Source: Pelagibacterales bacterium SAG-MED48
GTDB lineage: Bacteria > Pseudomonadota > Alphaproteobacteria > Pelagibacterales > Pelagibacteraceae
NCBI GenBank assembly: GCA_014653375.1
Contig: JACWEP010000010.1
Location: 1-35,151 of the forward strand
Direction of reading: 5' to 3'
DNA length: 35,151 nucleotides
This document shows, piece by piece, positions 1-35,151 of the stretch (position 1 is its first letter; each line of letters begins with the position of its first letter). The notes below the pieces were generated by a model. The model searched no databases. It was not told the origin of the DNA and was given only the letters and a program-made list of their open reading frames with translations. Made by a program: the position numbers and the translations under genes.

Positions 1-21
1 TTAAAAATTGCTAGGTATTAA
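1..21 (+). other. Possible 3' end of an upstream gene
   Basis: One reading frame runs open from base 1 to a TAA at 19-21, whose last A is the first base of the rdgB ATG (a TAATG junction). Such one-base overlaps recur in this window (infB/rbfA, fabB/fabA, dut/coaBC, thiF/SH3), so a translationally coupled upstream gene is plausible. In alphaproteobacteria rdgB commonly follows rph (RNase PH), but seven codons are too few to identify it. Confidence 0.3.
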
Positions 22-617
22 TGACAAAAATCTTAAAATTACTAATAGGGACTAATAATAAGGGTAAATTTAAGGAAATAAGAGATTTATTGCCAAAATA
101 TATAAAAACTTACTCAACTGCTGATTATAATCTTAAAAGTCCAAGAGAAGATGGTCTGACTTTTGAGGAAAACTCTCTTATTAAATCAAAATACTTTTCG
201 AAAAAATCGAAATTAATATGTTTGGCTGATGATTCTGGGTTAGAAATAGATATCCTAAATAAGGACCCAGGAATTTATTCTGCAAGGTGGGGTGGAAAAA
301 ATGGAGATTTCAAAAAAGCTATAAAGAGAGTTTATAAAGAACTTTCTAAAAAAGATAAAAACTGGCAAAAGAAAAAAATTAAAGCAAGATTTGTTTGTGC
401 TTTATCAATTTGTTTTTTAGATAAAAAAATTATTTCTGTTTTAGGAAAAATAGAGGGCTTCATTTCAAATGAACCAAGAGGTAAAAATGGTTTTGGCTAT
501 GATCCTATTTTCATTCCAAAAAATAAAAAAAAAACTTTTGGCGAAATGCCTTTGTTACAAAAGTATAAGATAGATCATCGATCTGTTGCGTTTAAGAAAA
601 TTAAAAAATTTCTATAA
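21..617 (+). CDS. rdgB: Non-canonical purine NTP pyrophosphatase, RdgB/HAM1 family
   Basis: Cytosolic house-cleaning enzyme that hydrolyses ITP, dITP and XTP to the monophosphate and pyrophosphate, keeping deaminated purines out of DNA and RNA. The 198-residue length is normal for the family. The nucleotide-binding motif TNNKGK is at residues 11-16, the acidic metal/catalytic patch DDSGLE at 70-75, SARWGG at 87-92, and the C-terminal GFGYDPIF and DHRSVAF motifs match the usual HRxxA-type ending. The ATG at 21 overlaps the stop of an open frame from the left edge, supporting it as the true start and as part of an operon. Its 3' end overlaps the convergent lpoA-like gene by 17 bp. Identification is secure from family motifs. 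Confidence 0.95.
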   Translation: MTKILKLLIGTNNKGKFKEIRDLLPKYIKTYSTADYNLKSPREDGLTFEENSLIKSKYFSKKSKLICLADDSGLEIDILNKDPGIYSARWGGKNGDFKKAIKRVYKELSKKDKNWQKKKIKARFVCALSICFLDKKIISVLGKIEGFISNEPRGKNGFGYDPIFIPKNKKKTFGEMPLLQKYKIDHRSVAFKKIKKFL

Positions 618-1755
618 GTTTTTTATTTTCTATTTTATAAAAATTTAATCGATGATTAATTTTGTTATTTTTAATATCAAAAATACCAATTTTACCTTTG
701 AATGAATTTTTCTTTTTGAAAAGTTTGTTTAAATTAGTAAGATTTGTTTTTAAAGACAAGTAGTAGACAAGACCAACAAGATCATAGCTTAATAGAGATA
801 AATGAGATGGATATTCATTAAATTCTTTAAAAAATTTTTCTTTATAATTATCAAAATTATTTTTATTTATTGACGGAAAATATATGGGCTGAATATCAGT
901 TTCATTTAGTAGGCTTGAGTCAAACCATTGATTTAATGTTATAAAATACTTATTTTTAGGTGAGACATCCGTGTAAAGGAGAGAAGTTCCTACGCTTTTT
1001 AGACTTTCATCAAAATCTGCAATTATTACCGCATCAAAATTTAATCCACCTAATGTGTATCTTTTTTCTAATCTTTTGATTTTTTTTTCTTTATTTGTGT
1101 CATTAGAGTTTTTAATTCTATATATTTCATCTTCTAAATTTTGTTTTCTAATTTTATAATTAGTGATTTTCTCAATTTGACTAGTTAATTTTGTTGGCTC
1201 TGTATCATAAACATAATCTTTAAAAATTTTAATTTTAGAATTTTTAATTCCTTTTTTTACTTCGAATTCATAGTCTTGCATTGGAGTTAGGAAAATAGTT
1301 CTTTGAATATTATTTGTTTCTAAAAATTTTTTTATTGTATTAAGTTGTGAGGTTGAGTTAATACCTGCTGAAATTACATTTTTTGGAAGATCTAGAGTCT
1401 TATTGGTAAAAGATAAAAATGTAAGATCCTTCATTTCATCTAAATATGTTAGGCTTTCATAAAATATTGGACCTATAACAACCTTCACGCCCATTTCTTT
1501 TAGTTCAAATGCAGATTTAAGGGTTTGATTTGGTCTTGTAGCTGTGTCTTTTGGAATAATTTCTATTAAATCACTATCAATATCTTTTATAGCCAATGAG
1601 ACAGCTTTAATAATTGATTGACCCAAATCTTTATTGTTACCAGTCATGGGCACCAAGAGACCAATTTTAATTTTTTCTGCAGTCACAGCAGTATTAAAAA
1701 ATGTCAAAATTAAATTTAAAAAGACAAAGAAAATAATTTTAGTAAGTTTGCACAT
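601..1755 (-). CDS. lpoA: Periplasmic penicillin-binding-protein activator, LpoA-like (Leu/Ile/Val-binding fold)
   Basis: Predicted exported protein with a type-1 periplasmic-binding fold: after the signal peptide comes KIKIGLLVPMTG, typical of the ABC amino-acid receptor/LpoA superfamily, followed by a GVKVVIGPIF element. E. coli LpoA stimulates the peptidoglycan synthase PBP1A. I place the start at 1755 (MCKLTKII...) because it begins a clean signal peptide; an in-frame ATG at 1797 would add 14 residues ahead of it. No lipobox Cys follows the hydrophobic stretch (it ends ...FNTAVTAEK), so unlike enterobacterial LpoA it looks soluble. It is divergent from rsmI, the same arrangement as lpoA/rsmI in E. 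coli, which is the main support for LpoA over a transport receptor. Function in PBP activation is inferred. Confidence 0.7.
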   Translation of the reverse strand: MCKLTKIIFFVFLNLILTFFNTAVTAEKIKIGLLVPMTGNNKDLGQSIIKAVSLAIKDIDSDLIEIIPKDTATRPNQTLKSAFELKEMGVKVVIGPIFYESLTYLDEMKDLTFLSFTNKTLDLPKNVISAGINSTSQLNTIKKFLETNNIQRTIFLTPMQDYEFEVKKGIKNSKIKIFKDYVYDTEPTKLTSQIEKITNYKIRKQNLEDEIYRIKNSNDTNKEKKIKRLEKRYTLGGLNFDAVIIADFDESLKSVGTSLLYTDVSPKNKYFITLNQWFDSSLLNETDIQPIYFPSINKNNFDNYKEKFFKEFNEYPSHLSLLSYDLVGLVYYLSLKTNLTNLNKLFKKKNSFKGKIGIFDIKNNKINHRLNFYKIENKKLIEIF

Positions 1756-1789
1756 TTTAATGATAGTATAATGTCTTTTAAGCTTAATT

Positions 1790-2653
1790 ATGATCATAAA
1801 ATCACAATCTCACATAAAAGATAATGAAAATGGTCTTTATATAGTATCAACCCCAATTGGAAATTTAAAGGATATTACTTTTAGAGCTATCGAAACATTA
1901 AAAAAATCTTCTTATATTCTTTGTGAGGATACAAGAGTTTCAAAAAATTTATTGGACAGATATGAAATAAAATCGAAATTAATTTCAAATCACAAATTTA
2001 ATGAAACAAAAAACTTAAATAAAATTGTTGATCTTTTAAAATCAGGAGAAATAATTTCTTTAATTTCAGATGCTGGAACACCAAGTATTTCTGATCCTGG
2101 ATCAATTTTAGTAAATGAATGTGTTAAAAATAATATTAAAATCATTCCTATTCCTGGAGCGTCAGCAGTTGCAACGGCACTATCAATAAGCGGTTTTTCA
2201 GAAAAATTTTACTTTTATGGATTTTTACCTGATAAAAAACAAGCATTAATAAATGATTTAAAAAAATTTTCTAAGTTAGATGGATCATTTGTTTTTTTTA
2301 TATCACCTAAAAAAATAAATAGAGTAATACCTGAATTAAAAAATAATTTTAGTGGTAGAAAAATAGTTTTTTGTAGAGAAATTTCAAAAATATATGAAGA
2401 ATACATAAGAAAGGATATTGATGACTTGGAACTATTTAAAAAAGCGCCAAAAGGCGAACTAACAGTAGTAATTTCTGAGAAAAAAAATGATAAAAATTCT
2501 TCACAAGAGTTAAGTGAATCAGATAAGATTCTTATAAATAAAATGATTAAAAAATTAAGCGTCAAAGAAATAACAGATTTAATTAGTCAAAATAAAATTA
2601 TTTCTAAAAAAAAAATTTATAATTATTGTTTAAAATTAAAAAATGAAATCTAA
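1790..2653 (+). CDS. rsmI: 16S rRNA (cytidine-1402-2'-O)-methyltransferase RsmI
   Basis: SAM-dependent methyltransferase that 2'-O-methylates C1402 in the 16S rRNA decoding centre. The 287-residue protein has the family's TPIGNLKDIT (residues 21-30), the glycine-rich LISDAGTPSISDPG (91-104) and IPGASA (121-126), all hallmarks of the RsmI branch of the tetrapyrrole-methylase fold. A Lys-rich C-terminal helical tail follows. The start is the only ATG before the conserved core and lies 34 bp from the divergent lpoA-like start. It overlaps dolP by 11 bp, so the two are likely co-transcribed. Identification is secure. Confidence 0.95.
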   Translation: MIIKSQSHIKDNENGLYIVSTPIGNLKDITFRAIETLKKSSYILCEDTRVSKNLLDRYEIKSKLISNHKFNETKNLNKIVDLLKSGEIISLISDAGTPSISDPGSILVNECVKNNIKIIPIPGASAVATALSISGFSEKFYFYGFLPDKKQALINDLKKFSKLDGSFVFFISPKKINRVIPELKNNFSGRKIVFCREISKIYEEYIRKDIDDLELFKKAPKGELTVVISEKKNDKNSSQELSESDKILINKMIKKLSVKEITDLISQNKIISKKKIYNYCLKLKNEI

Positions 2654-3236
2654 ATTTATATTAGTGGTTTTGGTAGGAATTATTTTATCTAGTTGTGTAG
2701 GTGTTTCTTCAACAGGTATTTTTGGAACAGGAGTTTCAGTTGCTCTTGATCCACGAACAGTGGGTACTCAAATAGATGATTCAATAATGCAAAAAAATTT
2801 AACAGCAAAAATAATAATTAGAGATAAGAAACATCTTATATCTGTAAAAACTAAAGTGCTGGATGGTAGAATTTTTTTAACTGGTAAAGTCGACAATCCT
2901 GAAGAAAAATTACAATTAACAAAATTATCATGGGAAATTAAAGGTGTGCGATCAGTTCGTAATGATATTAAAATTAAGGAAGAATTTAATTTTAAAAGAT
3001 CGGCAAAAGATATTTTAATAACATCGCAACTTAGAACAGCCTTAATTTTTAATAAAAATATTAAAGCAACTAATTATCAAATTGATACTTATAAGAAAAA
3101 AATTTATGTTTATGGGATTGCTCTTACATCTGAAGAAAAAGATTTAGTTATAAGTGAGGCTACAGAAATACTTGATGTTGAAAATGTAGTAGCAAGTATT
3201 TTGTTAGTTGAAGATTTAAGAATTCAAAAAGAGTAA
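2643..3236 (+). CDS. dolP: Dual BON-domain lipoprotein, DolP/YraP-like
   Basis: A 197-residue outer-membrane-type lipoprotein. The N-terminus is a short basic segment, a hydrophobic stretch and a lipobox LSSC with the lipidated Cys at residue 18. Two BON domains follow, at roughly 45-112 and 118-192, the layout and length of E. coli DolP (YraP), a division-site lipoprotein that supports outer-membrane integrity. Its position behind rsmI and next to an lpoA-like gene reproduces the enterobacterial rsmI-lpoA-yraN-diaA-dolP neighbourhood, with yraN and diaA absent. The ATG lies inside the end of rsmI, suggesting coupling. Its stop codon directly abuts the convergent maeB stop with no gap. BON lipoprotein is certain; DolP orthology rests on architecture plus context. 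Confidence 0.8.
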   Translation: MKSKFILVVLVGIILSSCVGVSSTGIFGTGVSVALDPRTVGTQIDDSIMQKNLTAKIIIRDKKHLISVKTKVLDGRIFLTGKVDNPEEKLQLTKLSWEIKGVRSVRNDIKIKEEFNFKRSAKDILITSQLRTALIFNKNIKATNYQIDTYKKKIYVYGIALTSEEKDLVISEATEILDVENVVASILLVEDLRIQKE

Positions 3237-5522
3237 CTATTTTTTGTAATCAATAATATCTGCAGAATAAGCGGCTACAGAAGCTAGATTAATTAGCTCT
3301 GATGTAGAAGATCTTAATGGAGCAATTTCTATAGGCAAACCTAGGCCAATTAGTAAAGGTCCTATTACTTTAGTATCTCCCAATGTTTTCATCATTTTAT
3401 AGGATATTGCGGCGCTATGCTGTCCAGGCATAATTAAAATATTTGCTTTACCAACAATATTTGAGAAAGGATAAAGTTCTTTATACTCAGAATCTAGAGC
3501 TACGTCTGGCTGCATATCACCATCGAATTCAAAGTCTACTTTTTGTTCTTTTAAAATATCAACTGCTTTTCTTATATGTTTGGTTCGATTTGTAAGGGGT
3601 TGACCAAATGTAGAGTGAGATACAAAGGCTACTTTAGGTTCAAAACCAAATAATCTAACTACCCTTGCAGTAGATATTGCTATTTCAGCCATTTGTTCTG
3701 AAGTTGGATATTCATGAACACTTGTATCGCCTACAAAAATAGTTTTACCTTTATGAACCACCATATTTAATCCAAACATGATTTCACCATCTCTTACATC
3801 AACTACTTGTTTAATTTTTTCTAAAGAAGCTCCAAAACGTCTTGTGTTTCCAGTTACTGCACCGTCAGCATCACCACAAGCAACCATACTAGTTGCCCAA
3901 ATAACCCTGTCATTTCTCACAAGTCTATCACAATCTCTTTCCAATAAACCTTGTTCTCTTTGTAGTTTTTGAAATAAATGTTTTACATATTTTTTTCTTT
4001 TTGTTTCATCTTTAGAATTTACAATCTCAATATCAAAATCTTCACTGTAGCCAATATTTTTAATTTGTTCTTTTATTTTATCTTCTTTGCCAATTAGAAT
4101 AGGAATTCCTAATTTTGAATTTTTGAATGCAATTGCAGCTTTAAGAGTATTTTCATCTTCACCATCTGCAAATACAATTCTTTTTTGGTTTTTTTTAATA
4201 TATGAGTTAATCCCTTGCATGATTGTAACAGTAGGGTCTAGTCTTTGTTTTAACTGATCTTTATATACATCAAAGTCATCAATATTTTTTCTTGCAACAC
4301 CGGTATCCATTGCAGCTTTTGCAACAGCTGCAGGAATAACACTTATTAATCTTGGATCAAATGTAGATGGTATTATATATTCTTTACCATAATGAGGTCT
4401 TTCCCCACCCATTGCAGCAACAACTTCATCTGGGACATCTTCCCTCGCAAGTTCAGCAATAGCTTTTGCTGCAGCAACTTTCATTTCTTCGTTAATTGTC
4501 TTTGATCGCACATCTAAAGCTCCTCTAAAAATATAGGGAAAGCCTATTAAATTATTTACTTGATTAGGATAATCAGATCTTCCCGTTGCAACTATTGCAT
4601 CATCTCTTACTTCATTAATTTCTTCAGGAGTGATTTCTGGGTCTGGATTAGCACAAGCAAAAATTATAGGATTTTTTGCCATTGTTTTAACTAACTCTTT
4701 TTTTAAAGCTCCTTTTGCAGATAAACCCAAGAAAACATCCGCACCATTAATAGCTTCTTCTAGAGTTCGAAGCTTTGTTTCGTTTGCATGTTTAGATTTC
4801 CATTGATCCATTCCTTCGGCTCTACCCTTGTAGATTACTCCTTTTCTATCAACCATAATTAAATTTTCGTTTGGAACACCTGAATTTTTAAATAGATCAG
4901 CACATGCCTGAGCAGATGCGCCAGCTCCATTAACCACAATTTTTATATCTTTAATTGATTTACCGCTAATATCTAGTGCGTTTATTAGTGCAGCAGTTGT
5001 AATTATTGCTGTACCATGTTGATCATCATGAAAAACTGGAATATCTAAAATTTCTTTTAATTTTTGTTCAATTATAAAGCATTCTGGTGCTGCTATATCT
5101 TCTAAATTTATTCCACCAAAAGAAGGTGCAAAATTTTTAATTGAGTTAATTATTTCATCTGAGTCCGTACAATCTATTTCTAGATCGATAGAATCTATAT
5201 CTGCAAATCTTTTAAATAAAACTGCTTTACCTTCCATTACAGGTTTAGATGCAAGTGCTCCTAAATTACCCATACCGAGAATTGCAGTTCCATTACTTAT
5301 TACAGCTACCAAATTACCTTTACTTGTATAATCGTAAGCTGCCTCTGGGTTTTCACTAATCATTCTTACTGGAGCTGCAACACCTGGAGAATATGCTAAA
5401 GCAAGGTCTCTTTTAGTTGTCATATTTTTTGATGATATAATCTCAATTTTTCCAGGCTTTTTATTTCTATGAAAATCTAAAGCTTCTTTATCAGTGTAAT
5501 GGTCAATTTTTGTTTTTTTCAT
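3237..5522 (-). CDS. maeB: NADP-type malic enzyme with C-terminal phosphotransacetylase-like domain
   Basis: Oxidatively decarboxylates malate to pyruvate, linking the TCA cycle to pyruvate and supplying reducing power. The 761-residue length is that of the two-domain MaeB/DME proteins. The malic-enzyme part covers about residues 1-425: AYSPGVAAP around the catalytic Tyr (44), the Lys-containing SKPVMEGKAV (92-101), HDDQHG (165-170) and the dinucleotide loop NGAGASAQA (198-206). Residues about 430-761 resemble phosphotransacetylase; in known MaeB proteins this domain is regulatory (acetyl-CoA/oligomerisation) rather than clearly catalytic. Cofactor preference (NADP) is inferred from architecture. 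It is divergent from murJ with a 50-bp gap; in many alphaproteobacteria mutS and glnD sit in this interval, and neither is here. Confidence 0.93.
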   Translation of the reverse strand: MKKTKIDHYTDKEALDFHRNKKPGKIEIISSKNMTTKRDLALAYSPGVAAPVRMISENPEAAYDYTSKGNLVAVISNGTAILGMGNLGALASKPVMEGKAVLFKRFADIDSIDLEIDCTDSDEIINSIKNFAPSFGGINLEDIAAPECFIIEQKLKEILDIPVFHDDQHGTAIITTAALINALDISGKSIKDIKIVVNGAGASAQACADLFKNSGVPNENLIMVDRKGVIYKGRAEGMDQWKSKHANETKLRTLEEAINGADVFLGLSAKGALKKELVKTMAKNPIIFACANPDPEITPEEINEVRDDAIVATGRSDYPNQVNNLIGFPYIFRGALDVRSKTINEEMKVAAAKAIAELAREDVPDEVVAAMGGERPHYGKEYIIPSTFDPRLISVIPAAVAKAAMDTGVARKNIDDFDVYKDQLKQRLDPTVTIMQGINSYIKKNQKRIVFADGEDENTLKAAIAFKNSKLGIPILIGKEDKIKEQIKNIGYSEDFDIEIVNSKDETKRKKYVKHLFQKLQREQGLLERDCDRLVRNDRVIWATSMVACGDADGAVTGNTRRFGASLEKIKQVVDVRDGEIMFGLNMVVHKGKTIFVGDTSVHEYPTSEQMAEIAISTARVVRLFGFEPKVAFVSHSTFGQPLTNRTKHIRKAVDILKEQKVDFEFDGDMQPDVALDSEYKELYPFSNIVGKANILIMPGQHSAAISYKMMKTLGDTKVIGPLLIGLGLPIEIAPLRSSTSELINLASVAAYSADIIDYKK

Positions 5523-5572
5523 TTTTGATAATTAGTTATACAAATGAGGTAAAATTAAGACTAATATGATTT

Positions 5573-7102
5573 ATGAACTTACTTAAGTCAACTGGTACAT
5601 TTGGATTTTTTACCTTATTAAGCAGAATACTCGGATACCTAAGGGATATTCTAATTGCTATTTTTCTTGGCACAGGTGTTTTGGCTGATGCTTTTTTTAT
5701 TGCCTTTAGAATTCCAAATACATTTAGAAGATTATTTTCAGAAGGAACTTTTAATGCAGCTTTTGTACCAAGTTATGCATCTGAAATAGTTAAAGGAAAA
5801 AAACAATCAAATAAATTTGCTAATAATATTTTTAATCTTTTGTTTTTAGGTTTGTTATTTTTAGTACTTATTGTGCAAATCTTTATGCCTACATTTGTAT
5901 CAATTATTGCCCCTGGATTTGTTGAAAATGTTGAAAAAATGGAGCTAGCAATAAGTTTAACTAGAATAACATTTCCATTTTTATTTTTTATTTGTTTAGC
6001 CTCATTTTTTTCTGCAATTTTAAACTCGCATAACAAGTTTGCAGCTGCGTCAGCGGCTCCAATAATTTTAAATATAATTTTAATTGGAGTTTTATTATTC
6101 TCAAAGTCATTAGGTGATAATCTTGTTTTTTATTTGTCTTATGGAGTTTCATTCGCAGGCTTTTTACAATTAGTTTTCTTATATAAATTTGTAAGAAAAT
6201 TTTATTCTTTAAAATTCGATTTTAAAATTAAGACTGATAGCAAAATAAAAGTATTTTTTAAAAAACTATTACCAAGTATTTTTGCATCAGGCGTTACTCA
6301 AATTAATATTTTGGTTGGAACCATAATAGCATCTTTTCAAGCTAGTGCAGTTTCATATTTGTATTATGCTGATAGAATATACCAAATAAATTTAGCAATA
6401 GCAGGAATAGCAATTGGTGTTGTGGTCCTGCCCCAACTTTCAAAACACATTCAATCTAAAAAGAAAAGTAAGATACATTTGATTCAAAATAAGGCTCTAG
6501 AATTAAGTTTATTTTTAACTCTTCCTGCATCCGTCGCATTACTAATTGCTTCTGAAGAAATTATTTCAGCTTTATTTGGTTACGGTTCATTTGACCAAGT
6601 GTCCGCAATAAATTCTGGTAAAGCTCTTTATTATTTTGCCTTAGGTCTTCCTGCTTTTTCTTTAATTAAAGTTTTTTCTAGTTTCTTTTTTGCCAATCAT
6701 GATACTAAAATTCCATTTTATATTTCCTTATTTTCCGTATTAATAAATATTGTAATTAGTATTTCTTATTTTAGTGAAATCGGATTTATCATAATTCCAA
6801 TAGCAACAACAATTTCATCATGGCTTAACGCCATATTGCTCTTTGCTTTTTTAAAAAATAGAGATCTTTTTTCTTTCAATAATATATTTTTAGTTAGATT
6901 TATAAAAATTATAATAGCCTCTTTATTAATGGCAATATTCTTCAATTTTCTAATAACATATTTTAAATATGAATTATCATTCAATCAAAATATTAAATCA
7001 TTTTATTTAATCTTAAGTGTTATATTAAGTTTATTATTTTATTTACTTGTTTCATATTGGATCAAAGCTTTTAAAAAGAGTGATATTAAATTAAAGTATT
7101 AG
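5573..7102 (+). CDS. murJ: Lipid II flippase MurJ (MviN)
   Basis: Polytopic inner-membrane MOP-superfamily protein that moves lipid II across the cytoplasmic membrane for peptidoglycan synthesis. The 509 residues contain about 14 hydrophobic segments. The N-terminus is diagnostic: [13 protein letters not shown], then [18 protein letters not shown] around residues 50-66, containing the conserved Arg/Glu cavity residues, and the Asp-Arg of YYADRIYQ near residue 265. It is followed by trpS after 5 bp, the conserved alphaproteobacterial murJ-trpS pair, so the two are probably co-transcribed. Assignment is secure. Confidence 0.95.
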
Positions 7103-7107
7103 ATATT

Positions 7108-8109
7108 ATGAGTAAAAAAATTTTTTCAGGCGTTCAGCCCACAGGCAATCTTCATTTGGGAAATTACTTAGGAGCTATTAAAAATTTTGTAACGTTAAAT
7201 AATGATAATGAAAATAAATGTATTTTTTGTGTTGTTGATTTGCATGCAATTACAGTTAAGCAAAATCCTAAAGAATTAAGAAATAACATCAGAGAAACGG
7301 TTGCAACTTTTATTGCCAGTGGAATTGATCCAAAAAAAAGTATTATTTTTAATCAATCAAGTGTAGCAGCTCATGCTGAAGCAGCCTGGATTTTAAGTTG
7401 TGTTGCCCGTATGGGTTGGCTAAATAGAATGACACAATTTAAAGAAAAAGCTGGAAAAGATAAAGAAAAAGCAAGTGTTGGTTTGTATTCTTATCCAGTT
7501 CTAATGGCAGCAGATATTTTGCTTTATGACGCAACCCACGTACCTGTAGGGGATGACCAGAAACAACATTTAGAATTGTGCAGAGATATCGCCCAAAAAT
7601 TTAATAATGATTTTGAAGTAAATAATTTTCTACAAGTTCCAGAACCTTTAATTCAAAAAGAGTTTTCTAGAATAATGAGTCTCAAAGATGGATCAAAAAA
7701 AATGAGCAAATCGGAATTATCTGATTTAAGTAGAATCAACTTAACTGACAATAAGGATCAAATAATTAATAAAATAAAGAAGGCCAAAACTGATCCATTG
7801 CTGTTGCCAAAAAGTCTAAAAGAGATTGATGAAAGAGTGGAAGCTAAAAATTTAATAGGTATTTATGCAAGCCTTACAAATTCTACTTTAGATAAATCTA
7901 TAGAAAATTTTGCAGGAAAAAATTTCTCAGAATTTAAAGAAAAATTATCACAAGTTTTAGTTGATAAAATTGAACCAATATCAGCAGAGATAAAAAAATT
8001 ATTAGCAGATCAGGAATATTTAGACCAAATTCTTCTAGAAGGAGTTGAAAAAGCTAATTCAATAGCTTCAAAAAAAATTGAAGGAATCAAGGAAATAGTG
8101 GGTTTTTAG
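7108..8109 (+). CDS. trpS: Tryptophanyl-tRNA synthetase
   Basis: Class I aminoacyl-tRNA synthetase that charges tRNA-Trp. The 333-residue protein starts with the family's [18 protein letters not shown], giving the HIGH-like HLGN at residues 16-19, and carries a perfect KMSKS loop at 198-202. The [18 protein letters not shown] segment (about 146-163) is the conserved Trp/AMP-binding region. The length matches bacterial TrpRS. It lies 5 bp downstream of murJ. A 53-bp gap follows before the Nfu gene; I see no convincing terminator there. Confidence 0.97.
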
Positions 8110-8162
8110 TAAAAATTTATTATCAAGTTTTAATTCTTTAAATATTAACTATATATATTCAC

Positions 8163-8702
8163 ATGTTTGTTCAAACCGAAATAACTCCAAATCCGAATTC
8201 TTTGAAATTTTTGCCTGGCAAAAAAGTTTCAAATAATGGTTCTTATGAAATCACAAAAAAAGACGGTATCCAAAATGACTTAGTAAGAAATATACTATCA
8301 GTTAATGGTGTTGAGGGAATTTTTTTAGGTGAAGATTTTATTTCAGTAAATAAGGATGACACAATTAAATGGGATGACATAAAACATATTGTAATTTCAT
8401 TAATTAATGACTTTTATGCTGATGGAAAAGAATTCGTTATAGATGAGAATGCAGAAAAACAAAAAGTTGATTTTGATGAAATTGAACAAAAAATTATAAA
8501 GATTTTAGATCAGAAAATAAGGCCAGCAGTAGCTAGAGATGGTGGAGATATTAAATTTAAAGAATTTAAAGATGGGGTGGTAAAAGTTCAGCTACAAGGA
8601 AGCTGTTCAGGATGCCCAAGTTCTACAATGACTTTAAAACAAGGTGTTCAAAATCTCTTGTGCCATTATTTGCCAGAAGTTAAAGAGGTTGTGGCAATAT
8701 AA
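8163..8702 (+). CDS. NifU/Nfu-type iron-sulfur cluster scaffold or carrier
   Basis: A 179-residue Nfu protein with an N-terminal Nfu_N domain (about 3-88, starting QTEITPNPNSLKFLPG as in mitochondrial NFU1) and a C-terminal NifU-like domain (about 103-177) with the cluster-binding CSGC at residues 148-151. Proteins of this form bind and deliver 4Fe-4S clusters to client enzymes; MiaB, a client-type radical-SAM enzyme, is encoded 3 kb downstream. The start at 8163 gives the canonical N-terminus. It is 53 bp from trpS and 3 bp from the next gene. In other alphaproteobacteria a universal-stress gene often sits between trpS and this gene; it is absent. Confidence 0.9.
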   Translation: MFVQTEITPNPNSLKFLPGKKVSNNGSYEITKKDGIQNDLVRNILSVNGVEGIFLGEDFISVNKDDTIKWDDIKHIVISLINDFYADGKEFVIDENAEKQKVDFDEIEQKIIKILDQKIRPAVARDGGDIKFKEFKDGVVKVQLQGSCSGCPSSTMTLKQGVQNLLCHYLPEVKEVVAI

Positions 8703-8705
8703 ATT

Positions 8706-9884
8706 ATGAAAATAAATGTAGTTAAAAAACCCAAAACTAAAGTTATAAAAAAAACAAAAAAAAAAATTAAAAATAGCAATCAGTTAGAATTAATTTTTAA
8801 AGACAACAAAAATAACAATATTAAAAATCACAATAAAGATTTAAGTTTTAATTATAGTAATACTGTTAATTCAATATCTAGAGTATTTTTAAGCAGTTTT
8901 GCACTAATCTCTTTTTTTTACATAATGCCATTGTTTATAAGCTTTACTGAAAATAATTTTAATACAAAAGAATTCAAAAATAATTCAAAAAAAATTTTAG
9001 CATACACGCTTGATAAACAAAACGAAAATAAAGAAAATACTAAATCAAAGAGAGAGGATGATTTATTAGTTGATATTTTTAGTTTAAATGATTTAGAATC
9101 TGACACTGTGAGACTGAGCGCCTCAACTATCAAACAGTTATTTGAAGATACAGATTATAATTTACAAGATGTTAGAAAAAAAAAACTAGTTAAACCTGTT
9201 GCTCTAACTCTGCTTCCTCAAGAAATTAAGATGATTGAAAATACCAAGAAAAGAAAAGAGTTTTTTATTCAAATCGTCTTACCACTAATCATTAAAGAAA
9301 ATAGTAATATAAGAATAGATAGAAAAAATCTTTTTAAAATTATCAACAAAAGTAACAACACTAATTTAGAAAAAAAATGGCTTGGAAAAAAATATAAACA
9401 ATACGGTGTTGCCCCAGGAGATTTGTCGTCATTAAAAATTAGAATGGATGAAATTCCAGTGTCACTAGCAATTGCTCAAGCAGCAAAAGAAACTGGATGG
9501 GGAACGTCAAGATTTGCTCAAGAAGGTAATGCATTATTTGGTCAATGGACATGGTCTGGTGAAGGTTTGAAGCCCAAGGAGGCTAAAGCAGGAGAAGGTC
9601 ATAAAGTAATGAAATTTAATGTTTTACAAGCCTCAGTTAGGGCTTATCAAAGAAATTTAAACACTCATTCAACTTATAGAGAATTTAGAAGAGCTAGGGC
9701 AGAATTACGTGATCTAGGTAAACCCCTGGATAGTCTAGAGCTTTCCAAATATTTAAATAAATATGCTGAAACGGGTAATCAATATGTTGAGGTGCTTCAG
9801 AAGATTATAAAACAAAATAAATTAAAAGATTTTGATGATGCTAAGTTATTACCATTAAGTGGTGATTTAGAAAGTCTTATTTAA
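8706..9884 (+). CDS. Bax-like glucosaminidase-domain membrane protein
   Basis: A 392-residue protein with three parts: a strongly basic cytoplasmic N-terminal tail (about 1-50, mostly Lys/Asn), one transmembrane helix (about 57-80), and a periplasmic portion ending in a glucosaminidase/Bax domain (about 225-375). The lysozyme-like core AQAAKETGWGTSRF carries the presumed catalytic Glu at 262, followed by NALFGQWTW and the YAETGNQYV segment, typical of Bax and FlgJ-type muramidases. It probably cleaves or remodels peptidoglycan while anchored in the inner membrane. It starts 3 bp after the Nfu gene and shares TTAA with the stop of the convergent deacetylase gene (4-bp overlap). Substrate specificity cannot be told from sequence. 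Confidence 0.8.
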   Translation: MKINVVKKPKTKVIKKTKKKIKNSNQLELIFKDNKNNNIKNHNKDLSFNYSNTVNSISRVFLSSFALISFFYIMPLFISFTENNFNTKEFKNNSKKILAYTLDKQNENKENTKSKREDDLLVDIFSLNDLESDTVRLSASTIKQLFEDTDYNLQDVRKKKLVKPVALTLLPQEIKMIENTKKRKEFFIQIVLPLIIKENSNIRIDRKNLFKIINKSNNTNLEKKWLGKKYKQYGVAPGDLSSLKIRMDEIPVSLAIAQAAKETGWGTSRFAQEGNALFGQWTWSGEGLKPKEAKAGEGHKVMKFNVLQASVRAYQRNLNTHSTYREFRRARAELRDLGKPLDSLELSKYLNKYAETGNQYVEVLQKIIKQNKLKDFDDAKLLPLSGDLESLI

Positions 9885-10942
9885 TTTTCTTTGATTGGAA
9901 ATTGAACTCCAAACCATCGCCATTTACCATTATCGTTAAGAGAGCAATTTATTCTACCTCTTCTCGGTTTAAACACTGTTCTGAATTGAATAGTAAGAGT
10001 ATTATTTAATATGTTAGTTTTAGATTTTTCCCATTTATCACCTTCATTTGAATAACAATTAATATTTTCTAAATTTTTTTGATCTTTAAAAAACTCAACT
10101 ACAAATTCTGGAGGGTTATTTTTCTTTGTTAATTTTTTCTCTAAAGGTAATAATTCTTTATATTCAAGAGGAAATGAATTTATAATTGATTTAAATCTAT
10201 TTAAATCACCATAATTTTCATTAATAGGAAATCTAGGCAGTTCAAATTTATCTTTGTTTATATCTATAACACCTGAGTGTTGGCCAAAAGCAAATTCAAA
10301 ATTTTTAGAAATGTAATCTCTCATAAATTTTGAGTATTCACCAAACGGATAAGAAAATAAATCTGGTATATATCCTAGTTCTTTTATAAATATTACGTTA
10401 GCTTTTTCTATATCCAAAATAAACTGATCATTTGTTTCATCAATAAGGTAATTATGTGTATGAGAATGATGCCCTATAAGAGCAAATTCCTCAGATTCAA
10501 CCTCTCTTATTTGATCCCAGGTCATATACCCTCTCTTACCAACAGGTTCAGTTGATACAAATAAAATAAATGGAATTTTGTTTTCTTTAAGATAAGGCCA
10601 AGCCTCTAAGTAAAAAGACTGAAAAGCATCATCAATGGTTATGAGCACTTCTTTATTTAATTTTGGAATATCAAACTCTTTTTTAAAATTATCTGGATTA
10701 TTAAAACTATAATTAGATTTTTTTATGATTTCTATTTGATTTTTAAAAACTTCCATTTGAATGTTGGTTGATGGATATTTAGATTCATTAAAACGATGAT
10801 ATATTATTGATAAAATACCTTCATCATTAGAATAATATTTGATATTATTTTCATCTGAATTAGAACTTACATTAGAGAATATAACAAAAATGAATAAACT
10901 TATTATTGATGTTGCTAGTGAAAAATTTTTTTTAATGATCAT
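9881..10942 (-). CDS. Secreted polysaccharide deacetylase (carbohydrate esterase 4/NodB fold)
   Basis: A 353-residue exported enzyme: an N-terminal signal sequence (basic MIIKK, hydrophobic to about residue 24) then a NodB-type catalytic domain. Visible motifs are IIYHRF (46-51), the catalytic/metal Asp pair in ITIDDAF (D104, D105), and the metal-binding HSHTH region with H159 and H163. About 90 C-terminal residues form an extra, probably beta-rich domain with two Cys. Such enzymes remove acetyl groups from cell-wall or exported polysaccharides; the substrate is unknown. The signal peptide argues for the start at 10942, which puts the first 53 bp inside the oppositely oriented tsaB. Codon use looks like its neighbours. 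Confidence 0.82.
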   Translation of the reverse strand: MIIKKNFSLATSIISLFIFVIFSNVSSNSDENNIKYYSNDEGILSIIYHRFNESKYPSTNIQMEVFKNQIEIIKKSNYSFNNPDNFKKEFDIPKLNKEVLITIDDAFQSFYLEAWPYLKENKIPFILFVSTEPVGKRGYMTWDQIREVESEEFALIGHHSHTHNYLIDETNDQFILDIEKANVIFIKELGYIPDLFSYPFGEYSKFMRDYISKNFEFAFGQHSGVIDINKDKFELPRFPINENYGDLNRFKSIINSFPLEYKELLPLEKKLTKKNNPPEFVVEFFKDQKNLENINCYSNEGDKWEKSKTNILNNTLTIQFRTVFKPRRGRINCSLNDNGKWRWFGVQFPIKEN

Positions 10943-11276
10943 TACTAATAATGATATTTATAATATTATTTATGAGAATACTAAAATTAATTATGAAAAG
11001 CTAACTACAATCATTAACGATTTTTTAAAAACTAAAAATTTAGAAATAAAAAATATAAGTAAAATTTATGTTAATAGAGGTCCTGGAAGCTTTGCGGGTA
11101 TAAGAAATTCTTTATCTGTAGTTAAAGCCTTTAATATAGCAAAAAAAATTGATTATTATTGTTACAGTTTGGGAGATTTTAAAGATGAAGAGAATATAAG
11201 TTATGAAAATATACCTGATTTATGTGATAAATTTAAAATTAAAAAAAATTTGATTAATCCTATTTATATAAGCTAG
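10890..11276 (+). CDS. tsaB: Short TsaB-like protein (tRNA t6A37 biosynthesis)
   Basis: A 128-residue protein with the N-terminal half of the ASKHA fold of TsaB, the non-catalytic partner of TsaD in making N6-threonylcarbamoyladenosine at tRNA position 37. The first strand MNKLIIDVASEK and the signature RGPGSFAGIRNSLSVVKAF (about 67-85) are the recognisable parts. The C-terminal half of E. coli TsaB (231 aa) is missing. I chose the ATG at 10890 because it preserves the first beta-strand; an upstream in-frame ATG (10839) adds residues with no family counterpart. Its first 53 bp overlap the 5' end of the divergent deacetylase. In many alphaproteobacteria tsaB is followed by rimI and then fur/mur; rimI is absent here. 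Confidence 0.75.
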   Translation: MNKLIIDVASEKFFLMIITNNDIYNIIYENTKINYEKLTTIINDFLKTKNLEIKNISKIYVNRGPGSFAGIRNSLSVVKAFNIAKKIDYYCYSLGDFKDEENISYENIPDLCDKFKIKKNLINPIYIS

Positions 11277-11288
11277 AATTAAAATTAT

Positions 11289-11699
11289 ATGCCAGAAACA
11301 ATTGAAGAAAAATGTTTATCAAAAGGAGTTAAGTTAACCGATCAAAGAAAAGTAATTGCACAAGTAATGTCGCAATCAACAGATCATCCTGATGTAGATG
11401 AATTATATAATCGAGTTTCTAAAATTGACTCAAAAATTAGTATTGCAACTGTTTATAGAACTGTAAAATTATTTGAAGAATCTGGGATATTAACCAAGCA
11501 CGAGTTTAAAGGGGGTAAAGCTAGATATGAAGAGTTGAATGAAGGTCATCACGATCATCTAATTGATGTTAAGTCTGGTGAAATAATAGAATTTGTAGAT
11601 GAAGAAATTGAAAAACTTCAAAATAAAGTTGCAGAAAAATATGGCTATAAATTAGTTGATCACAAACTTGAATTATATGGGATAAAGAAAAAATCCTAA
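11289..11699 (+). CDS. fur: Fur-family metalloregulator (Fur/Mur type)
   Basis: A 136-residue winged-helix repressor: the DNA-binding domain (about 10-80) contains LTDQRKVIAQVM and the recognition region SIATVYRTVKLFEESG (51-66), followed by the metal-binding HHDH at 87-90 and a dimerisation domain ending KLVDHKLELYG. In alphaproteobacteria the orthologue at this position (before miaB) often senses manganese and is called Mur, while Irr takes over iron control; a clear Irr is encoded at 26525, so a Mn-type role is plausible. The start ATG at 11289 gives the canonical N-terminus. It is 4 bp upstream of miaB, so probably co-transcribed. Confidence 0.92.
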   Translation: MPETIEEKCLSKGVKLTDQRKVIAQVMSQSTDHPDVDELYNRVSKIDSKISIATVYRTVKLFEESGILTKHEFKGGKARYEELNEGHHDHLIDVKSGEIIEFVDEEIEKLQNKVAEKYGYKLVDHKLELYGIKKKS

Positions 11700-11703
11700 C
11701 TGC

Positions 11704-13032
11704 ATGGCTCAAAAAATATTTATCAAAACATTTGGCTGTCAAATGAATGAGTATGACTCAAATAGAATATATGATTCTGTAAAAAAAATTGGTTTTCAAA
11801 AAACAAAAAACTATGAAGATGCAAGTTGTTATTTGTTAAATACATGTCACATAAGAGATAAAGCAAAAGAAAAAGTTTATCATGAAATTGGAAGAGTAAA
11901 AAAAATTTTTAGATCAAAACAAAAACCACTTGTAATTGTTGCTGGTTGTGTTGCTCAAGCAGAAAATCAGGAAATGCTAAAAAGAGAACCATATATAGAT
12001 TTAGTAATAGGACCTCAATCTTATCATAAAATTAATGATACAATATTAAACCATATTGAAAAAAAGAAAAAAATAGAAGAAACAGAATTTGATGCAATTT
12101 CTAAATTTGAATATTTACAAAAAATTAAAAATGAATCAAAAGGTGTCTCTTCTTTTTTAACCATCCAAGAAGGTTGTGATAAATTTTGTCACTTCTGTGT
12201 TGTACCCTACACAAGAGGACCAGAGTATTCCAGACCATTTAAACAAATAATAGATGAGGCAAAAAATTTAGTTGATAATGGTGCTCAAGAAATAATTTTA
12301 CTAGGACAAAATGTTAATGCTTATAGTAATGAAGAATATAGATTATCAAATTTAATTTTAGAAATTGAAAAGTTTTCAGAATTAAAAAGAATTAGATACA
12401 CCACATCTCACCCAAGAGATATGTCAGATGATTTAATCGAAGTTTATAAAAATTCAAAAAAATTAATGCCTTTAGTTCACTTACCAGTGCAAAGTGGATC
12501 AAATAAAATTTTAAATCTTATGAATAGGAAACATAGCATTAGTGATTATTATAAAATATACGATAAACTTAAGAAAATTAACTCTAATATTGAGTTTTCG
12601 AGTGATTTTATCATTGGTTATCCCGGAGAGGAGGAGAAAGATTTTCAAGATACACTTCAGCTGATTAAAAGAATTAAGTTTATTAATTCTTACTCATTTA
12701 TTTTTAGTCCAAGACCAGGAACTGTTGCAGCAGATTTGAAATTAATAGATAAAAAAATTTCTATAGAAAGATTAGAAGTAATTCAAAATTTATTGTTTAA
12801 AAATCAAACAAACATGAATAAATCACTAGAAAATAAAAAGATTAATGTTTTGGTTGAGAATTTAACAGATGACCAAACACAAGTTTTTGGAAGATCTGAA
12901 TATATGACATCAGTTATTTTTAATGGTAAAAAAGAAGATATTGGAAAAATTATGTCAGTAAAAATTAATAAAAGTAACAGAAGCACATTATTTGGAGAAC
13001 TTATTGTTAACTCTAATCAAAAGGTAGCATAG
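11704..13032 (+). CDS. miaB: tRNA-2-methylthio-N6-dimethylallyladenosine synthase MiaB
   Basis: Radical-SAM methylthiotransferase that converts i6A37 to ms2i6A37 in tRNAs reading U-starting codons. The N-terminal UPF0004 domain has the three Cys that bind the auxiliary cluster (C12 in TFGCQMN, C48, C82). The radical-SAM motif CDKFCHFC has C158, C162 and C165. A TRAM domain forms the C-terminal 65 or so residues. The length (442 aa) is normal. It depends on Fe-S delivery, consistent with the Nfu gene upstream. It lies 4 bp after fur and 3 bp before phoH in the conserved miaB-phoH-ybeY order. Confidence 0.97.
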   Translation: MAQKIFIKTFGCQMNEYDSNRIYDSVKKIGFQKTKNYEDASCYLLNTCHIRDKAKEKVYHEIGRVKKIFRSKQKPLVIVAGCVAQAENQEMLKREPYIDLVIGPQSYHKINDTILNHIEKKKKIEETEFDAISKFEYLQKIKNESKGVSSFLTIQEGCDKFCHFCVVPYTRGPEYSRPFKQIIDEAKNLVDNGAQEIILLGQNVNAYSNEEYRLSNLILEIEKFSELKRIRYTTSHPRDMSDDLIEVYKNSKKLMPLVHLPVQSGSNKILNLMNRKHSISDYYKIYDKLKKINSNIEFSSDFIIGYPGEEEKDFQDTLQLIKRIKFINSYSFIFSPRPGTVAADLKLIDKKISIERLEVIQNLLFKNQTNMNKSLENKKINVLVENLTDDQTQVFGRSEYMTSVIFNGKKEDIGKIMSVKINKSNRSTLFGELIVNSNQKVA

Positions 13033-13035
13033 AAA

Positions 13036-14031
13036 TTGAGTGGTTTAATAAAGAAGAATATTGATACATCATTAAAATTTGTTTATTCAGATAACAATTC
13101 TTTAAGTGTTATTTTTCATGATAATGATTTATTAATGGGGGTTGTAGGAGAGTTTAATAAGAACCTAAAAGAATTAGAAAAAATTACTGAGGCTAGCTTA
13201 TACTCTAGAGGGAATTCTATTTTAATTAAATCAAATCCTCAAAAAAACGAAATTGTTAAAAATGCTATTAAATTTTTAGCTAATCAATTTATTAATAATG
13301 GCAGTATAGAAAACAAAGATATAGTTTCTTCTGTAGATAAATTTATGATTAATGAAAAAGTTAAGAATAATAATGTAACAGATATAATTAAAACCCCAAA
13401 AAAATCTATTATTCCAAGATCAGAAAAACAAAAAGAATACGTCAGAGCTTTAAGGCAGAGCGATATTATAATTTCTGCAGGTCCTGCAGGAACAGGAAAA
13501 ACATTTTTAGCAGTAGCTGTAGGTCTTACAATGTTGTTGGAAAAAAAAATTGAAAGAATTATTTTATCAAGACCAGCTGTTGAGGCAGGAGAAAGATTAG
13601 GTTTTTTACCAGGTGATATGAAGGAAAAAGTTGATCCCTATTTGAGACCTTTATATGATTCTTTATATGATCTATTTGATTTTGAAAAAATACAAAGAAT
13701 GATCGAAATTGGTGATATTGAAATTGCACCTCTTGCTTTTATGAGAGGGAGAACTTTAAAGAATTCATTTGCAATTTTAGATGAGTCCCAAAATGCAACT
13801 GATACTCAAATTAAAATGTTTTTAACTCGTATTGGTGAAAACTCAAAAATAGTTATAAATGGTGACCCAACACAAATAGATCTACCAAATAAAAATATGT
13901 CAGGTTTGGTTAGATCAAAAGAATTATTGGGCCACTTAGATGAAATTTCAGTTGTTGATTTTGATCATACTGATGTTGTCAGGCACCCACTAGTTTCAAA
14001 AATAGTTAAAGCCTACTCTAATAATGATTAA
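13036..14031 (+). CDS. ybeZ: PhoH-like ATPase (YbeZ)
   Basis: A cytosolic P-loop ATPase of the PhoH family, associated with YbeY in RNA processing and ribosome maturation. An N-terminal KH-like region (about 20-66, with the conserved GN near 59) precedes the ATPase domain with Walker A GPAGTGKT at 149-156 and Walker B ILDESQN at 247-253. No ATG is available ahead of the conserved N-terminal segment, so the start appears to be TTG at 13036, 3 bp after the miaB stop. The 331-residue length fits the family. It overlaps ybeY by 8 bp, the standard pairing of these functionally linked genes. Confidence 0.93.
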   Translation: MSGLIKKNIDTSLKFVYSDNNSLSVIFHDNDLLMGVVGEFNKNLKELEKITEASLYSRGNSILIKSNPQKNEIVKNAIKFLANQFINNGSIENKDIVSSVDKFMINEKVKNNNVTDIIKTPKKSIIPRSEKQKEYVRALRQSDIIISAGPAGTGKTFLAVAVGLTMLLEKKIERIILSRPAVEAGERLGFLPGDMKEKVDPYLRPLYDSLYDLFDFEKIQRMIEIGDIEIAPLAFMRGRTLKNSFAILDESQNATDTQIKMFLTRIGENSKIVINGDPTQIDLPNKNMSGLVRSKELLGHLDEISVVDFDHTDVVRHPLVSKIVKAYSNND

Positions 14032-14485
14032 TATTGATGTCCTCTCAGATGAGAAGGCGTGGTCCAAAAAAATTAAGAAAAAAGAGCTTTTTTTTAGAGA
14101 AATTTGCAATTTTTTTCCAAGAAAATATCGATTTCCCAATAAGAAAATAGTGCTTTCTTTACTTCTCTCTAATAATAAATGTATCAAAAAGTTAAATAAA
14201 AACTTTAGAAATAAAAATAAGTCTACGGATATACTGTCATTTCCTTTAACAAAGAAAATAAAGATATCTAAAAAAACTTATATTGGAGATATTATAATTA
14301 GTTATAATTTCATGAATAAACCTAAATCACAAAATATAAAAAATTTTAAAAAAAAAGTAATTAAAACCTTCATTCATGGATATCTTCATTTACTAGGTTT
14401 TGACCATATTAAAGATAAAGATTATAAAAGAATGCTTAGTGAGGAAGAAAAAATATATAAATCAGTAATTTTAAAAATTAACTAG
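14024..14485 (+). CDS. ybeY: Endoribonuclease YbeY, 16S rRNA 3'-end maturation
   Basis: Zinc-dependent single-strand endoribonuclease needed for 16S rRNA 3' processing and ribosome quality control. The signature HGYLHLLGFDH provides the zinc ligands H118, H122 and H128 of the HxxxHxxxxxH motif. The 153-residue length is typical. The ATG at 14024 overlaps the end of ybeZ by 8 bp, indicating translational coupling. The gene is followed after one base by lnt; the CBS-domain corC gene that usually lies between ybeY and lnt is missing here. The protein is unusually basic (many Lys), like others in this AT-rich genome. Confidence 0.95.
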   Translation: MINIDVLSDEKAWSKKIKKKELFFREICNFFPRKYRFPNKKIVLSLLLSNNKCIKKLNKNFRNKNKSTDILSFPLTKKIKISKKTYIGDIIISYNFMNKPKSQNIKNFKKKVIKTFIHGYLHLLGFDHIKDKDYKRMLSEEEKIYKSVILKIN

Positions 14486-14486
14486 A

Positions 14487-16031
14487 TTGATAAAAAGAAA
14501 ATACATTGAGATAATTTTTTTAATTATTTTAGGTGCAGTCTCATCTTTAAGTTTGCCTCCATATAATTACTTAATAATAAATTTTTTTACCTTTAGTGCA
14601 TTTTTTATATTTCTATTTAAAAAATCTAAAATTACCCAAAGTAAAAAATATTTCTTTTTTTATGGCTGGCTATTTGGATTTGGTTATTTTTTGTCAAGCT
14701 TGTATTGGATATCAATATCTTTAACTTTTGATCAAAATTTTAAATTTTTAATTCCTATATCTATAATTTTAATGCCTTCTTTTCTGGGAATTTTTTATGG
14801 ATTAGTTACCTTCTGTTTTATAATTTCAAAATCTAAAAAAATAGTAAGTTCTTTTCTGGTTTTTTCATTATTTTTTGGTGTTTTTGAATTTATAAGAGGT
14901 TCAATTTTAACTGGTTTTCCTTGGAATTTGATAGCCTATAGTTTTGTTAATCATTTAGAAATATTAAGTATTACCTCATTAATAGGAACCTACGGATTTA
15001 ATTTATTCTGTATTTCATTGTTTGCTAGTCCTGCAATTTTTATATTAAGAGAAACAAGAAAAGACATAGGTGTGTGTGTTATTTTTCTAATTTTGCCATT
15101 ACTGTTTTATCTGTATGGATCATCCTATAAAGAAACATTTAATTCATCAGATGTTACAAACTATGATTATAATGTAAGAGTAATAGGTTCAAATATTAGT
15201 CTCGATAGATTTTATTTAAACATTGATCCTGTCTTAGTGATAAATGAATTGATTGAAATAAGTGAGCCAGAAAAAGATGATAAGACTATATTTATTTGGC
15301 CTGAAGGAATTCTCCCCGATGTTTCTCAAGAAGAATTAATCGAATTTAAGTGGTTATTTGAAGATACTTTTAGTAAAAATCATTTGTTATTAATTGGGAT
15401 CAATAGTCAAAAAGCCAATAAAGAAAAAATTAATTATTTTAATTCCTTATCAATTTATAGTCATGATTTAGAAATATTAGATTTTTATAATAAAATCAAT
15501 CTAGTCCCGTTTGGTGAATTTTTACCTTTTGAAAATATTTTGAAAAAATTTGGTTTAAGTACAATTACTAATAATTATCAATCATTTTCAAAGGGCCAAG
15601 ATAGAAAGATTATCGAGATAAAAAGAGATGATTTTTCCTTAAAGATATTGCCATTGATTTGTTATGAAATAATATATTCAGGTAAAATATTTCAAAATCA
15701 AAGCTTTGATTTAATGGTTAATATTTCTGAGGATGGATGGTTTGGTAGATCAATAGGACCTAAACAGCATTTTGCACATAGTATATTTAGATCAGTTGAA
15801 AGTGGTAAATATTTATTGCGCTCAGCAAATAATGGTACTTCAGCTATTGTTAATCCTTTGGGTATTGTTGAGCAAAAAGTTGAATATGGTGATTCAGGTT
15901 ATATTGACTTTAAAAAAGCTAAAAAAATACAACCAACATTATTTTCTAAATATGGAAACAAAATCTTTATAACATTAATTTTACTATATATTTTTATGAT
16001 ATTTTCATTTAATAGACTTAAAAATGAGTAA
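14487..16031 (+). CDS. lnt: Apolipoprotein N-acyltransferase Lnt
   Basis: Inner-membrane enzyme that adds the third acyl chain to lipoproteins such as DolP. The 514-residue protein has about six N-terminal transmembrane segments (to about residue 210), a periplasmic nitrilase-type domain (about 225-480) with the triad E273 (WPEGILPD), K336 ([12 protein letters not shown]) and C392 (LICYEI), and a C-terminal transmembrane helix. The start appears to be TTG at 14487, giving basic MIKRKY before the first helix. It is one base from the ybeY stop and overlaps metK by 8 bp. Identification is secure; the TTG start is the only uncertain point. Confidence 0.95.
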
Positions 16032-17193
16032 TTTAAAAAACTTCCTTTTTACAAGTGAGTCAGTATCTGAAGGTCATCCGGATAAAGTTTCAGATAGAAT
16101 TTCAGATATGGTAGTAGATAATTATCTATCTGGAGATCCATTCTCAAGAGTTGCATGTGAAACACTTACAACAACAAATAAAGTAGTTTTAGCAGGAGAA
16201 GTTAGGGGCCCTGAAATAAAAAAAAACGAATTAATTGAAAAAGTTAGAAATTGCATAAAAGATATTGGCTATGATCAAGAAGGTTTTACTTGGAGAGAAG
16301 CAACAAAAATAGAAAGCCATCTTCATTCCCAATCTACTGATATTGCAATGGGTGTAGACTCATCTGGAAATAAAGATGAGGGAGCTGGAGATCAAGGTAT
16401 TATGTTTGGATATGCTTGCAACGAAACAGATGTTTTAATGCCAGCGCCAATTCACTACTCTCATAAAATTTTAAGATTAATGGCAGAAGATAGAAAGTTA
16501 GGAAAGTTAAAAAATATAGAACCAGATAGTAAGAGCCAAGTTACTTTTGAATATGTGGATGGAAAACCTACGAAAGTAAAATCTGTAGTAATATCTTCTC
16601 AGCACTCTGCAGATGTTAATCAAGCACAAGTAAGGGATTTATTGAGACCTTACATGTTACAATCTATTCCATCAAATTTTCTTGAAGGTTTTAATGAAGA
16701 TGAGTTTTATGTTAATCCAACAGGTAATTTTGTTATTGGTGGTCCAGATGGAGATTGTGGGTTAACAGGAAGAAAAATTATAGTAGATACATATGGCGGT
16801 GCCGCACCTCACGGTGGGGGAGCTTTTTCTGGAAAAGATCCTACAAAAGTAGATAGATCTGCAGCTTATGCAGCAAGATATATCGCAAAAAATGTTGTTG
16901 CTTCAAAAATTGCAGACAAGTGTTTAATTCAATTAGCTTATGCAATTGGTGTTTCTAAACCATTATCAATTTATGTTGATTTATTTGATAATGATTTGGA
17001 TAAAAATAAATTTGTTGTAGATAAAATAAATGAAAATTTTGACTTAAGTCCTCGAGGAATTAGAGAGATGCTAAATTTAAATAAACCTATTTATGAAAAA
17101 ACATCTGCTTATGGGCACTTCGGAAGAGTTCCTGAAGAAGATGGTTCATTTTCTTGGGAAAAAACAGATAAAACAGCCTTTTTTTCCAAATAG
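16024..17193 (+). CDS. metK: S-adenosylmethionine synthetase
   Basis: Makes S-adenosylmethionine from methionine and ATP; SAM is used by RsmI, MiaB and UbiE encoded in this window. The 389-residue protein carries EGHPDK (16-21), [12 protein letters not shown] (120-131) and the P-loop-like GGGAFSGKD (264-272). The ATG at 16024 lies within the last 8 bp of lnt, leaving no room for a leader, so no SAM riboswitch precedes it. In the usual order trmB and rimP follow metK; here a 98-bp gap with a promoter and hairpin leads directly into nusA. Confidence 0.97.
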
Positions 17194-17199
17194 TTTCTG

Positions 17200-17227
17200 T
17201 TGAATTAAAAAAAAACTTTACTATATT
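17200..17227 (+). promoter_or_regulatory. Putative promoter of the nusA operon
   Basis: TTGAAT (17200-17205) and TATATT (17222-17227) are separated by 16 bp, a sigma-70-like arrangement immediately after the metK stop. Initiation would be near 17234, giving a leader of only about 20 nt before the hairpin at 17251. In such AT-rich DNA promoter-like pairs arise by chance, so support comes mainly from position. Confidence 0.45.
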
Positions 17228-17250
17228 GCATTTACATTATTGAATTTACA

Positions 17251-17276
17251 AAGTGGGCTTAAGCCCATTTTTTTTT
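17251..17276 (+). terminator. Terminator-like hairpin (probable attenuator) in the nusA leader
   Basis: A perfect 14-base palindrome TGGGCTTAAGCCCA (17254-17267) forms a GC-rich 5-bp stem with a TTAA loop, extendable by A-U and G-U pairs at 17251-17253/17268-17270. It is followed by nine T's (17268-17276). The ribosome-binding GGAG (17277-17280) follows at once and the nusA ATG is at 17292. A terminator this close to the start of a transcription-termination factor gene suggests attenuation rather than plain termination; E. coli also has terminators ahead of its rimP-nusA operon. Confidence 0.75.
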
Positions 17277-17291
17277 GGAGCAAACAAAAAC

Positions 17292-18845
17292 ATGTTAAAC
17301 AAGAGAGCAGATAAATTAGAATTACTTAGAATTGCTGAAGCTGTTGCTTTAGAAAAATCTATCGATAAAGAACTAATCATTAGTTCAATGGAAACTGGAA
17401 TTGCAAAAGCAGCAAAATCTAAATTTGGTCAAGAAAATGAAATTAAAGTTTCTATTAATAGAGATAGTGGAGATATTGAAATATTTAGAAAACTAGTTGT
17501 TGCAGAAAATCCTGAGAATTCAAATACAGAAATTAAATTAGAGGATGCTATTACTTTAAATGAAATAAATAGAGATAAGGCTGTTGGAGATGAAGTTTTA
17601 CAACCACTTCCTTCATTTGATTTTGGTAGAATAGCTGCTCAAACAGCAAAACAAGTAATCAGTTTTAATGTCAGAGAAGCTGAAAGAGAAAGACAATTTA
17701 ATGATTTTATTGATAAAAAAGATTCAATTTTAAGTGGAATTGTAAAACGATTAGAATTTGGAAATGTAATTGCAGATCTTGGAAGAACAGAAGCAATTAT
17801 TCAAAAAAATGAGATGATCCCTAGAGAAAATATTAAAGCGGGTGATAGAATAAAAGCTTATTGTTATGATGTTAGAAGAGAGCCAAGAGGGCAACAAATA
17901 TTTTTATCAAGAGCTCACCCAAAGTTTATGGAGAAACTTTTTGTTCAAGAAGTTCCTGAAATTTATGATGGTTTAATTGAAATTAAATCTTCTTCAAGAG
18001 ATCCTGGAAGTAGAGCAAAAATTTGTGTAAAAGCTGTCGATACATCACTTGATCCAGTTGGGGCTTGTGTTGGTATGAGAGGCTCAAGAGTTCAAGCAGT
18101 TGTTAATGAATTGCAAGGAGAAAAAATTGACATTGTAAATTGGTCTGAAGATCCTGCGATTTTAGTTTCAAATGCTCTTTCACCTGCAGAAGTCCAAAGA
18201 GTGAATGTGGATATAGAAAGAAAAAAACTTGATGTAATTCTTACTGAAGAAAATTTAAGTAAAGCTATTGGAAGAAGAGGTCAAAACGTTAGACTTGCCA
18301 CAAAGTTATTAAATTATGAAATTAATATAATGACCGATGCAGAAGATTCTGAGAGAAGACAATTAGAATTTAAAGAAAAAACTGAAAATTTTGTTAAAAA
18401 TTTAGAGTTAGACGAAACTTTGGGACAGCTATTAGTTGCTGAAGGTTTTTCATCAATAGATGATATTAAAGATAGTTCAGCTGAAAATTTAATGAAGATA
18501 GAAGGTATAGAAGAGGATACTGCTAAAGCACTTATAGAAAGAGCTAAAGAGTTCCATCAAAAAGATCAAGAAGATATTTCTGAGAGAATAAAAGAATTAG
18601 GCCTTGAAGACTTACTAATTAATTTAAAAGGATTAACTCCAGGAATGTTAGTAACTCTAGGAGAACAAAAAATTTTAACACTAGAAGATTTTGCTGACTT
18701 AGCATCTGATGAGCTAACAGGTGGATATGATATTGTAAAAGGTGAAAGAGTTAAAATCCAAGGTTATCTTGAAGATTTTGCTTTATCAAAAGAAGAAGCA
18801 GATGAACTAATTATGTCTGCAAGAAACATTGTCTACAAAGATTGA
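17292..18845 (+). CDS. nusA: Transcription termination/antitermination factor NusA
   Basis: RNA-polymerase-associated factor controlling pausing, intrinsic termination and antitermination. The 517 residues contain the N-terminal RNAP-binding domain (1 to about 125), an S1 domain (about 135-200), two KH domains (about 228-345; GxxG loops GMRGS and GRRGQ) and C-terminal helix-hairpin-helix acidic repeats (about 365-510). I chose the ATG at 17292 (MLNKRADKLELLRIAEAVA), the family start with GGAG 11 bp upstream; a longer in-frame reading from 17253 would translate the hairpin and has no family counterpart. Neither rimP nor ylxR flanks it. infB follows after 10 bp. Confidence 0.96.
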   Translation: MLNKRADKLELLRIAEAVALEKSIDKELIISSMETGIAKAAKSKFGQENEIKVSINRDSGDIEIFRKLVVAENPENSNTEIKLEDAITLNEINRDKAVGDEVLQPLPSFDFGRIAAQTAKQVISFNVREAERERQFNDFIDKKDSILSGIVKRLEFGNVIADLGRTEAIIQKNEMIPRENIKAGDRIKAYCYDVRREPRGQQIFLSRAHPKFMEKLFVQEVPEIYDGLIEIKSSSRDPGSRAKICVKAVDTSLDPVGACVGMRGSRVQAVVNELQGEKIDIVNWSEDPAILVSNALSPAEVQRVNVDIERKKLDVILTEENLSKAIGRRGQNVRLATKLLNYEINIMTDAEDSERRQLEFKEKTENFVKNLELDETLGQLLVAEGFSSIDDIKDSSAENLMKIEGIEEDTAKALIERAKEFHQKDQEDISERIKELGLEDLLINLKGLTPGMLVTLGEQKILTLEDFADLASDELTGGYDIVKGERVKIQGYLEDFALSKEEADELIMSARNIVYKD

Positions 18846-18855
18846 GTGATGAGCT

Positions 18856-21075
18856 ATGGAAAAAAAAACAAAACTAACAATAACTGGCATAGCCAAAAAA
18901 TCGATCAAAAATATTGAGATTGCAAAAACTCAAGGAAAAAATTCTGTAGTTATCGAAAAACAATCAAATAAATTTCCAAGTCGAGGTGGATTAGTTAAGC
19001 CAGGAGGCTTTAAGCCCAAAACTATCTCAACATTTAATAGAGGTGCACCAATTAAACCATCGTTTCCATCTAAATCACCCCCTATAACAAATGATTTTGA
19101 AAAACGTAAGCTGGCTGAACAAAGAGCCACTAAAAGACTTAAAGGTGAAAATGATAATAAAGATAAGAAAACTTTAAAAGCAGGCACAAAAAAAAGAGAA
19201 TTAAAATTAACAGTTTCAAGAGCTTTAAGTGATGAAATAGAAGCTAGAGCAAGAAGTGAAGCTTCTGTAAAGAGAGCAAGACAAAAAGAGAATAAAAATT
19301 TAACAAAAGAAGAAGTTCAAGAAAGCCTTAAACCGGTTAAAAGAGATATTAATATTCCAGAAGCAATTACAGTTAGAGAACTAGCTAACAGAATGGCTGA
19401 GCAATCTAGTAATGTTATTAAATATCTATTTGGAATGGGCGTTACTGTTACTATAAACCAGACGTTAGCAGCAGATACAGCTGAGTTTCTAGTTAAAGAA
19501 TTTGGTCATAATCCAATTAGAGGAGAAAAAGCTGAAGAGATTATTCAAAAAATCAAAGCTTCCAGAGCAGAGAATTTAAAAAACAGAGCTCCCATAGTTA
19601 CTGTTATGGGACATGTTGATCATGGTAAAACTTCAGTGCTTGATGTTTTGAGAAGTGCAAATGTTGTATCAGGAGAATTTGGAGGAATTACGCAACATAT
19701 AGGAGCATACCAAATTGAAAGCCAATCTAATAAATTAACTTTTATTGATACACCGGGTCACGCAGCATTTACTGAAATGAGAGCAAGAGGATCAAAGTTA
19801 ACTGATGTGGTTGTATTAGTGGTTGCTGCAGATGATGGAGTAAAGCCTCAAACAGTAGAGTCCATTAAACATGCAAAAGCTGCCAATGTACCAATTGTTG
19901 TTGCAATTAATAAGTGTGATTTACCAGATGCAGACCCACAAAAAATAAAAAATCAATTATTAGAGCATGAACTAATAGCAGAAGATTTATCAGGAGACAC
20001 ATTGATGGTTGAAATTTCTGCTACAACAAAATTAAATTTAGACAAATTAGTTGAAGCGATAATTTTACAAGCAGAAATATTAGACTTAAAAACCGATTTT
20101 GAATCTAAAGCGACAGGGATTGTGCTTGAGTCTAAAATTGATGTTGGAAGAGGACCGGTTGCAACGATTATAGTGACTACAGGAACTTTAAAAAAAGGTG
20201 ATTATTTTGTTAGTGGTTTAAGATGGGGTAAAGTTAGAGCGATTATTAACGATAAAGGAAAAAATATTAATGAAGCACCTCCATCAACCCCAGTTGAGAT
20301 TTTAGGAATAAATGGTGCATCAAAAGCAGGAGATGATTTCATCGTTCTTGATAATGAAAAAGAAGCAAAAACACTAAGTGAAAATAGAGCGCAAGAAAGC
20401 AAAGATGGAAGAAACCCTTTAACTTTTGCATCTCAAGACTCTGCATTTTCAGATAAATCTACAGAAGAACTAAATTTGATTATTAAATCTGATGTTCATG
20501 GATCTTCTGAAGCAATTAAAAATGCAATTAGCCAAATTAAACATGATGAGGTTAAACCTAAAATAATTTTATCAGATATTGGAATGGTAACTGAAACAGA
20601 TGTTACATTAGCAAAAGCTTCAAATGCAGTTTTAATTGCGTTCAATGTTAAGCCAAGTAAAGAAGCAAAAAAACTTGCAGAAAATGAAAAAATTAAAATT
20701 TCCTCTTACAACATCATTTATGAAGTTCTTGATTTTGTAAAACAAAAAATGTCAGGATTGTTATCTCCTGATATTCAAGAAACAGTTATAGGTACAGCTC
20801 AAATATTAGAAATATTTAAAGTATCCGGTGCCGGTAAAGTTGCGGGCTCAAAAGTAATGGATGGAGAAATCACTACTGCCTCAGATGTTAGAATTATCAG
20901 AGATGGAGCGATCATTTATACTGGCAAAGTTGGAACCCTGTTTAGAGAAAAAAATCAGGTAAAACAGGTCAGCAACGGGCAAGAGTGTGGAATTACAGTA
21001 AAAGATTACATGGATTTCCAAAAAAATGACACAATAGAGGCCTTTAGTGTAACATCTACTGATAGAATGATTTAA
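18856..21075 (+). CDS. infB: Translation initiation factor IF-2
   Basis: GTPase that brings fMet-tRNA to the 30S subunit and promotes subunit joining. The 739-residue protein has a basic, low-complexity N-terminal region (1 to about 165), a short IF2-N domain (about 167-220) and the GTPase domain with G1 GHVDHGKTS (252-260), DTPGH (298-302) and NKCD (352-355), then the beta-barrel and C-terminal fMet-binding domains. The N-terminal region is shorter than in most alphaproteobacteria, in line with genome reduction. It is 10 bp after nusA; the usual ylxR gene between them is missing. Its TAA overlaps the rbfA ATG by one base (TAATG). Confidence 0.97.
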   Translation: MEKKTKLTITGIAKKSIKNIEIAKTQGKNSVVIEKQSNKFPSRGGLVKPGGFKPKTISTFNRGAPIKPSFPSKSPPITNDFEKRKLAEQRATKRLKGENDNKDKKTLKAGTKKRELKLTVSRALSDEIEARARSEASVKRARQKENKNLTKEEVQESLKPVKRDINIPEAITVRELANRMAEQSSNVIKYLFGMGVTVTINQTLAADTAEFLVKEFGHNPIRGEKAEEIIQKIKASRAENLKNRAPIVTVMGHVDHGKTSVLDVLRSANVVSGEFGGITQHIGAYQIESQSNKLTFIDTPGHAAFTEMRARGSKLTDVVVLVVAADDGVKPQTVESIKHAKAANVPIVVAINKCDLPDADPQKIKNQLLEHELIAEDLSGDTLMVEISATTKLNLDKLVEAIILQAEILDLKTDFESKATGIVLESKIDVGRGPVATIIVTTGTLKKGDYFVSGLRWGKVRAIINDKGKNINEAPPSTPVEILGINGASKAGDDFIVLDNEKEAKTLSENRAQESKDGRNPLTFASQDSAFSDKSTEELNLIIKSDVHGSSEAIKNAISQIKHDEVKPKIILSDIGMVTETDVTLAKASNAVLIAFNVKPSKEAKKLAENEKIKISSYNIIYEVLDFVKQKMSGLLSPDIQETVIGTAQILEIFKVSGAGKVAGSKVMDGEITTASDVRIIRDGAIIYTGKVGTLFREKNQVKQVSNGQECGITVKDYMDFQKNDTIEAFSVTSTDRMI

Positions 21076-21443
21076 TGACAGATAGAATTGGAAAACCAAT
21101 ATCACAAAGACAGCTTAGAGTAGGAGAAATGATCAAGCAGTCTTTAAGCATGATTTTTTTAAAAAATGAGGCTAAGGTCCCCAATTTAGAAACTAACAGT
21201 ATAACGGTCACCGAGGTGAGAATGAGTCAAGACTTAAAAATAGCTAAAGCATATGTGCTTCCACTTGGAGGTAAAAATGCAGAAGAAACTATTAATGTTT
21301 TAAAAAAATATTCATTCTTAATAAGAAAAATTTTATCACAGAAGGTGGTTATGAAATTTTTACCAAAATTACTTTTTAGAAAAGACGAATCTTTTGAGTA
21401 TGCGGAAAAAATAGAAAACTTAATAAAACAAACAAATAAATAG
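21075..21443 (+). CDS. rbfA: 30S ribosome-binding factor RbfA
   Basis: Small KH-fold assembly factor that binds the 30S subunit and supports 16S rRNA 5'-end maturation. The 122-residue sequence begins with the typical SQRQLRVGEMIKQSLSMIFL helix and contains VTEVRMSQDLKIAKAYVLPLGG, the conserved core strand of the family. It is coupled to infB by TAATG. In most alphaproteobacteria truB (tRNA pseudouridine-55 synthase) follows rbfA; here only 12 bp separate it from rpsO, so truB is not in this operon. Confidence 0.93.
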   Translation: MTDRIGKPISQRQLRVGEMIKQSLSMIFLKNEAKVPNLETNSITVTEVRMSQDLKIAKAYVLPLGGKNAEETINVLKKYSFLIRKILSQKVVMKFLPKLLFRKDESFEYAEKIENLIKQTNK

Positions 21444-21455
21444 GAAAAAGAAGGC

Positions 21456-21704
21456 ATGAACAAAAAGGCACAAGAATTAGCAATGCATGATAAAGATACT
21501 GGATCTTCAGAGGTTCAGATTGCTTTGTTAACAGAGAAAATTGAAACTCTCTCTATACATATAAAACAATTTAAAAAAGATAAACATTCATCTGTAGGAT
21601 TGTTGAGAGCGGTAAATAGAAGAAAAAAATTGTTAGAATACCTAAAGAACTCAAAAATGGATTCTTACAAAAATGTACTGTCGAAATTGGGTTTAAGAAA
21701 ATAA
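21456..21704 (+). CDS. rpsO: Ribosomal protein S15
   Basis: Primary 16S rRNA-binding protein of the 30S platform. The signature DTGSSEVQIALLTEKI (14-29), HSSVGLLRAVNRRKKLLEYL (44-63) and YKNVLSKLGLRK C-terminus are unmistakable. At 82 residues it is about seven shorter than E. coli S15, all at the N-terminus. No alternative upstream start exists, because the same frame reaches the rbfA stop TAG (21441-21443) four codons earlier. A purine-rich AGGAAAAAGAAGG just before the ATG is a good ribosome-binding site. pnp follows after a 62-bp repetitive spacer. Confidence 0.97.
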   Translation: MNKKAQELAMHDKDTGSSEVQIALLTEKIETLSIHIKQFKKDKHSSVGLLRAVNRRKKLLEYLKNSKMDSYKNVLSKLGLRK

Positions 21705-21710
21705 AGATCA

Positions 21711-21769
21711 AGATAGATAGAATAGAATAGAATGGAACGAATCGAACGAAACGAAATGGAAATGAAATG
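21711..21769 (+). repeat. Degenerate pentanucleotide tandem repeat in the pnp leader
   Basis: Almost the whole rpsO-pnp spacer consists of imperfect 5-base units: GATAG-type, then GAATA, GAATA, GAATG, GAACG, AATCG, AACGA, AACGA, AATGG, AAATG, AAATG. It is purine-rich with a pyrimidine roughly every fifth base, and has little capacity for base pairing. It runs into the pnp start codon (21767). In E. coli this interval forms an RNase III-processed hairpin used for PNPase autoregulation; nothing like that hairpin is visible here. Confidence 0.8.
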
Positions 21770-21794
21770 TTTAAAGTACACAAGAAAGAAATAG
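21732..21794 (+). CDS. Possible 20-codon upstream ORF overlapping the pnp start
   Basis: Within the pentanucleotide repeat an ATG at 21732 opens a 20-codon frame (with further in-frame ATGs at 21756 and 21762) ending at TAG 21792-21794. It is out of frame with pnp and overlaps its first nine codons. The peptide would be very charged (starts [12 protein letters not shown]). It could be a by-product of the repeat; a role as a translational regulator of pnp is speculative. Confidence 0.2.
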
Positions 21795-23839
21795 AAGTAG
21801 CAGGAAAGAAAATAAGTTTAGAGACAGGTAAAGTAGCAAGACAAGCAGACGGAGCAATCATCGCTTCATGTGGTGAAACAATTGTTTTAGCAACAGTGGT
21901 AGGGGCAAAGAAAGTTAATCCAGATATGGACTACTTTCCGTTATCAGTAAACTACCAAGAAAAATATTATGCAGGTGGGAAAATTCCAGGTGGATTTTTT
22001 AAGAGAGAAGCAAGACCAACTGAAAGTGAACAATTGATCTCAAGATTAATTGATAGACCTATCAGACCTTTGTTTCCTGGTGAATTTAAAAATGAGGTTC
22101 AGTTATTACCAACAGTAATTTCATATGATAAAGAAAATCAACCAGATATTTTAGCTATTACTGCATCATCAGCAGCATTAGCTATTTCAGGTATGCCATT
22201 TATGGGTCCTGTAGGAGCATCTAGAGTAGGTTATGTTGATGGTAAGTACATTCTTAACCCATCAAAAGCTGAATTAGAAAACTCTTCTTTAGATTTAGTT
22301 GTAGCAGGTACTAAAGATGCTGTGCTAATGGTTGAGTCTGAGACATCAGGTTTAACAGAAGAAGTAATGTTAGATGCTGTTAAATTTGGTCATGAAGGCT
22401 TTGTCCCAGTAATCGAAATGATTGAGGAACTAGCTAAAGAATGTAGAAAGCCAGAATGGACAGTTGAGAAAAAAGATTTATCTGAAGTTAAGCAAAAACT
22501 TGAGAGTGAATTTACTGAAGATTTAACTAAAGCTTTTGCAACAATAGATAAACAAGATAGATCAAATCAAATTTCAGAAATATCTGGAAAAGCTAAGCAG
22601 CTTTTTGCTGATAATGAAAATTACTCTGATTTTAATGTTAATGATGAGTTAAAAAATCTTGAAAAGAAAATTGTCAGAACTGATATTCTTAAAAACAAAA
22701 AAAGAATTGATGGCAGAGGTTTAGCTGATGTAAGAGCTATCGAGTGTGAAGTTGGTGTTTTACCAAGAACTCATGGTTCAGCATTATTTACTAGAGGGGA
22801 AACACAAGCGATTGTAGTTACTACTTTAGGTACTTCTGATGATGAACAAAGAATAGAAAGTCTAGATGGACAGTCTAGAGAAAGATTTATGCTTCATTAC
22901 AACTTTCCTCCTTTTTCAGTTGGTGAAACTGGAAGAATTGGAACTGGAAGACGTGAAGTTGGTCATGGAAAATTAGCATGGAGAGCAATTAACTCGTCAC
23001 TTCCTTCAAAAGAGGCGTTTCCATACACTTTTAGAATAGTATCAGAGATTACAGAATCTAATGGTTCTTCTTCAATGGCTTCTGTTTGTGGTGCATCTCT
23101 TGCGCTAATGGATGCAGGTGTTCCAATTAAAGAACCAGTTGCAGGTATTGCAATGGGTTTAATTAAAGAAGGTGATGATTTTAGTGTTCTATCAGATATT
23201 TTAGGTGATGAAGATCACTTAGGAGATATGGACTTTAAAGTTGCTGGAACTAAAGATGGAATTACTTCACTTCAAATGGATATCAAAATTACTGGTATTA
23301 CTTTTGAAATCATGGAGCAGGCTTTAAAGCAGGCTAAAGATGGAAGAGTTCATATTTTAGGTGAAATGAATAAAGCTTTAAGTGAATCAAGAGCTGATGT
23401 TGGACAACACACTCCAAAAATGGAGCAGATTACAGTTGATAAAAAAGATATCGCTGCTGTAATTGGTAAAGGTGGTGCAACAATCAGAGAGATTGTTGAA
23501 AAATCAGGTGCAAAAGTTGATGTGAATGATGAAGGGGTTGTAACAGTTGCTGCTCCAGATGAAGAGTCTAGAAACATCGCCATGCAGTTTATTAAAGACA
23601 TCACTGCAAAAGCTGAGCTGAATAAAATTTATTCAGGTAAAGTTATGAAGATTATGGAGTTTGGTGCTTTTGTTAACTTCTTAGGTAAACAAGATGGCCT
23701 TGTTCACATTTCAGAACTTGCTCCTAAAAGAGTAGAAAAAGTTACTGATGTTGTAAAAGAAGGTGACGAAGTAAAAGTTAAAGTGATTGGTTTTGACAGA
23801 GGTAAAGTTAAACTTTCCATGAAACAAGCTGCTGAATAA
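21767..23839 (+). CDS. pnp: Polyribonucleotide nucleotidyltransferase (PNPase)
   Basis: Phosphorolytic 3'-5' exoribonuclease central to mRNA turnover. The 690 residues comprise RNase PH domain 1 (about 10-140), an all-helical linker, RNase PH domain 2 (about 320-450), a KH domain (about 550-610, with GxxG loop GKGGA) and a C-terminal S1 domain (about 615-687). Conserved stretches such as [25 protein letters not shown] appear in positions typical of the family. The ATG at 21767 gives the canonical N-terminus ([20 protein letters not shown]) and emerges from the repetitive leader. It ends the nusA-pnp run, with a strong terminator 20 bp downstream. Confidence 0.97.
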
Positions 23840-23858
23840 TACTTTAAATTAAAATTCT

Positions 23859-23893
23859 AAACCCCCGAGATGAAAGTTTTGGGGGTTTTTTTT
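23859..23893 (+). terminator. Rho-independent terminator after pnp
   Basis: AAACCCCC (23859-23866) pairs with GGGGGTTT (23881-23888), extendable inward through G-U and A-U pairs to a small loop, and the T-run continues to 23893 (eight T's from 23886). This is the most GC-rich hairpin in the window. It lies between convergent pnp and fabI; in the fabI direction the T-tract is poor (AGAATTTT), so it probably acts mainly on pnp transcripts. Confidence 0.9.
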
Positions 23894-23949
23894 ATTGGGC
23901 ACTGGGAAACAGAACGCCCCTAATATTTTTAACTAAATTTAACTATATT

Positions 23950-24735
23950 TCAGGAAATATTCTTAGGATCTGGCATCCCAACCTTATTATATCCAGCGTC
24001 TACGTAGTGAATTTCACCAGTAACACCATTTGCAAGGTCACTTAGTAGATATAATGCTGAATTTCCAACATCATGGATATCTACGTTTCTTTTTAGGAAA
24101 GAATGGTCTTCATTCCATTTATATAGGAACTTTGCATCTCCAATAGCAGAAGCAGCTAGTGTTTTAATAGGTCCAGCACTAATAGCATTAACTCTCATAC
24201 CTTTAGCACCCAAATCTCTTGCAAGATATTTAACACTAGATTCTAACGCCGCCTTACATACACCCATTACATTGTAATTGGGAATAGCTTTGTTTGCTTC
24301 GTAGCTTAGAGTGATTAAACTTCCACCTTCCTTCATTATTTTAGATGCTTCTTTTGCAACTTCAGTAAATGAAAAGCATGAGATTAACATACTTCTTAAA
24401 AAATTTTCTCGTGTTGTATTTAAATATTCACCTGATAATTCTGATTTATCTGAAAATGCAATTGCATGAACTACAAAATCAATTTCTCCCCATTGAGATT
24501 TAACATCCTCAAACAATTTTGTTATATCTTCTTTTTTTTCAACATCACAACTAAAAGTAACTTTTGAATTTAATTTTTCTGCTAATGGAATTACTCTTTT
24601 TTTTAAAGCATCTCCCAAGTAAGTGAAGGCAAGCTCTGCTCCAGCTTCAGCAAGTTTTTGTGAAATTCCCCAAGCAATAGATCTTTCATTAGCAACACCC
24701 ATGATTAATCCTTTTTTGCCCTTCATTAAACTCAT
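23950..24735 (-). CDS. fabI: Enoyl-[acyl-carrier-protein] reductase (NADH), FabI
   Basis: Catalyses the last reduction of each fatty-acid elongation round. The 261-residue SDR-type protein begins with KGLIMGVANERSIAWGI (the FabI cofactor-binding variant) and has the active-site pair Y154 and K161 spaced Y-x6-K (YNVMGVCK), with the accompanying Y145. AGPIKTLAA near residue 195 is the conserved substrate loop. It is last of the fabA-fabB-fabI operon, 2 bp after fabB, in the order common in alphaproteobacteria. Confidence 0.96.
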   Translation of the reverse strand: MSLMKGKKGLIMGVANERSIAWGISQKLAEAGAELAFTYLGDALKKRVIPLAEKLNSKVTFSCDVEKKEDITKLFEDVKSQWGEIDFVVHAIAFSDKSELSGEYLNTTRENFLRSMLISCFSFTEVAKEASKIMKEGGSLITLSYEANKAIPNYNVMGVCKAALESSVKYLARDLGAKGMRVNAISAGPIKTLAASAIGDAKFLYKWNEDHSFLKRNVDIHDVGNSALYLLSDLANGVTGEIHYVDAGYNKVGMPDPKNIS

Positions 24736-24737
24736 GA

Positions 24738-25949
24738 TTATACTTTCTCAAAAACTAAAGCAGCATTAGTTCCACCAAAACCAAAACTATTAGACATAAC
24801 TGTATTTAAAGTTGCCTCAGTTTCTGTTTTAGCAACTATTGGAAATTTTTTAGCCTCTTCATCCATTTCACTTATATTTGCAGAACCTGCTATAAAATTA
24901 TTTTTCATCATAATTAAACAATAGATAGCCTCATGCACTGATGCAGCTCCCAAAGGGTGTCCCGATAAAGATTTAGTTGAACTAATTTTTGGAATTGCAT
25001 CTCCAAAAACTCCTTTAACAGCATTTAGTTCTGTAATGTCACCAACTGGTGTAGATGTTCCATGAGTATTTATATAATCGATTTTATTTTTAGCAGTAGC
25101 CATGGCCATTTGCATACATCTCACTGCTCCCTCACCTGATGGAGCCACCATATCGTATCCATCTGAAGTTGCTCCATAACCAGTTAATTCCGCGTATATT
25201 TTAGCACCTCTTGCTTTAGCATGTTCATATTCTTCAAGCACTAGCACTCCACCACCACCAGCAATTACAAAGCCATCTCTAGTTTTGTCATATGCTCTTG
25301 ATGCTGTCTCTGGTGCATCATTATACTTTGAAGATAATGCAGTCATTGCATCAAACATAGCCGTCATTGCCCAATGTATTTCCTCACTACCACCTGCAAA
25401 AACAATATCTTGTTTCCCCATTTGGATTAGTTCCATAGAATTTCCAATGCAGTGTCCGCTAGTAGCACAAGCAGAGCTCATCGTGTAATTAGTTCCCTTA
25501 ATTTTAAATGGCACAGCAAGAGTTGCAGATGCAGTACTTGCCATAGTTCTTGGAACAATAAATGGTCCCATTAATTTTGGAGTTTTAGCTCTAGTTTTGT
25601 CAGCTGCTAAAATAACATTTTCAATTGAGGGTCCACCTGAACCCATAACAATTCCTGTTTTGAAATTAATAACATCACTTTCTTCTAATCCTGAGTCTTC
25701 AATTGCCTCTTTCATTGCAATGTAATTGTAAGCTGAACCTGAACCCATAAATCTTATTGTTTTTCTATCAATATGATCTTCAAGTTTTATATTTGGTTTA
25801 CCATGAACGTGACTTCTTAAGTTATGTTCTTTATATTCTTCTGAAAATGAAATTCCTGATTTTGAATTTAATAATGATTGATAAACTTCTTTCTGATTAT
25901 TTCCCAAACAAGATACAATTCCTATACCTGTAACAACTACCCTTCTCAT
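24738..25949 (-). CDS. fabB: 3-oxoacyl-ACP synthase I (FabB)
   Basis: Condensing enzyme that elongates acyl-ACPs and is needed for the unsaturated branch together with FabA. The 403-residue thiolase-fold protein has the nucleophile C161 ([12 protein letters not shown]) and both catalytic His residues, H296 ([11 protein letters not shown]) and H331 ([12 protein letters not shown]), the Cys-His-His triad of KAS I/II. Adjacency to fabA and divergence from irr favours FabB over FabF. Its ATG shares one base with the fabA stop (TAATG), implying translational coupling. Confidence 0.95.
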
Positions 25950-26449
25950 TATTTAAATAACCCCACTTTTAAACTTTCTGCTGAATATATCTTTTTATCA
26001 TCCGCAAGGACTATGCCATTAGCAAGACCTACAGTTGTTCCTCCGGGTGACATTATTTTTTTCATATCAATTTCGTACCTTACGCTTTTAACACTTTGTA
26101 AAACTTCACCTGTAAATTTTACAGTACTAACTCCAAGAGCTCTTCCTTTTCCTGGATTTCCAAGCCACCCAAGATAAAACCCAACTAGTTGCCACATCGC
26201 ATCTAAACCTAGACATCCGGGCATAACGGGGTCTCCTTTAAAATGGCAATCAAAAAACCAAAGGTCATTTTTAATATCTAATTCAGCCTTTAAAGAACCT
26301 TTATTAAAAGTTCCGTTGTTATCGTTGATTTCAGTTATTCTATCAAACATAAGCATCGGGGGAAGAGGTAATTTTGCGTTTCCTGGACCAAAAAGTTCAC
26401 CATTTCCACATGTTATGAGATCATCGTATGAATATGAATTTTTTTTCAT
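25949..26449 (-). CDS. fabA: 3-hydroxydecanoyl-ACP dehydratase/isomerase FabA
   Basis: Dehydrates 3-hydroxydecanoyl-ACP and isomerises the product to cis-3-decenoyl-ACP, the branch point to unsaturated fatty acids under anaerobic-type synthesis. The 166-residue hot-dog protein holds the active-site H69 ([16 protein letters not shown]) and D83 (GLDAMWQ), equivalent to H70 and D84 of E. coli. It is first of the fabA-fabB-fabI operon. Its 75-bp upstream region is shared with the divergent irr gene and contains the Irr box at 26503-26519. On the minus strand a TTATAA-17-TATATT pair overlaps that box, so control by Irr is possible but unproven. Confidence 0.96.
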
Positions 26450-26502
26450 AAATTTTGAGAACCCTTATTACTTGATTTATATCTAATATAATATACAAAT
26501 AG

Positions 26503-26519
26503 TTTAGAATTGTTATAAA
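26503..26519 (+). promoter_or_regulatory. Irr box (iron control element) between fabA and irr
   Basis: The 17-mer TTTAGAATTGTTATAAA matches the rhizobial Irr-box/ICE consensus TTTRGAAYNRTTCYAAA at 16 of 17 positions; only the C in the right half is replaced by A. It lies 5 bp upstream of the irr ATG, downstream of a possible -10 (TATAAT, 26487-26492), where binding would block irr transcription, consistent with autoregulation. The consensus is recalled from the literature on Irr regulons. The match is strong even allowing for AT-rich background. Confidence 0.7.
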
Positions 26520-26524
26520 GAACC

Positions 26525-26938
26525 ATGAATATAAACATTGATTTTGTTAATAAACTAAGAATTTCTGGATTAAGACCTACAAAACAAAGATTAAAAATCT
26601 GTGAAGTATTGTTTAATACTGAAAAAACTTTTCATTTTACGGTTAATGATCTTTCAAAAATTATTAGTGAAAAATTAAATCAAAAAATATCATTGGCTAC
26701 TATTTATAATACTGTCCATGCCTTTAAAAAAAAAGGATATTTAAAAGAAATTTCAATGAACAGCGATAAAACTTATTTTGATACTAACACCACTCATCAC
26801 CATCACTTTTTTGATAGTTCAACAATGAAATTAATAGATTTAAGTGATGACCAAGTGGAAAAAATTAAAATTAATAAAGCTTTACCGGGAAAAAAAATTA
26901 GTTCAGTAGAAATTCTTGTTAAAATTGAAAATGAATAA
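26525..26938 (+). CDS. irr: Iron response regulator Irr (Fur superfamily)
   Basis: A 137-residue winged-helix regulator of the Irr branch, which in Rhizobiales senses iron through heme and represses or activates iron-dependent genes when iron is scarce. Diagnostic features are LRISGLRPTKQR (11-22), SLATIYNTVHAFKKKGYL (56-73), KTYFDTNT (82-89) and the heme-related His cluster HHHH at 91-94, followed by FFD. The N-terminal Cys-Pro heme regulatory motif of Bradyrhizobium Irr is absent, as in many other alphaproteobacterial Irr proteins. It is divergent from fabA, a common alphaproteobacterial arrangement, and 100 bp upstream of katG. An Irr box precedes both irr and katG. Confidence 0.93.
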   Translation: MNINIDFVNKLRISGLRPTKQRLKICEVLFNTEKTFHFTVNDLSKIISEKLNQKISLATIYNTVHAFKKKGYLKEISMNSDKTYFDTNTTHHHHFFDSSTMKLIDLSDDQVEKIKINKALPGKKISSVEILVKIENE

Positions 26939-26972
26939 TTGTCACATTTAAAGATAAAATATTCATAATTTC

Positions 26973-27001
26973 TTGACTACTTTCTTTAGAATCATTATAA
27001 A
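26973..27001 (+). promoter_or_regulatory. Putative katG promoter
   Basis: TTGACT (26973-26978) and TATAAA (26996-27001) are separated by exactly 17 bp, a near-ideal sigma-70-type promoter in the 100-bp irr-katG gap. Transcription would begin near 27008, about 30 nt before the katG ATG at 27039. The Irr box at 26985-27001 covers the spacer and the whole -10 element, so a bound repressor should exclude RNA polymerase. Confidence 0.7.
26985..27001 (+). promoter_or_regulatory. Irr box (iron control element) over the katG promoter
   Basis: TTTAGAATCATTATAAA matches the Irr-box consensus TTTRGAAYNRTTCYAAA at 16 of 17 positions, with the same C-to-A deviation as the box in front of irr. Both boxes read TTTAGAA-3 nt-TTATAAA. 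Overlap with the -10 and spacer of a good promoter argues for repression of katG by Irr, presumably when iron/heme is limiting. Confidence 0.72.
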
Positions 27002-27038
27002 CTATAAATAATTAAATTTTACAAAATAAGGGTAATTA

Positions 27039-29276
27039 ATGAGTACAGAAAATTTTAAATCAAAGTCTTTTAAAGCCAATCAATTAAGCAAATGTCCTTT
27101 CACTGGGGCTGGAACTCCAGCAAAGTTTTCTGCAGGAAGAGGCCAGTCAGTAAGAGATTTTTGGCCAAATAGCTTAAATCTTAAAATTCTTAGCCAACAT
27201 TCTGATCTATCAAACCCTATGGATAAGAAGTTTAATTATTCTAAAGAATTTAAAAAACTTAATTATAAAGCACTTAAAAAAGATTTAAAAAAATTAATGA
27301 CTGATTCTCAGGATTGGTGGCCAGCTGATTATGGTCATTATGGACCTTTGTTTATCAGATTAGCTTGGCACGCTGCAGGTACTTATAGAACAGGCGATGG
27401 TAGAGGTGGAGCAGGAACAGGTAACCAAAGATTTGCACCGCTTAATTCTTGGCCTGATAACGTAAATTTAGATAAAGCAAGATTACTTTTGTGGCCAATT
27501 AAAAAAAAATATGGAAATAAAATTTCATGGGCAGATTTATTTATTTTAGTAGGTAATGTTGCATTAGATTCAATGGGATTTAAAACTTTTGGATTTGGCG
27601 CAGGTAGAACGGATATTTGGGAACCAGAGGACGATATTTACTGGGGATCAGAAAAAGAAATGTTAGGTGTAGAAAGATACACTAAAAAAAGAGATTTAGA
27701 ACAACCGTTAGGTGCTTCACATATGGGTTTAATATATGTAAATCCACAAGGTCCTGATGCAAATCCAGATCCAAAACTTGCAGCACATGATATCAGAGAA
27801 ACATTTGGAAGAATGGCTATGAATGATTATGAAACTGCAGCACTAGTGGCTGGTGGACATACATTTGGAAAATCACATGGTGCAGCATCTGAGTCTCACA
27901 AAGGTCCTGACCCCGAAGCATCAAGACTTCAAGATCAATCGACTGGATGGAACAGTGGATATAAATCTGGAAAAGGTGTTGATACAATTAGCAGTGGTAT
28001 TGAAGGCGCCTGGACTCAAAATCCAATTCAATGGGATATGGGTTACCTAGATTGTCTTTATGATCATGAATGGGAACTTACGAAAAGTCCAGCCGGTGCT
28101 CATCAATGGACACCAAAGAAAAATGGACAGAAAATTAAAATGGTCCCTGACGCACATGCTAAGAATGTTTATCATCCACCAATGATGCAAACAACGGATA
28201 TATCAATGAAAATTGATCCAAGTTATGGACCCATCACAAAACATTTTCATAAAAATCCTGAGGAGTTTCATGACGCATTTGCAAGAGCGTGGTTTAAATT
28301 AACTCACAGAGATATGGGCCCTAGAGTTTGTTATCTTGGAACTGATGTTCCAAAAGAACAATTAATTTGGCAGGATCCAATTAATAAACCAAAATACAAA
28401 CTAAAAACAAAAGATACTAATGATTTGAAAACTAAAATTTCAAAATCAAAATTATCAGTTTCTGATTTAGTATCTACCGCTTGGGCTTCAGCTTCTACAT
28501 TTAGAGGATCTGATAAAAGAGGTGGAGCTAATGGGGCAAGAATAATGTTAGAACCTCAAAAAAATTGGAAAGTTAACAATCCAAAAAAATTATCAAAAAC
28601 AATTAAAGCTTTAAGTAAGATTAAAGATAAATTTGACACTAAAAGTAAGTCTGTTTCTATGGCAGATCTAATTGTTTTAGCTGGTAACGTTGGTATTGAG
28701 ATGGCTGCTAAAAAAGCTGGTCATAAAATAAAAGTTCCATTTTCAGCTGGCAGAGGAGATGCTAGACAAGATCAGACAGATGTTAATTCATTTGGTTTAC
28801 TAGAACCTAAAGCGGATGGTTTTAGAAATTATTTAAATGGTGATGCATCGATTGTTTCTGCAGAAGAGAAATTGATCGATAAAGCTCAGTTAATGGGTCT
28901 AACAGCACCAGAAATGACGGCACTTGTAGGTGGAATGAGAGTTTTAGATACTAACTATGATGGCTCAAAACATGGTGTATTTACAAATAAACCTGGTTCA
29001 CTTACCAACGATTATTTTACTAATTTGCTTGATATGAATATTACGTGGAAAGAAGAAAATAAATTAGAGAAAACCTTTTTAGGAAAAGATAGAAAAACAA
29101 AAAAAGTTAAATGGAAAGCTACAAGAGTTGATTTAATTTTTGGATCAAATTCTCAACTTAGAGCTTTAGCTGAAGTTTATGCATGTGAAGATTCAAGTGC
29201 AAAATTTGTTAACGATTTTGTTTCGGCATGGGTTAAAGTCATGAACTCAGATAGATTTGATCTAAAGCTTAACTAG
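27039..29276 (+). CDS. katG: Catalase-peroxidase KatG
   Basis: Heme enzyme that breaks down hydrogen peroxide (catalase) and oxidises organic donors (peroxidase). The 745-residue protein has the duplicated class I peroxidase layout. The active N-terminal half keeps distal R107, W110 and H111 ([11 protein letters not shown]), proximal H274 ([12 protein letters not shown]), and Y233 and M259, which with W110 would form the Met-Tyr-Trp adduct needed for catalase activity. The C-terminal half is the heme-less copy. The N-terminal residues 1-35 are poorly conserved, as usual. Base composition and Lys-rich codon use resemble neighbouring genes, so no recent transfer is evident. It has its own promoter with an Irr box; an oxygenase gene follows after 26 bp. 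Confidence 0.97.
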
Positions 29277-29302
29277 TTTTTTTAATAAGAAAAATATTCT
29301 TT

Positions 29303-29896
29303 ATGGCAACAGTAAGTTTTGATGATTTTCATCAAGTTCAAAATCTTGAATTTAACATTTTAAAGCTTAAAAAAGATTTAGATAAGGTATTAAAAGATAA
29401 AAAATTTAATTCTCCAGGAGTTACACATTTTGGAGCAATACCTATCAATCAAATCCCAAATGATAAAAACTCTATAGAAGGAAACAATATAAGAGGTAAA
29501 TACTGGACTATTGCAGATGAAACTGGAAAAGAAGTTTCAAGAGATATTGATATAGATGAGAGTAAATATACACAACTAGTTCCTGAGTTTGAAAAAACTT
29601 ACTTCAAGCATGTATTTGAAACATTAAGTAGAAAATTTAAGTTAGGAAGGGTAAGGCTTCTTTTAAAGGAGCCAAGATCAACTTTAAGTTGGCATAAAGA
29701 TCCTGAATGTAGACTTCATGTACCGATTGTTACAAACAAAGGATGTTCAATGGTAATAGAGAATGTTGCAAAACATCTTCCAGCAGATGGAAAAGTATGG
29801 ATAACAAATAATACAAAATACCACAATTTCTTTAATGGTGGCGAACAAAATCGTATTCATCTTGTTGCTTGCGTACTAGAAAATCCATTTAACTAA
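29303..29896 (+). CDS. Aspartyl/asparaginyl beta-hydroxylase-like Fe(II)/2-oxoglutarate oxygenase
   Basis: A 197-residue cupin-fold oxygenase, probably cytosolic (no signal peptide). The non-heme iron ligands appear as H131 and D133 (SWHKDPE) and H174 (KYHNFFNGG), with R184 (NRIHLVACVL) placed to bind 2-oxoglutarate. RLHVPIVTN (137-145) is characteristic of the Asp/Asn beta-hydroxylase family. Substrate is unknown; relatives hydroxylate Asp/Asn in proteins or small molecules. It lies 26 bp after katG on the same strand with no visible terminator between, so it likely shares the Irr-controlled katG promoter. The family assignment is firm; the role is open. Confidence 0.82.
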   Translation: MATVSFDDFHQVQNLEFNILKLKKDLDKVLKDKKFNSPGVTHFGAIPINQIPNDKNSIEGNNIRGKYWTIADETGKEVSRDIDIDESKYTQLVPEFEKTYFKHVFETLSRKFKLGRVRLLLKEPRSTLSWHKDPECRLHVPIVTNKGCSMVIENVAKHLPADGKVWITNNTKYHNFFNGGEQNRIHLVACVLENPFN

Positions 29897-29925
29897 AATA
29901 ATAAAAATAAGATAATTTTAGTTAA
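29889..29925. terminator. AT-only inverted repeat across two convergent stop codons
   Basis: TTAACTAAAAT (29889-29899) and ATTTTAGTTAA (29915-29925) are perfect 11-bp inverted repeats around a 15-base A-rich loop. The arms contain the stop codons of the oxygenase gene (29894-29896) and of the convergent SH3 gene (29918-29920). It could act as a weak bidirectional terminator or mRNA 3'-end stabiliser, but the stem has only one G-C pair and no long T-tract. Confidence 0.35.
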
Positions 29926-30361
29926 TTAAGCCCCAAATATCATCATTTTTAATCCATCCCTCAAAATCATTAGATTTAATCTTACACCAATTTTTTTCAC
30001 ATTTTTGCAAAATTAATAGTCTACCTTTTTTTATTTGAGCAATTGGTTTTGCAAATGAAGATGGTTTTTTAAATAAAATTTTATCATTAGTTGAAATAAC
30101 AGAATTAATTTTTTTAAGTTGGGATATGTGTATCCATCCACTGTTATTTTTTAAATCAATTATTCTTCTGAAATTTTCTTTTTTATCTATTTGTTTTATT
30201 GGAAGATTTATTTTTTTATAAACATATTTAATATCCGAGTCAAAGCTCGGTCCATAACGAACATTAACTTTATTTTTTTTTAAAGAGAGAAAAGTTTCCT
30301 GTGCTAAACTAGATGTAATTAAAAGTACTAAAAAAAATAATATATAAAGAGTTTTCTGCAT
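29918..30361 (-). CDS. Exported protein with two SH3-like domains
   Basis: A 147-residue protein with a signal peptide (MQKTLYILFFLVLLITSSLAQ) and two bacterial SH3-type domains, about 25-82 (VNVRYGPSFDSDIKYVY, then GWIHISQL) and about 88-145 (ending EGWIKNDDIWG). This alphaproteobacterial family (SH3, DUF1058 type) is periplasmic and of unknown function, perhaps binding cell wall. I chose the ATG at 30361, which shares a base with the thiF stop (TAATG) and has AGGTG at a suitable distance; a GTG 9 bp upstream is in frame but less likely. It is the last gene of the ubiE-to-SH3 minus-strand run. Confidence 0.8.
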   Translation of the reverse strand: MQKTLYILFFLVLLITSSLAQETFLSLKKNKVNVRYGPSFDSDIKYVYKKINLPIKQIDKKENFRRIIDLKNNSGWIHISQLKKINSVISTNDKILFKKPSSFAKPIAQIKKGRLLILQKCEKNWCKIKSNDFEGWIKNDDIWGLIN

Positions 30362-31116
30362 TAATAACACCTACACTTTTTTCTTTTGTTAAGTTTTACT
30401 TTTCTAAACCTTAAATTTAACAAATCTACGATTAAAATGAATCCATTTAAACTTTGACCAATATTTAAAATTTTTTTTAATACCTCGTTAGCTTGCGTTG
30501 TGCCTATAATTCCAGCAACTGTGCCTAGTATCCCCTCATATTCACAATTTAAAATATCATCAGATATAGTCTCTTCTTGATAAAAACATCTTAAACAGGG
30601 TTTTTTTTTTTCGTTAAAATTAAAGGTAAAGATATGACCATCAAATTTACTTATAGCTCCAGTAACAAGAAATTTTTTATATTTTAGACTCAAGTCGTTA
30701 ATCAAGAATTTTGCTGTAAAATTATCTGTACCATCAACAACATAATCATAACTTTTTATAATTTTTTTAAAATTTTTTTTATCTAATTTAAAATTAAAAA
30801 TATTAACTTTTGTTCCAGAGTTGATATTTTTTAATTTTTTTTGGGCAACTTTAACTTTTGATTTACCTAAGTCATTTCCGTCATATAGGCTTTGTCTGTG
30901 AATATTTGAAAGGTTTACTATATCGTGATCTACAATTCCTAGTTTTCCAACTCCAGATCTAGTTAAAAACTCTGCAACTGGACAACCTAAACCACCCATA
31001 CCAATTATAAGTACTTTTGAATTAAGAATTTTTTTTTGGCCTAGTGTTCCAATATTTCTTAGGATTATTTGTCTTGAAAATCTTTCAATTTGATCTTTAT
31101 TTAATTTTGCACTCAT
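30361..31116 (-). CDS. E1-like adenylyltransferase, MoeB/ThiF/HesA family
   Basis: ATP-dependent enzyme that adenylates the C-terminal Gly of a ubiquitin-like sulfur carrier (MoaD or ThiS) for molybdopterin or thiamine thiazole synthesis. The 251-residue protein has the nucleotide loop GMGGLG (39-44), NIHRQSLY with R74 (71-78), D131 of VVDGTDNF and C191 at the E1-like Cys site. The zinc-site Cys are C174/C177 (CLRC) and, at the very C-terminus, C248/C250 spaced CxC rather than the usual CxxC. Which carrier it serves cannot be decided here. It overlaps dut by 4 bp (ATGA). Confidence 0.87.
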   Translation of the reverse strand: MSAKLNKDQIERFSRQIILRNIGTLGQKKILNSKVLIIGMGGLGCPVAEFLTRSGVGKLGIVDHDIVNLSNIHRQSLYDGNDLGKSKVKVAQKKLKNINSGTKVNIFNFKLDKKNFKKIIKSYDYVVDGTDNFTAKFLINDLSLKYKKFLVTGAISKFDGHIFTFNFNEKKKPCLRCFYQEETISDDILNCEYEGILGTVAGIIGTTQANEVLKKILNIGQSLNGFILIVDLLNLRFRKVKLNKRKKCRCY

Positions 31117-31550
31117 TTTCCTGTTGAGCCAAATCCACCCTCTCCTCTAACAGTTTCTGGCAGGTTATCAGTCTCCTCTAAATTCATTTTTATAACTGGA
31201 GTTAAAATCATTTGAGCTATTCTATCTTTATTATTTATCAAAAAATCTTTATCACCGTGGTTAAAGAGAATTACTTTAATTTCACCTCTATAATCACTAT
31301 CAATTGTACCTGGTGTATTTAATACACTAATACTATTTTTGGCTGCTAATCCTGATCTTGGTCTTATTTGAATTTCAAATTCACTAGGAAAAGCAACAGA
31401 AATACCAGTTGGAACTAAGCAAGAGGAATCTGGTTTAAGATTTATTGGGTCTTGAATAAATGCCATTAAATCCATTCCGGAGGCTCCGTTAGTTTTATAA
31501 ACAGGTAGTTCCACTGATGGATGTAATTTTTTTATAAGAACTTTTGTCAT
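31113..31550 (-). CDS. dut: Deoxyuridine 5'-triphosphate nucleotidohydrolase (dUTPase)
   Basis: Trimeric enzyme that hydrolyses dUTP to dUMP, preventing uracil incorporation and feeding dTMP synthesis. The conserved motifs are in order: GASGMDL (22-28), RPRSGLA (63-69), NTPGTIDSDYRGE (78-90) with the catalytic Asp, the RIAQM motif (110-114), and the Gly-rich RGEGGFGSTG (135-144) that closes over the nucleotide. The 145-residue length is typical. The ATG shares one base with the coaBC stop (TAATG); coaBC-dut is a widespread gene pair. Confidence 0.97.
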   Translation of the reverse strand: MTKVLIKKLHPSVELPVYKTNGASGMDLMAFIQDPINLKPDSSCLVPTGISVAFPSEFEIQIRPRSGLAAKNSISVLNTPGTIDSDYRGEIKVILFNHGDKDFLINNKDRIAQMILTPVIKMNLEETDNLPETVRGEGGFGSTGK

Positions 31551-32755
31551 TAATTTAATTGATCAATTATTCTATCAACTATTTCATCAGATATTTTAGA
31601 TTTTTTTTTATACGCAAGCTTTTCTTTTTTTATATCTTTGTCTTTATAATAAATTGTTACTTCATTAAAATCAGAGTCAAAACCAATTTCTTTATTAGAT
31701 ACATCATTTGCAATAATCCAGTCACAATTTTTGTTATTTAATTTCTCTTCAGCATTTTTTTCAACATCAGTAGTTTCAGCCGCAAAACCTATTACAAGAT
31801 CTGGTCTCATCGAATTATGGTTGGAAATATAATTTAGGATATTTACATTTTTCTCTAAGTTTAAATTTAAAGAATCTTGTTTTTTAATTTTATTTTCATA
31901 TTTTTTATTAATTTTAAAATCAGCTACAGCTGCTGAAAAAATTGCCACATCTGTTGGTAAATTATCTTGAGTTGCAACCAACATTTCATCTGCTGTTTCA
32001 ACTTTAATTAGTTTAACACTTTCATCAACTTTAAGATTTGTTGGACCAGAAATTAGAGTTGTATCAAAACCTTTTTTAGATAAAGATTTAGCAATTGCAT
32101 ATCCTTGTTTACCACTAGATTTATTAGTAATAAATCTAACTGGATCAATATATTCATTTGTTGGACCTGCCGTAACTAATGCTTTAAATCTTTTATTATT
32201 TTTTTGTTTTAAAAAAAAACTATCTATTTCGTTTGCTATTGTTGATGGATCTGACATTTTACCCTCTCCATATTCGCCACAAGCCATATCTCCAATTTCT
32301 GGACCAATAATTTTATAATCAAAGTTTTTTAATTTATTTAAGTTTTGCTTTGTAGATTGATGTTCCCACATTCTTACATTCATTGCAGGAGCTAAGTAAA
32401 TATTTTTATCAGATGCAAGTACAACTGTTGATGCTAAATCATCAGTTGTCCCTTGTGCTAATTTTGAAATTGTATTTGCTGTTACTGGCGCTATTAAGAT
32501 TACATCAGCCCATCTCGAGAGAGCAATGTGGTCCATTTCAGTTTCATTCTCAATACTAAATAATTCACTATAAACCTTACCCTGTGAAAGAGAGGCAACT
32601 GAAAGTGGGGTAACAAATTCTTTAGCACTATTGGTGAGTATAGTTTTAATTTCTGCTCCATTTTTTTTAAAAAGTCTGATTGTTTCAAGACTTTTGTATG
32701 CAGATATTCCTCCGCATATAATAAATAGGATTTTTTTATTTAACAGATTTTTCAT
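31550..32755 (-). CDS. coaBC: Bifunctional phosphopantothenoylcysteine decarboxylase/synthetase
   Basis: Carries out two successive steps of coenzyme A biosynthesis. The N-terminal flavoprotein CoaC domain (about 1-180) shows the catalytic H76 (EMDHIALSRWADV), N126 (PAMNVRMW) and C159 (MACGEYGEGKM). The C-terminal CoaB domain (about 188-401) shows AGPTNEYIDPVRFITNKSSGKQG-type CTP-binding features and the Lys-rich FKINKKYENKIKK loop. The 401-residue length matches fused CoaBC. It is 8 bp downstream of ubiB and coupled to dut. Confidence 0.96.
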   Translation of the reverse strand: MKNLLNKKILFIICGGISAYKSLETIRLFKKNGAEIKTILTNSAKEFVTPLSVASLSQGKVYSELFSIENETEMDHIALSRWADVILIAPVTANTISKLAQGTTDDLASTVVLASDKNIYLAPAMNVRMWEHQSTKQNLNKLKNFDYKIIGPEIGDMACGEYGEGKMSDPSTIANEIDSFFLKQKNNKRFKALVTAGPTNEYIDPVRFITNKSSGKQGYAIAKSLSKKGFDTTLISGPTNLKVDESVKLIKVETADEMLVATQDNLPTDVAIFSAAVADFKINKKYENKIKKQDSLNLNLEKNVNILNYISNHNSMRPDLVIGFAAETTDVEKNAEEKLNNKNCDWIIANDVSNKEIGFDSDFNEVTIYYKDKDIKKEKLAYKKKSKISDEIVDRIIDQLN

Positions 32756-32763
32756 TTGCAGAA

Positions 32764-34332
32764 TTAAAATACTAATAGCCCAAAAATTACAAGACTTAAT
32801 AAACCAATAATAGACTGGTTTCTAAAAGCAATCATTTCAGATTTTTTATTATTTAGAGCAGTGTAAGAATTTGAGTTTTGAGGAATTTGGCCACTAGCTA
32901 GAAATGTTAAAGCTTGGTTAGCTTTATCCATAATTTCAGGAAATTCAGGCAATCTTTTAATAACTTCTGATGTATTTTTTAATGTTTCATTAAGATTGTT
33001 AATTGGATCTTTTGTTTCTTTTAACCAACTTTCAAGAACTGGCTTTGAGGTTGTCCAAATATTAGTATTAGGGTTTAATTTTCTTGCTACACCTTCAACA
33101 ACCACCATAGTTTTTTGCAACATCAATAATTGAGGTTGAGTTTGCATATTAAATTTCTCAGTAACATCAAACAATTGCTTTAACAATTTTCCTCCTGAAA
33201 TATCTTTAACTGCTTGGCCAAATATAGGCTCTCCAATTGATCTTAATGCTTGAGCTAAGTCATCGATAGGGACATTGTTTGGAACCAGTCCTGCTACTAG
33301 GTGTACCTCAGCTACTTTCTTATAATCTCTTTGAATAAAACCAAATAAAATTTCTGCTAAAAATCTTTTACTAACTTTGTCCAATCTTCCCATTATCCCA
33401 AAATCAATAGGAACTATTTGACCACTATTATCAATAAAGATGTTTCCTTGATGCATGTCAGCATGAAAAAAACCATCTCTTACAGCATGCCTTAAAAAGT
33501 GTTGAATAATATCTTCTGCAATTTTATTCGTATCTAAATTTCTTTTTTTTAACTCCTCTGTTTCTCTTATAGACACACCATCTATCCAATCTAAAGTCAT
33601 TACATTTTCATTTGTAAAGTTCCAATAGATTTGGGGAACTTTAAATCCCACATCATTCTTAGTATTTTCTGAATATTCATTTGCTGCAGCAGCTTCAAAT
33701 CTTAAATCCATTTCAAGATTAGTTATTTCTTTAAGTAGAAAAACTACCTCAACAAGTTTTAATCTTTTGGTTTTTTTTATAAAAGACTCAATGATAAAAG
33801 CAAATAGCATCATTGCATCTATTTCTTCATTAAATATTTTTTTTATATCGGGCCTTAAAATTTTAATTGCTACATCTTTAATAGTGCCATCATCATTAAT
33901 TTTTGCTTTATGTACTTGAGCAATTGAGGCAGCTGCAACAGGTTCGCTTAGGTCAATTATAGAATTATAGGTTTCATCACCTAGATCATTCCTAATTATT
34001 TCTTTAGCCTGATTTATAGAAAAAGCTGGTAAGCGATCTTGTAGATTTTCAAGTTTACTAGATAATTCTTCTCCAATAATATCTGGTCTTGTCGCTAAAA
34101 ATTGTCCAAGTTTAATGAATGTGGTTCCCATATTTTCTAATGAACTAGAAAGTCTTTCACCTTCATCTTTTTTAAAATCTTTTTGTTCTTTTTTAGAAAA
34201 TGAAATTGATAAAAGTTGAAATAATATTATTACAGCTAGAGGTGGTTTTTTAAATTTTGAAGCAATATTCAATATGTCAGATTTTGCAACTTTTCTGCCT
34301 AGTTTAAATAATGTTATAAGTTTTTTTATCAT
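32764..34332 (-). CDS. ubiB: Ubiquinone biosynthesis kinase-like protein UbiB
   Basis: Atypical membrane-anchored protein kinase-like ATPase (ABC1/ADCK family) needed for ubiquinone synthesis. From the chosen start the 522-residue protein has the KxGQ motif (KLGQ, 74-77), the Ala-rich loop AAASIAQVHKA (133-143), K157 (VAIKILRP), HADMHQGN (310-317) and DFG (330-332). It ends in hydrophobic segments, the last about 15 residues (IIGLLSLVIFGLLVF) forming the membrane anchor. I chose the ATG at 34332, which overlaps the ubiE stop as TAATG with GGTGGAAG just upstream; a GTG at 34344 would add four residues. Its operon with ubiE is conserved. Confidence 0.95.
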   Translation of the reverse strand: MIKKLITLFKLGRKVAKSDILNIASKFKKPPLAVIILFQLLSISFSKKEQKDFKKDEGERLSSSLENMGTTFIKLGQFLATRPDIIGEELSSKLENLQDRLPAFSINQAKEIIRNDLGDETYNSIIDLSEPVAAASIAQVHKAKINDDGTIKDVAIKILRPDIKKIFNEEIDAMMLFAFIIESFIKKTKRLKLVEVVFLLKEITNLEMDLRFEAAAANEYSENTKNDVGFKVPQIYWNFTNENVMTLDWIDGVSIRETEELKKRNLDTNKIAEDIIQHFLRHAVRDGFFHADMHQGNIFIDNSGQIVPIDFGIMGRLDKVSKRFLAEILFGFIQRDYKKVAEVHLVAGLVPNNVPIDDLAQALRSIGEPIFGQAVKDISGGKLLKQLFDVTEKFNMQTQPQLLMLQKTMVVVEGVARKLNPNTNIWTTSKPVLESWLKETKDPINNLNETLKNTSEVIKRLPEFPEIMDKANQALTFLASGQIPQNSNSYTALNNKKSEMIAFRNQSIIGLLSLVIFGLLVF

Positions 34333-35036
34333 TAAAGCTTCCACCCATTATGAATTGAAACAATACCACCAGAAAAGTTTCTGTATGAACACTTTTGAAA
34401 ATTATTTTTCTCCATCATTTCTATTAGTTCTTCTTGATTAATAAATTGCTCAATACTTTTTATCAAATATTCGTATGGTTCTTTTTCGCCAACAACAAAT
34501 TGTCCTATTATCGGGATTAATTTTGAATAATTTTTATAAATAAAATCTAGATTGGAATTTTGAATTTTGGAGAACTCTAAGCAAAAATAACGACCACCAG
34601 GCTTTAAAACTCTATAAGCTTCAGATAAAGCTTTATCCAAATTTTTAGTATTTCTTAAACCAAAACTAATAGTATAAAAATCAAATGTATTATCTGGCAA
34701 AGGTAGTTTTTCTGCAGATGAAATTAGCCACCTGATATTTTTATAATTAGACAATTTTTGCTTTCCCTGGTTAACCATTCCTTTATTTGGATCAACACAG
34801 GTAATTTCACCATTTTTATTTGTGTTGTCTAAAAAAATTTTACCTATATCGCCAGTCCCACATGCAACATCAACCAATTTTTTATCTAAAGAAGGACTCA
34901 TCATATTAATTAGACTTTTTTTCCAAAATCTGTGAACACCCAAGGACATAAAATCATTCATCAAATCGTATTTATTGTAGACTTGATCAAAAACACTATC
35001 TACTAGCCCTTTTTTATTTTGAAGATATTGTTGCAT
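34332..35036 (-). CDS. ubiE: Demethylmenaquinone/2-polyprenyl-benzoquinol C-methyltransferase UbiE
   Basis: SAM-dependent C-methyltransferase of the quinone pathway. The 234-residue class I methyltransferase begins VFDQVYNKYDLMNDFMSLGVHRFWK, the UbiE family signature, then motif I VDVACGTGD (55-63) and the ISFGLRNTKNLDKAL and LKPGGRYFCLEFS segments. The C-terminus FSGGIVSIHNGWK is typical. A ubiquinone role is inferred, since no menaquinone genes are seen and alphaproteobacteria generally use ubiquinone. It is first of the minus-strand operon and divergent from mutM across 31 bp. Confidence 0.96.
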   Translation of the reverse strand: MQQYLQNKKGLVDSVFDQVYNKYDLMNDFMSLGVHRFWKKSLINMMSPSLDKKLVDVACGTGDIGKIFLDNTNKNGEITCVDPNKGMVNQGKQKLSNYKNIRWLISSAEKLPLPDNTFDFYTISFGLRNTKNLDKALSEAYRVLKPGGRYFCLEFSKIQNSNLDFIYKNYSKLIPIIGQFVVGEKEPYEYLIKSIEQFINQEELIEMMEKNNFQKCSYRNFSGGIVSIHNGWKL

Positions 35037-35067
35037 AAAAAAAAATATATATTCAATATAGTATCAA

Positions 35068-35151
35068 ATGCCAGAATTACCAGAAGTAGAAATCGTCAGA
35101 CAATCTCTTAATAAAAAAATTAAACAAAAAAAGGTTAAAAAAGTAATAATT
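35068..35151 (+). CDS. mutM: Formamidopyrimidine-DNA glycosylase, 5' end only
   Basis: An ATG at 35068 opens 28 codons running off the right edge. The product starts MPELPEVEIVRQSL, the hallmark N-terminus of Fpg/MutM, in which Pro2 (after Met removal) is the catalytic nucleophile and Glu3 the general acid. The enzyme excises 8-oxoguanine and formamidopyrimidines from DNA. mutM divergent from ubiE is the common alphaproteobacterial arrangement. The rest of the gene lies outside the window. Confidence 0.93.
   Translation, partial: MPELPEVEIVRQSLNKKIKQKKVKKVII

Follow-up and report, generated by a model that had tools for sequence, protein, structure and literature searches.

The nusA gene in the analysed DNA of a Pelagibacterales bacterium (35,151 nucleotides, hereafter referred to as the window) is closely preceded by a GC-rich hairpin and a run of nine T's. 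We consider it likely, with a probability of roughly 70%, that this element is an attenuator of the rimP-leader type which was kept on nusA after the loss of rimP, and that NusA itself is the best candidate effector. The window belongs to an assembly of 1.07 Mb in 67 contigs, and its NusA shares up to 97% identity with records titled Pelagibacteraceae, which we take to be SAR11 bacteria of the order Pelagibacterales. Judged from sequence conservation, the element is a true and deeply conserved attenuator-like structure, that is, a rimP-less variant of a published family. The NusA circuit proposed in the preliminary description of this DNA is plausible but unproven; that description did not mention that the motif has been known since 2010 under the name of rimP-leader, nor that NusA feedback was already proposed for it (PMC2965389) and, for nusA of B. 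subtilis, has been reported in a review (PMC12288461).

Anatomy of the nusA leader

The order of the genes in this region, as assigned by Pfam, is phoH, ybeY, lnt, metK, nusA, infB, rbfA, rpsO, and pnp; the promoter-like hexamers, the leader, the hairpin with its T-run, the GGAG, metK, and nusA with infB, rbfA, rpsO, and pnp are on the plus strand. The upstream neighbour metK (positions 16024-17193; TIGR01034, 478.5 bits) ends with a TAG codon (17191-17193) just 5' of the -35-like hexamer TTGAAT (17200-17205) of a putative nusA promoter, the TTGA of which has a conserved spacing. The -10-like hexamer TATATT (17222-17227) follows after a 16-nt spacer; similar hexamers are located at a similar distance in several genera, with poor fits in genus g12 and in some others. 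In the window, 22 nt of A/T-rich sequence separate TATATT from the hairpin, and the untranslated leader from the putative transcription start to the GGGC (17234-17254) is short. This region (17231-17254 in the window) and its counterparts in the relatives contain leader words between promoter and stem that are conserved genus by genus, such as ACATTRTTGA in much of the window's genus and AAGTTACCTGGA in g2 and g3.

The candidate terminator hairpin, recognized from its sequence, fold, and conservation, is AAAGTGGGC-TTAA-GCCCATTTT (17250-17271). Its core consists of GGGC (17255-17258), the loop TTAA (17259-17262), and GCCC (17263-17266), followed by an A (17267) and by the U-tract of exactly nine T's (17268-17276). 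As a whole, TGGGC-TTAA-GCCCA with its nine T's occupies 17250-17276, between the promoter-like site and the GGAG and ATG of nusA. The GGAG (17277-17280), likely the Shine-Dalgarno sequence, lies directly 3' of the T-run, and nusA (17292-18845; TIGR01953, 385.8 bits; Pfam NusA_N and KH_5) starts with the ATG at 17292. Judging from their spacing, infB, rbfA, rpsO, and pnp (18856-23839; Pfam) are presumably co-transcribed with it. A long hairpin with a T-run, AAACCCCCGAGATGAAAGTTTTGGGGGTTT, is present 3' of pnp (23859-23888).

The element had been described as a perfect GC-rich palindrome with nine T's before nusA. It is real, and in the window its core, TGGGCTTAAGCCCA, is perfectly palindromic, but the lower stem contains one G-T pair, so that the whole stem (17250-17271) is not quite perfect. 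A palindromic core may also bring to mind a DNA operator bound by a repressor, a reading to which we assign a practically negligible probability. Indeed, the element lacks symmetry, being flanked by a short A-tract at one end and by T9 at the other, and the G-U pairs at several stem positions suit RNA rather than DNA symmetry; tolerance of G-U pairs, asymmetry, and a terminal T9 are more in keeping with an intrinsic terminator than with an operator bound by a protein.

Hairpin and T-run together fold at -10.9 kcal/mol, a value reached by none of 200 shuffled sequences, and the longer 67-nt stretch 17234-17300 gives a modest z of -2.15, with seven of 200 shuffles equally good. A scan of 19 kb retrieved 14 terminator-like sites, the nusA hairpin among them, against 7.5 ± 3.1 in shuffled sequences, and a promoter scan was uninformative in such A/T-rich DNA (95 found, 91.7 expected); because of these two results, shape alone is weak evidence. 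The case for the element is carried by its conservation (125 of 125 loci, and 48 of 48 named ones).

Two other readings of this region were rejected. All Rfam matches in the window stayed below the cut-offs of their families, which speaks against a riboswitch or another known leader (the highest weak match was Bp1_162, on the minus strand, with 22.1 bits against a cut-off of 50; L20_leader had 20.8 against 58.7). A longer NusA starting from the GTG at 17253 and running through the hairpin has an open frame in the window, but this start is not conserved, since the open frames of the full-length matches listed differ in length (511-557 aa).

Conservation of the element and its association with nusA

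The 125 Pelagibacterales loci, window included, comprise 105 loci of 12 genera in the window's family and 20 loci of three genera in a second family; they derive from loci L001-L129, after removal of three without a nusA start and of L060, a second fragment of the L057 genome. A NusA match was retrieved in 176 of the 197 family genomes. The upstream stretches are those of the 105 family loci and of 20 of the 44 second-family genomes with a NusA match; second-family NusA is mostly 52-57% identical to that of the window. The hairpin and the T-run are present upstream of nusA in all 125 loci, and the T-run counts exactly nine T's in 124 of them and ten in the remaining one. Similarly, all of the 48 named loci, which are partly from the same genomes or contigs as the larger set and include one (L233) titled only 'Alphaproteobacteria bacterium', harbor the hairpin and T-run, with nine T's in 47. 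These counts are not independent, since the sequences are related. A loss of the hairpin beside conserved flanking genes, which the preliminary description had named as refuting its claim, was searched for in the 125 loci and not encountered.

The loop sequence varies among the loci, and the distance from the end of the T-run to the start codon ranges from 9 to 26 nt. GGG and CCC are found in 125 of 125 loci; the closing pair is C-G throughout the window's family (105 of 105 loci) and mostly T-G or T-A in the second one. The count of nine T's also holds in loci with a T in place of the A after CCC, and in those with a G-C pair like that of the second family. The idea that T9 is simply a homopolymer ceiling is not supported: in 400 kb of a related genome, the A/T runs of 8, 9, 10, and 11 bases are 389, 151, 39, and 6, respectively, their number falling steadily. 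Nine-base A/T runs are also frequent 5' of the stem in g1 (32 of 49 loci; longest run there, 3-9 bases), which cautions against over-reading T9.

One further possibility, which we regard as quite unlikely, is that the hairpin and U9 act on the nusA mRNA, influencing its translation or stability as a 5' hairpin or through S1 or Hfq-like binding. The T-run does abut the Shine-Dalgarno sequence in the window. However, a Shine-Dalgarno-like motif is found in 39 of the 49 g1 loci and in none of the 16 loci of g7, g9, and g12, so a translational role is unlikely to be the constant one of the hairpin; both this motif and its spacing vary between genera, whereas the hairpin and T9 hardly do. Furthermore, an uninterrupted U-tract behind a hairpin is what characterizes an intrinsic terminator.

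As far as the stem is concerned, Watson-Crick pairs are kept in 110-121 of the 125 loci at the first five positions outward from the core, with further G-U pairs. Since the GGGC core is invariant in the window's family, the support for pairing by compensatory change comes down to one pair: counting outward from GGG/CCC in the 125 loci, one position is occupied by A-U, or by G-U as in the window itself, in almost the whole of the window's family, and 19 of the 20 second-family loci have G-C there, this being the sole double change between the two families. Pair counting on a MAFFT alignment of 52 loci revealed no pair with a double change, because the second family is shifted by one column there. 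All six g12 loci and two other family loci have a mismatch (T-T or C-T) at the pair adjoining the core, and a stem of this kind (L052) folds at about -8 kcal/mol; one second-family mismatch at this position may be an artefact of register.

In the scanned genomes, the motif hardly occurs away from nusA. The pattern GGGCNNNNGCCCN{0,2}T7 matched next to nusA, at one site per genome, in 49 of the 60 family genomes; seven of the 11 genomes without it have no NusA match, three have NusA without its start, and one (G033) has a weak NusA match. The reversed pattern, used as a control, gave no match in the 60 genomes, and the form of the second family, GTGGGN5CCCRCT9, has a single occurrence, at nusA, in each of the 20 genomes scanned. 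Since the patterns were drawn up after reading the leaders, mostly of these same genomes, the scans are a test of uniqueness and not of presence. The sole further match in the 60 family genomes is one extra site in G027. This only second occurrence of the GGGCNNNNGCCC+T motif, at G027:C2:224536-224556, has the sequence GGGCGAAAGCCCCCTTTTTTT.

The gene lying upstream changes within the order: it is metK in representatives of g1, g2, g3, g4, and g10, and a TrmB-like gene in those of g5, g7, g9, g12, and the second family (two of these TrmB-like proteins score over the TIGR00091 cut-off). In the named loci covering both ends, the gap between metK and nusA is 94-120 nt in most cases and 698-842 nt in four. 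In the latter representatives, the trmB-like gene is situated between metK and the leader, whereas the window has no such gene at this place (17193-17292). The hairpin precedes nusA whichever of the two genes adjoins it, in agreement with the proposal that it is an attenuator-like terminator of the nusA leader and not the terminator of metK.

The -35-like TTGA is located 44-66 nt 5' of the GGG of the stem in 119 of the 125 loci, against 1071 of 6250 random upstream anchors (17%). This, together with the 9-26 nt left between T-run and start codon, suggests that nusA transcripts probably have to pass the hairpin from a putative start 5' of it. The alternative, in which genome compaction would have pushed a plain terminator of the preceding operon (metK or trmB) against nusA, is to be weighed against a promoter-like site that precedes the hairpin and against the persistence of the hairpin with nusA despite the change in the upstream gene. 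It is also at odds with the far end of the operon, where a hairpin detector (a different test from that used at nusA) found a terminator 3' of pnp in only nine of the 44 named loci covering that end, with T-runs of 4-9. Tight packing is in itself not odd: in a related 400-kb sample (genome G003, 404 ORF models), three of the nine strong terminator-like sites outside same-strand ORFs are no more than 40 nt from the next start, so closeness to a start codon alone is not telling. Altogether, we give this alternative very little credence. Three further strong terminator-like hairpins of G003 (L180:14992, L179:10220, and L187:7108, plus strand), which lie 10-28 nt before the next ORF start, could be further attenuators or the mere result of tight packing.

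Searches for rimP and probable retention of the leader

The preliminary description had stated that rimP, which in E. coli follows the terminators, is absent here, and the domain searches agree. RimP_N was not retrieved in any of 197 family genomes or 147 order genomes (overlapping draws), nor was the C-terminal domain of RimP in 97 genomes; across the alphaproteobacteria as a class, RimP_N was found in 158 of 190 genomes. In the rimP-bearing alphaproteobacteria, the same motif is located 65-160 nt 5' of the RimP_N match in 16 of 30 loci (the best 30 of the 158 RimP_N-bearing genomes) under a strict pattern, and looser hairpins before RimP_N are also visible by eye. Moreover, of 32 other named alphaproteobacterial loci, most of them Rhizobiales by title, 17 have the motif 740-970 nt 5' of nusA, which is where rimP would be expected to begin (rimP itself was not located there); the remaining 1.01 Mb of strand sequence of these 32 loci contain four matches as background. 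On sequence grounds, the simplest reading would be that rimP was lost from between the leader and nusA and that the leader was kept.

Retention of the leader without rimP is not a rule, since nine of the 13 rimP-less alphaproteobacterial nusA loci outside the order show no such hairpin, either by pattern or by eye; two others have the canonical hairpin and two (L165 and L171) a variant. These loci derive from 18 listed rimP-less genomes outside the family, 13 of which have a NusA_N match; 12 further rimP-less genomes were left out. The two loci with the canonical hairpin, L164 (G297) and L166 (G304), have GGG..CCC and nine T's about 50 nt 5' of the NusA_N match and possibly represent independent losses of rimP.

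Proposed mechanism and comparison with known systems

An antiterminator was searched for in the leaders and none was found: without the 3' arm of the hairpin, they fold about as well as shuffled sequences. The g1 leaders gave -3.55 against -3.24 kcal/mol, with 44% of the shuffles as good, and those of the second family -3.26 against -2.74 kcal/mol, slightly better than shuffles; g4 was equal, g2, g3, and g12 were worse, and the single loci of g6 and g11 slightly better (one g9 leader containing N was left out). The CATT..AATG and TTG..CAA pairings in g1 were also considered as antiterminators and rejected, as their folds are not clearly better than those of shuffles.

We therefore depict the following scenario. 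RNA polymerase would start about 16-20 nt 5' of the stem, the GGGC/GCCC hairpin would form, and the polymerase would pause in the U9 tract; either an RNA of about 40 nt would be released, or transcription would read through into nusA-infB-rbfA-rpsO-pnp. Since no antiterminator was found, the choice between the two outcomes would most likely be set by a protein of the elongation complex. NusA, when abundant, may stimulate termination and in this way hold its own level.

The failure to find an antiterminator is also compatible with a constitutive attenuator, which would set a fixed read-through ratio, or damp the read-through from metK or trmB, without any feedback specific to NusA. Across the scanned genomes, however, the motif is almost confined to nusA and hardly varies, and a generic valve would need neither property. 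The published record also points to NusA: a 2025 review reports that B. subtilis NusA is autoregulated by NusA-stimulated termination in its own 5' leader (PMC12288461), and PMC2965389 cites evidence that NusA represses the E. coli operon. We regard a constitutive attenuator as rather improbable, although it is the alternative that we take most seriously.

Feedback by NusA is the preferred reading. The persistence of the leader on nusA after the probable loss of rimP argues against RimP as a needed target or effector and favours NusA feedback. If rimP is truly absent, RimP can be neither effector nor target in this order, and this is where the present analysis chiefly goes beyond the 2010 paper. 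We tentatively suggest, with somewhat less than even confidence, that SAR11 represents a natural rimP deletion isolating the true client of the leader, that the hairpin and U9 form a minimal NusA thermostat without antiterminator or leader peptide, and that the number of nine U's is selected. The nine U's might match the RNA-DNA hybrid, at a tipping point where NusA would decide between release and read-through. With its strict U9, this element of about 27 nt of DNA lends itself to simple tests of how NusA might control its own amount.

Mondal 2016 is reportedly the primary paper on the autoregulation of B. subtilis nusA. By analogy, the logic proposed for SAR11 is like that reported for B. 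subtilis, namely intrinsic termination stimulated by NusA in its own 5' leader (PMC12288461); the B. subtilis attenuator sits in the leader of rimP (ylxS), according to PMC2965389. No paper on the SAR11 nusA leader was among the matches listed in the open-access literature, and the main text of a paper on SAR11 structured RNAs contains no word beginning with 'nus' (PMC2704228).

In E. coli K-12 (NC_000913.3), the metY-rimP-nusA leader has two terminator-like hairpins before rimP, as had been stated for this species. The second one, GGGCTTTAGGCCCTTTTTTT, lies just 5' of rimP and is close to the SAR11 element; unlike SAR11, K-12 has an additional upstream hairpin, AGCCCCGATTTATCGGGGTTTTTT, preceded by the tRNA gene metY, and rimP is present. 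The Rfam family RF01770 (rimP; a gammaproteobacterial model of 102 positions) is named for the same operon leader, and the window scored against it 17.4 bits (E 1.2), under the gathering cut-off of 47.

The closest known system is the rimP-leader of Naville and Gautheret (2010), which the paper describes as the most ubiquitous transcription attenuator: a terminator of the form GGGc...gCCC with a U-stretch before rimP-nusA-infB, 4-130 nt from the gene start, with no visible antiterminator, undetected by its authors in other terminators, and with NusA as the best candidate effector and RimP as the alternative (PMC2965389). The SAR11 element shares with it the stem, the U-stretch, the lack of a visible antiterminator, the position at nusA-infB, and the specificity for this operon, and its distance of 9-26 nt from the nusA start falls within the published range. 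It occupies the same place with the first gene missing, nusA and infB being present and rimP not found. The second family and many rimP-bearing relatives have the GTGGG..CCC(A/G)C form, the G-C pair of which is replaced by A-U or G-U in the window's family. Unlike the rimP-leader, the SAR11 element is located directly on nusA, and its T-run counts nine in nearly all the loci of the order.
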